DNA of 64,000 nt from Streptomyces malaysiense (GTDB lineage: Bacteria > Actinomycetota > Actinomycetes > Streptomycetales > Streptomycetaceae), in the NCBI RefSeq assembly GCF_000980885.2, contig NZ_LBDA02000006.1, positions 124,001-188,000 on the forward strand. The letters run 5' to 3'. Position 1 is the first letter of the stretch. Every line of letters begins with the position of its first letter. The position numbers and the translations under genes were made by a program. The notes beneath the pieces are model-generated. The model saw only the letters and a program-made list of their open reading frames with translations, had not been told where the DNA came from and did no database searches. Shown here in pieces: positions 1 through 64,000 of this stretch.

Positions 1-710
1 TCCTCGACATCATCAAGGGCATCCCCTTCGCCGACCACGAGCTGTCCGGCACGAAGGTGCCGCTGAGCAAGGTCAGGCTGCTCCCGCCGGTCCTCCCCAA
101 CAAGGTCGTGGCCTTCGGCCGCAACTACGCCGAGCACGCGCGGGAGCTGGGCAACGAGGTGCCCGAGGCCCCGTTCGCCTTCTTCAAGCCGTCCACCTCG
201 GTGATCGGCCCCGGGGACGAGATCCGCTACCCCTCGTTCACCGAGGAACTGCACCACGAGGCCGAGCTGGCCGTCGTCATCGGCCGCATGTGCCGCGAGG
301 TGCCCCGGGAGCGCGTCAAGGACGTGATCTTCGGCTACACCTGCGCCAACGACGTCACCGCCCGCGACGTCCAGCGCCGCGAGAAGCAGTGGGCGCGGGC
401 CAAGGGCTTCGACAGCTCCTGCCCGCTCGGCCCCTGGGTGGAGACCGGCCTGGACCTCGCTCGGGCCAATGACCTCACGGTGCAGCTCACCGTCAACGGC
501 GAGCAGCGCCAGCTGGGCCGCACCAGCGAGATGATCCACCCCATCGAGGACCTGATCGTCAACATCACCGAGGCCATGACGCTGCTGCCCGGCGACGTCA
601 TCCTCACCGGCACCCCGGCAGGGGTCGGCCCCCTGAACGTCGGCGACGACGTCGCCGTCACCATCGAAGGCATCGGCACTCTCACCAACAAGGTTGTCAA
701 GCGTGGCTAG
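1..710 (+). CDS. Fumarylacetoacetate hydrolase family protein, 5' end missing
   Basis: The frame is open from base 3, so the gene begins before the window; 235 codons plus a TAG stop are visible. The visible part carries the FAH-fold signatures: ELAVVIGR with its preceding HHEAE acidic metal ligands, [12 protein letters not shown], and the C-terminal [13 protein letters not shown]. Members of this family are metal-dependent C-C hydrolases or decarboxylases acting on 2-keto acids (fumarylpyruvate or 2-hydroxyhepta-diene-dioate type). The substrate cannot be read from sequence. The 3' end overlaps the gltX start by 8 bases, which suggests co-transcription and translational coupling. A GTG at 57 is only an internal valine codon because the conserved reading continues upstream of it. 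Confidence 0.9.
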
Positions 711-2193
711 CGCACCCGCCTCCCCGTCTCCCGTCCGCGTCCGTTTCTGCCCCTCGCCCACCGGCAACCCGCACGTGGGCCTGGTCCGCACCGCCCTGTT
801 CAACTGGGCGTTCGCCCGGCACCACCAGGGCACCCTGGTCTTCCGCATCGAGGACACCGACGCGGCCCGCGACTCGGAGGAGTCCTACGAGCAGCTGCTC
901 GACTCGATGCGCTGGCTCGGCTTCGACTGGGACGAGGGCCCCGAGGTCGGCGGCCCGCACGCGCCGTACCGGCAGTCGCAGCGCATGGACATCTACGCCG
1001 ACGTCGCGCACAAGCTCCTGGACGGCGGGTACGCCTACCACTGCTACTGCTCCCAGGAGGAGCTGGACTCCCGCCGCGAGGCCGCCCGTGCGGCCGGCAA
1101 GCCCTCCGGCTACGACGGCCACTGCCGCGACCTGTCCGCCGAGCAGGTCGAGCGGTACCGCGCCGAGGGCCGGCAGCCGATCGTCCGCTTCCGGATGCCG
1201 GACGAGACGATCACGTTCGACGACCTGGTGCGCGGCGAGCTGACCTTCACCCCGGAGAACGTGCCGGACTACGGCATCGTCCGCGCCAACGGCGCCCCGC
1301 TGTACACGCTGGTCAACCCCGTCGACGACGCGCTGATGGACATCACGCACGTGCTCCGCGGCGAGGACCTGCTCTCCTCCACCCCGCGCCAGATCGCGCT
1401 GTACAAGGCGCTGACGGAGCTGGGCATCGCCAAGCGGACCCCGGCCTTCGGCCACCTGCCGTACGTGATGGGCGAGGGCAACAAGAAGCTCTCCAAGCGC
1501 GACCCGCAGTCCTCGCTGAACCTCTACCGCGAGCGCGGCTTCCTGCCTGAGGGCCTGCTCAACTACCTCTCCCTGCTGGGCTGGTCGCTCTCCGCGGACC
1601 AGGACATCTTCACGGTCGAGGAGATGGTCGCGGCCTTCGAGATCTCCGACGTGAACCCCAACCCGGCGCGCTTCGACCTGAAGAAGTGCGAGGCGATCAA
1701 CGCCGACCACATCCGCCTGCTGGATGTGCAGGAGTTCACCGAGCGCTGCCGCACCTGGCTGAAGGCCCCGTTCGCCCCCTGGGCGCCGGAGGCGTTCGAC
1801 GAGGCAAAGTGGGAGGCCATCGCCCCGCACGCCCAGACCCGTCTGAAGGTGCTCTCCGAGATCACCGAGAACGTCGACTTCCTGTTCCTCCCGGAGCCGG
1901 TCTTCGACGAGGCGTCCTGGACCAAGGCGATGAAGGAGGGCAGCGACGCCCTGCTGCGCACGGCCCGCGAGAAGCTGGAGTCCGCGGACTGGACGTCGGC
2001 CGAGTCCCTCAAGGAGGCCGTCCTGGCCGCCGGCGAGGTCCACGGCCTCAAGCTCGGCAAGGCGCAGGCCCCGGTGCGCGTCGCCGTCACCGGCCGCACC
2101 GTCGGCCTCCCGCTCTTCGAGTCCCTGGAGGTCCTGGGCAAGGAGAAGACCCTGGCCCGTGTCGACGCGGCCCTGGCGAGGCTCGCCGCGTAA
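703..2193 (+). CDS. gltX: Glutamyl-tRNA synthetase
   Basis: This is a class I aminoacyl-tRNA synthetase of 496 residues that charges tRNA-Glu with glutamate in the cytoplasm. In actinobacteria lacking GlnRS it also mischarges tRNA-Gln for later amidation by GatCAB. The HIGH-type motif is seen as [10 protein letters not shown] near the N-terminus and the KMSKS-type loop as KKLSKRD around residue 267. Length agrees with the family. I chose GTG 703 over the TTG at 694: it gives the family N-terminus [15 protein letters not shown] and places AAGG about 9 bases upstream. It overlaps the preceding stop. A Gln/Glu tRNA cluster, the substrates of this enzyme, follows about 1 kb downstream. Confidence 0.96.
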
Positions 2194-2213
2194 GGCCCAC
2201 CGCGTGTGGACAG

Positions 2214-2245
2214 GGGGCGGCGCCCGGAACCCCGGGTGCCGCCCC
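2214..2245 (+). terminator. Terminator hairpin after gltX
   Basis: A 14-bp GC-rich stem with one G-T wobble (left arm 2214-2227, right arm 2232-2245) and a 4-base loop is followed by TTCG. It lies 20 bases after the gltX stop. Confidence 0.65.
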
Positions 2246-2351
2246 TTCGCCGTACCCCCGCGTCCGCGGTGTGACGACACTCACCGCTCCCGCCCCCGGT
2301 GCCGCCGCCGTTCCCCGGACGCGCCCCGCCCCCGGCGTTACGGTCGAAGGC

Positions 2352-3083
2352 GTGAGCATCGAAGCCGTGGTCTGGGACGTGGACGACACGCTCTTCGACT
2401 ACACCAGCGCCGACCGCAGCGGGATGCGGGCGCACCTCGTCGCCGAGGGGCTGCTCGGGCGGTACGGCACGGTGGAGGACGCGCTGGGCCGGTGGCGGGA
2501 GATCACCGACCGGCAGTGGGCGAGGTACGCGGCGGGGGAGTGCGGCTTCGAGGAGCAGCGCCGCGACCGGGTGCGGGCCTTCCTCGACACGGAGATGGCG
2601 GACGCCGAGGCGGAGGCCTGGTTCCAGCGCTACGTGGGGCACTACGAGGCCGCCTGGGGACTCTTCCCGGACGTGCTGCCCGCGCTGCGGGCGCTCGCGC
2701 CCACGCACCGCCTCGCGGTGCTGTCGAACTCCAGCATCACCGTCCAGGAGCGCAAGCTGCGCACCCTCGGCCTGCTGGACCGCTTCGAGGTCGTGCTGTG
2801 CGCCGCCGAGCTGGGCGTCTCCAAGCCCCGGCCCGGCGCCTTCCTGGCCGCCTGCGAGGCGCTGGGCCTCGCCCCGCGCGAGGTGGCGTACGTCGGCGAT
2901 CATCCGGAGATCGACGGGCGGGGCGCCGCCGAGGCCGGGCTGCTGTCCGTGTGGATCGACCGCGGCACCACGTCCGTGCGAGGCGCCGGGGACGCCGTCG
3001 TGCACCGCATCGCCAGCCTGTCCGAACTCCCCGCGCTGCTCCGCTCGGATACTCGTTTTGGAGCCCCGTCCACCTTCGGGTAA
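2352..3083 (+). CDS. HAD-superfamily hydrolase
   Basis: A 243-residue cytoplasmic phosphatase of the haloacid dehalogenase superfamily with a C1-type helical cap. All four motifs are visible: WDVDDTLFD (nucleophile Asp) at the N-terminus, LSNSS (motif II), the Lys of SKPRPGAF (motif III) and YVGDHPEID (motif IV). The layout resembles YjjG-type nucleotidases or 2-haloacid dehalogenase-like enzymes; substrate is unknown. The start is uncertain. GTG 2352 gives the compact family N-terminus, but a GAAGG lies only one base upstream of it. GTG 2271 would add 27 low-complexity Pro/Ala residues and has no clear ribosome site. The TAA stop overlaps the putative promoter of the tRNA cluster. Confidence 0.85.
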   Translation: MSIEAVVWDVDDTLFDYTSADRSGMRAHLVAEGLLGRYGTVEDALGRWREITDRQWARYAAGECGFEEQRRDRVRAFLDTEMADAEAEAWFQRYVGHYEAAWGLFPDVLPALRALAPTHRLAVLSNSSITVQERKLRTLGLLDRFEVVLCAAELGVSKPRPGAFLAACEALGLAPREVAYVGDHPEIDGRGAAEAGLLSVWIDRGTTSVRGAGDAVVHRIASLSELPALLRSDTRFGAPSTFG

Positions 3084-3086
3084 TGT
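3058..3086 (+). promoter_or_regulatory. Candidate promoter of the tRNA cluster
   Basis: TTGGAG (3058-3063) and TAATGT (3081-3086) are separated by 17 bases, a vegetative sigma-factor spacing. The -10 overlaps the stop codon of the HAD gene. The first tRNA begins about 90 bases downstream. Confidence 0.5.
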
Positions 3087-3173
3087 TCTTCCTGCGCCGA
3101 GGGGAACGGGCCGAAAGGCCGGAACCCCGAGGAGCGAACTAGAACGAGAACCCCGCAGGGGGTTGAGTTCCAG

Positions 3174-3245
3174 TGGCCTATGGTGTAATTGGCAGCACGA
3201 CTGATTCTGGTTCAGTTAGTCTTGGTTCGAGTCCAGGTAGGCCAG
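3174..3245 (+). tRNA. tRNA-Gln (anticodon CTG)
   Basis: A 72-base cloverleaf. The acceptor stem is TGGCCTA/TAGGCCA with discriminator G at 3245, the anticodon stem is ACTGA/TCAGT, and the loop TTCTGGT places CTG at 3207-3209. The T-arm has GGTTCGAGTCC. CCA is not encoded. In organisms without GlnRS it is charged indirectly through Glu-tRNA-Gln. Confidence 0.96.
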
Positions 3246-3266
3246 CTCGCAGAGCTTATCTGCAAA

Positions 3267-3339
3267 GCCCCCGTTGTGTAGCGGCCTAGCACGCTGCCCT
3301 CTCAAGGCAGTAGCGCCGGTTCGAATCCGGTCGGGGGTA
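3267..3339 (+). tRNA. tRNA-Glu (anticodon CTC), copy 1
   Basis: A 73-base cloverleaf with acceptor GCCCCCG pairing to CGGGGGT and discriminator A. The anticodon stem is CTGCC/GGCAG and the loop CTCTCAA gives anticodon CTC at 3301-3303. It differs from the two later copies only by a compensated pair in the anticodon stem. CCA is not encoded. Confidence 0.96.
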
Positions 3340-3368
3340 CTGATCCTGATCCTGTCGGGATCGCTAGG

Positions 3369-3441
3369 GCCCCCGTTGTGTAGCGGCCTAGCACGCCGCC
3401 CTCTCAAGGCGGTAGCGCCGGTTCGAATCCGGTCGGGGGTA
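3369..3441 (+). tRNA. tRNA-Glu (anticodon CTC), copy 2
   Basis: A 73-base cloverleaf matching copy 1 except that the anticodon stem is CCGCC/GGCGG. The anticodon CTC is at 3403-3405. CCA is not encoded. Confidence 0.96.
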
Positions 3442-3461
3442 CGACTGGTCTAAACCATCAT

Positions 3462-3533
3462 TGGTCTATGGTGTAATTGGCAGCACGACTGATTCTGGTT
3501 CAGTTAGTCTTGGTTCGAGTCCAGGTAGACCAG
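3462..3533 (+). tRNA. tRNA-Gln (anticodon CTG), copy 2
   Basis: A 72-base cloverleaf matching the first tRNA-Gln except in the acceptor stem, which is TGGTCTA/TAGACCA here, a compensated change. The anticodon CTG is at 3495-3497. CCA is not encoded. Confidence 0.96.
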
Positions 3534-3561
3534 CTCGGACCTGCGGAAACGCAGCGTCCAG

Positions 3562-3634
3562 GCCCCCGTTGTGTAGCGGCCTAGCACGCCGCCCTCTCAA
3601 GGCGGTAGCGCCGGTTCGAATCCGGTCGGGGGTA
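3562..3634 (+). tRNA. tRNA-Glu (anticodon CTC), copy 3
   Basis: A 73-base cloverleaf with the same sequence as copy 2, anticodon CTC at 3596-3598. It ends 5 bases before the terminator that closes the cluster. Confidence 0.96.
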
Positions 3635-3639
3635 CAGAG

Positions 3640-3669
3640 GAAGGCCCTTCGCTTCGGCGGAGGGCCTTC
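3640..3669. terminator. Bidirectional terminator between tRNA cluster and MerR gene
   Basis: A stem of 13 pairs with one T-G wobble, capped by a TTCG tetraloop (outer arms GAAGGCCCT 3640-3648 and AGGGCCTTC 3661-3669). It lies between the last tRNA and the convergent regulator gene and can serve both. Confidence 0.75.
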
Positions 3670-3687
3670 GCGCATCTCCGGCGTCAC

Positions 3688-4332
3688 TCATTCGAAGCCG
3701 TACCGCCGCGTCGCCTCCTCCTCCTGTGCGAGCCGGTGCAGCGCCCGCAGCACGGGCTCGTTGAGGATCGCCCCGAGGATCGCGAACTCGATCCGCTCCG
3801 CCCCCGGCGGCAGCGTCTCCATGTTGTCCAGGTCGAGTACGGCCGTGCGGTGCATCAACTCCGCGTACGGCGCGAGCTGTTCGGCCCCCCACTCGTAACC
3901 GAGCCGGCGGAACGCGGCCACCGTCACCACCAGTGAGCGGTACGCGGGGGAGAGGGTCGCGAGGCACTTGGCGTTCTCCCAGCCGAGCCGGTCCACGAGC
4001 GCCGCGACCTCCTCGTGCGCGGTCCGTACGCAGGCGTCGTCCTCGTCCGGCTCCGGCACCTGCGGCAGCGCCCACAGCGCGGCGCCCAGCCGGATCGAGC
4101 CGCCCAGGGACTCGTCGTCCACGTGCCCGAGCACCTCGCGCACCTTCGCCACCGGCAGCCGTCCGACCTGGATCATCGCCCGTACCAGGCGCAGCCGGCG
4201 CAGATGCTCCTCGTCGTACTCCGCCGTGGTCGCGTTCAGCTGCCGGCCCGGCGGCAGCAGGCCCTCGCGCAGGTAGTACTTGATCGTCGCGGTGGAGACC
4301 CCGCTGCGCCCGCTCAGTTCGGCCAGCCGCAT
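3688..4332 (-). CDS. MerR-family transcriptional regulator
   Basis: A 214-residue DNA-binding regulator. Residues 1-70 form a MerR-type winged helix: MRLAELSGRSGVSTATIKYY is the helix-turn-helix, followed by LREGLLPPG and the second helix pair through REVLGHV. The remaining ~140 residues are a helical effector or oligomerisation domain without the cysteines of metal sensors. I chose the ATG at 4332-4330 because GAAGGGG lies about 8 bases upstream and the helix-turn-helix starts at once. Longer frames only add unrelated sequence. It is divergent from the DUF4188 gene, with a perfect dyad in the shared gap. It probably controls itself and that neighbour. Confidence 0.88.
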   Translation of the reverse strand: MRLAELSGRSGVSTATIKYYLREGLLPPGRQLNATTAEYDEEHLRRLRLVRAMIQVGRLPVAKVREVLGHVDDESLGGSIRLGAALWALPQVPEPDEDDACVRTAHEEVAALVDRLGWENAKCLATLSPAYRSLVVTVAAFRRLGYEWGAEQLAPYAELMHRTAVLDLDNMETLPPGAERIEFAILGAILNEPVLRALHRLAQEEEATRRYGFE

Positions 4333-4346
4333 GCCTTGCGCCCCTT

Positions 4347-4369
4347 CTTGGATAAGAGCACTATCCAAG
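4347..4369. promoter_or_regulatory. Inverted repeat, likely operator of the MerR-type regulator
   Basis: CTTGGATA, seven bases, then TATCCAAG: a perfect 8-bp dyad over 23 bases in the gap between the divergent MerR and DUF4188 genes. The position and symmetry fit a dimeric regulator. Binding itself is inferred. Confidence 0.65.
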
Positions 4370-4390
4370 CACGCGATGAAGGGGGAGGCC

Positions 4391-4912
4391 ATGGTGTCCC
4401 GTACGACCGCCGACGCGAAGGGCGACGTCGTCGTCCTGCTCATAGGCATGCGCATCAACCGTTTCTGGGCGGTGCACCTGTGGGTGCCGGTGATGCTGGC
4501 GATGCTCCGCATGCTGCGAGAGCTGGCGAAGGACCCGGAGCGGGGGCTGCGGGAGAAAGTGCTGCTCACGGCATCGCCACGGACGTACTACGTCGTGCAG
4601 TACTGGGAGTCCAAGGAGAAGCTGTACGCCTACGCCACCGCGCCCGACGCCTTCCACCACGAGGTCTGGGCGCGGCTGAACCGCAAGGAGCGGGCGGGCA
4701 GGCTGCGGGGCGAGGTCGGCATCTGGCACGAGGCGTACGTGGTGCCCGAGGGGTCGTACGAGGCGATCTACGCGGACATGCCGGCGTTCGGGCTGGCGGG
4801 TGCGCACGGGCAGATTCCGCTCGCGGAGCGCGGGAGGTACGCGAAGGACCGGTTCGCCTACCGGTCGGGCGGGCCGGCCGAGCGGGACGCGAAGGACGCT
4901 CAGGCCGGCTGA
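4391..4912 (+). CDS. DUF4188 / monooxygenase-like family protein
   Basis: A 173-residue protein of the DUF4188 family (Pfam groups it with monooxygenase af470-like proteins). Recognisable features are MRINRFWAVHLWVPVMLAM near the N-terminus, YYVVQYWESKEKLYAYA, HHEVWARLNR and GIWHEAYVV, a ferredoxin-like alpha/beta barrel resembling heme-binding monooxygenase folds. No signal peptide; the hydrophobic stretch at 25-40 may be a core helix. AAGGGGGAGG at 4379-4388 supports ATG 4391 or GTG 4394; ATG 4376 would place the start before the ribosome site. The real substrate is unknown. It is divergent from and probably controlled by the MerR-type regulator, suggesting a small inducible detoxification unit. 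Confidence 0.8.
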   Translation: MVSRTTADAKGDVVVLLIGMRINRFWAVHLWVPVMLAMLRMLRELAKDPERGLREKVLLTASPRTYYVVQYWESKEKLYAYATAPDAFHHEVWARLNRKERAGRLRGEVGIWHEAYVVPEGSYEAIYADMPAFGLAGAHGQIPLAERGRYAKDRFAYRSGGPAERDAKDAQAG

Positions 4913-4934
4913 GACCGGCCGCTCCGCTCCCCGA

Positions 4935-4964
4935 TGGGTCCGCCGCGGCGTTGGGGCGGACCCA
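4935..4964. terminator. Bidirectional terminator hairpin
   Basis: TGGGTCCGCC (4935-4944) pairs perfectly with GGCGGACCCA (4955-4964) over a 10-base loop, between the convergent DUF4188 gene and ndgR. Confidence 0.65.
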
Positions 4965-5011
4965 CCTGAGAGTCGTCGGAGCATCCCGGAGGGGAAATCC
5001 GCGGGGCTCGC

Positions 5012-5728
5012 TCAGCCCGTGCGGCGCAGAGCCTCCGAGAGGCGGGTCGCGGCGTCGATGACGGCCTGGGCGTGCATCCGGCCCGGGTGCCGCGTCAGGC
5101 GTTCGATCGGGCCCGAGACGGAGACGGCGGCCACCACACGGTTGGAGGGGCCGCGCACCGGGGCCGAGACGGACGCGACGCCCGGCTCGCGCTCACCGAT
5201 GGACTGCGCCCAGCCGCGGCGCCGCACGCCCGACAGGGCCGTCGCCGTGAAACGGGCGCCCTGCAGGCCCCGGTGCAGCCGCTCGGGCTCCTCCCAGGCG
5301 AGCAGGATCTGCGCCGAGGAGCCGGCCTTCATCGTGAGCGTGGAGCCGACCGGGACGGTGTCCCGGAGCCCGGACAGCCGTTCCGCCGCGGCCACGCAGA
5401 TCCGCATGTCGCCCTGGCGCCGGTAGAGCTGCGCGCTCTCGCCGGTGACGTCCCGGAGGTGGGTGAGCACGGGGCCCGCCGTCGCGAGCAGGCGGTCCTC
5501 GCCCGCCGCCGCCGCGAGCTCCGCGAGACGCGGTCCGAGGATGAACCGGCCCTGCATGTCGCGTGCCACCATGCGGTGGTGTTCCAGGGCCACGGCCAGG
5601 CGGTGGGCCGTGGGTCGTGCCAGTCCGGTGGCCCCGACCAGACCCGCGAGGGTGGCCGGACCGGACTCCAGAGCGCTCAGGACGAGGGCCGCCTTGTCCA
5701 GAACGCCTACGCCGCTACTGTTGTCCAT
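5012..5728 (-). CDS. ndgR: IclR-family regulator NdgR (AreB/LtbR type)
   Basis: A 238-residue IclR-type regulator, practically identical to what I recall of S. coelicolor NdgR (SCO5552), which controls leucine and other amino-acid biosynthesis genes and affects secondary metabolism. Residues ~10-70 are the winged helix (LDKAALVLSALESG, TLAGLVGATGLARPTAHRLA), and ~85-238 the IclR effector domain with GSTLTMKAGSSAQILLAWE. The ATG at 5728 gives the known N-terminus MDNSSGVGVLDKAA. There is no ribosome site upstream, and a leaderless message is possible. It is divergent from leuCD, its classical target. A near-perfect dyad lies 14 bases upstream of the start codon. Confidence 0.95.
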   Translation of the reverse strand: MDNSSGVGVLDKAALVLSALESGPATLAGLVGATGLARPTAHRLAVALEHHRMVARDMQGRFILGPRLAELAAAAGEDRLLATAGPVLTHLRDVTGESAQLYRRQGDMRICVAAAERLSGLRDTVPVGSTLTMKAGSSAQILLAWEEPERLHRGLQGARFTATALSGVRRRGWAQSIGEREPGVASVSAPVRGPSNRVVAAVSVSGPIERLTRHPGRMHAQAVIDAATRLSEALRRTG

Positions 5729-5742
5729 GCAACGATACTCGC

Positions 5743-5759
5743 GTCTCACTCTGTGAAAC
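5743..5759. promoter_or_regulatory. Candidate NdgR operator in the ndgR-leuC gap
   Basis: GTCTCAC, three bases, then GTGAAAC: arms match at six of seven pairs. It sits directly upstream of ndgR, where it would overlap the ndgR promoter and could also act on leuC. IclR proteins bind short palindromes of this size; that NdgR is the binder is inferred from position. Confidence 0.5.
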
Positions 5760-5915
5760 GCAAGTTCAATTTTCCTCGGAACGCGCCACTCTGGATGAAC
5801 ACGGCGGCCCGTCCATCGGCGGGCCCGGCGGCGGACGCCCGGAACCAGGGGCGCGGGCGCCGTCCTCAAGATCTCTAGTTGGGCCGGCGCACGCATGCCG
5901 GCCGGAGGGAAAGCG

Positions 5916-7340
5916 ATGGGTAGGACACTGGCGGAAAAGGTCTGGGACGACCACGTCGTCCGGCGCGCCCAGGGCGAGCCCGACCTCCTCTACATCGATC
6001 TGCACCTGCTGCACGAGGTGACCAGCCCGCAGGCCTTCGACGGGCTGCGCCAGAACGGCCGCCAGGTGCGCCGCCTCGACCTCACCATCGCGACCGAGGA
6101 CCACAACACCCCGACCCTCGACATCGACAAGCCGATCGCCGACCCGGTCTCGCGCGCCCAGCTGGAGACGCTGCGCAAGAACTGCGCCGAGTTCGGGGTG
6201 CGGCTGCACCCGCTGGGCGACGTCGAGCAGGGTGTCGTGCACGTGGTCGGCCCCCAGCTGGGCCTGACCCAGCCCGGTACCACCGTGGTGTGCGGCGACT
6301 CCCACACCTCCACGCACGGCGCTTTCGGCGCGCTGGCGTTCGGTATCGGCACCTCCCAGGTCGAGCACGTGCTGGCCACCCAGACGCTGCCGATGACCCG
6401 CCCCAGGACCATGGCGATCACCGTGGACGGCGAACTGCCCGAGGGCGTCAGCGCCAAGGACCTGATCCTGGCGATCATCGCGAGGATCGGCACCGGCGGC
6501 GGCCAGGGCTACGTCCTGGAGTACCGCGGCTCCGCCATCGAGAAGCTCTCGATGGAGGCCCGGATGACCATCTGCAACATGTCGATCGAGGCCGGCGCCC
6601 GCGCGGGCATGATCGCCCCCGACGAGACCACCTTCGAGTACCTCAAGGGCCGCCCGCACGCCCCGGAGGGCGCCGAGTGGGACGCCGCCGTCGCGTACTG
6701 GAAGACGCTGCGCACGGACGACGACGCGGAATTCGACGCCGAGGTCGTCATCGACGCCGCCGCGCTGTCCCCGTTCGTCACCTGGGGCACCAACCCCGGC
6801 CAGGGCGCGCCGCTTTCGGCCCACGTCCCCGATCCGGCTTCGTACGAAGACGCATCGGAGCGCCTGGCCGCCGAAAAGGCCCTGGAGTACATGGGGTTGG
6901 AGGCCGGAGCGCCGCTGCGCTCCATCAAGGTGGACACCGTCTTCGTAGGCTCCTGCACCAACGGCCGGATCGAGGACCTGCGGAATGTCGCCGCGATCCT
7001 GAAGGACCGCAAAGTCGCCGACGGCGTACGGATGCTGGTCGTGCCGGGCTCCGCGCGGGTCGGCCTCCAGGCGGCCGCCGAGGGCCTGGACGTCGTCTTC
7101 AAGGAAGCCGGCGCCGAGTGGCGGTACGCGGGCTGCTCGATGTGCCTGGGCATGAACCCGGACCAGCTGGCCCCGGGCGAGCGATCCGCCTCCACCTCCA
7201 ACCGCAACTTCGAGGGCCGGCAGGGCAAGGGCGGTCGCACCCACCTGGTGTCGCCGCAGGTCGCGGCGGCCACCGCCGTCCTGGGCCATCTGGCCTCCCC
7301 GGCCGACCTGACCGACGACCGCACGCCCGCTGGAGTCTGA
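5916..7340 (+). CDS. leuC: 3-isopropylmalate dehydratase large subunit
   Basis: A 474-residue aconitase-fold subunit. With LeuD it isomerises 2-isopropylmalate to 3-isopropylmalate in leucine synthesis. The 4Fe-4S cluster cysteines are seen in VGSCTNGR and in the [10 protein letters not shown] block; [20 protein letters not shown] is the substrate-binding signature. Length is normal. ATG 5916 follows GGAGGGA at 5904-5910 with 5-base spacing and gives [15 protein letters not shown], so the upstream ATG at 5895 is rejected. leuD follows after 5 bases in the same operon. Confidence 0.97.
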
Positions 7341-7345
7341 GAACG

Positions 7346-7939
7346 ATGGAAGCCTTCACCACCCACACCGGCCGGGCCGTCCCGCTGCGCCGCGGCAACG
7401 TCGACACCGACCAGATCATCCCCGCCCACTGGCTCAAGAAGGTGACCCGGGACGGGTTCGAGGACGGGCTCTTCGAGGCCTGGCGCAAGGACCCCGACTT
7501 CATCCTCAACCGTCCCGAGCGGCAGGGCGCCACCGTGCTGGTCGCCGGACCCGACTTCGGCACCGGCTCCTCCCGCGAGCACGCCGTCTGGGCGCTCCAG
7601 AACTACGGCTTCAAGACCGTGATCTCGGCCCGCTTCGCGGATATCTTCCGTGGTAACTCGCTGAAGAACGGCCTGCTCACCGTGGTTCTGGAGCAGAAGG
7701 TCGTGGACGCGCTGTGGGAGCTGACCGAGGCCGACCCGACCGCCGAGATCACGGTGGACCTCGAAGCGCGCGAGGTGCGCGCCGAGGGCGTCACCGCCTC
7801 CTTCGAGCTGGACGAGAACTCCCGCTGGCGGCTGCTGAACGGCCTGGACGACATCTCCATCACCCTCCGGAACGAGGCCGACATCGCCGCGTACGAGCAG
7901 CGGCGGCCCGCCTACAAGCCGCAGACCCTCCGGGACTGA
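7346..7939 (+). CDS. leuD: 3-isopropylmalate dehydratase small subunit
   Basis: A 197-residue swivelling domain that pairs with LeuC. Family marks: [33 protein letters not shown] and [18 protein letters not shown]. It starts 5 bases after the leuC stop, with GGAG inside the leuC end as ribosome site. It is followed by a strong terminator, so leuCD is a closed two-gene operon, as expected under NdgR control. Confidence 0.97.
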
Positions 7940-7998
7940 CCCGGTAGCCTGTCCCGGCCCTCTCCGAGGGTCGGGTTTCGGCCACCCAACCAACCCTT

Positions 7999-8031
7999 CT
8001 GTACCCCCGATCGCCCCGATCGGGGGTACAG
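7999..8031 (+). terminator. Terminator of the leuCD operon
   Basis: CTGTACCCCCGATCG (7999-8013) and its exact complement (8017-8031) form a perfect 15-bp stem with a 3-base CCC loop, 60 bases after leuD. No T-run follows, as is common in Streptomyces. Confidence 0.75.
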
Positions 8032-8216
8032 GCATGTCCGGGCCCTCAGGGACCCCCCTGGCGCCGGGGCCCCTCTCAACTTCCCATGTTATGAAGGGCG
8101 TTGGAAGGGTACTTGAGGCAGAGGATCGCGTCTTCCGCAAGGGCCTGGAAGGCCATTTGTGGCGGGAGTTGCCCCCTGGGCAGGCGACAACTCGCCCCAG
8201 ATGGCACAATCTGTGC

Positions 8217-8447
8217 ATGGAACACGACGGCCAACTCCAGCTCTATGCGGCGGTCGCGAACCAACTCAAGGAAGCGCACGCAAGAGTGCGCGCACTGCAA
8301 GTCCCGGAGGGCGTACGGATGGCGCTGACCCGGAAGCTGCTGGTCATTACGGCCGCGGCCAAGCACGATCTCGCCGGTGCGGCAAGGCGGCTTGAGCGGT
8401 TCACCGCGGACCTCGACGAGGGTCGGATCCCCGATGAGGACCGCTGA
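8217..8447 (+). CDS. Small conserved hypothetical protein
   Basis: A 76-residue soluble protein beginning MEHDGQLQLYAAVANQ, rich in Ala, Arg and Leu and predicted to be almost wholly helical (LKEAHARVRALQVP, LVITAAAKHDLAGAARRLERF). No known catalytic motif. I recall a nearly identical small protein at this position in S. coelicolor, between leuD and hupS, which supports it being real. The ATG at 8217 gives the conserved start. No clear ribosome site is seen, and a leaderless message is possible. Function unknown; the helical hairpin shape would suit a binding partner or small adaptor. Confidence 0.7.
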   Translation: MEHDGQLQLYAAVANQLKEAHARVRALQVPEGVRMALTRKLLVITAAAKHDLAGAARRLERFTADLDEGRIPDEDR

Positions 8448-8503
8448 ACGGCCCGAGCCCGCCGAGTCCGTTGCGGCACAAGGGTGATAAGCCCGTTTCG
8501 TGT

Positions 8504-8532
8504 TTGATTTGCGGTATATATCTGCCTAACGT
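8504..8532 (+). promoter_or_regulatory. Candidate hupS promoter
   Basis: TTGATT (8504-8509) and TAACGT (8527-8532) are separated by 17 bases within an unusually AT-rich stretch, about 50 bases before the hupS start. Confidence 0.5.
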
Positions 8533-8583
8533 GCGAAAAAGCTTGAACACATTCGTTCTGGCGATGTCTCCGAAGGGGAAGAC

Positions 8584-9231
8584 GTGAACAAGGCGCAGCT
8601 CGTAGAAGCGATTGCCGAGAAGGTTGGCGGCCGCCAGCAGGCGGCGGAAGCCGTCGATCATGTTCTGGACGCCATCGTCCGCGCGGTCGTCGCGGGCGAG
8701 CGGGTCTCGGTCACCGGTTTCGGGTCCTTCGAGAAGGTGGACCGCCCCGCGCGGTACGCCCGTAACCCCCAGACGGGCGAGCGGGTTCGGGTCAAGAAGA
8801 CCTCCGTTCCCCGCTTCCGCGCCGGTCAGGGCTTCAAGGACCTGGTGAGCGGGTCGAAGAAGCTCCCGCGCGGCGGCGAGGTCTCCGTGAAGAAGGCGCC
8901 CAAGGGCAGCCTGACCGGGGGCGCCGCGGCGACGGTGAAGAAGGCCGCCGCGAAGAAGACCGCCAAGGCGGCCGCGAAGAAGACCACCGCCAAGAAGACC
9001 GCGGCGAAGAAGACCACGGCGACCGCGGCGAAGAAGACCACCGCGAAGAAGGCGACCGCCAAGAAGACCACGGCGAAGAAGGCCACGGCGACCGCGGCGA
9101 AGAAGACCACCGCCAAGAAGGCCACGGCGAAGAAGGCCCCCGCGAAGAAGGTCACCGCGAAGAAGGCCCCGGCCAAGAAGTCGACGGCCCGCAAGACCAC
9201 CGCGAAGAAGGCCACCGCGCGCAAGGCGTAA
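8584..9231 (+). CDS. hupS: HU-family nucleoid protein with histone-H1-like lysine tail
   Basis: A 215-residue DNA-binding protein. Residues 1-92 are a typical HU domain ([16 protein letters not shown] at the start; the DNA-gripping arm includes RNPQTGERV and the signature GFGSF). Residues ~100-215 are a low-complexity tail built from AAKKTTAKK-like repeats resembling eukaryotic H1. This is the actinobacterial HupS type, which compacts DNA in spores in S. coelicolor. GTG 8584 is preceded by GAAGGGGAAG at optimal distance. The tail is encoded by near-tandem DNA repeats and may vary in copy number. Confidence 0.95.
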
Positions 9232-9256
9232 GTCATCGACCAGGGCACTCACGCGC

Positions 9257-9286
9257 CGGGCCGGACTCCCAGGGGAGTCCGGCCCG
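9257..9286. terminator. Bidirectional terminator between hupS and the 67-residue gene
   Basis: CGGGCCGGACTCCC (9257-9270) pairs perfectly with 9273-9286, a 14-bp stem. It sits between two convergent genes. Confidence 0.75.
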
Positions 9287-9304
9287 CGGCGTGTGTAAGG
9301 GGAG

Positions 9305-9508
9305 TTACAGGGTCTGGAGCGTTACGAGGGTGATCCGCAGGGTGCCTTCCGCCCCCTCCGTCTCGATCCGCACCCGCTGTCCGGGCCGCAGCAGCCGCAG
9401 GCCGCCCCTGTCGAACGCCGCGGCGTCGAAGGGCACGGGGGTGCCGTCGTCGAGGAGCACCTGCCCGCTCCGGGTGTCGCTGTCGTACGTGTACGCGGTG
9501 GCCTGCAT
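9305..9508 (-). CDS. Small cold-shock/OB-fold-like protein
   Basis: A 67-residue protein. The pattern GQVLLDDGTPVPFDAAAF followed by GLRLLRPGQRVRIE recalls the strand order of a cold-shock domain, but the aromatic RNA-binding motifs (GFGFI, VFVH) are missing. It may be a degenerate OB-fold or simply similar in strand pattern. No signal peptide. It is transcribed toward hupS and shares its terminator; cofC lies upstream on the same strand about 110 bases away. I recognise it as a conserved streptomycete small protein rather than by function. Confidence 0.65.
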   Translation of the reverse strand: MQATAYTYDSDTRSGQVLLDDGTPVPFDAAAFDRGGLRLLRPGQRVRIETEGAEGTLRITLVTLQTL

Positions 9509-9617
9509 GGGTTCAGATTAGTGCCCGGCGGCCGTCGGTCCGAAGGACGCGGGCGGCACCCGGTTCCCACGGGCGGGCGGGGGACCCGGGACCCGGCCCC
9601 GCCTCGCCCCGGCCGGA

Positions 9618-10256
9618 TCAGGACCCGGGCGCCGGGAGGCCGGCGCACGCGGCGGTCGTGTACGGCCCGACCCCCAGTGCCAGCGCCGCCCGCAAGTCGT
9701 CCCCCGTGTCCACGTCCTGCCGCACCGAATCCACACCGCCGAGCAGAAGTTCCTCCGCGCCGGACGCCCGATGCCGCACCCGGGACCCGGGTCCGAAGCC
9801 CGGCCGCAATTCCCGGCCCGCCCCCGCCGCCAGCAATGTCGTACCGACCCCCGCCGCATCCGCGAGAAAGGCCCTGGGGAATTCCGCGGCAGCGCACAGC
9901 ACCCGCTCCAGTTCCTCCGCCCGCAACGCCGGCAGATCGGCGTTCAGCGCGGCCACGGCGGCCCGCGGGCGTATCAGCCGCACCGCCTCCGCCCCGTGCG
10001 CCAGCGCCGCGTTCAGGCCCCGTGCCGGGGCGTCCGGGACGATCCGCGCGCCCAGCGCGGACAGCTCGCGCCCGGCACGTCGATCGTCCGTGACGACCAC
10101 CACACCGACGACCCCCGGGCAGGCGAGGCCCGCGGCCACCGTGTCCTGGGCGAACGCCAGGACCAGCCCGGGGCGCACCCCGTCCGCCGCGGTGTCCGCG
10201 AGTCTGCTCTTGGCCCGGGACAGGGGCTTCAGGGGGATGACCAACGTCCACTGCAC
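9618..10256 (-). CDS. cofC: Phospholactate/phosphoenolpyruvate guanylyltransferase (coenzyme F420 synthesis)
   Basis: A 212-residue nucleotidyltransferase of the CofC/FbiD family. It activates 2-phospholactate or, in actinobacteria, phosphoenolpyruvate with GTP to make the side-chain precursor of coenzyme F420. Seen: N-terminal WTLVIPLKPLSRAKSRLA, VVVVTDD, and AALNADLPAL, the metal/nucleotide region of the GT-A-like fold. Start ATG 10256. The other F420 genes (fbiA/fbiB) are not in this window, as usual in Streptomyces. It is divergent from plsC-gpsA. Confidence 0.85.
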   Translation of the reverse strand: MQWTLVIPLKPLSRAKSRLADTAADGVRPGLVLAFAQDTVAAGLACPGVVGVVVVTDDRRAGRELSALGARIVPDAPARGLNAALAHGAEAVRLIRPRAAVAALNADLPALRAEELERVLCAAAEFPRAFLADAAGVGTTLLAAGAGRELRPGFGPGSRVRHRASGAEELLLGGVDSVRQDVDTGDDLRAALALGVGPYTTAACAGLPAPGS

Positions 10257-10465
10257 CGGCGTACCGCCCCTCTCTCGTCGCGATCATTGTCACCCGGGGC
10301 CGAAGAGGCGGGGCGCGCGGGCAGGCGCGCGGAGCCCCTCACGAGGGCGGGGGCGAGGCGTGTCGGGCGTACGGTGTTCTCGACAGACCGGCGCTCCGGG
10401 GCGACACTTGTGCGGCCCCCGCCGGGGTCAGTTCCCCGTGGGTCCCCCTAGAGGAAGGTGTCCTT

Positions 10466-11236
10466 GTGCCCCGCCGCAGAATCGGCTTCTGGTACCGCTT
10501 CGCCGCGGTGATCTGCAAACCGCCGCTGGTGGTTCTGATCAAGCGGGACTGGCGTGGAATGGAGCACATTCCGGCCGAGGGTGGATTTATCACCGTGGTG
10601 AACCACAATTCCCATGTGGACCCCTTCGCGTACGCGCACTATCAGTACAACACCGGACGGGTTCCGCGATTCCTGGCGAAGAGCGGTCTTTTCAGGAAGG
10701 GAATCGTGGGCGCCGCGATGCGCGGCACCGGACAGATTCCCGTCTACCGCGAGTCCACGGACGCGCTGAGCGCCTTCCGTGCCGCGATCGACGCCGTGGA
10801 GCGCGGTGAGTGCGTCGCCTTCTACCCCGAGGGCACCCTGACCCGCGACCCCGACGGCTGGCCCATGACCGGCAAGACCGGCGCCGCCCGCGTGGCCCTG
10901 CAGACCAGGTGCCCGGTGATCCCGGTCGCCCAGTGGGGCGCCAACGAACTGCTGCCGGCGTACGCGAAGAAGCCGAACATCTTCCCGCGCAAGACCCACC
11001 ATGTGCTGGCGGGCCCGCCGGTGGACCTGTCGCGCTTCTACGACAAGGAGATGACCCCGGACCTCCAGAAGGAGGCCACCGAGGTCATCATGGCGGCGAT
11101 CACCCGCCTCCTGGAGGAGATCCGCGGCGAGAAGGCGCCCGAGACCCCGTACGACCCGCGCCGCGAGCGGATCGAGCAGCGGCGCCGTACGCAGGCGCAG
11201 AACAAGGACAGGCAGGAAGAGGAGCACAGCAAGTGA
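10466..11236 (+). CDS. plsC: 1-acyl-sn-glycerol-3-phosphate acyltransferase
   Basis: A 256-residue membrane-associated acyltransferase that makes phosphatidic acid. The catalytic HX4D motif is H47-D52 (NHNSHVD), and the glycerol-phosphate-binding motif is FYPEGT. The N-terminal 25 residues (FWYRFAAVICKPPLVVLI) form a membrane anchor; the last 40 residues are highly charged. GTG 10466 follows GAGGAAGG with 7-base spacing. The stop overlaps the gpsA start as GTGA. The pair supplies glycerol-3-phosphate and acylates it, so the context fits phospholipid synthesis. Confidence 0.93.
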   Translation: MPRRRIGFWYRFAAVICKPPLVVLIKRDWRGMEHIPAEGGFITVVNHNSHVDPFAYAHYQYNTGRVPRFLAKSGLFRKGIVGAAMRGTGQIPVYRESTDALSAFRAAIDAVERGECVAFYPEGTLTRDPDGWPMTGKTGAARVALQTRCPVIPVAQWGANELLPAYAKKPNIFPRKTHHVLAGPPVDLSRFYDKEMTPDLQKEATEVIMAAITRLLEEIRGEKAPETPYDPRRERIEQRRRTQAQNKDRQEEEHSK

Positions 11237-12243
11237 GCACGCCCGTGCGGGTGGCCGTCATGGGCACCGGTTCCTGGGGCACCGCCTTCGGCATGGTGCT
11301 CGCCGACGCCGGCTGCGACGTGACCCTGTGGGCCCGTCGGCCCGAGCTGGCCGAGACGGTCAACTCCACCCGGACCAACCCCGACTACCTGGCCGGTGTG
11401 GAGCTCCCGGAGAACCTGCGCGCCACCGCGGACGCCGCCGAGGCGCTGCGCGACGCGGAGTTCACCGTCCTCGCCATCCCCTCCCAGACCCTCCGCCGGA
11501 ACCTCGCCGAGTGGCTTCCGCTGCTGGCCCCGGACACCGTGCTCGTCTCCCTGATGAAGGGCGTCGAACTCGGCTCCGCGATGCGGATGAGCGAGGTCAT
11601 CGAGGACGTCGCCAAGGTCGGCCCGGAGCGCGTCGCCGTCGTCACCGGGCCCAACCTGGCCCGCGAGGTCGCCGCCCGGATGCCCGCCGCCGCCGTGGTG
11701 GCCTGCGCCGACGAGGCCGTGGCCAGGCGGCTGCAGGCGGCCTGCCACACGCCGTACTTCCGGCCGTACACCGAGACCGACGTGGTCGGCTGCGAGCTGG
11801 GCGGCGCGGTGAAGAACGTCATCGGGCTCGCCGTCGGCATCGCGGACGGCATGGGGCTCGGCGACAACGCCAAGGGCTCGCTGATCACCCGGGGCCTCGC
11901 GGAGACCGCGCGGCTCGGTGTGGTGCTCGGCGCCGACCCGCTGACCTTCTCCGGTCTCGCGGGCCTCGGCGACCTGGTGGCCACCTGCTCCTCGCCGCTG
12001 TCGCGCAACCACACCTTCGGCACGAACCTCGGCAAGGGCATGACCCTGGAGGAGACCATCGCGGTCACCAGGCAGACCGCGGAGGGCGTCAAGTCCTGCG
12101 AGTCCGTGCTGGATCTGGCCCGCAGGCACGGCGTCGACATGCCGATCGCCGAGACGGTCGTCGGCATCGTGCACGAGGGCAAGCCGCCGGTCGTCGCGCT
12201 CAAGGAGCTGATGTCGCGCAGCGCGAAGTCCGAGCGACGCTGA
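11233..12243 (+). CDS. gpsA: Glycerol-3-phosphate dehydrogenase [NAD(P)+]
   Basis: A 336-residue enzyme reducing dihydroxyacetone phosphate to glycerol-3-phosphate for lipid synthesis. The Rossmann motif GTGSWGTAF is near residue 11, followed by LIPLASIC-type residues seen as LAIPSQTLR, and the substrate domain has GCELGGAVKNVIGLAVGIADG with the catalytic Lys. GTG 11233 overlaps the plsC stop, with GGAAGAGGAG upstream. Length is normal. Confidence 0.96.
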   Translation: MSTPVRVAVMGTGSWGTAFGMVLADAGCDVTLWARRPELAETVNSTRTNPDYLAGVELPENLRATADAAEALRDAEFTVLAIPSQTLRRNLAEWLPLLAPDTVLVSLMKGVELGSAMRMSEVIEDVAKVGPERVAVVTGPNLAREVAARMPAAAVVACADEAVARRLQAACHTPYFRPYTETDVVGCELGGAVKNVIGLAVGIADGMGLGDNAKGSLITRGLAETARLGVVLGADPLTFSGLAGLGDLVATCSSPLSRNHTFGTNLGKGMTLEETIAVTRQTAEGVKSCESVLDLARRHGVDMPIAETVVGIVHEGKPPVVALKELMSRSAKSERR

Positions 12244-12352
12244 GCGAGACCCCAGGGCCGCTGCGCGAAAACGTATGGACAGTGTGCGAAATCCGCCCGT
12301 TTTTGTGCGTTCCGGGGCGGAGCCGACGCTGTATCCGGGCTCTACCAACGGG

Positions 12353-12358
12353 TACTCT
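12353..12358 (+). promoter_or_regulatory. -10 element for a likely leaderless ddlA message
   Basis: TACTCT lies 9 bases before the ATG of ddlA and no Shine-Dalgarno is present. Transcription starting 7-10 bases downstream would begin at or next to the start codon. The -35 is weak. Confidence 0.4.
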
Positions 12359-12367
12359 CAACGCGAT

Positions 12368-13525
12368 ATGAGCACCGAGAACCTTCCCCAGAGCCCTGAG
12401 CAGCCGTCGCGCAAGCCCCGCGTGGCCGTCGTGTTCGGTGGCCGCAGCTCCGAACACGGGATCTCCGTGGTCACCGCCGGCGCCGTCCTCAAGGCCATCG
12501 ACCGGACGAAGTACGACGTCCTGCCGATCGGCATCACCCGGGACGGCCGTTGGGCGCTGACGGCCGACGAGCCGGAGCGGATGGCCATCACCGACCGCGC
12601 CCTGCCCGCCGTCGAGGACCTGGCGGAGTCGCACGAGGGCGACGTGGTGCTCCCCGTCGCCCCCGCCAACCGCGAGGTCGTCTACAGCGAGCCCGGCTCC
12701 GTGCCCAAGGCGCTCGGCGAGGTCGACGTCGTCTTCCCGGTGCTGCACGGTCCCTACGGCGAGGACGGCACCCTCCAGGGCCTGCTGGAGCTGTCCGGAG
12801 TGCCGTACGTGGGCGCGGGCGTGCTCGCCTCGGCCGTCGGCCAGGACAAGGAGTACATGAAGCGGGTCTTCACCTCCTTCGGGCTCAAGGTCGGCCCGTA
12901 CGTCGTGATCCGCCCCCGCGAGTGGCGGCAGGACGAGGCCGCCGCGCGCAAGAAGATCGTGGACTTCGCCGGCGAGCACGGCTGGCCGCTGTTCGTGAAG
13001 CCCGCGCGGGCCGGTTCGTCCATCGGCATCACCAAGGTCGACGACCTGTCCGGCCTGGACGAGGCGATCGCCGAGGCGCAGTCCCACGACCCGAAGATCC
13101 TCGTCGAGGCGGCGATCACCGGCCGCGAGATCGAGTGCGGTGTCCTGGAGTTCGAGGACGGCCCGCGGGCCTCCCTCCCGGCGGAGATCCCGCCGCCGGA
13201 CGCCCACGCGTACTACGACTTCGAGGCCAAGTACATCGACTCCACGCCCGGCATCGTCCCGGCGCCGCTCACCGACGAGGAGACCGCCGAGATCAGGCGG
13301 CTCGCGGTGGAGGCGTTCGAGGCGGCGTCCTGCGAGGGGCTGGTGCGCGCGGACTTCTTCCTCACCGGGGACGGGGAGTTCGTGATCAACGAGATCAACA
13401 CGCTGCCCGGGTTCACCCCGATCTCGATGTACCCGCAGATGTGGCAGGCGACCGGGGTCGGCTACCCCGAGCTGATCGACCTGCTGGTCCAGGCCGCGCT
13501 GCGCAGGTCCACCGGACTGCGCTGA
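12368..13525 (+). CDS. ddlA: D-alanine--D-alanine ligase
   Basis: A 385-residue ATP-grasp enzyme that joins two D-alanines for peptidoglycan precursors. N-terminal VAVVFGGRSSEHGISV, the dipeptide-site block VLHGPYGEDGTLQG, the ATP-grasp segment FVKPARAGSSIGI and the metal-binding FVINEINTLPGFT are all present. I chose ATG 12368 (MSTENLPQSPEQ), the family N-terminus I recall, over the upstream ATG 12275. No ribosome site precedes it, and a -10-like TACTCT lies at the distance of a leaderless promoter. Confidence 0.95.
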   Translation: MSTENLPQSPEQPSRKPRVAVVFGGRSSEHGISVVTAGAVLKAIDRTKYDVLPIGITRDGRWALTADEPERMAITDRALPAVEDLAESHEGDVVLPVAPANREVVYSEPGSVPKALGEVDVVFPVLHGPYGEDGTLQGLLELSGVPYVGAGVLASAVGQDKEYMKRVFTSFGLKVGPYVVIRPREWRQDEAAARKKIVDFAGEHGWPLFVKPARAGSSIGITKVDDLSGLDEAIAEAQSHDPKILVEAAITGREIECGVLEFEDGPRASLPAEIPPPDAHAYYDFEAKYIDSTPGIVPAPLTDEETAEIRRLAVEAFEAASCEGLVRADFFLTGDGEFVINEINTLPGFTPISMYPQMWQATGVGYPELIDLLVQAALRRSTGLR

Positions 13526-13542
13526 GGCGGCCGAGCGAGCGG

Positions 13543-14073
13543 TCAGCCGCGCATGGAGGCCATCCCCGTGGGGATGGCCTTCTTCACGGCCGCGGCCAGG
13601 TCCTCGAGCACCTGGGTGCTGTGGTCCGGCCCCGACAGCTTCTTCGGCAGGCTCACCTGCACGTACGCCTTGCGGCCCGCCGTCGTGAAGCGCCAGGTGC
13701 CGTCGCCCCGCTTCTCCATCAGCCAGTCCACGCCGTTGACCGCGCCGGCGATCGCGTCGGGGTCCTGGCCCTGGGCCACCTTGGGATCGATCATCTTCGG
13801 CGGCCGGACGATCCCGCAGCGCAGTATGATCGCCGGGTTTCCCCAGCCCGCCGTGTAGGCGGACCGGGGCTCGGGGTCGGCCCGGCGCCGCCCGTCCACC
13901 TCGGCGGGCAGCACCGCGCGCAGACTCCGGCACAGCGGGGCGGTCTTCGCGTCGGGACGGGGAGCCGCGACCGTGGCGCTGTCTTCCGAGGAGCAGCCCG
14001 CGACCGCGAGCAGCAGGACCGGCGCGGACAGGGCGGCGAGCAGGGCGGGGGGCCGGTGACGGAAGAAGTTCAC
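13543..14073 (-). CDS. DUF3515 family lipoprotein
   Basis: A 176-residue secreted lipoprotein. Residues 1-27 form a signal peptide with an Arg-containing start, a hydrophobic run and lipobox LAVAGC, so Cys27 would be lipidated and the protein anchored outside the membrane. The mature part has LCRSLRAVLPAEVDG, TAGWGNPAIILRCGI and GVDWLMEKRGDGTWRFTTAGR, typical of DUF3515. Function unknown. It converges on ddlA with only 17 bases between stops. Confidence 0.87.
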   Translation of the reverse strand: MNFFRHRPPALLAALSAPVLLLAVAGCSSEDSATVAAPRPDAKTAPLCRSLRAVLPAEVDGRRRADPEPRSAYTAGWGNPAIILRCGIVRPPKMIDPKVAQGQDPDAIAGAVNGVDWLMEKRGDGTWRFTTAGRKAYVQVSLPKKLSGPDHSTQVLEDLAAAVKKAIPTGMASMRG

Positions 14074-14093
14074 CGGCCAAGCGTAGACGGGGG

Positions 14094-14327
14094 CTACAGG
14101 TGCACGACCGGACAGGTCAGGGTGCGGGTGATGCCGTCCACTTGCTGGACCTTGGCGACCACCATGCGACCGAGTTCGTCGACGGTCTCGGACTGGGCGC
14201 GCACGATGACGTCGTACGGGCCCGTGACGTCCTCGGCCTGGATCACTCCAGGGATCTTGCTGATGGTCTCGGCGACGGTCGACGCCTTGCCGACCTCCGT
14301 CTGGATCAGGATGTACGCCTGTACCAC
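14094..14327 (-). CDS. Stand-alone Lrp/AsnC-type ligand-binding (RAM) protein
   Basis: A 77-residue protein consisting of just the Lrp/AsnC effector domain, with no DNA-binding domain: MVQAYILIQTEVGKAST, ISKIPGVIQAEDVTGPYDVI, then a beta strand ending TRTLTCPVV. Such RAM proteins bind amino acids and assemble as rings. GTG 14327 follows GGAGG closely and gives the conserved start; the longer upstream reading is unrelated. Possible roles are sensing or buffering of amino acids, or modulating a full-length Lrp. Confidence 0.9.
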   Translation of the reverse strand: MVQAYILIQTEVGKASTVAETISKIPGVIQAEDVTGPYDVIVRAQSETVDELGRMVVAKVQQVDGITRTLTCPVVHL

Positions 14328-14581
14328 GGAACCTCCAGGGCGGCCACGAGGATCATGTGGGGAAAAGGAACGCCACGGTATCGCGTCGCCGCTCCCCGCG
14401 GGGAGACCTGCGGGGACCGGGCTTGCGCGCCAGGGTGCAGGCACGACGGAAGTTGACGGTCGTCCGGGACCGTATCGGCGGTCGTTTCCGACCGCGTCGG
14501 GGTCATCTCGACGGTATCGGGGACACTGATGGGGCGCGAGTCAGCACGGTCAGGCAGAGGCAGAGAAGGGGAGTCAGGGAC

Positions 14582-15547
14582 ATGAAGGGCACGGTTGGTG
14601 AGCTCGGGGAATTCGGGCTCATCAGGGAGCTCACCTCCCGTCTCACCACCACTCCGGCGGTCCGTATCGGCCCGGGGGACGACGCCGCCGTGGTGGCCGC
14701 GCCCGACCGGCGGGTGGTGGCGAGCACCGACGTCCTGCTGGAGGGGCGGCACTTCCGCCGCGACTGGTCCACGGCCTACGACGTGGGACGCAAGGCGGCC
14801 GCGCAGAACCTCGCGGACATCGCCGCGATGGGCGCCGTACCGACCGCCCTGCTGCTGGGCCTGGTGGTGCCGGCCGAACTCCCGGTCAGCTGGCCGACCG
14901 AGATGATGGACGGGCTGCGCGACGAGTGCCAGGTCGCGGGCGCCGCCGTGGTCGGCGGGGACGTCGTACGGGGCGACACCATCACGGTGTCGATCACCGC
15001 GCTCGGCGATCTGCGCAACCAGGAGCCGGTGACCCGGGCGGGCGCCCAGCCCGGCGACCTGGTGGCCGTCACGGGCTGGCTGGGCTGGTCCGCGGCCGGT
15101 TACGCGGTGCTCTCCCGCGGCTTCCGCTCGCCGCGCGCCTTCGTGGAGGCCCACCGGCGCCCCGAGCCGCCGTACCACGCGGGTCCGGCCGCCGCCTCGC
15201 TCGGCGCGACCGCGATGTGCGACGTGAGCGACGGGCTGATCGCCGACCTCGGCCACATCGCCGAGGCCAGCAAGGTCCGGATCGACATCCGCTCCGGCGC
15301 GATCGACGTGCCCACGCAGATGAACGACATCGGGCAGGCCGTCGGCGTGGACCCGCTCCAGTGGGTGCTGACCGGGGGAGAGGACCACGCGATCGTGGCG
15401 ACCTTCCCGCCGGACACCAAGCTCCCGGCCCGCTGGAAGGTCATCGGGGAGGTCCTCAACCCCTCCGCGCTGCCGCAGGTGACGGTGGACGGGGCGCCCT
15501 GGACCAGCAGGGGCGGCTGGGACCACTTCGGGGACATAGAGCCGTGA
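14582..15547 (+). CDS. thiL: Thiamine-monophosphate kinase
   Basis: A 321-residue PurM/SelD-fold kinase converting thiamine monophosphate to the diphosphate cofactor. Motifs: GPGDDAAVV (metal/ATP), [24 protein letters not shown] and [14 protein letters not shown] 14582 follows GGGGAG / AGGGA. thiD overlaps by GTGA, giving a thiL-thiD unit in the last and middle steps of thiamine synthesis. Confidence 0.93.
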
Positions 15548-16338
15548 TCCCGCCCCGGGTGCTCACGGTGGCCGGCTCCGACTCCGGCGGCGGCGCCGGG
15601 ATCCAGGCCGACCTCAAGACGATGCTCGCGCTCGGCGTGCACGGGATGAGCGTGCTCACCGCGGTGACCGCGCAGAACTCCCTCGGCGTGCAGGGCGTGT
15701 GGGAACTCCCGGCCGAGGCGGTACGGGCCCAGTACCGCAGCGTCGTGGACGACATCGGCGTCCAGGCCGTGAAGACCGGCATGCTGGGCTCGGCCGAACT
15801 GGTCGAGACCGTCGCCGAGTTGATCGCCGGCACGGACGCGCCCGCCGTGGTCGACCCGGTCGGCGTCTCCAAGCACGGCGACGCGCTGCTCGCCGACTCC
15901 GCCCTGGAAGCCGTGCGCACCAGGCTGCTCCCGGCGGCCACCGTGGCGACCCCCAACCTGGACGAGGTGCGACAGCTGACCGGAGTCCGCGTCGAGTCGG
16001 AGGACGATCTGCGACGGGCCGCGGACGCGGTGCTGGCCCACGGGCCGCGCTGGGTGCTGATCAAGGGCGGGCATCTGGCCGGTGACGCGGTGGACCTCCT
16101 GACGGACGGTACCGTGCGGCACGAGCACTGGCTGCGCGCGCCCCGCCACGAAAACCGGCACACCCACGGCACCGGCTGCACGCTCGCCTCCGCCGTCGCC
16201 TCCGGGCTGGCGCGGGGCCTCGCCGTCCCGGCGGCGGTCGCCGAGGCCAAGGAGTACGTCACCGGGGCGATCGCGGCGGGGTTCGCGCTGGGCGCCGGCA
16301 TCGGGCCGGTGGATCACGGGTGGCGGTTCAGGGCCTGA
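15544..16338 (+). CDS. thiD: Hydroxymethylpyrimidine (phosphate) kinase
   Basis: A 264-residue ribokinase-fold enzyme phosphorylating HMP and HMP-P. N-terminal [19 protein letters not shown], the anion-hole motif [12 protein letters not shown] near residue 208 and WVLIKGGHL are diagnostic. GTG 15544 overlaps the thiL stop. A hairpin shared with rpmB ends the unit. Confidence 0.94.
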
Positions 16339-16401
16339 GCCGGCTCTGCGTCCCGCGGGCTCGCTCGTACGGGTCCGGGCCCGTGCCCGGATACGGCAAA
16401 A

Positions 16402-16429
16402 AGCCGGTCCATCCTGAGATGGACCGGCT
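16402..16429. terminator. Bidirectional terminator between thiD and rpmB
   Basis: AGCCGGTCCATC (16402-16413) pairs perfectly with 16418-16429 over a CTGA loop. A run of A residues just before it gives a T-tract on the minus strand, making it a canonical intrinsic terminator for rpmB. Confidence 0.85.
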
Positions 16430-16472
16430 CAGTGCAGCGAACCGACAAGTGGCCGCGCGCTCAGCTGTAGCG

Positions 16473-16658
16473 TCAGCGCGAGACCTTGCCGGCCTTGATG
16501 CACGAGGTGCAAGCGTTCACGCGCTTCGGCGTCCCGCCCACCACGGTACGCACACGCTGGATGTTCGGGTTCCAGCGGCGGGACGTACGGCGGTGCGAGT
16601 GCGAGATGTTGTTGCCGAAGCCCGGCCCCTTGCCGCAGACGTCGCAGTTGGCAGCCAC
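16473..16658 (-). CDS. rpmB: 50S ribosomal protein L28
   Basis: A 61-residue L28. It keeps two CXXC pairs (CDVC at 5-8 and CTSC near 50), so it is the zinc-binding C+ form; streptomycetes also carry zinc-free paralogues elsewhere. The basic segment [17 protein letters not shown] is conserved. The GTG start is preceded by GGAG on the minus strand. It is divergent from the DAK gene. Confidence 0.95.
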
Positions 16659-16694
16659 GGGTCACTCCAAAGACTTCAGATGCACTTACGGATA

Positions 16695-16712
16695 ATCCCG
16701 GCATGCCGGGAT
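16695..16712. promoter_or_regulatory. 18-bp perfect palindrome in the rpmB-DAK gap
   Basis: ATCCCGGCATGCCGGGAT is self-complementary throughout and lies about 36 bases upstream of rpmB between divergent genes. It could be an operator or a 5' hairpin of the rpmB message. No family of binder is recognised. Confidence 0.4.
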
Positions 16713-16914
16713 CGAGATCGTGCGATCTGAGATCTGGTTGGCGGTGCCAGGGGGAGAGCCCGATCGGATCGGGCAACCGGAGCAGCATAGCAAGCCTGCG
16801 TCGGTAGAGCGAAACTACCATGACCGGGAGGAGGCCCGCCCCCGGCCCGCTTCCGGTGGGCACCGCCCCGGGGTCTACGCTGCGAGCACGTCAAGCCGGC
16901 TCAGGGAGGCGCAG

Positions 16915-18603
16915 GTGGCGCAGGTGCCGCAGACATTCCTCGATGGTCTCGCGGTGCGCACCTGGTGCGGTCTGGCCCTGCGCGCCCTGGGGCGGGCGCG
17001 CGAGGAGATCGACGCGATCAACGTCTATCCGGTGGCCGACGGCGACACCGGGACCAACCTCTATCTGACCCTGGAGTCCGCGGCGACGGCCGTGGAGGCC
17101 GTGTTCGCCGGATATGAGACGCAGCCCGCCGGTCCCACCCTCGCGGACGCGGTGCGCGCGATGGCCCACGGGGCGCTCATCGGCGCCCGGGGCAACTCCG
17201 GCACCATCCTCGCGCAGCTGCTGCGCGGCATGGCCCAGGTCCTCGCGGCGGACGGCGCGGAGCCCCGTTGCGACGGCCCCGCGCTGCGGCTCGCCCTGCG
17301 CCGGGCCGCCGACTCCGCCCGGCAGGCGGTGGCGCATCCCGTCGAGGGCACGGTGCTGACGGTCGCCTCGGCCGCCGCCGCCGCGGCCGAGCGCGCGGAC
17401 GGCGACTGCGGGACGGTCGCCCGAGCCGCCCACGAGGGCGCCCGCGCGGCCCTGGCGGCGACCCCGGCCCAGCTGGACGTCCTGGCGCGGGCAGGGGTGG
17501 TCGACGCGGGGGGCAGCGGGCTGGTGGCGGTGCTCGGCGCGCTGGTGGAGGCGTGCACGGGGGAGGCGGCGCGGGACCTGGCGGAGGCGGTGGACGCCGC
17601 ACCGGACCGGGCGGACCTCCTGCCGCGGGCCCTGCCCGGGACCGGAACCGGGGCCTGTGCCGGCGGGGCCGCCGAGGACGGTGGCCCCGCCTTCGAGGTG
17701 ATCTACCTGCTGGAGGCCGACGACACCGCCGTGGCCAGGCTGCGCACCCGGCTCGACGCCCTCGGCGACTCCCTGGTCGTCGTCGGCGGCGACGGGCTGT
17801 GGAACGTCCATGTGCACGTGGACGACGCGGGCGCCGCCGTGGAGGCGGGCGTGGAGGCCGGGCGCCCGTACCGGATCAGGATCACGCACTTCGGGCTCGG
17901 CGACGTGCACACCGGCGGGCCCCGCCCCCCGCGCGAGCGGGCCCAGCGGGCCGTGGTGGCCGTCGTGCCGGGTCAGGGCCTCGCCGAGCTGTACACCGAG
18001 GCCGGCGCGACCACCGTGCTCGCGCGGCCCGGGGAGCCACCCGCCAGCGGGGAACTGCTGGCGGCGGTGCGCCGGGCCCACGCGCGCGAGGTCGTGCTGC
18101 TGCCCAACGACGCCGAACTGCGCGACACCGCGGCCGCGGCGGCCGAGCAGGCCCGTACCGAGGGGGCCCGGGTGGCGCTGATCCCGACTCGCTCGGCGGT
18201 CCAGGGCATCGCGGCGCTCGCGGTGTCCGAGCCGGGGCGCCGGTTCGACGAGGACGTCGTCCAGATGACCTCGGCCGCGGGCGCCACCCGGTACGCGGAG
18301 GTCGTCGTCGCCGAGCACCGGTCCTGGACGACGGCCGGGATCTGCCAGGCCGGGGACGTGCTCGGGCTGATCGACGGCGACGTGGCGGTGATCGGGGCGG
18401 ACGTCACCACCGTCGCCGAGACCGTCCTGGACCGCATGCTCCAGGCCGGCGGCGAACTGGTCACCCTCGTCGTCGGCGACGAGGCGCCCGAGACCGTCGC
18501 CGGCCGTCTGGAGACCCGGGTACGGGAGTCCTACCTGGCCGTGGACACGGTGGTGTACCGGGGCGGCCGCCAGGGAGCGCTGCTGCTCATCGGCGTGGAG
18601 TGA
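16915..18603 (+). CDS. DAK2-domain protein, FakA/YloV-like kinase
   Basis: A 562-residue protein. Residues ~1-200 are a DhaL/DAK2 ATP-binding domain with the metal-binding Asp cluster in NVYPVADGDTGTNL and the ATP loop GARGNSGTILAQLL; the remainder is the FakA-type middle and C-terminal DAK1-like domain. Firmicute FakA phosphorylates fatty acids delivered by a DegV-like FakB; no FakB is next to this gene. GTG 16915 is preceded by GGGAGG with 5-base spacing; upstream frames are not conserved. In many bacteria this gene directly precedes recG. Here two opposite-strand genes intervene. Confidence 0.88.
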   Translation: MAQVPQTFLDGLAVRTWCGLALRALGRAREEIDAINVYPVADGDTGTNLYLTLESAATAVEAVFAGYETQPAGPTLADAVRAMAHGALIGARGNSGTILAQLLRGMAQVLAADGAEPRCDGPALRLALRRAADSARQAVAHPVEGTVLTVASAAAAAAERADGDCGTVARAAHEGARAALAATPAQLDVLARAGVVDAGGSGLVAVLGALVEACTGEAARDLAEAVDAAPDRADLLPRALPGTGTGACAGGAAEDGGPAFEVIYLLEADDTAVARLRTRLDALGDSLVVVGGDGLWNVHVHVDDAGAAVEAGVEAGRPYRIRITHFGLGDVHTGGPRPPRERAQRAVVAVVPGQGLAELYTEAGATTVLARPGEPPASGELLAAVRRAHAREVVLLPNDAELRDTAAAAAEQARTEGARVALIPTRSAVQGIAALAVSEPGRRFDEDVVQMTSAAGATRYAEVVVAEHRSWTTAGICQAGDVLGLIDGDVAVIGADVTTVAETVLDRMLQAGGELVTLVVGDEAPETVAGRLETRVRESYLAVDTVVYRGGRQGALLLIGVE

Positions 18604-18652
18604 GCGCGCCGCCCCGGCCCGCCGTGCCGCGCGCCGGGCGGACGGCCCCGGC

Positions 18653-21589
18653 TCACCCCGCCGTGCCGAGCATCCGGGCGGCCTCCGCGCGCCGTGCCCG
18701 GACGGTTTCGTCCGTGTCGTCGGCGTTCTCGTAGGCGGCCAGTACGGCGCGGGCACGGGCCGCCGCCTCCTCGGGGCGGCCCAGTTCGGCCGCCAGTCCG
18801 GCCGCCGCGAGTTCGGCGTCGGTGCGGTCGTGCAGCCCGGCCGCGCCGAGGGAGCCGAAGAGCGTGACCGCCCGCTCGAAGTGGGCCGCGCCCGGCCCCC
18901 CGGCCTGCGCCAGGAGGTCGCCGAACTGGCGGTGGGTCTGGGCCAGTTCATGGGTCAGTCCGTCCAGGGCGCGGGAGTCGGCGGCGTCCTGGCACGCGCG
19001 CTCGCACGCCTCCACGGCCTCGGCCATCAGCCCCTCGGCCGCCGGCGTCTCGCGCTCCTCGCGCAGCGCCAGCCACGCACGCGCCCGCAGGGAGCGGACG
19101 AGCAGCCGGGTGTCACCCAGGGCGCGCCACAGCTCGCCCGCGCGGGCGTAGGCCCGGTCGGCCTCCGCGGCCAGGCCCGCGCTGTCCAGGGAGTCGGCGG
19201 CGAGGTGGGCGAGCGTGGCGTGGTCGCGCTGTTCGGGCCAGTGCCGGGCGATGTCGGCGGCCAGCAGCCGCTGCTCGGCCGCCGCCCGGTGCTCGCCCAG
19301 TTCCTGCAGGCAGTCCCCGAGCCACCAGCGGGCCTGTACGACGGCCCCGTCGCCGTGCGTCTCGGCGCGCAGGTCGGCCAGCGCGGACTCCAGCACCTCG
19401 GCCGCCTCGGCGCACCGCCCCTGCCGCAGCAGGAATCCGCCCAGCCGCTGCCGCGCCCAGGCACCCGAGGTGCCGGACTCCCCGGCCTCGTCCGCCCAGT
19501 GCGTGGCCTGGAGCGCGTGCTCCGCCGCGGCGGCGGCGTCACCGCGTTCCGCCGTCAACTCGGATATCCGAAGGTGCAGTCGCGCCTGTCCGGTCGGTTC
19601 CACGTACGGGCCGCCGTGCTCCAGCGCCGCCCGCAGCGCCCGCTCGGCCCCCGCCCGGTCACCGGCCTCCTCGGCCAGCGCGGCGACCTGGACCTCGTAC
19701 TCCACCGCGCACCACGGCACCCCCGCGCGCACGTACTCCCCGGCGGCCCGCCGCAGCAGTTCCGCCGCCCGCGCACCGTCCCCGCGGGCCCCGGCCAGCT
19801 CGGCCAGCATCCCCCAGGACTCGGCGACCCGTGCCGTCAGCCGCACGTCCCCCTCGTCCCGCGTGCCGTGCCGCTCGATCAGGGCCGGCACCTCGCGCAC
19901 GGCGGCGTCCGCGTCCTCGGCGGGCCCCGCGCCGGTGCGCGCCCGGTGCATCAGGATCCGGGCCCTGCTCATCAGGACCGACGCGGTCTGCCGTATCCCG
20001 GTGGCCCCGTCGGCGTACAGCGCGAGGACCTCCTCGGACAGACCGGTCACCCGGGTCAGGGCCGCGTCCGGCTCACCCCGCAGCGCGCGGAAGTAGGCGC
20101 CCCGGGCCCGTGCCGCCAGGGCCTCGCCGGGGTCGTCCGCCGCCGCGTACAGCTCGGCCGCCCGCTCGAACAGCTCCGCGCCCTCCGGCCCCCGGGACAT
20201 GGCCTCGTGATCGGCGACCGCCGCGCGGTCCGCCGGGGAGAGTCCGCCGTCACCGGCGGCCCGCGCCACCGCGGCCCAGGCCTCCGGCGCCTCCGGGCGC
20301 AGGGTGTCCGCCAGCCGGCGCGCCTCGCTGAGGAGAGCGGGCAGACCGGGCCGACCGGGCTCACCTGGGAGAGCTTCGGCACCGGGGAGAGCCTGGGCGT
20401 CGGGGAGCGCGCGCGGGCCGGACGGACCGGACGCGGCGGCGGGGGACGACGGGGGAGCGGCCGCCGGAACCGTGCGGGGGGTGCGGACGCCCAGCGGGAG
20501 CCGGTCCAGCAGCGGCCGCCGGGCCATCCGCGCCCGCGTCCGGTCGCCGACGTGCGACGTGCCGTTGCGCGCGTCGAAACGCGTCGCCAGGGCCAGTGCC
20601 TCGGTGCGGGCGTGGGCCGCGAGGTCCCGTGCCGTCCAGGCGCGCCCGGCGGGGCCCGGTACCCGTTCGTCGCCGAGGCCCAGCCCGGTCAGGCGGTCGG
20701 TCAGCAGGGCCACCACGGCCAGGAAGTCCAGCCGGCTGCGCGGATGCCCGCTGTCCGTGAAGTAGGCGGGCCGCTCGGCCAGCAGCTCCAGGGCGCGCGC
20801 CTCGTTGCCGGTCAGCGCGCAGAACTCCACGTGCTCGGCGTACGCGGCCCGCATGCTCTCCATGGGCCGCACCAGCCGCAGCCCCCGCAGATGGTGGGCA
20901 CGGGCCTCCTCCGCGCGGCCCAGCCGCAGCAGCGGGACCAGGGACGCGGCGAGCACCGAGTGCGGCTCGTGCGCACAGCTGAACTCGCCCTCCAGCACGG
21001 GCCGCCACGCCGTGAGCGCCTCGGCGTCCCGGCCCCGCTCCACCTGCCACAGGCCCTGCCCGTACAGCTCGCAGGCATGGCAGTCGGCCATCCGGTCCCG
21101 GTCGGCGGCCAGCCACGCGGCGTACGCCCGCTCCGCCCGCGCCAGGTCCCCGACGTGCGCGGCCACGCTGAACTCGGCGCTGCGCACCGCCCGTTCGGAG
21201 TGCCCGGCGAGCCGGTAGCGGTGCTCCATCTCGCCCAGCCACTTCTCGATCGAGGCGAGCGGGACGTGCGGCTGGTCCAGCATGCCCGCCGACATCCACT
21301 TGAAGACCCAGTGCAGCGAATGCGTCTCGTACGCGTCGAAGTCCCCGGGCCGCTCGTCCCACATGCGCAGCAGGCGCGCGAAGGGGACGAACATCTTGTC
21401 CTTCTCGGAGCTGTAGTTGTAGACGCTCAGCTGGTGCCCGAGCGCCTCGATCACGGCCAGCGGAACGTCCAGCCCCTCGGCCGCGGCCAGCAGCCGCTCC
21501 GCGCGGGCGTTGCGGGCCGGGCCCTCGGGCTGCTCGGCGTTCTCCGCCATCGCCCGGCGCAGCGCCGGCAGGTCGGTGATCTCAGTCAT
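18653..21589 (-). CDS. Large TPR-repeat protein, partner of the HSP90-like gene
   Basis: A 978-residue soluble protein made almost entirely of helical hairpins of TPR type (for example ALAARARGAYFRALRGEPDA, AERALRAALEHGG, RQRLGGFLLRQGRCAEAAEV). A non-helical Pro/Ala/Gly linker at about residues 365-410 contains a six-residue tandem ALPDAQ/ALPGAE/ALPGEP and divides it into two solenoids. No enzymatic motif is visible. The ATG at 21589 overlaps the stop of the upstream HSP90-like gene by 8 bases, so the two are translationally coupled. TPR proteins are classical HSP90 partners in eukaryotes, so a client adaptor or co-chaperone role is a plausible inference. It converges on the DAK gene. Confidence 0.85.
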   Translation of the reverse strand: MTEITDLPALRRAMAENAEQPEGPARNARAERLLAAAEGLDVPLAVIEALGHQLSVYNYSSEKDKMFVPFARLLRMWDERPGDFDAYETHSLHWVFKWMSAGMLDQPHVPLASIEKWLGEMEHRYRLAGHSERAVRSAEFSVAAHVGDLARAERAYAAWLAADRDRMADCHACELYGQGLWQVERGRDAEALTAWRPVLEGEFSCAHEPHSVLAASLVPLLRLGRAEEARAHHLRGLRLVRPMESMRAAYAEHVEFCALTGNEARALELLAERPAYFTDSGHPRSRLDFLAVVALLTDRLTGLGLGDERVPGPAGRAWTARDLAAHARTEALALATRFDARNGTSHVGDRTRARMARRPLLDRLPLGVRTPRTVPAAAPPSSPAAASGPSGPRALPDAQALPGAEALPGEPGRPGLPALLSEARRLADTLRPEAPEAWAAVARAAGDGGLSPADRAAVADHEAMSRGPEGAELFERAAELYAAADDPGEALAARARGAYFRALRGEPDAALTRVTGLSEEVLALYADGATGIRQTASVLMSRARILMHRARTGAGPAEDADAAVREVPALIERHGTRDEGDVRLTARVAESWGMLAELAGARGDGARAAELLRRAAGEYVRAGVPWCAVEYEVQVAALAEEAGDRAGAERALRAALEHGGPYVEPTGQARLHLRISELTAERGDAAAAAEHALQATHWADEAGESGTSGAWARQRLGGFLLRQGRCAEAAEVLESALADLRAETHGDGAVVQARWWLGDCLQELGEHRAAAEQRLLAADIARHWPEQRDHATLAHLAADSLDSAGLAAEADRAYARAGELWRALGDTRLLVRSLRARAWLALREERETPAAEGLMAEAVEACERACQDAADSRALDGLTHELAQTHRQFGDLLAQAGGPGAAHFERAVTLFGSLGAAGLHDRTDAELAAAGLAAELGRPEEAAARARAVLAAYENADDTDETVRARRAEAARMLGTAG

Positions 21590-23417
21590 GGTCCGTCCCC
21601 CGCGTCGCCCACTCCAGCAGATCGACGAACGCCCGGTTGAGCAGCGCGGAGTCCGCGGGCCGCAGCGGCCGCTGCGCCATCAGCAGCGCCTGCCCGTACA
21701 GCGACTCGACCGCGGTGCCGATCAGCTCCGGATCGTCCAGTGAACTCACCTTCCGGATCAGCGGGTTGAGATGGTTGAGCACCAGCCGGGCGCGGGGTGC
21801 GCCGCCGCGCAGCGAGCCCAGGATGCCCGCCCACAGATCGTCGGCCTGCTCCTCGGCCGCCGCGCGGGCCTGCTCGTGCCGGGCCGCCCGGTCGTCCAAA
21901 TGCAGCGCCGGCACCGACAGCGGGTGGAAGGCGCGCAGCACGACGTCGCAGCCCAGCGGGTCCAGTTTCGCCCGCGCCGTCGCCAGGAACCCGGTGAGCA
22001 GCAGCTCCACGCCCGGCTCGACGCCGTCCAGATGCGCGGTCACGGTGTCCGCGTCCAGTTCGGCGACCACCGTCCCCGGCCGCACCGACGGCAGCGCCTC
22101 GATCAGCTCGCTGTCGTAGGTGTAACCGCCGTTGACCACGCCCACGCCCTGCGCCGAGGCGATCGCCGCGACCTGCCGGTACTCCTCGACGCTACGGGTG
22201 AAGTGCACCACCGGGTGCCGGCGCGCGAACTCCGCCAGCGACACCTGTCCGTCGGTCGTCTCGAACGGCAGCCACGGCAGCATCGTGCGCAGCATCTCGT
22301 GGTCGTGCCGCGCCAGCGACTTGACCCCGAGGTGGTGCACGGCGAGGAACGCCGCGAGCCGCTCCGGGTCACCGGCCGCGAGAGCGGTCAGCCAGCCGCG
22401 GATCCGCTCGCCGAGCGCGTCCCGCACGGCGGCCAGCGTCTCGTCCTCGTACAGCGACTCGCGCGAGGCGGTGGGCCGCAGGCTGTCGGTGTCCAGCACA
22501 CAGCGCACGAAGAACGCCCAGTCGGGCAGCAGCTGTTCGGCCCGCTCGGTGAGCAGCATGCCCTTGAGGTGCACCCGGTGCGTCGCCCGTTGCGCCGGGC
22601 TCACCGCGGACGGCAGCACATAGGCCACCCCGCGGACCCCGGCCAGCGGCACGTCCAGGTCGATCGAGTCCAGCGGGGTGAACCCGAACAGCCCCCGGCA
22701 GTGCCCGGCCAGCGCCACCCGGCGTGCGCCGGGGCTCGGATACGACCGGTCCCAGGGCGCGGGCAGTTCGGTGACCGGTTCCTCGTCCACCCGGACGTCG
22801 TAGGGCAGCAGCGCGCCGAAGTCCCGGGCCAGTGCGCGCACCCGCTCGGGCGCAAGCCACTCGGCCGCCCCGGGCCGGGGCGTCAGCTGCACCGTCGTAC
22901 CGGGCTCGGACCGGGCCGTGCCGGGCAGCGTCCGCACCGTGTACGAGCCGTCGTCGCGCGCCGTCCACTCCACCGGGGGCGCGTGCGGGGTGCGGGCGCT
23001 GCGGCTGACCACGCGGATCCGCTCGGCGACGACGAAGCAGGCGAGCAGGCCGATGCCGAACTGGCCGAGGAAACCGGAGCGGGCCTCCTGGAGCCCCTCG
23101 GCGCGCTTGGAGCTGCGCCCGATGGTCGCCAGCAGCTCGTGCACGTCCGACTCGGTGAGCCCGATGCCGCTGTCCGTCACGCTCAGGCCGCCGTCCGCGG
23201 TGTGCAGCCGGACCACCGCCGGGGCGCCGGGCGCGAGGGCCCGCCGGGCGGTGACGGCGTCCACCGCGTTCTGGAGCAGCTCGCGCAGATAGACCTTGGG
23301 GCTGGAGTAGAGGTGGTGGGAGAGGAGATCGACCAGACCGCGCAGATCGACCTGGAACGTGTGGGGGGGTAGGGGAGACTGCGAGGACTGGGATGACTGT
23401 GGGGTCTGGGAATCCAT
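21582..23417 (-). CDS. HSP90-family ATPase (HtpG-like, divergent)
   Basis: A 611-residue chaperone-type ATPase. The GHKL ATP site is intact: ELLQNAVDA (E46, N50), DSGIGL (D82) and GQFGIG (118-123). The middle domain has RVHLKGMLLTERAEQLLPDW and ASRESLYED, where HtpG has the catalytic-Arg SREMLQ. The last ~200 residues are poorly like canonical HtpG and lack a clear copy of its dimerisation helices, so this looks like the separate actinobacterial HSP90 family rather than HtpG. ATG 23417 chosen; GTG 23423 adds two residues. No Shine-Dalgarno seen. It forms an operon with the TPR gene. Confidence 0.88.
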   Translation of the reverse strand: MDSQTPQSSQSSQSPLPPHTFQVDLRGLVDLLSHHLYSSPKVYLRELLQNAVDAVTARRALAPGAPAVVRLHTADGGLSVTDSGIGLTESDVHELLATIGRSSKRAEGLQEARSGFLGQFGIGLLACFVVAERIRVVSRSARTPHAPPVEWTARDDGSYTVRTLPGTARSEPGTTVQLTPRPGAAEWLAPERVRALARDFGALLPYDVRVDEEPVTELPAPWDRSYPSPGARRVALAGHCRGLFGFTPLDSIDLDVPLAGVRGVAYVLPSAVSPAQRATHRVHLKGMLLTERAEQLLPDWAFFVRCVLDTDSLRPTASRESLYEDETLAAVRDALGERIRGWLTALAAGDPERLAAFLAVHHLGVKSLARHDHEMLRTMLPWLPFETTDGQVSLAEFARRHPVVHFTRSVEEYRQVAAIASAQGVGVVNGGYTYDSELIEALPSVRPGTVVAELDADTVTAHLDGVEPGVELLLTGFLATARAKLDPLGCDVVLRAFHPLSVPALHLDDRAARHEQARAAAEEQADDLWAGILGSLRGGAPRARLVLNHLNPLIRKVSSLDDPELIGTAVESLYGQALLMAQRPLRPADSALLNRAFVDLLEWATRGTDHD

Positions 23418-23618
23418 CGTCACTGCGCCGAAGGGGGAGGACGCGGCGCGGGGTCGGGCGGTCCCGCAGCAGGGGGCGGTGACCGCGAAGGACGGCCGGA
23501 ACGCGTCATCCTAGGGCCGGAACCGCCGGGCCGACCAGGGGCTATCGGGACCGGTACGGCATCCCGCGACGAACCCGTGGGACAGGCGTGTACGGCATTG
23601 TCGGTGCGGTGGTGTGCA

Positions 23619-25844
23619 ATGGATCTCGTGCCCGCACCGGAAGAACCACTGAAACAGCCGCTGAAGTCAGTGCTCGGCCCCGCCACCGCGAAGGTGATGG
23701 CCGAGCACCTGGGCCTGCACACCGTCGGCGACCTCCTGCACCACTACCCGCGCAGGTACGAGGAGCGCGGCCAGCTCACCCACCTCGCCGACCTCCCCAT
23801 GGACGAGCACGTCACCGTCGTCGCCCAGGTCGCAGACGCCCGCCTGCACTCCTTCGCCTCCTCCCGGGCGCCCCGCGGCAAGGGCCAGCGCCTGGAGGTC
23901 ACCATCACCGACGGCAGCGGCCGCCTCCAGCTGGTCTTCTTCGGCAACGGCGTGCACAAGCCGCACAAGGACCTGCTGCCGGGCACCCGCGCGATGTTCG
24001 CCGGCAAGGTCTCGGTCTTCAACCGCCGCCTCCAGCTCGCCCACCCCGCCTACGAGCTGCTGCACGGCGAGGGCGAGGGCGAGGAGGCCGTCGAGTCCTG
24101 GGCGGGCGCCCTGATCCCGCTCTACCCGGCCACCGCCAAACTGGAGTCCTGGAAGATCGGCAAGGCGGTGCAGACGGTCCTGCCCGCCGCCCAGGAGGCA
24201 CTGGACCCGCTGCCGCCCGCCCTGCGCGAGGGCCGCGGCCTGCTCCCGCTCCCCGAGGCCCTGCTCAAGATCCACCGCCCGCACACCAAGGCCGACATCG
24301 CGGACGCCCGCGCCCGCCTCAAGTGGGACGAGGCGTTCGTCCTCCAGGTCGCCCTGGCCCGCCGCCGGTACGCCGACGCCCAGCTCCCGGCGGTCGCCCG
24401 CCGCCCTCGGGCGGACGGCCTCCTCACCGCCTTCGACGACCGGCTGCCGTTCACCCTCACCGAGGGCCAGCGGAAGGTCTCCCGCGAGATCTTCGCCGAT
24501 CTCGCCACCGAACACCCCATGCACCGGCTCCTGCAGGGCGAGGTCGGCAGCGGCAAGACGCTGGTGGCCCTTCGCGCCATGCTCGCCGTGGTCGACGCGG
24601 GCGGGCAGGCCGCCATGCTCGCGCCGACCGAGGTGCTGGCACAGCAGCATCACCGGTCGATCACCGAGATGATGGGCGACCTGGCCGAGGGCGGCATGCT
24701 GGGCGGCACCGAACACGCCACCAAGGTGGTGCTGCTGACCGGTTCCATGGGCGCCGCGGCCCGCCGCAAGGCCCTGCTCGACCTGGCCACCGGCGAGGCC
24801 GGCGTCGTCGTCGGCACCCACGCCCTGATCGAGGACAAGGTCCGGTTCCACGACCTCGGGCTGGTCGTCGTGGACGAACAGCACCGCTTCGGTGTCGAAC
24901 AGCGCGACGCGCTGCGCGGCAAGGGCAGCCGGCCCCCGCACCTCCTGGTCATGACGGCCACCCCGATCCCGCGCACGGTCGCCATGACCGTCTTCGGCGA
25001 CCTGGAGACCTCCGTGCTCGACCAGCTCCCGGCGGGCCGCTCCCCGATCGCCAGCCATGTCGTCCCGGCCGCCGACAAACCCCACTTCCTGGCCCGCGCC
25101 TGGGAACGGGTGCGCGAGGAGGTGGAGAACGGCCATCAGGCGTACGTCGTCTGCCCCCGCATCGGGGACGAGGAGGACGACCCGAAGAAGGCGGCCGGCC
25201 GGAAGTCCCCCGAGGACGAGGCCGAGAAGCGGCCCCCGCTCGCGGTCCTCGACGTGGCCGGCCAACTGGCCGAGGGCCCTCTCCGGGGCCTGCGGGTCGA
25301 GGTGCTGCACGGCCGTATGCACCCCGACGACAAGGACGCCGTGATGCGCCGCTTCACCGCGGGCGAGACCGACGTACTGGTCGCCACCACGGTCATCGAG
25401 GTGGGCGTGAACGTCCCGAACGCCACCGCGATGGTCATCATGGACGCAGACCGCTTCGGCGTCTCGCAGCTCCACCAGCTGCGCGGCCGCGTGGGCCGCG
25501 GCTCCGCGCCCGGCCTGTGCCTCCTGGTCACCGAGATGCCCGAGGCGAGCGCCGCCCGCCAGCGGCTGAACGCGGTCGCCGCCACCCTCGACGGCTTCGA
25601 GCTCTCCCGCATCGACCTCGAACAGCGCCGCGAGGGCGACGTCCTCGGCCAGGCCCAGTCCGGCGCCCGCTCCAGCCTGCGCGTCCTGGAGGTCATCGAG
25701 GACGAGGAGGTCATCGCGGAGGCGAGGAGCGAGGCGATGGCCCTGGTGACGGCGGACCCGGACCTGGAGCGTCTGCCGGGCCTGCGGACGGCCCTGGACG
25801 CCCTGGTGGACGAGGAGCGGGAGCGGTACCTGGAGAAGGGCTGA
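23619..25844 (+). CDS. recG: ATP-dependent DNA helicase RecG
   Basis: A 741-residue branch-migration helicase that regresses stalled forks and processes recombination intermediates. An OB-fold wedge domain occupies residues ~60-150 (VTVVAQVADARLHSF, LQLVFFGNGVHKPHKDL). Walker A is GEVGSGKT, the helicase motif II is DEQHR, then TATPIPRT, and motif VI is QLRGRVGRG. ATG 23619 gives the N-terminus MDLVPAPEEPLK that I recall from the genus. No strong ribosome site. It is followed by rsmD-coaD on the same strand. Confidence 0.96.
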   Translation: MDLVPAPEEPLKQPLKSVLGPATAKVMAEHLGLHTVGDLLHHYPRRYEERGQLTHLADLPMDEHVTVVAQVADARLHSFASSRAPRGKGQRLEVTITDGSGRLQLVFFGNGVHKPHKDLLPGTRAMFAGKVSVFNRRLQLAHPAYELLHGEGEGEEAVESWAGALIPLYPATAKLESWKIGKAVQTVLPAAQEALDPLPPALREGRGLLPLPEALLKIHRPHTKADIADARARLKWDEAFVLQVALARRRYADAQLPAVARRPRADGLLTAFDDRLPFTLTEGQRKVSREIFADLATEHPMHRLLQGEVGSGKTLVALRAMLAVVDAGGQAAMLAPTEVLAQQHHRSITEMMGDLAEGGMLGGTEHATKVVLLTGSMGAAARRKALLDLATGEAGVVVGTHALIEDKVRFHDLGLVVVDEQHRFGVEQRDALRGKGSRPPHLLVMTATPIPRTVAMTVFGDLETSVLDQLPAGRSPIASHVVPAADKPHFLARAWERVREEVENGHQAYVVCPRIGDEEDDPKKAAGRKSPEDEAEKRPPLAVLDVAGQLAEGPLRGLRVEVLHGRMHPDDKDAVMRRFTAGETDVLVATTVIEVGVNVPNATAMVIMDADRFGVSQLHQLRGRVGRGSAPGLCLLVTEMPEASAARQRLNAVAATLDGFELSRIDLEQRREGDVLGQAQSGARSSLRVLEVIEDEEVIAEARSEAMALVTADPDLERLPGLRTALDALVDEERERYLEKG

Positions 25845-27044
<1,200 letters not shown>

Positions 27045-27108
27045 TGGGACTTGGGACTACAGTCGTCCCGTCCGTCTCCGATCCGGCTGTAGGAAGTGGC
27101 GAGCACAG

Positions 27109-28296
27109 GTGGACGTGCAGAAGAAGCTCGACGAGATCGTCTCCGCGGTCGCCGGCGCACGGGCCATGCCCATGTCGGCGTCCTGCGTGATCAACCGCGC
27201 CGACCTGCTCGCGTTGCTGGAAGAGGTGCGCCAGGCACTGCCCGGCTCCCTCGCGCAGGCGCAGGAGCTGATCGGCGACCGGGAGCAGATGGTCGAGCAG
27301 GCCCGCCAGGAGGCCGAGCGGATCATCGAGACCGCGCACGCCGAGCGTGGCTCGCTGGTCTCCGGCACCGAGGTCGCCCGCCGCTCCCAGACCGAGGCGG
27401 ACCGGATCCTCACCGAGGCCCGCCAGGAGGCCGAGGAGGTCCGCGCCGAGGCCGACGACTACGTCGACTCCAAGCTCGCCAACTTCGAGGTCGTGCTCAC
27501 CAAGACCCTGGGCTCGGTCGGCCGCGGCCGCGAGAAGCTCCTCGGCACCGGCCCGGGGCTGGACGAGAACGGCTACGAGGACGAGGACGCCCCCGAGCGC
27601 AGCCTGGACCCCGAGACCCTGCGGCACAACGCCGACGCGTACGTGGACGCGAAGCTGGGCGCCTTCGAGGCGGTGCTCGCCAAGACCCTGGAGGCGGTCG
27701 GCCGCGGCCGGCAGAAGCTGCACGGCCGGATCGCCACCGACGACCTCGGCGCCCTCGCCGACGACACCACGACCTTCCAGCACTCCAGCGACGCCGACTA
27801 CCTCGCCGACCTGGCCGCCCTCGCGGACACCCCGGCCGAGCGCCCGGCGGCCCGGCAGGAGCAGCCGTCGTACGAGCCCCGCCCCGAGCGGCCCTCGTAC
27901 GAGCCGGGGGCCGAGCCCGCGTACGAGCCGGAGGCCGAGCCCGCGTACGACCAGCGGCCGGAGCGGTCGCCGTACGAGCAGCAGCCCGAGCGGCCCGCGT
28001 ACGAGCCGCAGCCCGCCTACGGCGCCTACGACCAGCAGCAGGACCCCTACACCGGTTTTCCCCAGCAGGGCGGCTACGGCGGACAGGACTCCTACGGCTA
28101 CCAGCAGGCCGACCCCTACGGGTACCAGGGCGGCTACGCCCAGCAGGGCGCGTACGACGCCCAGCAGCTGTCCCAGGCGCCGCAGCACTCCCAGCCGCAG
28201 CAGGACTACGCTCTGGACGAGACCAGCCTCTTCGACACCAGCATGATCAGCGCGGAGCAGCTGCGGGCGTACGAGCAGGGCCGCGGTACCCGCTGA
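27109..28296 (+). CDS. DivIVA/SepIVA-like coiled-coil protein with Tyr/Gln/Pro-rich tail
   Basis: A 395-residue protein. Residues 1-~130 are a coiled coil with repeated ARQEAERI/EARQEAEEVRAEA heptads, as in DivIVA-like and F0-b-like proteins. A second helical unit (YVDAKLGAFEAVLAKTLEAVGRGRQKL) repeats the first (YVDSKLANFEVVLTKTLGSVGRGREKL), an internal duplication. From ~240 the sequence becomes disordered, with YEP-type repeats then a Gln/Tyr/Gly-rich tract. By location beside DUF177-rpmF-rnc it matches mycobacterial SepIVA, a septum and elongation factor. GTG 27109, AGGAAG upstream at a somewhat long distance. Likely role: polar growth or division scaffold. Confidence 0.85.
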   Translation: MDVQKKLDEIVSAVAGARAMPMSASCVINRADLLALLEEVRQALPGSLAQAQELIGDREQMVEQARQEAERIIETAHAERGSLVSGTEVARRSQTEADRILTEARQEAEEVRAEADDYVDSKLANFEVVLTKTLGSVGRGREKLLGTGPGLDENGYEDEDAPERSLDPETLRHNADAYVDAKLGAFEAVLAKTLEAVGRGRQKLHGRIATDDLGALADDTTTFQHSSDADYLADLAALADTPAERPAARQEQPSYEPRPERPSYEPGAEPAYEPEAEPAYDQRPERSPYEQQPERPAYEPQPAYGAYDQQQDPYTGFPQQGGYGGQDSYGYQQADPYGYQGGYAQQGAYDAQQLSQAPQHSQPQQDYALDETSLFDTSMISAEQLRAYEQGRGTR

Positions 28297-28448
28297 CGGG
28301 GCCGGATTGGGCCCTGAGCGCAAGGTCCAGTATCCTGGCTCTTCGGTCGCGCGTGCCCTGACGCTCGCGTACGGAATCGCCCGCGACCACCGCCGCCCGG
28401 AAACACCGACGGGCGGTGTCCCTCCGAGTTCGCAGATCGAAAGCAGGA

Positions 28449-29093
28449 ATGGCTTCCAACGCCCGCCTCGACCACCGCAACCCCCTCGTGTTCGACACTC
28501 ACGAGCTGGGTCGGCGTCCTGGTGCGCTGCAGCGCCTGACCCGCGAGATCGACGCCCCCGGGGATCTCGGCATCCCGGGAGTCATCGAAGTGCCGGAAGG
28601 CACCCCGGTGGAACTCGGGCTCCGGCTTGAGTCGGTCATGGAAGGGGTGCTCGTCACAGGCACCGCCCGTGCAACGGCCAAGGGGGAGTGCGTAAGGTGT
28701 CTGGAGCCGGTCGGGCTTGAGCTCGACGCGGACTTCCAGGAGATGTTCTCGTACCCTGACGCCGACGACCGGGGCCGTGTGATCGCGGAACCGGGCGACG
28801 ACGCCGAGGACGACGAGGACAGGCTCTTCATCGAGGACGGTCTTTTCGACCTCGAACCCGTGCTGCGTGATGCGGTGGTGCTCGCACTGCCGATGCAGCC
28901 GGTGTGCCAGGAAGACTGCCCGGGTCTGTGCTCCGAGTGCGGAGCCCGGCTCGCGGACGACCCGGAACACCATCATGACGCCGTCGACATCCGTTGGGCG
29001 GCTTTGCAGGGACTCGCCGGCACCACGACGGACGGCGAGAAGGACGAGATGAGCGGCGCCGAAGCGGGCGTCGACGAGAAGCAGGAGAAGTAG
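28449..29093 (+). CDS. YceD / DUF177 family protein
   Basis: A 214-residue protein of the DUF177 family, nearly always encoded upstream of rpmF and linked to 23S rRNA accumulation in other bacteria. The N-terminus [23 protein letters not shown] is typical; CVRC and the later [13 protein letters not shown] form a likely zinc site. An acidic stretch ([15 protein letters not shown]) precedes the second Cys cluster and an acidic C-terminal tail follows. The gene is preceded by only a weak AGGA. rpmF begins 2 bases after its stop. Confidence 0.92.
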
Positions 29094-29095
29094 CC

Positions 29096-29269
29096 GTGGC
29101 TGTTCCGAAGCGGAAGATGTCGCGCAGCAACACGCGCCACCGCCGGTCGCAGTGGAAGGCTGCGGTCCCCACCCTGGTTGCGTGCGAGCGCTGCCACGAG
29201 CCCAAGCAGCAGCACATCGCGTGCCCGTCTTGCGGCACCTACAACAAGCGCCAGGTCCTCGAAGTCTGA
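29096..29269 (+). CDS. rpmF: 50S ribosomal protein L32
   Basis: A 57-residue L32 with four zinc-binding cysteines (CERC, CPSC), so the C+ form. The N-terminus [19 protein letters not shown] is characteristic. GTG 29096 is preceded by AGGAGAAG with 5-base spacing. It sits between DUF177 and rnc in one operon. Confidence 0.97.
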
Positions 29270-29288
29270 GCGGTTGGTGAGAGGCCCG

Positions 29289-30107
29289 ATGACAGACGCG
29301 AAAGCCGCTAGTCCCCGCCAGCGCGGGGGCAGCTCACTGGCCTCGTCCCACACAGTTCTGGAAGGGCGGCTCGGCTACCAGGTCGAGTCCGCCCTTCTGG
29401 TGCGTGCGCTCACCCACCGTTCCTACGCGTACGAGAACGGCGGTCTGCCGACGAACGAGCGGCTGGAGTTCCTCGGGGACTCCGTGCTCGGCCTCGTCGT
29501 GACGGACACGCTGTACCGCACCCACCCCGACCTGCCCGAGGGCCAACTGGCCAAGCTGCGGGCCGCGGTGGTCAACTCGCGTGCGCTGGCGGAGGTGGGG
29601 CGCGGCCTCGACCTCGGCGCCTTCATCCGGCTCGGCCGGGGTGAAGAGGGCACGGGTGGCAGGGACAAGGCGTCCATCCTCGCCGACACCCTTGAAGCGG
29701 TGATCGGCGCGGTCTATCTCGACCAGGGCCTCGACGCGGCGTCCGAGCTGGTGCACCGGCTCTTCGACCCGCTGATCGAGAAGTCCTCCAACCTGGGCGC
29801 GGGCCTGGACTGGAAGACGTCGCTCCAGGAGCTGACCGCGATCGAGGGGCTCGGTGTGCCCGAGTACCTGGTCACGGAGACCGGCCCCGACCACGAGAAG
29901 ACCTTCACTGCTGCCGCCCGCGTCGGAGGCGTCTCGTACGGCACCGGCACCGGCCGCAGCAAGAAGGAGGCGGAGCAGCAGGCCGCCGAGTCCGCATGGC
30001 GTGCCATCAAGGCCGCCGCGGACGAGCGCGCCAAGGCGGCGACGGAGGCCGAGCAGGCCGTCGCCCGAGCCGCCGCGGACGACGGCACGTCGTCCGCCAC
30101 CGCCTGA
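29289..30107 (+). CDS. rnc: Ribonuclease III (AbsB)
   Basis: A 272-residue double-strand-specific endoribonuclease. The catalytic signature [13 protein letters not shown] begins near residue 56, with the second metal ligands in [13 protein letters not shown]; the dsRNA-binding domain spans about 165-240 ([11 protein letters not shown] ... [16 protein letters not shown]). The C-terminal 35 residues are an Ala/Glu-rich tail. In S. coelicolor this gene is absB, needed for antibiotic production. ATG 29289 has GAGAGG close upstream; GTG 29277 is an alternative adding four residues. Confidence 0.96.
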
Positions 30108-30120
30108 CGAAAGCAGCACC

Positions 30121-30159
30121 GAGCGCCCGCCCCACCGGTTCCGGACGGGGCGGGCGCTC
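30121..30159 (+). terminator. Terminator after rnc
   Basis: GAGCGCCCGCCCC (30121-30133) pairs perfectly with 30147-30159 over a 13-base loop, followed by TCTCTTCG. Confidence 0.8.
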
Positions 30160-30208
30160 TCTTCGCAGTGCCCTTCCGTTTCGTACAGCGCTTTCCACGG
30201 GGGTTTCG

Positions 30209-31069
30209 ATGCCCGAGTTGCCCGAGGTCGAGGTCGTCCGGCGGGGGCTGGCGCGGTGGGTGGCCCACCGCACCGTCGCCGAGACCGAGGTGCTGCACCC
30301 GCGCGCCGTACGCCGTCATGTGGCCGGCGGCGAGGACTTCGCGCACCGGCTCAAGGGACATCACATCGGCGACCCCAGCCGGCGCGGCAAGTACCTGTGG
30401 CTACCGCTGGAGGAGACGAACCAGTCGGTCCTCGCGCATCTCGGGATGAGCGGGCAGCTGCTGGTGCAGCCGCGGGAGACGCCGGACGAGAAGCACCTGC
30501 GCATCCGGATCCGGTTCGCCGACTCGCTCGGCACCGAACTGCGCTTCGTGGACCAACGCACCTTCGGCGGGCTGTCGTTGCACGACAACACCCCGGACGG
30601 GCTGCCCGACGTCATCGCGCACATCGCCCGCGACCCCCTCGACGCGCTCTTCGACGACGAGGCCTTCCACCAGGCGCTGCGCCGCAAGCGCAGCACCGTC
30701 AAGCGGGCTCTGCTGGACCAGTCGCTGATCAGCGGCGTCGGCAACATCTACGCGGACGAGGCCCTGTGGCGCGCCCGCATCCACTACGAGCGTCCGACCG
30801 CGAACTTCACCCGCCCGGTCACGGCCGAACTCCTCGGCCACATCCGGGACGTGATGAACGCGGCCCTCGCCGTCGGCGGCACCAGCTTCGACAGCCTGTA
30901 CGTCAACGTCAACGGCGAGTCGGGCTACTTCGACCGTTCGCTCGACGCCTACGGCCGCGAGGGCGAGCCCTGCCGCCGCTGCGGCACCCCCATGCGGCGC
31001 CGCCCCTGGATGAACCGCTCCAGCTACTTCTGCCCGAAGTGTCAGCGGGCGCCGCGCGCCTCGTCGTAA
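30209..31069 (+). CDS. mutM: Formamidopyrimidine-DNA glycosylase
   Basis: A 286-residue base-excision repair enzyme removing oxidised purines. The N-terminus MPELPEVE supplies catalytic Pro2 and Glu3; K at RGKYLWL and the H2TH motif [21 protein letters not shown] are present, and a C-terminal C4 zinc finger (CRRCGTP ... YFCPKCQR) completes it. ATG 30209. The 3' end overlaps the convergent HxlR gene by 28 bases. Confidence 0.96.
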
Positions 31070-31437
31070 CGCTCGCGCGAGGCCAGCACCTCGTCCATGG
31101 CGCCCTCCACGCACTCGATGAGGGAGAGCAGGCGCCCGGCGACCTCGCGGCCGAGCGGCGTCAGCTCGTAGTCGACGCGGGGCGGGTTGGTCGGCTGGGC
31201 CTCGCGGTGCACCAGGCCGTCGCGCTCCAGCGCGTGCAGGGTCTGGGAGAGCATCTTCTCGCTGACCCCGTCGACGCGGCGGCGCAGCTCGTTGAAGCGC
31301 AGTGAGCCCTCGGACAGCGCGCCGAGCGTCAGTCCGCCCCAGCGCCCCGTGACGTTCTCCAGCGTGCAGCGGGAGGGGCATGCCTTGGCGAAGACGTTGT
31401 AGGCGAGCTCGTCGGGCTCCTGGGCATGTGCGGTCAT
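31042..31437 (-). CDS. HxlR-family transcriptional regulator
   Basis: A 131-residue winged-helix regulator: [45 protein letters not shown]. Two cysteines, C20 and C24 (ACPSRC), occupy the N-terminal position used by redox or quinone-sensing HxlR members such as YodB and HypR. ATG 31437 lacks a Shine-Dalgarno; a TACCCT close upstream on its strand allows a leaderless message. Divergent from a flavodoxin-like oxidoreductase, with a perfect dyad in between. Likely an electrophile or quinone-responsive repressor of that enzyme. Its 3' end overlaps mutM. Confidence 0.88.
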
Positions 31438-31476
31438 GACACAAGGGTACGCCCATGCAGCGCTAACCAAGGGGTT

Positions 31477-31497
31477 GCACTAACTCCTGGTTAGTGC
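31477..31497. promoter_or_regulatory. Inverted repeat, likely HxlR operator
   Basis: GCACTAAC, five bases, then GTTAGTGC: a perfect 8-bp dyad over 21 bases in the gap between the divergent HxlR and oxidoreductase genes. A second weaker half-site (GCTAACC) lies about 10 bases to the left. Confidence 0.65.
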
Positions 31498-31541
31498 TTT
31501 CCTTTTCTCGCCGTTACTGAGCTGCCCTTCCGAGGAGAGTC

Positions 31542-32126
31542 ATGACCAGCCCCGTTGTTTCCATCGCCTACCACTCCGGCTACGGCCACACCGCCGTCCT
31601 CGCCGAGGCCGTACGAGCCGGTGCCGTCGAGGCGGGCGCCGAGGCGCACCTGATCAAGGTGGACGAGATCACCGAGGAGCAGTGGGGGATGCTCGACCGC
31701 TCCGACGCGATCGTCTTCGGCTCGCCCACCTACATGGGCACCGCCTCCGGCGCCTTCCACGTCTTCGGCGAGGCGACCTCCTCGCGCTGGGCCGGCCAGG
31801 ACTGGCAGGACAAGCTGGCCGCCGGCTTCACCAACTCCGGCTCCAAGAGCGGCGACAAGCTGCACACGCTCCAGTTCTTCCAGACGCTCGCCGCGCAGCA
31901 CGGCATGCACTGGGTGAACCTCGGCCTGCTCCCGGGCTGGAACAGCAGCACCGCCTCCGAGAACGACCTCAACCGTCTCGGCTTCTTCGCCGGCGCCGCC
32001 GCCCAGACCGACACGGACCAGGGTCCCGAGGGCGTGCACAAGGCGGACATCGCCACGGCCGAGCACCTCGGGCGCCGGGTGGCCCAGACCGCTCGGACGT
32101 TCGCGCGGGGCCGGATCGCCGCGTAA
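31542..32126 (+). CDS. Flavodoxin-like NAD(P)H oxidoreductase (WrbA-type)
   Basis: A 194-residue flavodoxin-fold protein. The FMN phosphate loop is YHSGYGHTAVLA at residue 10, followed by VFGSPTYMGTASGAF and the FTNSGSKSGDKLHTL loop, as in NADPH-dependent FMN reductases and quinone reductases of the WrbA group. GAGGAG precedes ATG 31542. Divergent from HxlR. The pairing recalls YodB-AzoR-type quinone or azo-compound stress systems; substrate inferred, not shown. Confidence 0.86.
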   Translation: MTSPVVSIAYHSGYGHTAVLAEAVRAGAVEAGAEAHLIKVDEITEEQWGMLDRSDAIVFGSPTYMGTASGAFHVFGEATSSRWAGQDWQDKLAAGFTNSGSKSGDKLHTLQFFQTLAAQHGMHWVNLGLLPGWNSSTASENDLNRLGFFAGAAAQTDTDQGPEGVHKADIATAEHLGRRVAQTARTFARGRIAA

Positions 32127-32153
32127 CCGGCCTGACGGGCGGGGGAGTCCGGC

Positions 32154-33449
32154 TCAGTCGCCGAACTCCGCGGTCCACCAGGGGCCGCCCGCGCCGAAGT
32201 GCACGCCGACGCCGAGGGTGTGGAAGTCGGGGTCGAGGATGTTGGCGCGGTGCTGGGGGCTGGCCATCCACGCCTTCACCACGGCCGCCGGGTCCGCCGG
32301 GCCGCGCGCGATGTTCTCGGCGCCGAGTCCGGTGACACCGGCCGCCGCCGCCCGGTCCCACGGCGTCTTCCCGTCCGGGTCGGTGTCGGAGAAGAAGCCC
32401 CGCGCCGCCATGTCGTCGCTGAACGACTCGGCCAGGTTCGTCAGTGCCGAGTTCGCGGCCAGCGGGCCGCACCCCGCCTTGGCCCGCTCGTCGTTGACCA
32501 GCTTCAGCACCTGGGCCTCGGCGGCGGCTTGCGCGGAGACGGTCACGGGCGGGACGGACGGCCGGGGGGCCGCCGTCCTCGTCGGGGTCGGGGTGGGCTT
32601 CGTCCTGGTGGGGGAGGGCCTGGGCTTCGGAGGGGCGGGGGCGGCCGGTGGGCTCTTGCGGGCGCCGGGCTTCGCGGACGGGGTCGCCGCGGTGGACTTC
32701 GCGGGTTTCGGCGGGGCCGGCGAGGCGGAGGCGGATGCCGACGGCGGGGCCGACGCGGACGTCGTGGGCGCCGGCGACGACGACGGCGTCGGGGCGGCGG
32801 AGGAGGACGGCCGCGCGGTGTCCCGGCCGGACGCCGGACCGCCGGCACCGGTACCCGTGTCCGAGCGCCCGGTGTCCGAGCCGCCGGTGTTCGCGCTGCC
32901 GGACGTGCCGCCCTGCGCGTCGTCCGTGTTGCCGGGAGAGCCCGCCACCCGGATCCGGTCGTCACCGGTGGCGTGGGAGCCGCCGCCGAGGCGGTAGCCC
33001 TGGAAGCCCGGGACCACACCGGCGGCCACCGCCGCAGTGCCCAGGGCGACGGCCACGCACATCCCGAGCAGCGTCATGCTCACCGCGCGCCCGGCCTGCT
33101 TCTGCCGCCGCCGGCCACGGTCGGGGCCCTCACCGGGGTGCCGCCCGTGGCCGTCGCCCGCGTCCGCGCCGGGGGCTTCGCCGGGGCCTTCCGCCGCGGT
33201 GGAACCGCCCGCCGGACCGTCCGCCGCCCCCGGGCCCGCGTGCGACGGGATGCCGGGCCCGGCCGCGAAGAGATACGCGTCCGCCCTGGCCTTCGCCGCC
33301 GCGTACGTCTCGGGGTTCAGGTAGGGCGCGGTGCCCATCGGTATCGGCGCCGTGGGCGCGGCCGCCGGATCGTCGTTCCCGGCGGCGCGGGCGCGCGGGT
33401 CCTCGCCCTCCGCGGCGCGGCCGCCGTCCGAGCGTCGGTGGCGTCCCAT
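32154..33449 (-). CDS. Membrane-anchored CAP/SCP-domain protein
   Basis: A 431-residue protein. Residues 1-~125 are cytoplasmic, disordered and charged, ending in RRRQKQAGR; a transmembrane helix spans ~131-153 (AVSMTLLGMCVAVALGTAAVAAGVV). Residues ~175-305 form a long Ser/Pro/Thr/Ala linker that could cross the wall and be glycosylated. Residues ~310-431 are a CAP domain (LKLVNDERAKAGCGPL, LAESFSDDMAARGFFSD, AENIARG, HRANILDPDF, WWTAEFG). Bacterial CAP proteins are secreted with unknown activity. The start is ATG 33449; upstream frames are unrelated. Confidence 0.87.
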   Translation of the reverse strand: MGRHRRSDGGRAAEGEDPRARAAGNDDPAAAPTAPIPMGTAPYLNPETYAAAKARADAYLFAAGPGIPSHAGPGAADGPAGGSTAAEGPGEAPGADAGDGHGRHPGEGPDRGRRRQKQAGRAVSMTLLGMCVAVALGTAAVAAGVVPGFQGYRLGGGSHATGDDRIRVAGSPGNTDDAQGGTSGSANTGGSDTGRSDTGTGAGGPASGRDTARPSSSAAPTPSSSPAPTTSASAPPSASASASPAPPKPAKSTAATPSAKPGARKSPPAAPAPPKPRPSPTRTKPTPTPTRTAAPRPSVPPVTVSAQAAAEAQVLKLVNDERAKAGCGPLAANSALTNLAESFSDDMAARGFFSDTDPDGKTPWDRAAAAGVTGLGAENIARGPADPAAVVKAWMASPQHRANILDPDFHTLGVGVHFGAGGPWWTAEFGD

Positions 33450-33594
33450 GACCTTGCCCTCTTCCTCGTTCTTCCTTGGTGCTTCTGGCCAGCCCAACCC
33501 ACTCGATCGAGTGAGTTTCCCCGGGGATGCGCCCGCGTGCGGACCGTACCTCATGCCCTCCGGGGGCGATGTGTCCCGAACGACACCGGCCGGT

Positions 33595-33600
33595 TAGGTT
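33595..33600 (+). promoter_or_regulatory. -10 element for a leaderless acylphosphatase message
   Basis: TAGGTT lies 6 bases before the ATG at 33607 and there is no Shine-Dalgarno, a spacing that would start the RNA on the A of the start codon. Confidence 0.5.
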
Positions 33601-33606
33601 GCCCCC

Positions 33607-33888
33607 ATGAGTGAGGATGTTCGACTGGTCGCCTGGGTGCGTGGACACGTGCAGGGCGTGGGATTCCGGTGGTTCACACGCGCCAAGGCGCTGGAGATCG
33701 GCGGTCTGAGTGGTTTTGCTCTCAATTTGGCGGACGGCCGGGTCCAGGTCGTCGCCGAGGGCGCGCGCGAGGGCTGCGAGGGGCTGCTCGGCTGGCTCCA
33801 GGGGGCCGACACGCCCGGCCGTGTCGACGGTGTCACCGAGATCTGGGACACACCCCGCGGCGGCTACGACGGCTTCGCGATCCGCTGA
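33607..33888 (+). CDS. acyP: Acylphosphatase
   Basis: A 93-residue enzyme hydrolysing acyl phosphates. [16 protein letters not shown] contains the phosphate-binding loop and catalytic Arg, and [15 protein letters not shown] holds the catalytic Asn. Full length for the family. Likely leaderless. It precedes, at a distance, the smc gene, as in S. coelicolor. Confidence 0.94.
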
Positions 33889-34260
33889 GCCGGAGCCGCC
33901 CCGATCCCGGCCGCCGGGCCCCTCGGACGGTGGTCCGGAGCGGAAACGGCCTGGTGGTTGCCAAGGAGGGCGCAGCGTGGCAGGCTCCGCAGGTACAGCT
34001 GATCGCTGCGCCCCAGGGCCTGGGCGACCCGCCGCTCCGCCGTGTCCTTCCGGCCGAGCGCCCCGGTCCCCCCGCCAATACGGGGTGTGATCGTGTTGAC
34101 CGTCAAACTTTTTGGTGAGACGCTGAAAGCCCCGCGCACCCTAGCTGTTTGGCATGGAGCAACAGCAGAGCAACATTCGGATGTGCCAAGCACCGCGGGT
34201 GCGAATCCCTCACGACCCACACCGCATCGGTCGGTCACTCAGTGTGGAGGACCATCCATC
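33889..34260. other. Gap before the small coiled-coil gene: long 5' leader and candidate -35
   Basis: No convincing gene. The second half falls in GC content. TTGACC at 34096-34101 is a good -35, but no well spaced -10 follows; TAGCTG appears at about 34141. A message starting here would have a leader of 100 bases or more. No riboswitch class is recognised. Confidence 0.4.
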
Positions 34261-34464
34261 ATGGCAAAGGCGCTTCTCGGTTACGTCGGCGGCTCCGACC
34301 CTCGACTCCTCGCCGAGATGCGACGGCTGCAGCAGCGCGTACAGGACCTGGAGTCCGAGCTGGTCAGGATCCAGGCGGAGAACGACGCGCTGGCGGCTGC
34401 CGCCTCTCAGGACAGGATCATGGAGAGCATCGACGCACACCAGGCGGAGCCTGCGCTCACCTGA
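34261..34464 (+). CDS. Small coiled-coil protein
   Basis: A 67-residue protein. After MAKALLGYVGGSDPRLLAE, a leucine-zipper-like helix runs through MRRLQQRVQDLESELVRIQAENDALAAAA. I recall near-identical small proteins at this place in other Streptomyces, so it is conserved. ATG 34261 has TGGAGGA about 10 bases upstream. No DNA-binding or enzymatic motif. Probably a dimeric adaptor; function unknown. A canonical terminator follows about 100 bases downstream. Confidence 0.8.
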   Translation: MAKALLGYVGGSDPRLLAEMRRLQQRVQDLESELVRIQAENDALAAAASQDRIMESIDAHQAEPALT

Positions 34465-34560
34465 TCGCCGCATCGCTTCACGGCAGCAGCGGTCGGGCGG
34501 CCCGTATCAACCGCTCTACAGACCGGACGGCCGGCATCCGAGGCCCGTCCATAGAATGGC

Positions 34561-34590
34561 AAGGGACGCTTCGGCGTCCCTTCTTTCTTC
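34561..34590 (+). terminator. Intrinsic terminator upstream of smc
   Basis: AAGGGACGC, TTCG tetraloop, GCGTCCCTT, then CTTTCTTC: a rare U-rich canonical terminator for this genome. It separates the small coiled-coil gene from smc. Confidence 0.9.
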
Positions 34591-34712
34591 CCCCGCGCAT
34601 CCTTTCACCCTCTTCAACATCTGGTGTGCCCCGCGTGTCCGGCGGTGAAACCGCGCGGTCGCGACGGTTCATGGACTGAGACGGCGGGCGGCGGCCGGTA
34701 GAGTCCGGCGGC

Positions 34713-37700
34713 GTGCACCTCAAGGCCCTGACCCTGCGCGGCTTCAAGTCGTTCGCCTCCGCGACCACCCTCCGGTTCGAACCCGGGATCACCTGCGTCG
34801 TCGGACCGAACGGTTCGGGCAAGTCCAATGTGGTGGACGCACTGAGCTGGGTCATGGGCGAGCAGGGCGCCAAGTCGCTGCGCGGCGGCAAGATGGAGGA
34901 CGTCATCTTCGCCGGCACCACCGGGCGCCCCCCGCTGGGCCGTGCCGAGGTGTCCCTGACCATCGACAACTCCGACGGGGCGCTGCCCATCGAGTACGCC
35001 GAGGTCACCATCACGCGGATCATGTTCCGCAACGGCGGCAGCGAGTACCAGATCAACGGCGACACCTGCCGCCTCCTGGACATCCAGGAACTGCTCTCCG
35101 ACTCCGGCATCGGCCGCGAGATGCACGTGATCGTCGGCCAGGGCCAGCTGGACTCCGTGCTGCACGCCGATCCGATGGGCCGCCGCGCCTTCATCGAGGA
35201 GGCGGCCGGCGTCCTCAAGCACCGCAGGCGCAAGGAGAAGGCGCTGCGGAAACTGGACGCGATGCAGGCCAACCTCGCCCGCGTCCAGGACCTCACCGAC
35301 GAACTGCGCCGCCAGCTCAAACCCCTCGGCCGCCAGGCCGCCGTGGCACGCCGGGCCGCCGTCATCCAGGCCGATCTGCGCGACACCCGCCTGCGGCTGC
35401 TCGCCGACGACCTCGTACGGCTGCGTCGGGCGCTCGACGCCGAGATCGCCGACGAGGCCGCCCTCAAGGAGCGCAAGGAGGCCGCCGAGCAGGAGCTGAG
35501 GAAGGCCCTGCACCGCGAGTCCCTGCTGGAGGACGAGGTGCGGCAGCTCGCGCCCCGCCTCCAGAACGCCCAGCAGACCTGGTACGAGCTGTCCCAACTG
35601 GCCGAGCGGGTGCGCGGCACCATCTCGCTGGCCGACGCCCGGGTCAAGAGCGCCACCTCCGCGCCGCCCGAGGAGCGCCACGGCCGCGACCCCGAGGACC
35701 TGGAGCGCGAGGCCGCCCGCGTCCGCGAGCAGGAGGCCGAACTGGAGGCCGCCCTGGAGGCGGCCCGGCACGCCCTGGACGACACGGTCGCCCACCGTGC
35801 CGAACTGGAGCGGGAACTGGCCGTCGAGGAACGCCGGCTCAAGGACATGGCCCGCGCCATCGCCGACCGCCGCGAGGGCCTGGCCCGGCTGAACGGCCAG
35901 GTGGGCGCGGCCCGTTCACGCGCGGCCGCCGCCCAGGCCGAGATCGGCCGGCTGGCCACGGCCCGCGACGAGGCGCGGGACCGCGCGGTGCGCGCCCAGG
36001 AGGAGTACGAGGCGCTCAAGGCCGAGGTCGACGGACTCGACGAGGCCGACACCGAGCTGGCCGAACGGCACCGGACGGCCCGGGACCGGCTCGCCGACGC
36101 CGAGACCGCCCTGACCGCGGCCCGCCAGGCCGCCGCCACCACCGAGCGCCGCCGCGCCGCGACCCAGGCCCGCCACGAGGCACTGGCCCTGGGTCTGCGG
36201 CGCAAGGACGGCACCGGCATACTGCTGGACTCCGAGGCCCACCTCACCGGCCTCCTCGGCCCGGCGGCAGAACTCCTGACCATCACTCCGGGCTACGAGA
36301 TCCCCCTGGCCGCCGCCTTCGGAGCCGCGGCCGACGCCCTCGCCGTGACGAACCCGGCCGCGGCCGCGGCCGCCATCCGCCTGCTGCGCAAACAGGACGG
36401 AGGCCGGGCGGCGCTGCTCGTCACGGGCTCACCGGAGGCGCCCTTCAGGAGCGCGACCGGCCACCACGTGCCCGCGGCCGACGGACGGCACCTGCTCGCC
36501 GAGACCTTCGTGCGCGCCCCGGCCGAGCTCATGCCAGCCATCCGCGCACTCCTCCACGACATCGTCGTGGTCGACACCCTGGACGCCGCCGAAGACCTCG
36601 TCCGCTCCCACCCCCACCTCACCGCCGTCACCGCCGAAGGCGACCTCCTGGGCGCCCACTTCGCCCACGGCGGCTCGGCCGGCGCCCCCAGCCTGCTGGA
36701 GGTCCAGGCCTCCGTGGACGAGGCCGCCGCCGAACTGGAGCAGCTCTCGGTCCGCTGTGCGGAGCTGGCCGAGGAGGAGGACGCGGCGACGGAACGCCGT
36801 ACCGGGGCGGCGGCACTGGTGGAGGAGATGGGCGAACGGCGCCGGGTGGCCGACCGGGAGAAGTCCGCCGTCGCCCAGCGGCTCGGCCGCCTCGCGGGCG
36901 AGGCCCGCGCCGCCGCCGGCGAGGCCGAGCGCTCCGCCGCCGCTGCCGCGCGGGCGCAGGACGCGCTGGACAAGGCCGTGCGGGAAGCCGAGGAACTCGC
37001 GGAGCGGCTCGCCGTCGCCGAGGAGACGCCCGTGGAGGAGGAGCCCGACACTTCGGTGCGCGACCGGCTCTCCGCCGACGGCGCCAACGCGCGGCAGACC
37101 GAGATGGAGGCCCGTCTCCAGGTCCGTACCCACGAGGAGCGGGTCAAGGGGCTGGCCGGCCGGGCCGACTCCCTCGACCGTGCCGCCCGCGCGGAGCGCG
37201 AGGCGCGGACGCGGGCCGAGCAGCGCCGGGCCCGGCTGCGCCACGAGGCGGCCGTCGCCCGAGCGGTGGCCGACGGCGCCCGGCAGCTGCTGGCGCACGT
37301 AGAGGTCTCCCTCGTCCGAGCCGATCAGGAGCGCACCGCCGCCGACGCCGCCAAGGCCCGGCGCGAGCGAGAGCTGACCGCCGCCCGCACCACCGGACGT
37401 GAACTGAAGTCGGAACTCGACAAGTTGACGGATTCGGTCCACCGCGGCGAGGTACTCGGCGCCGAGAAGCGGCTGCGGATCGAGCAGCTGGAGACCAGGG
37501 CGCTGGAGGAGCTGGGTGTCGAACCGGCGGGGCTGGAGACGGAGTACGGGCCGCACCAGCCCGTGCCGCCCTCGCCCCCCGCCGACGGCGAGACGCTGCC
37601 GGAGGACCCGGATCACCCCCGTAACCAGCCGCGCCCCTTCGTACGAGCCGAGCAGGAGAAGCGGCTCAAGGCGGCCGAGCGGGCGTACCAGCAGCTCGGC

Positions 37701-38288
37701 AAGGTCAATCCGCTGGCGCTGGAGGAGTTCGCGGCGCTGGAGGAGCGGCACAAGTTCCTCAGCGAGCAGCTGGAGGACCTGAAGAAGACCCGCGCCGATC
37801 TGCTCCAGGTGGTGAAGGAGGTCGACGAGCGGGTCGAGCAGGTCTTCACCGAGGCCTACCGGGACACCGCGCGTGAGTTCGAGGGCGTCTTCGGCCGGCT
37901 GTTCCCGGGCGGCGAGGGCAGGCTCGTGCTCACCGACCCCGACAACATGCTCACCACGGGCGTCGACGTCGAGGCGCGGCCGCCGGGCAAGAAGGTCAAG
38001 CGGTTGTCCCTGCTCTCCGGCGGCGAACGGTCGCTGACGGCCGTCGCGCTGCTGGTGTCGATCTTCAAGGCCCGGCCTAGTCCCTTCTATGTGATGGACG
38101 AGGTCGAGGCGGCGCTGGACGACACCAACCTCCAGCGGCTGATCCGGATCATGCGGGAGCTGCAGGAGTCCTCGCAGCTGATCGTGATCACGCACCAGAA
38201 GCGCACCATGGAGGTTGCCGACGCGTTGTACGGCGTCTCCATGCAGGGCGACGGTGTGTCGAAGGTCATCTCGCAGCGATTGCGCTGA
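34713..38288 (+). CDS. smc: Chromosome segregation protein SMC
   Basis: A 1191-residue condensin ATPase. Walker A is GPNGSGKS at 31-38, the signature LLSGGER lies near 1107 and Walker B FYVMDEVEAALDD near 1125, the two half-heads joined by long coiled coils. The hinge lies at about 505-640 (GLLGPAAELLTITPGYEIPLAAAFG). The coils are exceptionally rich in Ala, Arg and Glu. It compacts and organises the chromosome, in Streptomyces chiefly during sporulation, with ScpA/ScpB encoded elsewhere. GTG 34713; no strong ribosome site. Confidence 0.96.
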   Translation: MHLKALTLRGFKSFASATTLRFEPGITCVVGPNGSGKSNVVDALSWVMGEQGAKSLRGGKMEDVIFAGTTGRPPLGRAEVSLTIDNSDGALPIEYAEVTITRIMFRNGGSEYQINGDTCRLLDIQELLSDSGIGREMHVIVGQGQLDSVLHADPMGRRAFIEEAAGVLKHRRRKEKALRKLDAMQANLARVQDLTDELRRQLKPLGRQAAVARRAAVIQADLRDTRLRLLADDLVRLRRALDAEIADEAALKERKEAAEQELRKALHRESLLEDEVRQLAPRLQNAQQTWYELSQLAERVRGTISLADARVKSATSAPPEERHGRDPEDLEREAARVREQEAELEAALEAARHALDDTVAHRAELERELAVEERRLKDMARAIADRREGLARLNGQVGAARSRAAAAQAEIGRLATARDEARDRAVRAQEEYEALKAEVDGLDEADTELAERHRTARDRLADAETALTAARQAAATTERRRAATQARHEALALGLRRKDGTGILLDSEAHLTGLLGPAAELLTITPGYEIPLAAAFGAAADALAVTNPAAAAAAIRLLRKQDGGRAALLVTGSPEAPFRSATGHHVPAADGRHLLAETFVRAPAELMPAIRALLHDIVVVDTLDAAEDLVRSHPHLTAVTAEGDLLGAHFAHGGSAGAPSLLEVQASVDEAAAELEQLSVRCAELAEEEDAATERRTGAAALVEEMGERRRVADREKSAVAQRLGRLAGEARAAAGEAERSAAAAARAQDALDKAVREAEELAERLAVAEETPVEEEPDTSVRDRLSADGANARQTEMEARLQVRTHEERVKGLAGRADSLDRAARAEREARTRAEQRRARLRHEAAVARAVADGARQLLAHVEVSLVRADQERTAADAAKARRERELTAARTTGRELKSELDKLTDSVHRGEVLGAEKRLRIEQLETRALEELGVEPAGLETEYGPHQPVPPSPPADGETLPEDPDHPRNQPRPFVRAEQEKRLKAAERAYQQLGKVNPLALEEFAALEERHKFLSEQLEDLKKTRADLLQVVKEVDERVEQVFTEAYRDTAREFEGVFGRLFPGGEGRLVLTDPDNMLTTGVDVEARPPGKKVKRLSLLSGGERSLTAVALLVSIFKARPSPFYVMDEVEAALDDTNLQRLIRIMRELQESSQLIVITHQKRTMEVADALYGVSMQGDGVSKVISQRLR

Positions 38289-38333
38289 CCCATTTCAAGA
38301 CCGACTGGAGTCAACGAGCAAGATCATCTCACT

Positions 38334-38358
38334 CCCTGTTCATTTCTTGAACACAGGG
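38334..38358. repeat. Inverted repeat downstream of smc
   Basis: TGTTCA, five bases, TGAACA is a perfect 6-bp dyad, extended by CCC/GGG with a two-base bulge. It is 45 bases after the smc stop in an AT-rich stretch. It may be a weak terminator or an operator for the downstream glucose permease. Confidence 0.45.
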
Positions 38359-38396
38359 TGCTGGACGGTATCTCCTAACTCACAGCATTCCACCTA

Positions 38397-38424
38397 TTGA
38401 CTTCGGAAGTTGAAGGCATAGTCT
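38397..38424 (+). promoter_or_regulatory. Candidate glcP promoter
   Basis: TTGACT (38397-38402) and TAGTCT (38419-38424) are separated by 16 bases in a low-GC intergenic stretch, giving a leader of about 110 bases before glcP. Confidence 0.6.
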
Positions 38425-38538
38425 CTCCCACGTTGCTTTTTTCCTTCAGGTGTAAGTAGCGCAGGCGTATGCGCCACTGGAGACCTGGAAGGGCTCACCC
38501 CCACCCCGGCAGCGTTGCCGTGGCCCGAGGAGTTTCAC

Positions 38539-39957
38539 GTGACCAGCACAGCGCAGGCACCTCAGTCAGGAGCCGGGACGGCTCATCCCGAACATCTCGG
38601 GCACGTCATCTTCATCGCCGCGGCCGCGGCCATGGGCGGCTTCCTCTTCGGCTACGACAGCTCCGTCATCAACGGCGCCGTCGAGGCCATCCGCGACCGC
38701 TACGACATCGGCTCCGCCGCGCTCGCGCAGGTCATCGCCATCGCCCTGATCGGCTGCGCCATCGGTGCCGCCACCGCGGGCCGGATAGCCGACCGGATCG
38801 GCCGTATCCGCTGCATGCAGATCGCGGCCACGCTGTTCACGATCAGCGCCGTCGGCTCCGCGCTGCCCTTCGCGCTGTGGGACCTCGCCTTCTGGCGCAT
38901 CGTCGGCGGTTTCGCCATCGGCATGGCCTCCGTGATCGGCCCCGCCTACATCGCCGAGGTCGCCCCGCCCGCCTACCGCGGCCGGCTCGGCTCCTTCCAG
39001 CAGGCCGCGATCGTCGTCGGCATCGCCATCTCCCAGCTGGTCAACTGGGGTCTGCTGAACGCCGCCGGCGGCAACCAGCGCGGCCACCTGATGGGCCTGG
39101 AGGCCTGGCAGGTCATGCTGGGCGTCATGGTGATCCCGGCCGCCCTGTACGGCCTGCTGTCCTTCGCCATCCCCGAGTCCCCGCGCTTCCTGCTGTCCGT
39201 CGGCAAGCGTGAGCGCGCCAAGGAGATCCTGGTCGAGGTCGAGGGCAAGGGCACCGACCTGGACAAGCGCGTCGCCGAGATCGAGCACGCGATGAAGAGC
39301 GAGCACCGCTCCACCTTCAAGGACCTGCTGGGCGGCGGCTTCTTCTTCAAGCCGATCGTCTGGGTGGGCATCGGCCTGTCGGTCTTCCAGCAGTTCGTCG
39401 GCATCAACGTCGCGTTCTACTACTCCTCGACGCTGTGGCAGTCGGTCGGCGTCGACCCGACGGACTCGTTCTTCTACTCCTTCACCACGTCCATCATCAA
39501 CATTCTCGGCACCGTGATCGCGATGATCTTCGTGGACCGGATCGGCCGCAAGCCGCTCGCGCTCATCGGCTCGGTCGGTATGGTCGTCGGCCTGGCGCTG
39601 GAGGCCTGGGCCTTCTCCTACCACCTGGTCGACGGCAAGCTGCCGGCCACGCAGGGCTGGGTCGCCCTGGTCGCGGCGCACATCTTCGTCCTCTTCTTCG
39701 CCCTGTCCTGGGGTGTGGTCGTCTGGGTCATGCTCGGCGAGATGTTCCCGAACCGGATCCGCGCCGCCGCCCTGGGTGTGGCCGCCGCCGCGCAGTGGAT
39801 CGCCAACTGGGCGATCACCGCGAGCTTCCCGTCGCTGGCGGACTGGAACCTCTCCGGCACGTACGTCATCTACACGGTGTTCGCCGCCCTCTCCATCCCC
39901 TTCGTCCTGAGGTTCGTCAAGGAGACCAAGGGCAAGGCCCTGGAGGAGATGGGCTGA
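38539..39957 (+). CDS. glcP: Glucose permease, MFS sugar porter
   Basis: A 472-residue membrane transporter of the sugar porter family, very close to S. coelicolor GlcP (SCO5578), the main H+-linked glucose importer. Signatures: GGFLFGYDSSVINGA in the first helix, GRIADRIGRIR after helix 2, PESPRFL in the central loop, FVGINVAFYYSSTLW in helix 7, VDRIGRKPLALIG, and the PETKG-like ending FVKETKGKALEEMG. Twelve hydrophobic segments. GTG 38539 follows GAGGAGT. A strong terminator follows. Streptomyces often carry a second copy elsewhere. Confidence 0.93.
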   Translation: MTSTAQAPQSGAGTAHPEHLGHVIFIAAAAAMGGFLFGYDSSVINGAVEAIRDRYDIGSAALAQVIAIALIGCAIGAATAGRIADRIGRIRCMQIAATLFTISAVGSALPFALWDLAFWRIVGGFAIGMASVIGPAYIAEVAPPAYRGRLGSFQQAAIVVGIAISQLVNWGLLNAAGGNQRGHLMGLEAWQVMLGVMVIPAALYGLLSFAIPESPRFLLSVGKRERAKEILVEVEGKGTDLDKRVAEIEHAMKSEHRSTFKDLLGGGFFFKPIVWVGIGLSVFQQFVGINVAFYYSSTLWQSVGVDPTDSFFYSFTTSIINILGTVIAMIFVDRIGRKPLALIGSVGMVVGLALEAWAFSYHLVDGKLPATQGWVALVAAHIFVLFFALSWGVVVWVMLGEMFPNRIRAAALGVAAAAQWIANWAITASFPSLADWNLSGTYVIYTVFAALSIPFVLRFVKETKGKALEEMG

Positions 39958-40028
39958 GCCTCCCCCGAGGCACCCTCGATCCCGGGGAGAAGGGCCTTCA
40001 GACCCCGCTGCCCCTCTCCTCGTTTCTC

Positions 40029-40071
40029 CCCTCGCCCCCGGACCGGCCACTGCCCGGTCCGGGGGCGAGGG
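40029..40071 (+). terminator. Terminator of glcP
   Basis: A perfect 18-bp stem (40029-40046 with 40054-40071), 7-base loop, then CTTTC, about 70 bases after the glcP stop. Confidence 0.85.
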
Positions 40072-40420
40072 CTTTCACGCGTCGACGGGTGGATGGGCGG
40101 GGAGCTGGTCGAGTGTCGCGGTAGGAGTGCGGAGGAGGGGGCGGCGCCGGGTTCCGGGCGGTCACATGCTCCCCGTCGTCGTGCCGGGCGGGGTCTCGAC
40201 CCGGGAGTTCGGGCGGGGTGCCGGGTGTTTCCGCGTCGGCCTCCCCGGCGCCGCCGCCCGAACGGCTCGCCGTCCTCGGTGGCGCCGCCCGCGCGCCTCC
40301 CCGGCCGCGCTCGCTCCGCCTCCGTCCCCTTCGCCGGCGGGCCCCGCCCCTCGTCACCGACCGCCGCGCGGGTGCGCGAGGAGATTCCCGCGGCCCCGCT
40401 CTCGTACGTCCGGACAAGCA

Positions 40421-40457
40421 GGATCCCCCTCCTGCGCGAGGCGTCGGAGGGGGATCC
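40421..40457. repeat. Inverted repeat, 12-bp perfect stem
   Basis: GGATCCCCCTCC (40421-40432) pairs with 40446-40457 over a 13-base loop, in the middle of the gap between convergent genes. Confidence 0.6.
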
Positions 40458-40562
40458 GGGATGACGTGACGTCGGACGCGGCACCGGGGCCGTGCGATCG
40501 GGCCGGCGGACGACCCGGCCCGACTGCGGGCTCGGAGGGCCGGGGCCGGTCGCGGGCGCGTG

Positions 40563-40618
40563 CCGTTCCGGCACCGGCCGGGCACCGCACCGCCGCTGCC
40601 CGGCCGGTGCCGGAACGG
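40563..40618 (-). terminator. Very long hairpin downstream of the cytosine permease
   Basis: A perfect 22-bp stem (40563-40584 with 40597-40618) and 12-base loop. It lies 92 bases beyond the permease stop on the minus strand, and is symmetric so could stop both directions. Confidence 0.7.
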
Positions 40619-40709
40619 AGACCGGGGACGGACCGCTGCGGGCGGCTGTGCGCTTCCCGGCACCGCGCGGCCCGCGCGGGAGCGGCCACCGAGCCCGGCG
40701 AACGCGGGA

Positions 40710-42200
40710 TCAGACGGCGGCGGTCGCCTGCCCGCCGGTACGGCCGGAGACGGACTCGGCGGTCCCGTCGGCCCGCGCGGCCTCCTCGGCGCCCGCCGGA
40801 GCCTCGATCCGCGGCTTCGGCAGCACCATGTACAGCACGCCCGAGATCACGATCGTCGCGACCCAGCCGAGGCCGTACTCGCCGATGAGGTTGTTCTTGG
40901 CCAGCGGACCGGTGAACCAGTCCGAGGTGGTGAACATCAGGCCCGACACCAGGCCGATCGCCCACGCGGCCACGGCCGCGGGGGAGAAGCCACCCTTGTA
41001 CCAGTAGGCGCTGGTGCGCGAGGTGTCGGCCATGGCCCGGCCGTCGTACTCCGTGCGGCGGAACATGTCCGCGCCGAACACGCCGACCCACGCGGAGAAG
41101 GCGACCGCGAGCAGGGACAGGAAGGCGATGAAGGAGCCCATGAAGCTCGTCGCCACCAGCATCAGCACCCCGCCGAACACCAGCGAGATCACGGCGTTGA
41201 CGGACACCGCCCAGTGCCGGGGCACCTTGAAGCCGAGGGTCTGCGCGGTGAAGCCCGCGGAGTACATCGACATCGAGTTGATCAGCAGCATGCCGACCAG
41301 CGCGATGAACAGGTACGGCACCGCGATCCACGTCGGCAGGATCTTGCCCAGGAAGGACACCGGGTCGGTGGCCGAGGCCAGGTCCGGGGTGGCGACCGCC
41401 ATCACCGCGCCCATCAGGACCATCGGCAGCACGACCACACCGGCGCCGCCGACCGCCGTACCCACGATCGCCTTCGAGGAGGCCGTGCGCGGCAGATAGC
41501 GGGTGAAGTCCGGGGCCGTCGGGATCCAGCTGACGCCACCGGCCGCGATCATGCCGATGCCGGTGATTACCGCGGCCGTGGAGCCGGCGCTGTGGTCCAT
41601 CACCTTCGACCAGTCCGTCTTCACCGCCAGGTAGACGAGGACCAGCACCGAGAACGCGCCGAAGAAGTAGGTGGCGTACTTGTTGCACTTCTGCACGGCG
41701 TTGATGCCGAGCCCGGAGATCGCGAAGGTGGCCACCACGAAGACCAGCAGCGTCACCATGTCCAGGACGCTGTTCGCCTTGATGCCGAAGAGGATCTCCA
41801 GGATGGAGAGCATGGCGTAGGCGCCGGTCACCGCGTTGATCGTCTCCCAGCCCCAGCGGGCCACCCAGATCAGCGAACCCGGCAGCAGGTTGCCCCGCTG
41901 TCCGAACACCGCGCGGGACAGCGCCATGCCCGGCGCCCCGCCCCGCTTGCCGGCGATGCCGATCAGGCCGACGAGGCCGTACGACACCACGGGCGCCGCC
42001 ACCGCGACGACCAGCGCCTGCCAGATGTTCAGGTGGTACGCCACGACGAGGCTCGCGCCCATCGTCAGCAGCAGCACGCTGATGTTCGCGCCGACCCAGG
42101 TCGGGAACAGCTCACGGGTCCGGCCGGTCCGCTCGTGGTCCGGGACCTGCTCGATGCCACGGGTCTCGAGAGCGCCTTCGGTCTCGACGGTTTTGCTCAT
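40710..42200 (-). CDS. NCS1-family cytosine/purine permease
   Basis: A 496-residue transporter of the nucleobase:cation symporter-1 family, CodB-like subgroup. N-terminal PDHERTGRTRELFPTWVGANIS, then helix 1; GLVGLIGIAGKRGGAPGMALSRAVFG, RWGWETINAVTGAYAML, and GGVSWIPTAPDFTRYLP are characteristic. Twelve transmembrane segments; the last ~35 residues are cytoplasmic. Substrate (cytosine, purine or other) cannot be fixed. ATG 42200 lacks a Shine-Dalgarno, and longer frames only cover the ftsY region. Divergent from ftsY. Confidence 0.87.
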   Translation of the reverse strand: MSKTVETEGALETRGIEQVPDHERTGRTRELFPTWVGANISVLLLTMGASLVVAYHLNIWQALVVAVAAPVVSYGLVGLIGIAGKRGGAPGMALSRAVFGQRGNLLPGSLIWVARWGWETINAVTGAYAMLSILEILFGIKANSVLDMVTLLVFVVATFAISGLGINAVQKCNKYATYFFGAFSVLVLVYLAVKTDWSKVMDHSAGSTAAVITGIGMIAAGGVSWIPTAPDFTRYLPRTASSKAIVGTAVGGAGVVVLPMVLMGAVMAVATPDLASATDPVSFLGKILPTWIAVPYLFIALVGMLLINSMSMYSAGFTAQTLGFKVPRHWAVSVNAVISLVFGGVLMLVATSFMGSFIAFLSLLAVAFSAWVGVFGADMFRRTEYDGRAMADTSRTSAYWYKGGFSPAAVAAWAIGLVSGLMFTTSDWFTGPLAKNNLIGEYGLGWVATIVISGVLYMVLPKPRIEAPAGAEEAARADGTAESVSGRTGGQATAAV

Positions 42201-42356
42201 GGGGAAGTGTGCCCTAGACGTGGGGGGAAGGGGACGGTCGGACTCTACGCGCGTCAACGCAGCCCGGACCATCGTACTTTGCTCCGACTCATCGCCAAAC
42301 GTGGCGTTTGTCTCTCGGAGGAAGTCACAAGCCCGGTCCCGGGGTGGCCCATGGCC

Positions 42357-42362
42357 GATACT
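42357..42362 (+). promoter_or_regulatory. -10 element near the ftsY start
   Basis: GATACT lies 9 bases before the ATG of ftsY and no ribosome site is seen between them, consistent with a leaderless or very short leader message. Confidence 0.4.
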
Positions 42363-42371
42363 GGGGGCGTT

Positions 42372-43577
42372 ATGGAAACCATCATCCTTGCTGTAGTCAT
42401 CGCCGTGGTCGTGCTCGGCGCGCTCGGCGGGCTGATCGTGGGCACCCGACGCCGGAAGTCGCTGCCCCCGCCGCCCCCGAAGGCGCCCGACATCACCGCG
42501 CCCCCGGCCGAGCCGCACGTCGGCGAAGAGGCCGAGACGCCGCGCGACGAACCGCGCCGGACGATCGAGGAGGTGGATCTCCCGGGCGGCCCGCCGGTCG
42601 CCGTCGAAGAGCCTCCCGTCCCCGCCGTCGAGGCTCCGGAGATCGAGATCCCGGAGCCCACCGCAGGCCGGCTGGTCCGGCTCCGCACCCGGCTGTCCCG
42701 CTCCCAGAACGCCCTCGGCAAGGGCCTGCTCACGCTGCTCTCGCGCGAGCACCTGGACGACGACACCTGGGAGGAGATCGAGGACACCCTGCTCACCGCC
42801 GACGTCGGTGTGCAGCCCACCCAGGAACTGGTCGAGGGCCTGCGCGAGCGCGTCAAGGTGCTCGGCACCCGCACCCCCGAGGAGCTGCGCGGCCTGCTGC
42901 GCGAGGAGCTGCTCAAGCTGGTCGGCACCGATGTCGACCGCACCGTGAAGACCGAGCCCGCCGACCGCAGGCCCGGCATCGTGATGGTCGTCGGCGTCAA
43001 CGGCACCGGCAAGACCACCACCACCGGCAAGCTCGCCCGCGTCCTGGTCGCCGACGGCCGCACCGTGGTGCTGGGCGCCGCCGACACCTTCCGCGCCGCC
43101 GCCGCCGACCAGCTCCAGACCTGGGGCGAGCGGGTCGGCGCCTACACCGTGCGCGGTCCCGAGGCCGGCGACCCCGCCTCCGTGGCCTTCGACGCGGTGA
43201 AGGAGGGCAAGGAGATGGGGGTCGACGTCGTCCTCATCGACACCGCCGGCCGGCTGCACACCAAGACCGGTCTCATGGACGAGCTGGGCAAGGTCAAGCG
43301 CGTGGTCGAGAAGCACGCGCCGCTGGACGAGGTGCTGCTGGTCCTGGACGCCACCACCGGGCAGAACGGGCTGGTGCAGGCCCGGGTGTTCGCCGAGGTC
43401 GTGGACATCACCGGCATCGTGCTGACCAAGCTGGACGGCACGGCCAAGGGCGGCATCGTGGTCGCGGTCCAGCGCGAGCTGGGCGTGCCGGTCAAGCTGA
43501 TCGGGCTCGGCGAGGGCGCGGACGACCTCGCGCCGTTCGAGCCGGAGGCGTTCGTGGACGCGCTGATCGGAGACTGA
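42372..43577 (+). CDS. ftsY: Signal recognition particle receptor FtsY
   Basis: A 401-residue GTPase receiving SRP-ribosome complexes at the membrane. An N-terminal membrane helix (METIILAVVIAVVVLGALGGLIVG) typical of actinobacteria is followed by a Pro/Glu-rich linker to ~95, the four-helix N domain, and the G domain: GVNGTGKTTTTGKLA (G1, ~207), DTFRAAAADQL, DTAGRLHT, and TKLDGTAKGG. ATG 42372. Its partner ffh is 7 kb downstream. Confidence 0.96.
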   Translation: METIILAVVIAVVVLGALGGLIVGTRRRKSLPPPPPKAPDITAPPAEPHVGEEAETPRDEPRRTIEEVDLPGGPPVAVEEPPVPAVEAPEIEIPEPTAGRLVRLRTRLSRSQNALGKGLLTLLSREHLDDDTWEEIEDTLLTADVGVQPTQELVEGLRERVKVLGTRTPEELRGLLREELLKLVGTDVDRTVKTEPADRRPGIVMVVGVNGTGKTTTTGKLARVLVADGRTVVLGAADTFRAAAADQLQTWGERVGAYTVRGPEAGDPASVAFDAVKEGKEMGVDVVLIDTAGRLHTKTGLMDELGKVKRVVEKHAPLDEVLLVLDATTGQNGLVQARVFAEVVDITGIVLTKLDGTAKGGIVVAVQRELGVPVKLIGLGEGADDLAPFEPEAFVDALIGD

Positions 43578-43605
43578 CCGTAGCCGGTCCGTCCCCCGTC
43601 ACGGA

Positions 43606-43646
43606 GAAGTGCCCGCCCTCAAGGTGCAGTTGAGGACGGGCACTTC
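43606..43646. terminator. Bidirectional terminator after ftsY
   Basis: GAAGTGCCCG and CCTCAA (43606-43622) pair with TTGAGG and CGGGCACTTC (43630-43646) with one mismatch, then CTCTTT on the plus side. The convergent gene ends 29 bases away. Confidence 0.8.
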
Positions 43647-43674
43647 GCTCTTTCGGCCGCTCTCCCCGGCGGCC

Positions 43675-44337
43675 CTACGCCCGCCACCGCGACCGGTGCG
43701 CCACGTACGCCAGCGTCCCCAGCAGCAGCCGGGCCGCGGGAGGGCGGGTCGCGGAGTCGAGGGCGGGCGGGCGCAGCCAGCGCACCGGGCCCCGGCCGCC
43801 CCGGTCGCAGGGCGGCGCGGTGATGTACGCACCCGGTCCGAGGCCGCGCAGATCAAGGGCGCGCGGGTCGTCCCAGCCCATGCGGTACAGCAGCCGGGGC
43901 AGCTCGGCCGCGGCGCCCGGTGCCACGAAGAAGTGGACCCGGCCCTCGGGGGTCACGGCCACCGGACCCAGCGGAAGCCCCATCCGCTCCAGCCGGACCA
44001 GGGCGCGCCGGCCGGCCGCCTCGGAGACCTCCACGACGTCGAAGGCACGCCCCACCGGCAGCAGCACCGAGGCGCCCGGGTACTCCGCCCACGCCTTGGC
44101 CACGTCGTCCAGGGTGGCCCCGGCCGGCACCTCGGGCGCGAAGTCGAGCGGATGCGCGCCCGGCTCCGGGCAGTTCTCGAACCCGCAGGAGCAGGCGCCC
44201 GCCGCGGCCCGCGCGCCGGGCACCACGTCCCAGCCCCACAGCCCGGTGAACTCGGCGACCGTGGTGCACTCCGCGGACCGGCCGCGTCGACGCGTGCCGG
44301 AGCGGATCTCGCGAATGCCGCCGATCGTGAAGCCCAT
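43675..44337 (-). CDS. Primase/polymerase-like (Prim-Pol type) protein
   Basis: A 220-residue protein resembling the N-terminal part of bifunctional DNA primase/polymerase proteins: FTGLWGWDVVPGA, a Cys-rich ACSCGFENCPEPGAHPLDF segment, ASVLLPVGRAFDVVEVS, and GLGPGAYITAPPCDRGG. The catalytic Asp pair of active Prim-Pols is not evident (FDVVEVSE where DxD is expected), so it may be inactive. No helicase partner. ATG 44337 has GGAGG 4 bases upstream. It lies convergent to ftsY and upstream, divergently, of nsdA. Function unknown. Confidence 0.75.
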   Translation of the reverse strand: MGFTIGGIREIRSGTRRRGRSAECTTVAEFTGLWGWDVVPGARAAAGACSCGFENCPEPGAHPLDFAPEVPAGATLDDVAKAWAEYPGASVLLPVGRAFDVVEVSEAAGRRALVRLERMGLPLGPVAVTPEGRVHFFVAPGAAAELPRLLYRMGWDDPRALDLRGLGPGAYITAPPCDRGGRGPVRWLRPPALDSATRPPAARLLLGTLAYVAHRSRWRA

Positions 44338-44841
44338 GCCCCCTCCAACGGGTCCAGCGCGCCGGTGGTTACGACACGGAACGAGACGGAAGCGGAACGT
44401 AACGCTACGTCTCCGGGCACCCCCGCCGTGACGGAACCACGGCGGCGCTTCGAAGCACGTCGGGTGGCGCACCGGGATTCACGCGCCCCTTTGTGCATCA
44501 CTCCGCCTGCTTCCGTTCGTCCTGTGTCAAGTGAATCGCGTGCGACGGACCGGGAGTTCATTCGAAGGGGTGGCGAATGGTGGCGTTTCTCTGATCCGCG
44601 TGGCTGAGCCGGTGATCACGACGTTACTGTGAGTGTGCGGAATCCTCCGGGCACATGCGCCGGTGGGTATGCCGGGGGCAACCCGGAAGTGACTCGGCGG
44701 TAACCCGGAACAGGGCTCGAGAACGGCTCGGTATCGCGTTCGAAGGCTGGGAACCGGGGGACGCCGGACCGTTCTTACCGGCATTCTGATAGGGCTTGGC
44801 GCACTCGGGCGGCAAGAGGTCTCAGGGATGGGGGCGTTCCA
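44338..44841. other. 500-base regulatory gap upstream of nsdA
   Basis: No gene visible. It is less GC-rich than the surroundings. It contains two copies of AACCCGGAA (44680-44688 and 44702-44710) whose starts are 22 bases apart, two helical turns, on the same face of the helix. No confident promoter could be fixed. Confidence 0.45.
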
Positions 44842-46317
44842 GTGGGCGGCAATGGCGGAAGCGGGACAAACGCTGACAAGCGCCCCAATGAGCTGCTCGG
44901 CTCGTGGTTCGTGCGCAGCGGATGGTCCAAGGGCGAGCTGGCCCGCCAGGTGAACCGCAGGGCCCGCCAGTTAGGGGCCAACCACATCTCCACCGACACC
45001 TCCCGGGTGCGCCGCTGGCTGGACGGCGAGAACCCGCGCGAACCGATCCCGCGCATCCTCTCGGAGCTGTTCTCCGAGCGCTTCGGCTGCGTGGTCTCCA
45101 TCGAGGACCTGGGCCTGCGCGCCGCCCGCCAGCCGACCGCCGCCTCCGGCGTCGACCTGCCCTGGACCGGTCCCCAGACCGTCGCCCAGCTCGGCGAGTT
45201 CTCCCGCAGCGACCTGATGCTCGCCCGGCGCGGCTTCCTCGGCACCTCCCTCGCGCTGTCCGCCGGCCCCTCCCTGATCGAGCCCATGCAGCGCTGGCTG
45301 GTGCCCACCCCCGGCGCCCCGGCCGCGTCCGCCCCCGAGTCCCCCCTCGACTCCCGCCGCCCCGGCCGGCTGTCCAAGCCGGAGCTGGAGCTGCTGGAGT
45401 CGACCACCCGGATGTTCCGCCAGTGGGACGCCCAGTGCGGCGGCGGACTGCGCCGCAAGGCCGTCGTCGGCCAGCTGCACGAGGTCACCGACCTGCTCCA
45501 GGAACCCCAGCCCGAGGCCACCACCCGCAAGCTCTTCAAGGTCGCCGCCGAGCTGGCCGAACTGGCCGGCTGGATGTCGTACGACGTCGGACTGCAGCCC
45601 ACCGCGCAGAAGTACTTCGTCCTCGCGCTGCACGCCGCCAAGGAGGCCGGGGACCGGCCGCTCGGCTCGTACATCCTCTCCAGCATGAGCCGCCAGATGA
45701 TCCACCTCGGCCGGCCCGACGACGCCCTGGAGCTGGTCCACCTGGCCCAGTACGGCAGCCGCGACTGCGCGGGACCGCGCACCCAGGCCATGCTGTATGC
45801 GATGGAGGCCCGCGCCTACGCCAACATGGGCCAGCCCGGCCGGACCAAGCGCGCGGTGCGCATGGCCGAGGACACCTTCTCCGAGGTGGACGAGTGGGAC
45901 GAGCCGGACCCGGACTGGATCCGCTTCTTCTCCGAGGCCGAGCTGTACGCGGAGAACTCCCACTCCTTCCGCGACCTCGCCTACAGCGCGGGCCGCAGCC
46001 CCGCCTACGCCTCCCTCGCCGAGCCGCTGATGCGGCGGGCGGTGGACCTGTTCGCCAAGGACGGCGAGCACCAGCGGTCGTACGCGCTCAACCTGATCGG
46101 CATGGCCACCGTGCACCTGCTCCAGGACGAACCCGAGGCCGGCGCGGAGTTCGCCTCCCGGGCGATGACCGTGGCCAAGAAGGTCCGCTCCGAGCGCGTG
46201 AACACCCGTATCCGAAAGACGGTCGGCACGGCCGTGCGGGACCACGCCGAACTCGGTGCCGTGATCGACCTCGCCGAACAGCTCGCCGTGGACCTCCCCG
46301 AGTCCGAGGCCGTCTGA
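44842..46317 (+). CDS. nsdA: Pleiotropic developmental regulator NsdA
   Basis: A 491-residue protein matching my memory of S. coelicolor NsdA (SCO5582), a negative regulator of sporulation and antibiotic production. It starts MGGNGGSGTNADKRPNELLG; residues ~20-75 resemble a helix-turn-helix (WSKGELARQVNRRARQLG, SRVRRWLDGENPREPIPRIL). The rest is TPR-like helices (AQKYFVLALHAAKEAGDRPLG, ALELVHLAQYGSRDCAGPRT). GTG 44842. Codon 44 (44971-44973) is TTA, read only by the bldA tRNA, so translation should be developmentally gated. Confidence 0.93.
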   Translation: MGGNGGSGTNADKRPNELLGSWFVRSGWSKGELARQVNRRARQLGANHISTDTSRVRRWLDGENPREPIPRILSELFSERFGCVVSIEDLGLRAARQPTAASGVDLPWTGPQTVAQLGEFSRSDLMLARRGFLGTSLALSAGPSLIEPMQRWLVPTPGAPAASAPESPLDSRRPGRLSKPELELLESTTRMFRQWDAQCGGGLRRKAVVGQLHEVTDLLQEPQPEATTRKLFKVAAELAELAGWMSYDVGLQPTAQKYFVLALHAAKEAGDRPLGSYILSSMSRQMIHLGRPDDALELVHLAQYGSRDCAGPRTQAMLYAMEARAYANMGQPGRTKRAVRMAEDTFSEVDEWDEPDPDWIRFFSEAELYAENSHSFRDLAYSAGRSPAYASLAEPLMRRAVDLFAKDGEHQRSYALNLIGMATVHLLQDEPEAGAEFASRAMTVAKKVRSERVNTRIRKTVGTAVRDHAELGAVIDLAEQLAVDLPESEAV

Positions 46318-46429
46318 CCCGGTCCCCGCCCCGGAACCCCGGCCGCGGCCGGACCTCCCGAACCGCCCGACTCGGCTCCCCCAACGCCAGGTCATCGAGA
46401 GGTCCGCGCCGCGGCCGGTTCATGCACGC

Positions 46430-46465
46430 GTAACACACAGGTCTTCTTCGTCACCCCGGTGAAAC
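46430..46465 (+). promoter_or_regulatory. GlnR box upstream of amtB
   Basis: GTAAC-n6-GTCTT (46430-46445), four bases, GTCAC-n6-GAAAC (46450-46465). The second half matches the actinobacterial GlnR consensus gTnAC-n6-GaAAC exactly. It precedes amtB-glnK-glnD, a known GlnR target operon. Confidence 0.8.
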
Positions 46466-46546
46466 AACGTGTGGCTTCCGTGGAAACGGTGCTACGTCAG
46501 TCTCTGGCGCATACCCGGCCCCCCACACCACCCACCGGACCGCTGA

Positions 46547-48313
<1,767 letters not shown>

Positions 48314-48359
48314 GAATCAGACCTGGAACACCGGAACGGAACGGAACGGGAGTCGCTGG

Positions 48360-50819
48360 GTGACGGGAACGGATGAGCGGACATCGGCCGAGAGCCCGGA
48401 ACCCGGCGGCTACGCGGCGGCCCGGCTGCGCCTCCTCACCGAGGGGGCGCGGACCGGGCCGCCGCGCCGCGCCGCCCTCGCCGAACTGACCGACGACTGG
48501 CTCGCCGGACTCCTCACCGCCGCGGCCGGCAAGCCGCAGGGCATCTCCCTCGTCGCCGTCGGCGGCTACGGCCGCGGTGAGCTGTCCCCGCGCAGCGACC
48601 TGGACCTCCTGCTGCTGCACGACGGCTCCGACCCCGCCGCGGTCGCCGCCCTCGCCGACCGCCTCTGGTACCCCGTCTGGGACCTCGGCCTCGACCTCGA
48701 CCACTCCGTACGCACCCTCTCCGAGGCCCGGAAGACGGCCGGCGAGGACCTCAAGGTCCAGCTCGGCCTGCTGGACGCCCGCCACCTCGCCGGCGACCTC
48801 GCGCTGACCGCCGGACTGCGCACCGCCGTCCTCGCCGACTGGCGCAACCAGGCGCCCAAGCGGCTGCCCGAACTGAGGGAACTGTGCGACGAACGCGCCG
48901 AACGCCAGGGCGAGCTGCGGTTCCTCCTGGAACCCGACCTCAAGGAGGCCCGCGGCGGCCTGCGTGACGCCACCGCGCTGCGCGCCGTCGCCGCCTCCTG
49001 GCTCGCCGACGCCCCCCGCGAGGGCCTGGCCGAGGCCCGCCGCGCCCTGCTCGACGTGCGCGACGCCCTCCATCTGAGCACCGGCCGCGCCACCGACCGC
49101 CTCGCCCTCCAGGAGCAGGACCAGGTAGCGGCCGAACTGGGCCTCCTCGACGCCGACGCCCTGCTCCGGCAGGTCTACGAGGCGGCCCGCGTCATCTCCT
49201 ACGCCGGCGACGTCACCTGGCGCGAGGTGGGCCGGGTGCTGCGCTCGCGGGCCGTACGCCCGCGGCTGCGCGCCATGCTGGGCGGCGGGAAGCAGCTCGC
49301 CGAGCGGTCCCCGCTCGCCGAGGGCGTGGTCGAACAGGACGGCGAGGTGGTACTCGCCCGCGCCGCCCGCCCCGAGCGCGACCCCGTCCTCCCGCTGCGC
49401 GCCGCGGCCGCCGCCGCCCAGGCGGGCCTCCCGCTCTCCCCGTACGCCGTACGACGCCTGGCCGCGGCCGCCCGCCCCCTGCCCACGCCCTGGCCCGCCG
49501 AGGCCCGCGAGCAGCTGGTCACCCTGCTCGGCTCCGGCCGCCCCACCGTCGAGGTCTGGGAGGCCCTGGAGGCCGAGGGACTGATCAGCAGGCTGCTCCC
49601 GGACTGGGAACGGGTCCGCTGCCGCCCCCAGCGCAACGCCGTCCACGTCTGGACCGTCGACCGCCATCTGATCGAGACGGCCGTCCGCGCCGCCGCCCTC
49701 ACCCGGCACGTCCACCGCCCCGACCTCCTCCTCGTCGCCGCGCTGCTGCACGACATCGGCAAGGGCTGGCCCGGCGACCACTCGGTGGCCGGCGAGATCA
49801 TCGCCAAGGACGTCGCCACCCGCATCGGCTTCGACCCCGAGGACGCCGCCGTCCTGTCGACGCTGGTCCGCCACCACCTCCTGCTGATCGACACGGCCAC
49901 CCGCCGCGACCTGGACGACCCCGCCACCGTCCGCTCCGTCGCCGACGCCGTCGGCACCGAGGGCACCCTGGAACTCCTGCACGCCCTCACCGAGGCCGAC
50001 GCCCTCGCCACCGGCCCCGCCGCCTGGTCCTCCTGGCGCGGCTCGCTCGTCGCCGACCTGGTCCGCCGCGTCGGGGCCCTGCTCGCCGGCGACCTCCCGG
50101 ACGAGCCCGCGCCGACCGCGCCCACCGCCGAGCAGGAACGCCTGGCCGTCGAGGCGTTCCGCACCGGCGGACCGGTCCTCGCCCTGCGGGCCCGCAGCGA
50201 GCCGGTGCCCGCCGAGGAACCGCCCGGCGCGCCCGAGCCGCTCGGCGTCGAGCTGCTCATCGCCGTACCCGACCAGACCGCCGTGCTGCCCGCCGTCGCC
50301 GGTGTCCTCGCCGTGCACCGGCTCACCGTCCGCACCGCCGAGCTGCGCACCCTGCGGCTGCCGGGGTACGTCGGCGGCGGCGACGGATCGGTGCTGCTGC
50401 TCGACTGGCGGGTCGCCGCCGAGTACGGCTCGCTGCCCGAGGCCGCGCGGCTGCGCGCCGACCTGGTCCGCGCCCTGGACGGCTCCCTCGACATCGCCGG
50501 CCGCCTCGCCGAGCGCGACGCCGCCTACCCGAGGCGCCGCGGCCTGCTCGCCCCGCCGCCGCGGGTGACGGTGGCCCCGGCCGCCTCCCACCACGCCACC
50601 GTCATCGAGGTCCGTGCCCAGGACGCCCCCGGCCTGCTGCACCGCATCGGCATGGCCCTGGAGAAGGCGGGTGTCCGGGTCCGCAGCATGCACGTCTCGA
50701 CACTGGGCGCCAACGCGGTCGACGCCTTCTACGTGACGACGGGCGCGGGCGAGGCGCTGCCCGAGCGGGACGCGGGGTCGGTGGCGAGGGTGCTGGAGGA
50801 GACGCTGCGGGCGCCGTGA
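48360..50819 (+). CDS. glnD: PII uridylyl/adenylyl-transferase and hydrolase GlnD
   Basis: An 819-residue bifunctional nitrogen sensor that modifies and demodifies GlnK; in Streptomyces the modification is adenylylation. The nucleotidyltransferase motif GGYGRGELSPRSDLD starts near residue 68, the HD phosphohydrolase motif LLHDIGKG near 463, and the C-terminal glutamine-sensing ACT domains follow (ELLIAVPDQTAVL, IEVRAQDAPGLLHRIGMALE). GTG 48360 with GGGAG upstream. Third gene of the GlnR operon. Confidence 0.95.
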   Translation: MTGTDERTSAESPEPGGYAAARLRLLTEGARTGPPRRAALAELTDDWLAGLLTAAAGKPQGISLVAVGGYGRGELSPRSDLDLLLLHDGSDPAAVAALADRLWYPVWDLGLDLDHSVRTLSEARKTAGEDLKVQLGLLDARHLAGDLALTAGLRTAVLADWRNQAPKRLPELRELCDERAERQGELRFLLEPDLKEARGGLRDATALRAVAASWLADAPREGLAEARRALLDVRDALHLSTGRATDRLALQEQDQVAAELGLLDADALLRQVYEAARVISYAGDVTWREVGRVLRSRAVRPRLRAMLGGGKQLAERSPLAEGVVEQDGEVVLARAARPERDPVLPLRAAAAAAQAGLPLSPYAVRRLAAAARPLPTPWPAEAREQLVTLLGSGRPTVEVWEALEAEGLISRLLPDWERVRCRPQRNAVHVWTVDRHLIETAVRAAALTRHVHRPDLLLVAALLHDIGKGWPGDHSVAGEIIAKDVATRIGFDPEDAAVLSTLVRHHLLLIDTATRRDLDDPATVRSVADAVGTEGTLELLHALTEADALATGPAAWSSWRGSLVADLVRRVGALLAGDLPDEPAPTAPTAEQERLAVEAFRTGGPVLALRARSEPVPAEEPPGAPEPLGVELLIAVPDQTAVLPAVAGVLAVHRLTVRTAELRTLRLPGYVGGGDGSVLLLDWRVAAEYGSLPEAARLRADLVRALDGSLDIAGRLAERDAAYPRRRGLLAPPPRVTVAPAASHHATVIEVRAQDAPGLLHRIGMALEKAGVRVRSMHVSTLGANAVDAFYVTTGAGEALPERDAGSVARVLEETLRAP

Positions 50820-50916
50820 CGGACGCCGAATGCGACGGGCGGGGACTGATGACCTGCCGGGCCGGATACCCTGGAGGGCAGCCCAGACCCCTCCGACCCC
50901 GAGGACCGACGCCACC

Positions 50917-52467
50917 GTGTTCGATACCCTCTCCGACCGCCTCAGCGCGACTTTCAAAAACCTCCGCGGCAAGGGCCGGTTGTCCGAGGCGGACATCGAC
51001 GCCACGGCACGCGAGATCCGCATCGCGCTCCTCGAAGCGGACGTGGCCCTTCCTGTCGTCCGCACGTTCATCAAGAACGTCAAGGAACGTGCCCTCGGCG
51101 CCGAGGTCTCCAAGGCGCTGAACCCGGCGCAGCAGGTTCTGAAGGTCGTCAACGACGAGCTCGTCACCATCCTCGGTGGCGAGACCCGCCGGCTGCGCTT
51201 CGCCAAGCAGCCGCCCACCGTGATCATGCTCGCGGGTCTCCAGGGCGCCGGTAAGACCACCCTCGCGGGCAAGCTCGGCCGCTGGCTCAAGGAGCAGGGG
51301 CACTCCCCGCTGCTCGTCGCCTGCGACCTCCAGCGGCCCAACGCGGTCAACCAGCTCAGCGTCGTCGCGGAGCGCGCGGGCGTCGCCGTGTACGCGCCGG
51401 AGCCGGGCAACGGCGTCGGCGACCCGGTCAAGGTGGCCACGGACTCCATCGAGTTCGCGAAGTCCAAGGTCCACGACATCGTGATCGTGGACACCGCCGG
51501 CCGCCTCGGCATCGACCAGGAGATGATGCGGCAGGCGGCGGACATCCGCGACGCCGTCTCCCCGGACGAGATCCTCTTCGTCGTCGACGCGATGATCGGC
51601 CAGGACGCCGTCAACACGGCCGAGGCGTTCCGCGACGGCGTCGGCTTCGACGGTGTCGTCCTGTCCAAGCTGGACGGTGACGCCCGCGGTGGTGCCGCGC
51701 TGTCCATCCGGCAGATCACCGGCAAGCCGATCATGTTCGCGTCGAACGGCGAGAAGCTGGACGACTTCGACGCGTTCCACCCGGACCGGATGGCCTCCCG
51801 CATCCTCGACATGGGTGACCTGCTCACCCTGATCGAGCAGGCGGAGAAGACCTTCAGCCAGGAAGAGGCCGCCAAGATGGCCTCGAAGCTGGCGTCCAAG
51901 AAGGGCCAGGACTTCACCCTGGACGACTTCCTGTCCCAGATGGAACAGGTCAGGAAGATGGGCTCGATCTCCAAGCTGCTCGGCATGCTGCCGGGCATGG
52001 GGCAGATCAAGGACCAGATCCAGAACATCGACGAGCGCGACGTCGACCGCACCGCCGCGATCATCAAGTCGATGACCCCGGGCGAGCGCCAGGACCCGAC
52101 GATCATCAACGGCTCCCGCCGCGCCCGTATCGCCAAGGGTTCCGGCGTCGAGGTCAGCGCCGTGAAGGGCCTGGTCGAGCGGTTCTTCGAGGCCCGCAAG
52201 ATGATGTCCCGGATGGCCCAGGGCGGCGGCATGCCGGGCATGCCGGGCCTCCCGGGCATGGGCGGCGGCCCCGGCCGGCAGAAGAAGCAGCAGAAGAAGG
52301 CCAAGGGCAAGCAGCGCTCCGGCAACCCGATGAAGCGCAAGCAGCAGGAGCTGGAGGAGGCCCAGCGGCGCGAGGCCGCGGCCCAGGGCGGCAACGCCTT
52401 CCAGCTGCCCCAGCAGGGCGCCGAGGAGTTCGAGCTGCCGGACGAGTTCAAGAAGTTCATGGGCTGA
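50917..52467 (+). CDS. ffh: Signal recognition particle protein Ffh
   Basis: A 516-residue SRP54 GTPase binding signal peptides and SRP RNA. N domain first, then G1 GLQGAGKTTLAGKLG (~105), DTAGRLGID, and SKLDGDARGG; the M domain (from ~300) contains IGSIS-like MGSISKLLGMLPGM and the SRP-RNA-binding SRRARIAKGSG. The tail is Gly/Met then Lys/Gln-rich (~445-516). GTG 50917 has GAGGA 11 bases upstream. Terminated by a strong hairpin. Confidence 0.97.
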   Translation: MFDTLSDRLSATFKNLRGKGRLSEADIDATAREIRIALLEADVALPVVRTFIKNVKERALGAEVSKALNPAQQVLKVVNDELVTILGGETRRLRFAKQPPTVIMLAGLQGAGKTTLAGKLGRWLKEQGHSPLLVACDLQRPNAVNQLSVVAERAGVAVYAPEPGNGVGDPVKVATDSIEFAKSKVHDIVIVDTAGRLGIDQEMMRQAADIRDAVSPDEILFVVDAMIGQDAVNTAEAFRDGVGFDGVVLSKLDGDARGGAALSIRQITGKPIMFASNGEKLDDFDAFHPDRMASRILDMGDLLTLIEQAEKTFSQEEAAKMASKLASKKGQDFTLDDFLSQMEQVRKMGSISKLLGMLPGMGQIKDQIQNIDERDVDRTAAIIKSMTPGERQDPTIINGSRRARIAKGSGVEVSAVKGLVERFFEARKMMSRMAQGGGMPGMPGLPGMGGGPGRQKKQQKKAKGKQRSGNPMKRKQQELEEAQRREAAAQGGNAFQLPQQGAEEFELPDEFKKFMG

Positions 52468-52490
52468 CGGTCGTGGACGGTCGTACGGCC

Positions 52491-52526
52491 TGAAGGGCGC
52501 CTCCTCCTGCGAGGGGGCGCCCTTCA
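52491..52526 (+). terminator. Terminator after ffh
   Basis: A 16-bp stem with one T-G wobble (52491-52506 with 52511-52526) and a CTGC loop, 24 bases after ffh. Confidence 0.85.
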
Positions 52527-52565
52527 TCATGTGCCGTGTTCCGATATCTGCCTTAACGTCCCTAT

Positions 52566-54509
52566 ATGAGCAACGCGCCGCCCCCGCGCAAGGACCCGGA
52601 GCAGCCGTGGCGCGCCGAGGGCACCCCCGAAACGCCCCGGCGGTCCGGTGGGGGAGGGCTTCGGGGCGGCAAGTGGTGGGGGCTCCTCGTCACCGCGGTG
52701 ATCGTCTTCCTGCTGGCCTATCTCGGCCTGAACTACCTCGGCCAGGCGAATCAGCCGACGATCTCCTACACCGAGTTCAGCCGGCAGGTATCCGAGGGCA
52801 ATGTCGCCACGATCTACTCCAAGGGCGACGCGATCCAGGGCCGGCTGAAGACCTCCCGGAGCAACCCCGAGGGCGGCGGCCGGTACACCCGGTTCAAGAC
52901 ACAGCGCCCCGCTTTCGCGGACGACCGGCTGTGGCAGAACCTGAGCAGCCACGGCGTCACGGTGACCGCTCGCCCGGTGGTGCAGGAGCGCAGCTTCGTC
53001 TCCAACCTGCTGCTCTCCCTGATCCCGATCCTCGTCCTGGTCGCGGTGTGGGTGTTCTTCGCCCGTCGGTTCGGCGGCTCGCTGCCCGGCGCGGGCGGTC
53101 TGTTCGGCCGCCGGGCGCCGCCCAAGCCGGTGGGGCCCGAGCCGGACACCCGGCGCACCACGTTCGCGGACGTGGCGGGGATCGACGAGGTCAAGGGCGA
53201 ACTGGACGACGTGGTCGACTTCCTGGAGCACCCCGACGCCTACCGCAGGATGGGCGCGAAACTGCCCCGGGGCGTGCTCCTCGCGGGCCCGCCCGGAACC
53301 GGGAAGACACTGCTCGCTCGGGCGGTCGCGGGCGAGGCCGGGGTGCCGTTCTTCTCGGCCTCGGCGTCGGAGTTCATCGAGATGATCGTCGGCGTCGGCG
53401 CGTCCCGGGTGCGCGAGCTGTTCGCGGAGGCCCGCAAGGTGGCCCCGTCGATCATCTTCATCGACGAGATCGACACCATCGGCCGGGCGCGCGGCGGCAG
53501 TACGGCCATGAGCGGGCACGACGAGCGTGAGCAGACGCTCAACCAGATCCTCACCGAGATGGACGGCTTCTCGGGCTCGGAGGGCGTGATCGTCATCGCG
53601 GCCACCAACCGCGCCGACATCCTGGACCAGGCGCTGACCCGCCCCGGCCGCTTCGACCGGGTGGTCACGGTGGCCCCGCCGGACCGCGCGGGCCGCGAGG
53701 CGATCCTGCTGATCCACACCCGGGACGTGCCGCTGGAGCCGGACGTCGACCTGGCCCGGATGGCGCGCGCGACCCCCGGCATGACGGGCGCCGACCTGGC
53801 CAACCTCGCCAATGAGGCCGCGCTGCTCGCGGTCAAGCGCAAGCAGGAGCGGGTGACCGCCGCGGATCTCTCCGAGGCGCTGGAGAAGGTCCAGCTGGGT
53901 GCCGAGCGGACCCTGGTGATGCCGGAGGAGGACCGGCGGCGTACCGCCTACCACGAGAGCGGCCACGCGCTGCTGGGCATGCTCCAGCCGGGCGCGGACC
54001 CCGTTCGCAAGATCACCATCGTGCCGCGCGGCCGGGCGCTCGGGGTGACCATGTCCACGCCCGAGGTGGAGCGGTACGCCCATTCGGAGGAGTATCTGCG
54101 CGGTCGGATCATCGGTGCGCTGGGTGGCATGGCCGCGGAGGAGGTCGTCTACGGCGTGGTCACCACGGGCGCGGAGAGCGACCTCGAACAGGTGACGAAC
54201 ATCGCCCGCGCGATGGTGGCCCGCTGGGGCATGAGCGAGCGGGTCGGCCGGCTGTCCGCGCTGCCCAGCGACGCCCAGCAGGCCTACGGGCTCGCCGCCG
54301 CCCCCGGGACGCTCGACGTGATCGACACCGAGATGCGGCGGATCGTGGACGAGTGCTACGACGAGGCGCGGCGCAAACTCCGGGACCACCGGGGTCAGCT
54401 GGACGCGCTGGCGCGGGCGCTGCTGGAGCACGAGACGCTGGAGGAGGCGGACGCCTACCGGATCGCCGGGATCACACGGCTGGTCAAGGACCCCGAGGAG
54501 CCGCGCTGA
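52566..54509 (+). CDS. ftsH: ATP-dependent zinc metalloprotease FtsH
   Basis: A 647-residue membrane AAA+ protease degrading membrane and regulatory proteins. Two transmembrane helices (~38-58 and ~146-166) flank a small outer domain. The AAA module has Walker A GPPGTGKT (~240), Walker B IIFIDEID and the [22 protein letters not shown]. The zinc site is HESGH (~463) with Asp in ESDLEQVTN. It lacks the long acidic tail of some FtsH proteins. ATG 52566 without Shine-Dalgarno; possibly leaderless. Streptomyces carry additional ftsH copies. Confidence 0.94.
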
Positions 54510-54522
54510 CCGCGCCGCACGC

Positions 54523-55362
54523 TCACGGGACGCGGGCGATCAGGTAGCGGAGGACATTGGGCATCCAGACGGTGCCGTCGGCGCGGCGGTACGGGTGCAG
54601 GGCCTCCGCCAGTTCCTTGTCGACCTGCTCGGCGTCGGTCGCCGCGATCGCCGCGTCGAAGAGCCCGGTGGACAGCAGTCCCCGCACCGCGCTCCCCGGG
54701 TCGGCGTACCCGAACGGGCAGGAGACCCGCCCCGAGCCGTCCGGGCGCAGCCCCGCCCGCTGGGCGGCCTCCTCCAGGTCGTCCCGCCGGGCCGGCCGCC
54801 AGCCGCCGTTGCTGCGCAAAGGATCAGCCAGTTTCGCCGCGACCCGCAGCACGGTGGAGGTGGCGCAACGTTCCTGCGGGCCCCAGCCGGCGAGCACCAC
54901 GGCGGCACCGGGCGCGGCGTACGGAAGAGCCTCCGTGAGCAGGGCGGCGAGCGCCTGGGGGTCGCCCGAGGGGCAGCGGACGGGGTCGAGCGCGGTGATC
55001 AGGCCGTACGGCGCGGCGCTCCGGGCGGCCACCGGTGAGCCGCGCAGGAGCTCCGCGCGCGGGCTGCCGCCGTCGGGCGGCAGCAGCCGTTCGCGGGCGA
55101 GGGCCAGCAGGCAGGGGGAGGGGTCGACGCCGGTGACGGCGGCGCCGCGGGCGGCCGCGAGGAGGAGGGCGAGGCCGGAGCCGCAGCGCAGGCCGAGCAG
55201 GCGGGTGTCCGGGCCCACGTCGAGCCGTTCGTACACGGCCTCGTGGAGCGGGACGAGCACGCGTTCCTGGATCTCGGCCCAGTCCCGCGCACGTGCCTCC
55301 GCGTCCTCGTGGGCCGTGGGATCCACGTGCGGCGGATGCTGCCGTACGAGCGAGGCTGTCAT
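54523..55362 (-). CDS. SAM-dependent methyltransferase
   Basis: A 279-residue class I methyltransferase. Motif I is seen as LLGLRCGSGLALLLAAARG, with the acidic residue of VTGVDPSP after it, then GLITALDPV and AAVVLAGWGPQERCATS. Note Leu-Arg-Cys where many enzymes have DVGCG, so SAM contacts may be altered. The substrate is unknown. The N-terminal ~45 residues are helical. ATG 55362 is preceded by GGGAG at 9 bases on the minus strand. It converges on ftsH with 13 bases between. Confidence 0.82.
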   Translation of the reverse strand: MTASLVRQHPPHVDPTAHEDAEARARDWAEIQERVLVPLHEAVYERLDVGPDTRLLGLRCGSGLALLLAAARGAAVTGVDPSPCLLALARERLLPPDGGSPRAELLRGSPVAARSAAPYGLITALDPVRCPSGDPQALAALLTEALPYAAPGAAVVLAGWGPQERCATSTVLRVAAKLADPLRSNGGWRPARRDDLEEAAQRAGLRPDGSGRVSCPFGYADPGSAVRGLLSTGLFDAAIAATDAEQVDKELAEALHPYRRADGTVWMPNVLRYLIARVP

Positions 55363-55863
55363 GGATAAGCGCTCCCATCCGCCGACGGTTCGCCGCTGTG
55401 TCAGGTCGTGTGGCCCCCGTGGCCGTCCTCGCGGACGTCCCACGTATGCCAGGTAACTCCCGCGCCGCGGCCCCGTCCAGGGGTCGAGGGGGCCCGCTTG
55501 GACGCGGTGCGCCGGTGTGGCGAGAATTCACAACCCGGCAATCCCGCCGCCCTTACGGTGATCACGCCGGAGGACGGGCCGGTGCCGGGGGGCGCGGTCG
55601 CGCACGGTAACGTCGCGGCCGGCGCGGGCGCTGAGCAAGGTGGGACCCCGGAACCGAGAGCGGCCGAAACGCCCCTTGCGCATCCACGGGTCATCGTCGT
55701 CACAGGGTGTACCGGACGGATCGTAGTGCCGTCTACGCACCGGCTTGTTATGAGCTGTGAGGCTTCCTCCGCACATCGGCGCACGCGCCCTCGTCAGGAC
55801 GCATCAGTGCCAACTGACGGGTACGTGCAAATTATTTGGGATGCCCCGGAATAGGAACACAGC
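55363..55863. other. 500-base gap; possible short leader ORF before the SprT-like gene
   Basis: No established gene. A 34-codon frame from ATG 55750 to TAG 55854 ends inside the ribosome site of the next gene, and its last codons lie in an AT-rich stretch (AAATTATTT) unlike the surroundings. It might be a leader peptide or chance. I see no RNA gene here. Confidence 0.35.
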
Positions 55864-56484
55864 GTGCCCTCCGCTCGTTGTCATTACGTGAGCACGACAC
55901 AGACACCACCTGTTCTCGCCGCAGAGCTGGCACAGGCGTGGGCCGATATTCAGCGGTACCACCCCGATCTGCCGGATCTCGCCGCGCCAGAGTCCTTGAT
56001 CGGAGAGTCGTCGTCCGCGTGCGGACACGAGCTCTCCTTCGAACGGCTGCTCCATGAGGCAGTCCACGGCATCGCCGCCGCGCGCGGGGTCCGCGACACC
56101 TCCCGTGCCGGCCGCTACCACAACCGACGGTTCCTCTCGATCGCCGAGGAGCTGGGCCTGGACCACCCCGAGGAACCGCATCCCAGCAGCGGCTTCTCGC
56201 TGGTCACGCTCAACCCCGAGGCGAAGCGGCGCTACCGTCCGACCATCGAGCGTCTCCAACGCGCCCTCAAGGCGCACTCGGCGGCCACGACGGAGGACAC
56301 CTCCCGGACCTTCCGGGGTCCCGCCGCCCGCCACGGATCCTCCGGCGGCGGCGTCCGCGTCAAGGCCGTCTGCGACTGCGGTCGCAACGTCCGCGTGGTC
56401 CCCTCCGTCCTCGCCCAGGCCCCCATCGTCTGCGGTGGCTGCGGCAAACCCTTCCGCATCCCGGAGATGTCGGGCGCCGCCTGA
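55864..56484 (+). CDS. SprT-like zinc metalloprotease-family protein
   Basis: A 206-residue protein. The HExxH motif is [14 protein letters not shown] near residue 60, followed by [21 protein letters not shown] with the expected third His, as in SprT/Spartan-like domains. A C-terminal zinc ribbon (CDCG ... CGGCGK) ends the protein, matching the SprT layout. Spartan proteins digest DNA-protein crosslinks; bacterial members are poorly known. GTG 55864 has AGGAA 6 bases upstream; GTG 55888 is an alternative without one. Confidence 0.75.
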
Positions 56485-56827
56485 CCCTCGCCCGGCATCT
56501 CGTGGGTGCCGGACCCCACACCACGACCACACACCGCGCCCGCCGGCACCCCAGGCCGGCGGGCGCGGCGCGGCGCCCCCGGTGCGGGGCGGCGCGGCCG
56601 CCGGGACCCGGGCCGTTCGCCGGGCCCCGGTCAGGCGTGCCCGGCCGCGCTCCGTCCCCCTGGCCGAGAGGGGTCCGCAGGGTATGGCAGAATGGATGGC
56701 TGTACTCGACAGCCGCACAGGACCCCTCTCTCCTCCGGCTGACGCGTCCGTCGGGCACACGGGTACCGCAACCCCACGCGGCAACGCGCCGTGCCCCACC
56801 ACGTCAAAACCAGGAGAATCCACTCCC
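56485..56827. other. Gap and leader upstream of rpsP
   Basis: The first part holds the terminator of the SprT-like gene (56535-56567). The later part, less GC-rich (GGTATGGCAGAATGG around 56680), should contain the promoter of the rpsP operon. No -35/-10 pair could be fixed with confidence. No gene. Confidence 0.5.
56535..56567 (+). terminator. Terminator after the SprT-like gene
   Basis: CGCGCCCGCCGGC (56535-56547) pairs perfectly with 56555-56567 over a 7-base loop. Confidence 0.75.
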
Positions 56828-57247
56828 GTGGCAGTCAAGATCAAGCTGAAGCGTCTGGGCAAGATCCGTTCGCCTCACTACCGCATCGTCGTCGCCGACT
56901 CCCGTACCCGCCGTGACGGCCGGGCCATCGAGGAGATCGGCAAGTACCACCCGACCTACAACCCGTCGGTCATCGAGGTGGACGCCGACCGCGTGGCGTA
57001 CTGGCTCGGCGTCGGCGCCCAGCCGACCGAGCCCGTCCTCGCCATCCTGAAGAAGACCGGCGACTGGCAGAAGTTCAAGGGCGAGCCGGCTCCCGCGCCG
57101 CTGCTCGTCGCCGAGCCGAAGTCGGCCCGTCCGTCGTTCGAGGCCCTCGGTGGCGACGACGACGCCAAGGGTGAGGCCATCACCCAGAAGAAGAAGGCTG
57201 AGAAGAAGGACGAGGCCGCGGCCGAGTCCTCGTCGACCGAGGCCTGA
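56828..57247 (+). CDS. rpsP: 30S ribosomal protein S16
   Basis: A 139-residue S16, [24 protein letters not shown] at the start and [10 protein letters not shown] in the core (residues 1-~85), extended by the Ala/Glu/Lys-rich tail usual in actinobacteria. GTG 56828 has AGGAGA about 10 bases upstream. First gene of the rpsP-khpA-rimM-trmD-rplS operon. Confidence 0.97.
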
Positions 57248-57252
57248 GCAGC

Positions 57253-57492
57253 ATGCTCGAAGAGGCGCTTGAGCACCTCGTGAAGGGCATCGTCGACAAC
57301 CCTGACGATGTGCAGGTCGCCTCGCGCAACCTGCGCCGCGGGCGCGTGCTGGAGGTCCGGGTGCACCCCGACGACCTCGGCAAGGTGATCGGCCGCAACG
57401 GTCGTACCGCGCGCGCTCTGCGTACCGTCGTGGGCGCCATCGGCGGTCGCGGTGTCCGCGTCGACCTGGTCGACGTGGACAACGTCCGCTGA
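57253..57492 (+). CDS. khpA: KH-domain RNA-binding protein KhpA
   Basis: A 79-residue single KH domain: [28 protein letters not shown] carries the GxxG loop as GRNG. In other bacteria KhpA pairs with KhpB (Jag) to bind RNA. It starts 5 bases after rpsP, as usual for this operon. Confidence 0.93.
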
Positions 57493-57596
57493 CGCTTCAT
57501 CGCAACCGGCTCGGGCCGGGGAGGGCCACTCGGCCGTCCCCGGCCCGCAGTCGTATGAGCAGGACACGCGCAGCAGATGACAGGAGAATTGGACAG

Positions 57597-58193
57597 GTGC
57601 AGCTGGTAGTCGCACGGATCGGCCGTGCCCACGGCATCAAGGGCGAGGTCACCGTCGAGGTACGTACCGACGAGCCGGAGCTGAGGCTGGCCCCCGGCGC
57701 CGTACTCGCCACGGATCCCGCCGCCACGGGTCCGCTGACCATCGAGACCGGTCGCGTCCACAGCGGCCGTCTGCTCCTGCGTTTCGCGGGCGTGACCGAT
57801 CGGACCGGCGCCGAGGCCCTGCGCAACACCCTCCTGATCGCCGACGTGGACCCGGAGGAGATGCCGGAGGGCGAGGACGAGTACTACGACCACCAGCTCA
57901 TGGACCTGGACGTGGTCACCGAGGACGGCGTGGAGGTCGGCCGGATCACCGAGATCTCGCACCTGCCCTCGCAGGACCTGTTCATCGTGGAGCGCCCGGA
58001 CGGCACCGAGGTCATGATCCCCTTCGTGGAGGAGATCGTCTCCGAGATCGACCTCCGGGAGCAGCGGGCCGTCATCACGCCCCCGCCCGGCCTGATCGAC
58101 GACCGCGCCGAGATCGCCTCCGGCCGCGAGGCGGAAGAGGCGGAACGCGCGGAAGGCGAGCCGCAGGCGGACGAGCCGGGGGAAGACGCGTGA
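57597..58193 (+). CDS. rimM: 16S rRNA processing protein RimM
   Basis: A 198-residue 30S maturation factor. N-terminal [21 protein letters not shown] is diagnostic, [18 protein letters not shown] starts the PRC-barrel half with [11 protein letters not shown]. The acidic tail (~165-198) is typical of actinobacteria. GTG 57597, AGGAG 10 bases upstream. Its TGA overlaps the trmD start. Confidence 0.95.
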
Positions 58194-59026
58194 TGCGCCT
58201 GGACGTCGTCACCATCTTCCCCGAGTACCTGGAACCCCTGAACGTCTCGCTCGTCGGCAAGGCCCGTCACCGCGGACAGCTCGATGTCCACGTCCATGAC
58301 CTGCGCGAATGGACGTACGACCGGCACAACACGGTCGACGACACGCCGTACGGCGGCGGGCCCGGCATGGTCATGAAGACCGAGCCCTGGGGCGACGCCC
58401 TGGACGCCGTCCTGGCCGACGGCTACGAGAGCGGCGCCCACGCCCCCGCGCTGATCGTCCCCACGCCCAGCGGCCGGCCCTTCACCCAGGAACTCGCGGT
58501 GGAGCTCTCCCAGCGGCCCTGGCTGATCTTCACACCGGCTCGCTACGAGGGCATCGACCGGCGTGTCTTCGACGAGTACGCCACCCGGATGCCCGTCCAC
58601 GAGGTGTCCATCGGTGACTACGTGCTGGCCGGCGGCGAGGCCGCCGTCCTGGTCGTCACGGAGGCCGTCGCCCGGCTGCTGCCCGGCGTCCTCGGCAACG
58701 CCGAGTCGCACCGCGACGACTCCTTCGCGCCCGGCGCCATGGCGAACCTCCTGGAAGGCCCCGTCTACACCAAGCCGCCCGCCTGGCGCGGCCGGGACAT
58801 CCCGGACGTGCTGCTCAGCGGCCACCACGGCAAGATCGCCCGCTGGCGCCGCGACGAGGCCCTGCGGCGTACGACCCTCAACCGGCCCGATCTGATCGAG
58901 CACTGCGACCCGAAGACCTTCGACAAGAAGGACCGCGAGATGCTGTCCATCCTGGGCTGGGAACCGGACCCGGACGGTCACTCGTGCGGCCGATTTTGGC
59001 GCCGGGCCACCGGCGTGGAAGAATAG
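58193..59026 (+). CDS. trmD: tRNA (guanine(37)-N(1))-methyltransferase
   Basis: A 277-residue SPOUT methyltransferase making m1G37 in tRNAs and preventing frameshifting. [44 protein letters not shown] and the trefoil-knot EVSIGDYVLAGGEAA are all present. ATG 58193 overlaps the rimM stop by one base (GTGATG); GGGGGAAG lies upstream. Confidence 0.97.
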   Translation: MRLDVVTIFPEYLEPLNVSLVGKARHRGQLDVHVHDLREWTYDRHNTVDDTPYGGGPGMVMKTEPWGDALDAVLADGYESGAHAPALIVPTPSGRPFTQELAVELSQRPWLIFTPARYEGIDRRVFDEYATRMPVHEVSIGDYVLAGGEAAVLVVTEAVARLLPGVLGNAESHRDDSFAPGAMANLLEGPVYTKPPAWRGRDIPDVLLSGHHGKIARWRRDEALRRTTLNRPDLIEHCDPKTFDKKDREMLSILGWEPDPDGHSCGRFWRRATGVEE

Positions 59027-59161
59027 GCCGCTGCTGTGCGCTCGTCCGGTGTGCGCCCCTGCCACAGGGGGACAAGACGCCCGACCCGACGCGCGCGGCA
59101 GCTTCCCGTACATCTTCACTCCCGTTGATGACCTGTGGCATCAGCGAAGAAAGCAGACGAA

Positions 59162-59512
59162 ATGTCTCACCTGCTCGACACCGTCGACGCCGCGTCGCTG
59201 CGCAGCGACCTCCCGTCCTTCCGCCCGGGTGACACCGTCAACGTCCACGTGCGCGTCATCGAGGGCAACCGCTCCCGTGTGCAGCAGTTCAAGGGCGTTG
59301 TGATCCGTCGCCAGGGTTCCGGTGTCCGCGAGACCTTCACGGTCCGCAAGGTCTCGTTCTCCGTCGGCGTCGAGCGCACCTTCCCGGTGCACACCCCGAT
59401 CGTCGAGAAGATCGAGCTGGTCACCCGTGGTGACGTGCGCCGCGCCAAGCTGTACTACCTCCGTGAGCTGCGCGGCAAGGCCGCGAAGATCAAGGAGAAG
59501 CGCGAGAGCTGA
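59162..59512 (+). CDS. rplS: 50S ribosomal protein L19
   Basis: A 116-residue L19: [20 protein letters not shown] then [21 protein letters not shown] and [21 protein letters not shown] 59162 gives the family start; an in-frame ATG at 59135 is not conserved. Ends the ribosomal operon before the signal peptidase cluster. Confidence 0.97.
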
Positions 59513-59557
59513 GCGCCTCCCCGGAGTCACAGCGGGGCCGGATAACATCTCGCCCCG

Positions 59558-60256
59558 ATGGACACCGAAGCACAGCCGACGAAGCGCGACCGCCCCTCCC
59601 GCCCGGATTCCCCGGGCCCGGAGGAGCGGTCGCGTTTCGCGTTGCCGACGCGGATCACCGAATGGCTGCCGGGCGGCCGCGTCACCCTCACCCTCTTCGC
59701 CTGCCTGGTGTTCCTGCTCCTGCTGAGCACCTTCGTGGTGCAGCCCTTCCAGATCCCGAGCGGGTCCATGGAGCAGGGGCTGCGGATCGGCGACCGCGTC
59801 CTCGTGAACAAGCTGACCTACCGCTTGGGTGCCGGGCCCGCCCGCGGAGACGTGATTGTGTTCGACGGAAGCGGGTATTTCGGGGACGGCGACTACATCA
59901 AACGGGTCGTCGGGGTGGGCGGGGACCATGTGGTCTGCTGCGACAAACGGGGGAGGATCGAGGTGAACGGCCGCGCGGTCGACGAGTCGGCGTTCCTCTA
60001 CCCCGGGGACAGCGCCTCCAGCGTGCCGTTCGACATCGTGGTGCCCCCGGGCACCCTCTTCGTCCTCGGCGACCACCGCGGCGACTCCAGCGACTCCCGG
60101 GACCACCTCGGCTCGCCGGGCGGCGGCATGATCCCGGTCGGCCGGGTCGTCGGACGGGCCGACTGGATCGTCTGGCCGTACCCCCACTGGGCCCATCTGA
60201 CCCGGCCGTCCGCCTACGCGCGCGTGCCCGCCACGACGGGCGGCGCCCATGGGTAA
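59558..60256 (+). CDS. sipW: Type I signal peptidase SipW
   Basis: A 232-residue leader peptidase. One N-terminal transmembrane helix (~42-62), catalytic Ser70 in IPSGSMEQ, general-base Lys115 in YIKRVVG, and the C-terminal boxes VLGDHRGDSSDSR. It has no C-terminal membrane helix, as in S. lividans SipW. First of four consecutive sip genes; sipX overlaps its stop by 8 bases. Confidence 0.93.
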   Translation: MDTEAQPTKRDRPSRPDSPGPEERSRFALPTRITEWLPGGRVTLTLFACLVFLLLLSTFVVQPFQIPSGSMEQGLRIGDRVLVNKLTYRLGAGPARGDVIVFDGSGYFGDGDYIKRVVGVGGDHVVCCDKRGRIEVNGRAVDESAFLYPGDSASSVPFDIVVPPGTLFVLGDHRGDSSDSRDHLGSPGGGMIPVGRVVGRADWIVWPYPHWAHLTRPSAYARVPATTGGAHG

Positions 60257-61340
60257 CCGAGGCAAGCCGCGCGCGGGCTCCGGACCGGCCGGCGCCGGGC
60301 CGTCCGCCGACGCCTGCCCGCGCAGCTCAGCGCCCGGCGGCGGCCGCACCCGCGCGGAGCGGCGCAAGCTCCAGCGCAAGGTCAAGCGCAAGCGCAGACG
60401 TTCAGCCGTTCAGGAGATCCCCCTTCTGGTGGGTGTCGCGGTGCTGATCGCGCTGGTCCTGAAGACCTTCCTGGTCCAGGCGTTCGTGATCCCGTCCGGC
60501 TCCATGGAGCAGACGATCCGCATCGGCGACCGCGTCCTGGTCGACAAGCTGACGCCCTGGTTCGGCGCCGAGCCGCACCGCGGCGACGTCGTCGTCTTCC
60601 ACGACCCGGGCGGCTGGCTGGCGGGCGAACAGGCCGCCCAGAAACCCGACCCGGTCGTGGTCAAGCAGCTCAAGGAGGGCCTCAGCTTCATCGGGCTGCT
60701 GCCGTCCGACAACGAGAAGGACCTGATCAAACGGGTCATCGGGGTCGGCGGTGACCACGTCAAGTGCTGCGACGCGCAGGGCCGGATCACCGTCAACGGC
60801 GTGCCGCTGTCCGAGAAGGACTATCTCTACCCGGGCAACGACCCGTCCGACATGCGCTTCGACATCGTCGTCCCCAAGGGCCGGCTCTGGGTGATGGGCG
60901 ACCACCGGGCCGACTCCGCGGACTCCCGCTACCACCGGGACTCCCCGTACGGCGGAACGGTGTCGGTCGAATCGGTGGTCGGGCGGGCCATGTGGATCGG
61001 CTGGCCGGTCGGCCACTGGACGCGCCTGGAGGAACCTAAAACCTTTGCAAGCGTTGCCCGTGCCGGGACGCGGACGGCTGCGGCCCCGCCCCTGTCGCAT
61101 AGGGTTGACCATGAGAATCCGAACGGAATGACCCGACTCCCGACCCCTGCGGAACTCCCGCTCGTTATGGGAGTGGTGGGCCTGCGCCGTCTGTGGCGCG
61201 GGCGGCGGCACGGAGTAAGGAGTTGGCGTGGGGGATGTGGCGGTAGGCGCACGGTCGGGTCACGACGGCGAGGAGCCCCGCGGGAACGCCGCGGAGGCGG
61301 ACGACTCAGGTTCGGACGGCGCTATGACCACCGGGAATGA
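60249..61340 (+). CDS. sipX: Type I signal peptidase SipX
   Basis: A 363-residue leader peptidase. A basic N-terminal segment (ERRKLQRKVKRKRRR), a membrane helix (~58-78), Ser85 in IPSGSMEQ, Lys161 in LIKRVIG and VMGDHRADSADSR. After a short hydrophobic stretch (ELPLVMGVVGL) the tail becomes Arg/Gly-rich and reads 113 bases into sipY. It is longer than the ~320 residues I recall for S. lividans SipX. ATG 60249 overlaps the sipW stop. Confidence 0.9.
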   Translation: MGNRGKPRAGSGPAGAGPSADACPRSSAPGGGRTRAERRKLQRKVKRKRRRSAVQEIPLLVGVAVLIALVLKTFLVQAFVIPSGSMEQTIRIGDRVLVDKLTPWFGAEPHRGDVVVFHDPGGWLAGEQAAQKPDPVVVKQLKEGLSFIGLLPSDNEKDLIKRVIGVGGDHVKCCDAQGRITVNGVPLSEKDYLYPGNDPSDMRFDIVVPKGRLWVMGDHRADSADSRYHRDSPYGGTVSVESVVGRAMWIGWPVGHWTRLEEPKTFASVARAGTRTAAAPPLSHRVDHENPNGMTRLPTPAELPLVMGVVGLRRLWRGRRHGVRSWRGGCGGRRTVGSRRRGAPRERRGGGRLRFGRRYDHRE

Positions 61341-62235
61341 CGCGACGGGCGAGGACGGCGCACCGCGCGAGGGACAGGGCCTCGACGGCGGCACGGGCGA
61401 CGCCCCGCCGCCGCCCAGGAAGCCGCGCTCCTTCTGGAAGGAGCTGCCGATCCTGATCGTGATCGCGTTGGTCCTCGCGCTGCTGATCAAGACCTTCCTG
61501 GTCCAGGCGTTCTCGATCCCCTCCGCCTCGATGGAGAACACCCTCCGGATCGGCGACCGCGTCCTGGTCGACAAGCTGACCCCGTGGTTCGGCTCCAAGC
61601 CCGAGCGCGGCGAGGTCGTCGTCTTCCACGACCCGGACGACTGGCTGGCGGGCGAGCCCGCGCCGAACCCGAACGCGGTGCAGAAGGTCCTCAGCTGGAT
61701 CGGGCTGATGCCCTCCGCCAACGAGAAGGACCTGATCAAGCGCGTGATCGGCGTCGGCGGCGACACCATCGAATGCAAGGGCACAGGCCCCCTGCTGCTC
61801 AACGGCAAGGCGCTGAACGAGACGTCGTACGTCTACCCCGGCAACACCCCGTGCAGCCAGGACGACCAGGGCGGCCAGTTCAAGGTGAAGGTCCCCAAGG
61901 GCTACATCTGGGTGATGGGCGACCACCGGCAGAACTCCCGGGACTCGCGCTACAACCAGACCGACAAGAACCACGGCTTCGTGCCCGTCGACAAGGTCGT
62001 CGGCCGCGCCATCGTCAAGGCATGGCCCATCAACCACTGGGGCACCCTGCCCGTCCCGGACACCTTCGACCAGCCCGGCCTGAACAACCAGCGGTCCTCC
62101 GCTGCCGCCTCCCTGACGGTCGCCCCCGAGGGGGTCGGCGTCGCGGCCGTGGTGCCCCTCCTGGTGTGGCGGCGCAGGCGCGCGGACCGGCTGCGTTCGG
62201 ACGCCCTGCAGAAGTCGGTCGGCGGACGGCGCTGA
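61228..62235 (+). CDS. sipY: Type I signal peptidase SipY
   Basis: A 335-residue leader peptidase, the main housekeeping one in S. lividans. A ~65-residue acidic cytoplasmic start, membrane helix ~74-91, Ser101 in IPSASMEN, Lys171 in LIKRVIG, VMGDHRQNSRDSR, and a C-terminal helix ending WRRRR. GTG 61228 has TAAGGAG 5 bases upstream, so the start inside sipX looks real; the ATG at 61324 is weaker. Confidence 0.93.
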   Translation: MGDVAVGARSGHDGEEPRGNAAEADDSGSDGAMTTGNDATGEDGAPREGQGLDGGTGDAPPPPRKPRSFWKELPILIVIALVLALLIKTFLVQAFSIPSASMENTLRIGDRVLVDKLTPWFGSKPERGEVVVFHDPDDWLAGEPAPNPNAVQKVLSWIGLMPSANEKDLIKRVIGVGGDTIECKGTGPLLLNGKALNETSYVYPGNTPCSQDDQGGQFKVKVPKGYIWVMGDHRQNSRDSRYNQTDKNHGFVPVDKVVGRAIVKAWPINHWGTLPVPDTFDQPGLNNQRSSAAASLTVAPEGVGVAAVVPLLVWRRRRADRLRSDALQKSVGGRR

Positions 62236-62308
62236 TCTCCGCGCCGACGCTTTCCCGGGCCGTGTGTGAAGCTCCGGGAAAGCTGTGCCCCAGGTCGTGG
62301 AAGAGGGG

Positions 62309-62338
62309 CTGACCTCGCTCGGTACCGACAGGTAGGGT
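62309..62338 (+). promoter_or_regulatory. Promoter of a leaderless sipZ message
   Basis: CTGACC (62309-62314) and TAGGGT (62333-62338) with an 18-base spacer. The -10 ends 8 bases before the sipZ ATG and no Shine-Dalgarno is present, so sipZ can be transcribed separately from sipWXY. Confidence 0.6.
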
Positions 62339-62346
62339 GCGGGTCC

Positions 62347-63129
62347 ATGGGTGGTGAGAGTACGACGCGTACGGCCCCGCGCAGCGGCGGCACCGGGACG
62401 GCGGCGAGCGGCGGCCGGCTCGGGCAGCGGCTGTCCTCGGTGGCCGTGGCCCTGGGCCTGGTGCTGTTCCTCGGCGGTTTCGGCTGGGCGGCGCTGAGCT
62501 ATCGGCCGTACACCGTGCCCACCAGCTCCATGACCCCCACCATCGACGCGGGCGACCGTGTACTGGCCCAGCGCGTGGACGGTGGCGAGGTGCGCCGCGG
62601 CGACGTGGTCGTCTTCCACGACAGCAGCTGGGTCACCGGCTCCGACGTCGTCAAGCGCGTGGTCGCGGTCGGCGGCGACACCGTGTCCTGCTGCACGGAC
62701 GGCAAGCTGACCGTCGACGGCAAGCGGATCGAGGAGCCGTACCTGCCCAAGGGCACCCTGGCCGAGAACCAGGACTTCGCCACCGTGACCGTCCCCAAGG
62801 GCCGGCTCTTCCTGCTCGGCGACGAACGCCAGGGCTCCCTGGACTCCACCGCCCACCTCACCGACGCCGCCAAGGGCACCGTCGCCCGCACCGCCGTGAT
62901 CGCCCGGGTGGACGCCGTCGTCTTCCCGTGGAAGGGCGGGCTGAAGCGTCCCACCGGATTCGAGGCGCTGGGCGCCCTCTCGCAGCCGGGTCCGCTGCCC
63001 ACCATCGAGCTGCTGGTCGTCGTCGGCGCCGTGCTGGTGCTGGGCGGCGGCGCCTGGGGCCCGATCGCCAAGCGGGCCGGCCGCTCCCGGGCCCGTGCCG
63101 CCCGCGCGGAGGCGGCCGGTGCCCGCTGA
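62347..63129 (+). CDS. sipZ: Type I signal peptidase SipZ
   Basis: A 260-residue leader peptidase with two membrane helices (~30-50 and ~218-238). Catalytic Ser61 in VPTSSMTP and Lys103 in VVKRVVA; the third box is LLGDERQGSLDST rather than GDHR, a divergence from its three neighbours. ATG 62347, apparently leaderless. The NUDIX gene starts inside its 3' end. Confidence 0.92.
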   Translation: MGGESTTRTAPRSGGTGTAASGGRLGQRLSSVAVALGLVLFLGGFGWAALSYRPYTVPTSSMTPTIDAGDRVLAQRVDGGEVRRGDVVVFHDSSWVTGSDVVKRVVAVGGDTVSCCTDGKLTVDGKRIEEPYLPKGTLAENQDFATVTVPKGRLFLLGDERQGSLDSTAHLTDAAKGTVARTAVIARVDAVVFPWKGGLKRPTGFEALGALSQPGPLPTIELLVVVGAVLVLGGGAWGPIAKRAGRSRARAARAEAAGAR

Positions 63130-63637
63130 ACCCGAGCGCGGACAGCCGTACGAGGGCGGCCTGCGCAAGGTGGCCCGCGTCGTGCTGCTCGACCCCCGGG
63201 ACCGCATCCTGCTGCTGCACGGACACGAGCCCGACGACCCAGCCGACGACTGGTGGTTCACCCCCGGCGGCGGGGTGGAGGGCGCCGAGACCCGCGCGGA
63301 GGCCGCGCTGCGGGAACTCGCCGAGGAGACCGGCATCACCGAGGTCGACCTCGGCCCGGTGCTGTGGCGGCGCCGCTGCTCCTTCCCGTTCGCGGGCCGC
63401 CGCTGGGACCAGGACGAGTGGTACTACCTGGCCCGTACCACCCGGACCGCGACCGCGGCGACGGGTCTGACCGAGCTGGAGCGGCGCAGTGTCGCCGGAG
63501 CGCGCTGGTGGACGTGCCGGGAACTGACCCGGGCACATGAGACGGTGTATCCGACCAGGCTCGCCGAGCTGCTGCGCACGCTGCTCGACGAGGGTCCCCC
63601 GGCCGGCCCGGTGACCCTCGACACGGAAATCGTCTGA
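63119..63637 (+). CDS. NUDIX hydrolase
   Basis: A 172-residue hydrolase of nucleoside-diphosphate-linked compounds. The NUDIX box GGGVEGAETRAEAALRELAE ETGI fits GX5EX7REUXEEXGU exactly, around residues 48-70. A WWFTPGG lead and RWWTCRELTR near the end are common in this group. GTG 63119 has GGAGG 7 bases upstream and overlaps the sipZ stop by 11 bases. Substrate unknown. Confidence 0.9.
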   Translation: MPAEPERGQPYEGGLRKVARVVLLDPRDRILLLHGHEPDDPADDWWFTPGGGVEGAETRAEAALRELAEETGITEVDLGPVLWRRRCSFPFAGRRWDQDEWYYLARTTRTATAATGLTELERRSVAGARWWTCRELTRAHETVYPTRLAELLRTLLDEGPPAGPVTLDTEIV

Positions 63638-63693
63638 GGGCCCGCGGAACTGGCGCACAATGGGTGGACCGCACGGCTGAAGGGGAACATGCC

Positions 63694-64000
63694 ATGAGCG
63701 CCGAGGACCTCGAGAAGTACGAGACCGAGATGGAGCTGAAGCTCTACCGGGAGTACCGAGATGTCGTCGGTCTGTTCAAATACGTGATCGAGACGGAACG
63801 GCGCTTCTACCTCACCAACGACTACGAGATGCAGGTGCACTCCGTCCAGGGCGAGGTGTTCTTCGAGGTGTCGATGGCCGATGCCTGGGTCTGGGACATG
63901 TACCGGCCCGCCCGGTTCGTCAAGCAGGTCCGGGTGCTCACGTTCAAGGACGTGAACATCGAGGAGCTGAACAAGAGCGACCTGGAACTGCCGGGCGGCT
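63694..64000 (+). CDS. DUF2469 family protein (3' end cut by the window)
   Basis: 102 codons are visible: MSAEDLEKYETEMELKLYRE, then FYLTNDYEMQVHSVQGEVFF and MADAWVWDMYRPARFVKQV, ending ELPGG at the window edge. The family is about 102 residues, so probably only the stop codon is missing. A small actinobacterial protein of unknown function, always in this neighbourhood after the signal peptidases. ATG 63694 has AAGGGG 8 bases upstream. Confidence 0.9.
   Translation, partial: MSAEDLEKYETEMELKLYREYRDVVGLFKYVIETERRFYLTNDYEMQVHSVQGEVFFEVSMADAWVWDMYRPARFVKQVRVLTFKDVNIEELNKSDLELPGG

What the first reader, a model, noticed from the sequence alone, without database searches (positions are those of the whole stretch)
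18653..23417. HSP90-like ATPase coupled to a large TPR protein, inserted between the DAK gene and recG
The sequence shows an intact GHKL/HSP90 ATPase whose C-terminal third is unlike HtpG, overlapping by 8 bases a 978-residue TPR solenoid on the strand opposite to the flanking core genes. In many bacteria and, as I recall, S. coelicolor, the DAK gene and recG are adjacent. HSP90 with a dedicated TPR partner looks like a two-component chaperone with its own client adaptor, an arrangement familiar in eukaryotes but little described in bacteria. Alternatively it may be a stress or conflict module.
Basis: partly seen in the sequence, partly recalled or inferred. Interest (0 to 1): 0.75.

Follow-up and report, generated by a model that had tools for sequence, protein, structure and literature searches.

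The report
Bacterial HSP90 with linked partner protein
Next to a DNA-repair gene in this Streptomyces lies a second, divergent HSP90 chaperone whose gene is almost always followed by the gene for one partner protein, in actinomycetes, Listeria, proteobacteria and some E. coli, which suggests that some bacterial HSP90s do have a dedicated helper.

Summary
The two genes are real and where stated: an HSP90 paralogue (21582-23423, -) overlapping by 8 bases a 978-residue partner (18653-21589, -), between a DAK/YloV gene and recG. The HSP90 belongs to a named family (NF010683, 852 bits) distinct from HtpG, with intact ATPase residues and a full HSP90 fold; its C-terminal third is diverged but HSP90-like. 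The partner has no named family: a conserved ~350-residue helical core with three invariant cysteines, then a fast-evolving TPR solenoid. The link is near-obligate: in 150 Streptomyces genomes the HSP90 is in 95 and the partner core in 97, including all 95, directly downstream at every HSP90 place (compared by eye). The gene trees agree. A related proteobacterial pair keeps the partner in 78 of 80 loci and occurs in 245 of 5426 E. coli genomes. At the DAK-recG site it is accessory (57 of 150). Best reading: a two-component chaperone, the core docking on HSP90, the solenoid bringing clients. Binding, clients and function are not shown; a private chaperone-client pair remains possible. Ten searches of an open-access library (capped listings) showed no paper on the pair.

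The parts
21582..23423 (-). HSP90-family ATPase/chaperone paralogue (NF010683), 613 aa; alternative ATG start at 23417
   Evidence: NCBIfam NF010683 852.5 bits vs cut-off 455; HtpG model 173 vs cut-off 371; E48, N52, D84, G120/G123/G125, R321 invariant in 152 of 152 aligned relatives; full-length Hsp90 fold
20480..21589 (-). Conserved core of the partner, residues 1-370, with W94-x2-KW98, D169-C170-x-A-C173-E174, C205, F338-D339-x-R341
   Evidence: C170, C173, C205 conserved in 75 of 75 aligned partners from Streptomyces to Listeria; no Pfam/NCBIfam match of P0002 in this part
18653..20302 (-). Variable C-terminal TPR solenoid of the partner, from about residue 430 to 978
   Evidence: Profile hits to TPR proteins at profile positions about 475-930; mean identity 0.52-0.61 within groups against 0.81-0.87 for the HSP90
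21582..21589 (-). 8-base overlap of HSP90 stop and partner start (translational coupling inferred)
   Evidence: inferred partner start within -13 to +65 of the HSP90 stop in 72 of 72 fetched Streptomyces loci
23508..23537 (-). Putative promoter TGGTCG-N18-TAGGAT upstream of the HSP90 gene (-35/-10 like)
   Evidence: The element recurs with small variations in the 19 readable of 20 aligned recG-site upstream regions, the window included; L054 is cut there (coordinates)
16720..18603 (+). Flank, not part of the module: DAK2/YloV (FakA-like) gene
   Evidence: TIGR03599 433.7 bits vs 396.1
23577..25844 (+). Flank, not part of the module: recG
   Evidence: NF008167 1146 bits vs 995

Best explanation
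A two-component chaperone. The HSP90 paralogue is an ATP-driven dimeric clamp (shown: catalytic residues and fold; inferred: dimer and cycle). The partner is its dedicated co-chaperone: the conserved ~350-residue core docks on the HSP90, and the variable C-terminal TPR solenoid, where present, captures or selects clients and presents them to the clamp (inferred). The invariant cysteines of the core hold a metal ion or act as a thiol switch that shapes the docking surface (inferred). The genes are co-transcribed and translationally coupled so that both are made in fixed ratio (inferred from overlap and spacing). It works beside, and independently of, HtpG.
For: (1) Near-obligate linkage: partner core in 95 of 95 HSP90-bearing genomes among 150, directly downstream at every HSP90 place by comparison of the two coordinate lists by eye; 72 of 72 fetched loci. 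(2) Linkage at several sites: Streptomyces groups A, B, C lie at different places, yet each is recovered as a clade in both trees; distance correlation 0.966 over 73 pairs, 0.80-0.99 within groups with 0 of 999 permutations reaching it. (3) Same layout in distant bacteria: Listeria (two tandem partners, 324 and 320 aa), Paenibacillus (353 aa), faecal contig L036; proteobacterial type 78 of 80 loci. (4) Core-only partners in Listeria, Paenibacillus and four Pseudomonas (361-364 aa) show that the core alone keeps the link. (5) Core conserved, solenoid fast-evolving: mean identity 0.78/0.675/0.705 against 0.609/0.582/0.524 in groups A/B/C, as expected of a docking part and a client-facing part. 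(6) ATPase residues invariant in 152 of 152. (7) The 21 HtpG-like loci held (L002, L013-L032) show no partner homologue in their flanks of up to 1.5 kb.
Against: No interface was predicted and no experiment exists. Two genomes (G171, G425) carry a full-length partner (1070 and 1088 aa) with no HSP90 of this family and no HtpG found, and none within the 16 kb read: the partner can act or persist alone. One HSP90 of the proteobacterial type, Thorsellia L198, has no partner (aspS follows). No EEVD-like tail, the known Hsp90 dock for TPR co-chaperones, in any of 153 sequences including the query. Species relatedness alone can give correlated trees within a group. Homology between the Streptomyces and the proteobacterial partner cores is only suggestive (probability 80%).
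Confidence: 0.58

Rival explanations
1. Private chaperone-client pair: the HSP90 exists to fold or hold one large, fragile helical-repeat protein, and the partner is the working molecule (a scaffold or sensor), not a co-chaperone.
For: Same linkage facts. Two orphan partners without any HSP90 found suggest that the partner carries the function. The partner is in most cases the larger and more variable protein.
Against: Core-only 320-364-aa partners are not obviously hard to fold; orphan partners do without the HSP90; the conserved part of the partner is the short core, which looks like a docking module.
Confidence: 0.22
2. Conflict or anti-phage module that uses a GHKL ATPase and a TPR sensor.
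For: Patchy presence (95 of 150; 245 of 5426 E. coli); copies often toward chromosome ends and on a plasmid; weak GHKL-domain matches to TmtA and restriction enzymes; a cyanobacterial relative with a weak TIR-like tail lies beside a TIR gene, vWA and an AAA ATPase; 17 records of the phage collection match the HSP90, two of them over at least 80% of its length, MT837560 and a 1,607-base 'Listeria phage' fragment; a figure legend of the DefensePredictor paper names 'TPR' and 'HATPase' among domain labels of predicted systems, not resolved further (PMC13092281).
Against: No PADLOC model for the partner and only domain-level matches for the ATPase; no nuclease, protease or toxin seen in the operon; sites among ordinary chromosomal genes at recG in Streptomyces and near fdhD in the one Salmonella and two E. 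coli regions read; pattern-based scans of IMG/VR found no relative for the Streptomyces-type queries and only ATPase-domain fragments for the proteobacterial one.
Confidence: 0.12
3. A redundant second HtpG with an unrelated neighbour; linkage is only shared descent at one site.
For: Family is an HSP90; at the recG site the pair could simply be inherited together.
Against: Linkage holds at unrelated sites and in other phyla; presence is independent of HtpG: both 39, pair only 56, HtpG only 26, neither 29 of 150 (counted by eye); HtpG model below cut-off.
Confidence: 0.05

Closest known systems
NCBIfam NF010683 / PRK14083 'HSP90 family protein'
   Same: The HSP90 here scores 852 bits against a cut-off of 455; the Listeria homologue scores 799. 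It is a member.
   Different: The family model describes the ATPase only; it says nothing of the downstream partner. The proteobacterial-type HSP90 of Pseudomonas stays below the cut-off (293 bits).
HTPG Group C / hsp90C of Chen et al. 2006 (PMC1525184) and PMC3708813 (passages read)
   Same: A bacterial HSP90 paralogue outside the main HtpG group, in Actinobacteria, Firmicutes and gamma-proteobacteria; S. coelicolor is listed with two HTPG genes.
   Different: Assignment to Group C is my inference, not tested; no partner gene appears in the passages seen, and PMC3708813 sets hsp90B and hsp90C aside.
HtpG (NF003555)
   Same: Full-length homology and common N-M-C fold.
   Different: 173 bits against cut-off 371; RELxQN in place of RELxSN at the ATP site (Q51 in 152 of 152; S in the own-genome HtpG); no partner homologue in the short flanks of 21 HtpG-like loci held.
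Eukaryotic Hsp90 with TPR co-chaperones (Hop/Sti1, FKBP51/52, PP5; names recalled)
   Same: HSP90 clamp with a TPR-containing associate; works like it, by inference.
   Different: No EEVD-like tail; the conserved part of the partner is a cysteine-bearing core, not a short three-repeat clamp domain (recalled); linked genes.
Tiamat TmtA (name recalled for this PADLOC family) and other GHKL defence ATPases
   Same: Weak match over the ATP-binding domain (E 7e-10).
   Different: TmtA models are 1302-1782 residues; the matched part is about 120 residues; no shared architecture seen.

Membership tests
NCBIfam NF010683 HSP90 family protein | score above curated cut-off 455 bits | tested here: met
   852.5 bits, residues 21-609
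HtpG NF003555 | score above curated cut-off 371 bits | tested here: not met
   173.1 bits, residues 21-403
HSP90 superfamily | catalytic Glu, Mg/nucleotide Asn and Asp, glycine motif, catalytic-loop Arg | tested here: met
   E48, N52, D84, G120/123/125, R321 invariant in 152 of 152 relatives aligned
HSP90 superfamily | N, middle and C-terminal domains | tested here: met
   profile match over 575 columns; model vs TRAP1 7kcl Z 24.9, 513 aligned, rmsd 7.9, residues 25-610; model pLDDT 74, under 50 at 1-15, 105-122, 462-468, 512-542, 611-613
HSP90 superfamily | ATP hydrolysis and chaperone activity | not testable with these tools
   needs protein
HTPG Group C (Chen et al. 2006) | phylogenetic placement in Group C | not tested
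   reference sequences of that study not aligned here
Eukaryotic-type Hsp90-TPR co-chaperone pair | EEVD-type C-terminal tail on the HSP90 | tested here: not met
   0 of 153 sequences end in an EEVD-like motif
Eukaryotic-type Hsp90-TPR co-chaperone pair | TPR fold in the partner | tested here: met
   C-terminal half by profile; proteobacterial partner model pLDDT 92.6 matches TPR proteins. P0002 itself was not folded
Eukaryotic-type Hsp90-TPR co-chaperone pair | physical binding of partner to HSP90 | not testable with these tools
   no complex prediction offered
Known anti-phage systems (PADLOC 2.0.0) | full-length match of a system's proteins | tested here: not met
   partner 0 families; ATPase only domain-level matches

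The most novel reading that the evidence does not exclude
A widespread bacterial HSP90 line has an obligate co-chaperone whose core carries invariant cysteines (C-x2-C and one further Cys in the Streptomyces type; C-x4-C and C-x2-C in the proteobacterial type) that work as a zinc- or thiol-gated switch: stress opens or closes the docking of the partner and thereby loads or unloads clients on an HSP90 that is otherwise idle.
Probability: 0.12. Interest if true: 0.82.

Novelty: new variant of a known kind. Interest (0 to 1): 0.6.

Why it matters
A 2013 genome-scale study states that no obligate Hsp90 co-chaperones have been identified in bacteria (PMC3708813, passage), and a 2021 study that Hop, Aha1 and p23 have no apparent orthologues there (PMC8082187, passage). 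A genetically linked partner that follows an HSP90 across phyla makes that question testable in tractable hosts, E. coli isolates among them. It would also offer an independently built HSP90-TPR arrangement to compare with the eukaryotic one, and gives a probable role to a large unnamed protein family.

Tried and rejected
Heat-shock operators: no HAIR (HspR) or CIRCE (HrcA) site (motifs recalled) in the window with up to 3 mismatches. RNA structure in the leader: window 23418-23505 folds no better than shuffles (z -0.43). Phage origin: pattern-based scans of IMG/VR found no relative for the Streptomyces-type queries and 13 ATPase-domain fragments for the proteobacterial one; of the 17 matching records of the phage collection I read only MT837560 and the Salmonella contig. 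Third component: group C loci have a ~330-aa ORF called upstream in 29 of 38, but it matches neither partner core by profile, and one representative has no Pfam or NCBIfam match; unexplained. Homology of the two partner types is only suggestive: profile probability 80%, E 1.4e-5, with the CxxC columns aligned. A first clustering of neighbours timed out and was replaced.

Literature, all from one open-access library: PA1068/PA1069 and lmo0942 searches led to table entries only. PA1069 appears with log2 change -1.98 in a table of PMC4957987 on temperature (which condition is the reference I did not check) and in a protein table of PMC5541441; lmo0942 in a fragment table of PMC3534079; 'PA1068' in PMC9995270 is a strain number. 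That no paper describes the pair rests on the listings of searches, several of them capped (for example 25 of 79 and 10 of 2911 papers listed).
Full report
What is there. On the - strand, between a DAK2/YloV gene (16720-18603, +) and recG (23577-25844, +), lie an ORF of 613 codons (21582-23423) and, overlapping it by 8 bases, one of 978 codons (18653-21589). Both reading frames are kept by homologues.

The HSP90. It scores 852.5 bits against NCBIfam NF010683 (cut-off 455) and 173 bits against HtpG (cut-off 371), so it belongs to an already named HSP90 family that is not HtpG. The catalytic Glu, the nucleotide-binding Asn and Asp, the glycine motif and the catalytic-loop Arg are invariant in 152 of 152 aligned relatives (73 of the Streptomyces/Listeria type, 79 of the proteobacterial type). 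The HtpG model stops at residue 403, but a profile made of 73 homologues aligns with a profile of actinobacterial HtpG-like sequences over 575 columns to the C-terminus (probability 100, E 1.2e-44). The predicted model (34 sequences, pLDDT 74, pTM 0.57) matches full-length Hsp90s over residues 25-610 (TRAP1 7kcl, Z 24.9). The C-terminal third is therefore a diverged HSP90 C-domain. The same genome has a separate HtpG.

The partner. P0002 has no NCBIfam or PADLOC match and only sub-threshold Pfam TPR matches. Alignment of 20 partners shows two parts. Residues 1-370 are a conserved core with W94, K97, W98, the motif D-C-x-A-C-E at 169-174, C205 and F-D-x-R at 338-341; the three cysteines are invariant in 75 of 75 aligned partners, two orphan copies included. 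From about residue 430 follows a variable stretch whose profile matches solved TPR proteins. In Listeria (two tandem copies, 324 and 320 aa) and Paenibacillus (353 aa) the partner is the core alone. One Listeria copy has a TPR_8 match just over its cut-off, so the core too is probably TPR-like.

How tight the link is. In 150 Streptomyces genomes, drawn evenly by the tool, the HSP90 is present in 95 (E <= 1e-60) and the partner core, searched independently, in 97 (E <= 1e-20). All 95 are among the 97; comparing the two coordinate lists by eye, a partner lies directly downstream at every HSP90 place. In the 72 Streptomyces loci that I fetched by place (of 110 rows), the inferred partner start lies between -13 and +65 bases of the HSP90 stop in 72 of 72 (for L087 it is inferred from a match to the C-terminal half). 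The two partner-only genomes, G171 and G425, carry full-length orphans (1070 and 1088 aa) with no HSP90 of this family in the 16 kb read or found in the genome. G372 has, besides an intact pair, a remnant in which HSP90 residues 22-52 run into partner residues 212-370, as left by a deletion inside a former pair.

Same partner, different sites. By sequence the Streptomyces copies form groups A (recG site plus three elsewhere), B and C. Trees of HSP90 and of partner cores from 73 pairs each recover A (19 recG-site copies), B (12) and C (34) as clades; in the HSP90 tree the A clade also takes in the three A-like copies from other sites (supports 0.945, 1.0, 1.0), in the partner tree it does not (supports 0.98, 0.992, 1.0). 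Distances correlate at 0.966 overall and 0.863, 0.801, 0.991 within groups (0 of 999 permutations each). Within-group correlation is partly expected from common species history; the agreement between groups at unrelated sites is the stronger point. Left out of the trees: six partial or broken loci (L063, L070, L084, L087, L101, L116) and the short search loci L001, L004-L010, L042 and L043, which include the window's own pair and three places not fetched again (L004, L007, L008).

The DAK-recG site. Read by eye: 57 of 150 genomes have the pair there (56 beside recG, one beside DAK on a short contig; one of the 57, G305, has an interrupted HSP90), 38 have it only elsewhere, 55 have none. In 7 of 7 fetched sites without the pair DAK and recG lie within about 140 bases of each other. 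The site is occupied in genomes whose RecG is 78-84% as well as 90-93% identical to the window's, so old residence with repeated loss is at least as good as recent insertion.

Relation to HtpG. HtpG over cut-off is in 65 of 150: both 39, pair only 56, HtpG only 26, neither 29 (by eye), close to independence (41 expected for both). In 56 of 150 genomes the paired HSP90 is the only one found. The 21 HtpG-like loci held (L002, L013-L032) show no partner homologue in flanks of up to 1.5 kb.

Other phyla. A wider, proteobacterial form (25-29% identical to P0001) was found in Pseudomonas, Xanthomonas and Salmonella. One scan of genome contigs found 198 relatives, the best 80 kept (53-75% identical to the Pseudomonas query); a homologous partner lies downstream in 78 of 80, mostly within about 120 bases; in L175 and L191 the script put the gap at 1910 and 631 bases, for L175 because it read only a 3-residue HSP90 piece. 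Of the other two, L195 ends with the HSP90, and L198 (Thorsellia) lacks the partner, aspS following. Four Pseudomonas have core-only partners of 361-364 aa, the rest 748-785 aa. Four cysteines, C101, C106, C144, C147, are invariant in 78 of 78. The partner of Pseudomonas L143 folds with pLDDT 92.6 into a helical solenoid (1-562) and an alpha/beta domain (580-766) and matches TPR proteins such as OGT and LbcA (E about 1e-6). Streptomyces tateyamensis, Streptomyces sp. FH025 and a Kitasatospora carry this form too, so it probably moves between phyla. In E. coli 245 of 5426 complete genomes hold it, all with at least 80% of a query that spans the HSP90 and most of the partner, on chromosomes; in the two regions read it lies between fdhD and yiiG, in one of them with a frameshifted partner. 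The cores of the two partner types align by profile with the CxxC columns matched, at probability 80%: suggestive, not proof.

How it most likely works. The core stays with the HSP90 even where the rest of the partner is missing, and the rest evolves fastest (mean identity in groups A/B/C: HSP90 0.873/0.850/0.812, core 0.78/0.675/0.705, C-terminal part 0.609/0.582/0.524). I read the core as the part that docks on the HSP90 and the solenoid as the client-facing part. The invariant cysteines sit near helix starts (Streptomyces type judged from sequence, proteobacterial type from the model); they would suit a metal site or a thiol switch, but the model calls residues 102-137 one helix, so the two pairs of the proteobacterial core may be far apart, and I had no coordinates to measure. 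No EEVD-like tail is present (0 of 153), so the docking cannot be the eukaryotic tail-in-clamp kind. All of this paragraph beyond the numbers is inference.

Rivals. A private chaperone-client pair explains the linkage as well and is favoured by the orphan partners. A defence module is weakly suggested by patchiness, GHKL kinship, a few phage-filed fragments and an unresolved pair of domain labels in a figure legend of PMC13092281; against it stand the lack of a PADLOC match for the partner, the lack of an effector, the sites among ordinary chromosomal genes and the negative viral scans. A mere second HtpG does not explain the linkage.

Literature. PMC3708813 (passages) states that no obligate Hsp90 co-chaperones have been identified in bacteria and sets the hsp90B/C paralogues aside. 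PMC1525184 (passages) defines HTPG Groups A-C and lists two genes for S. coelicolor; the passages mention no partner. A full-text search for 'HSP90 family protein' with 'tetratricopeptide repeat protein' and Streptomyces returned 0 papers. The library is open-access only.

Verdict. A real, conserved two-gene unit: a known HSP90 paralogue family plus an unnamed, near-obligate partner. New as a described pair as far as these searches go; function inferred.

Noticed in passing
L038 5932-10795 (Pseudanabaena sp. ABRG5-3 plasmid): 877-aa HSP90-like protein with a weak TIR-like (PF10137, 19.5 bits, below cut-off 24.7) C-terminal tail, followed by a 232-aa protein and a TPR protein, near a TIR gene, vWA and AAA ATPase: a possible conflict-type offshoot.
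   Followed up: partly
Group C loci, e.g. L034 6926-7903: A ~330-aa ORF directly upstream of the HSP90, called in 29 of 38 group C loci; the representative has no family match.
   Followed up: partly
L219 4802-8014 (G171), L220 6332-9598 (G425): Full-length orphan partners without HSP90, in genomes where neither the paired HSP90 nor HtpG was found.
   Followed up: yes
L221 6028-6584 (G372): Deletion remnant: HSP90 residues 22-52 run directly into partner residues 212-370.
   Followed up: yes
window 23508-23537: Recurrent -35/-10-like element TGGTCA/G-N18-TAGGAT upstream of the HSP90 in recG-site loci, and a strongly conserved GC-rich block between it and the start.
   Followed up: partly
L200, L201, L203: Streptomyces and Kitasatospora genomes with the proteobacterial-type pair (57-58% identical to the Pseudomonas query), a sign of transfer between phyla.
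   Followed up: no
MT837560.1 (L036): Contig filed as 'Bacteriophage sp.' with HSP90 and partner genes and no phage gene noticed; looks like a piece of an actinobacterial chromosome.
   Followed up: no
NZ_CP131792.1 (L035) and NZ_CP030101.1: Records filed as plasmids that look chromosomal: an 847-kb P. aeruginosa record with the liv transport cluster, and a 2.9-Mb Listeria record (size only).
   Followed up: no
RecG of about 25 genomes: Alignment to the window's RecG begins only at residue 250-366, which suggests an insertion or divergence in the N-terminal half.
   Followed up: no
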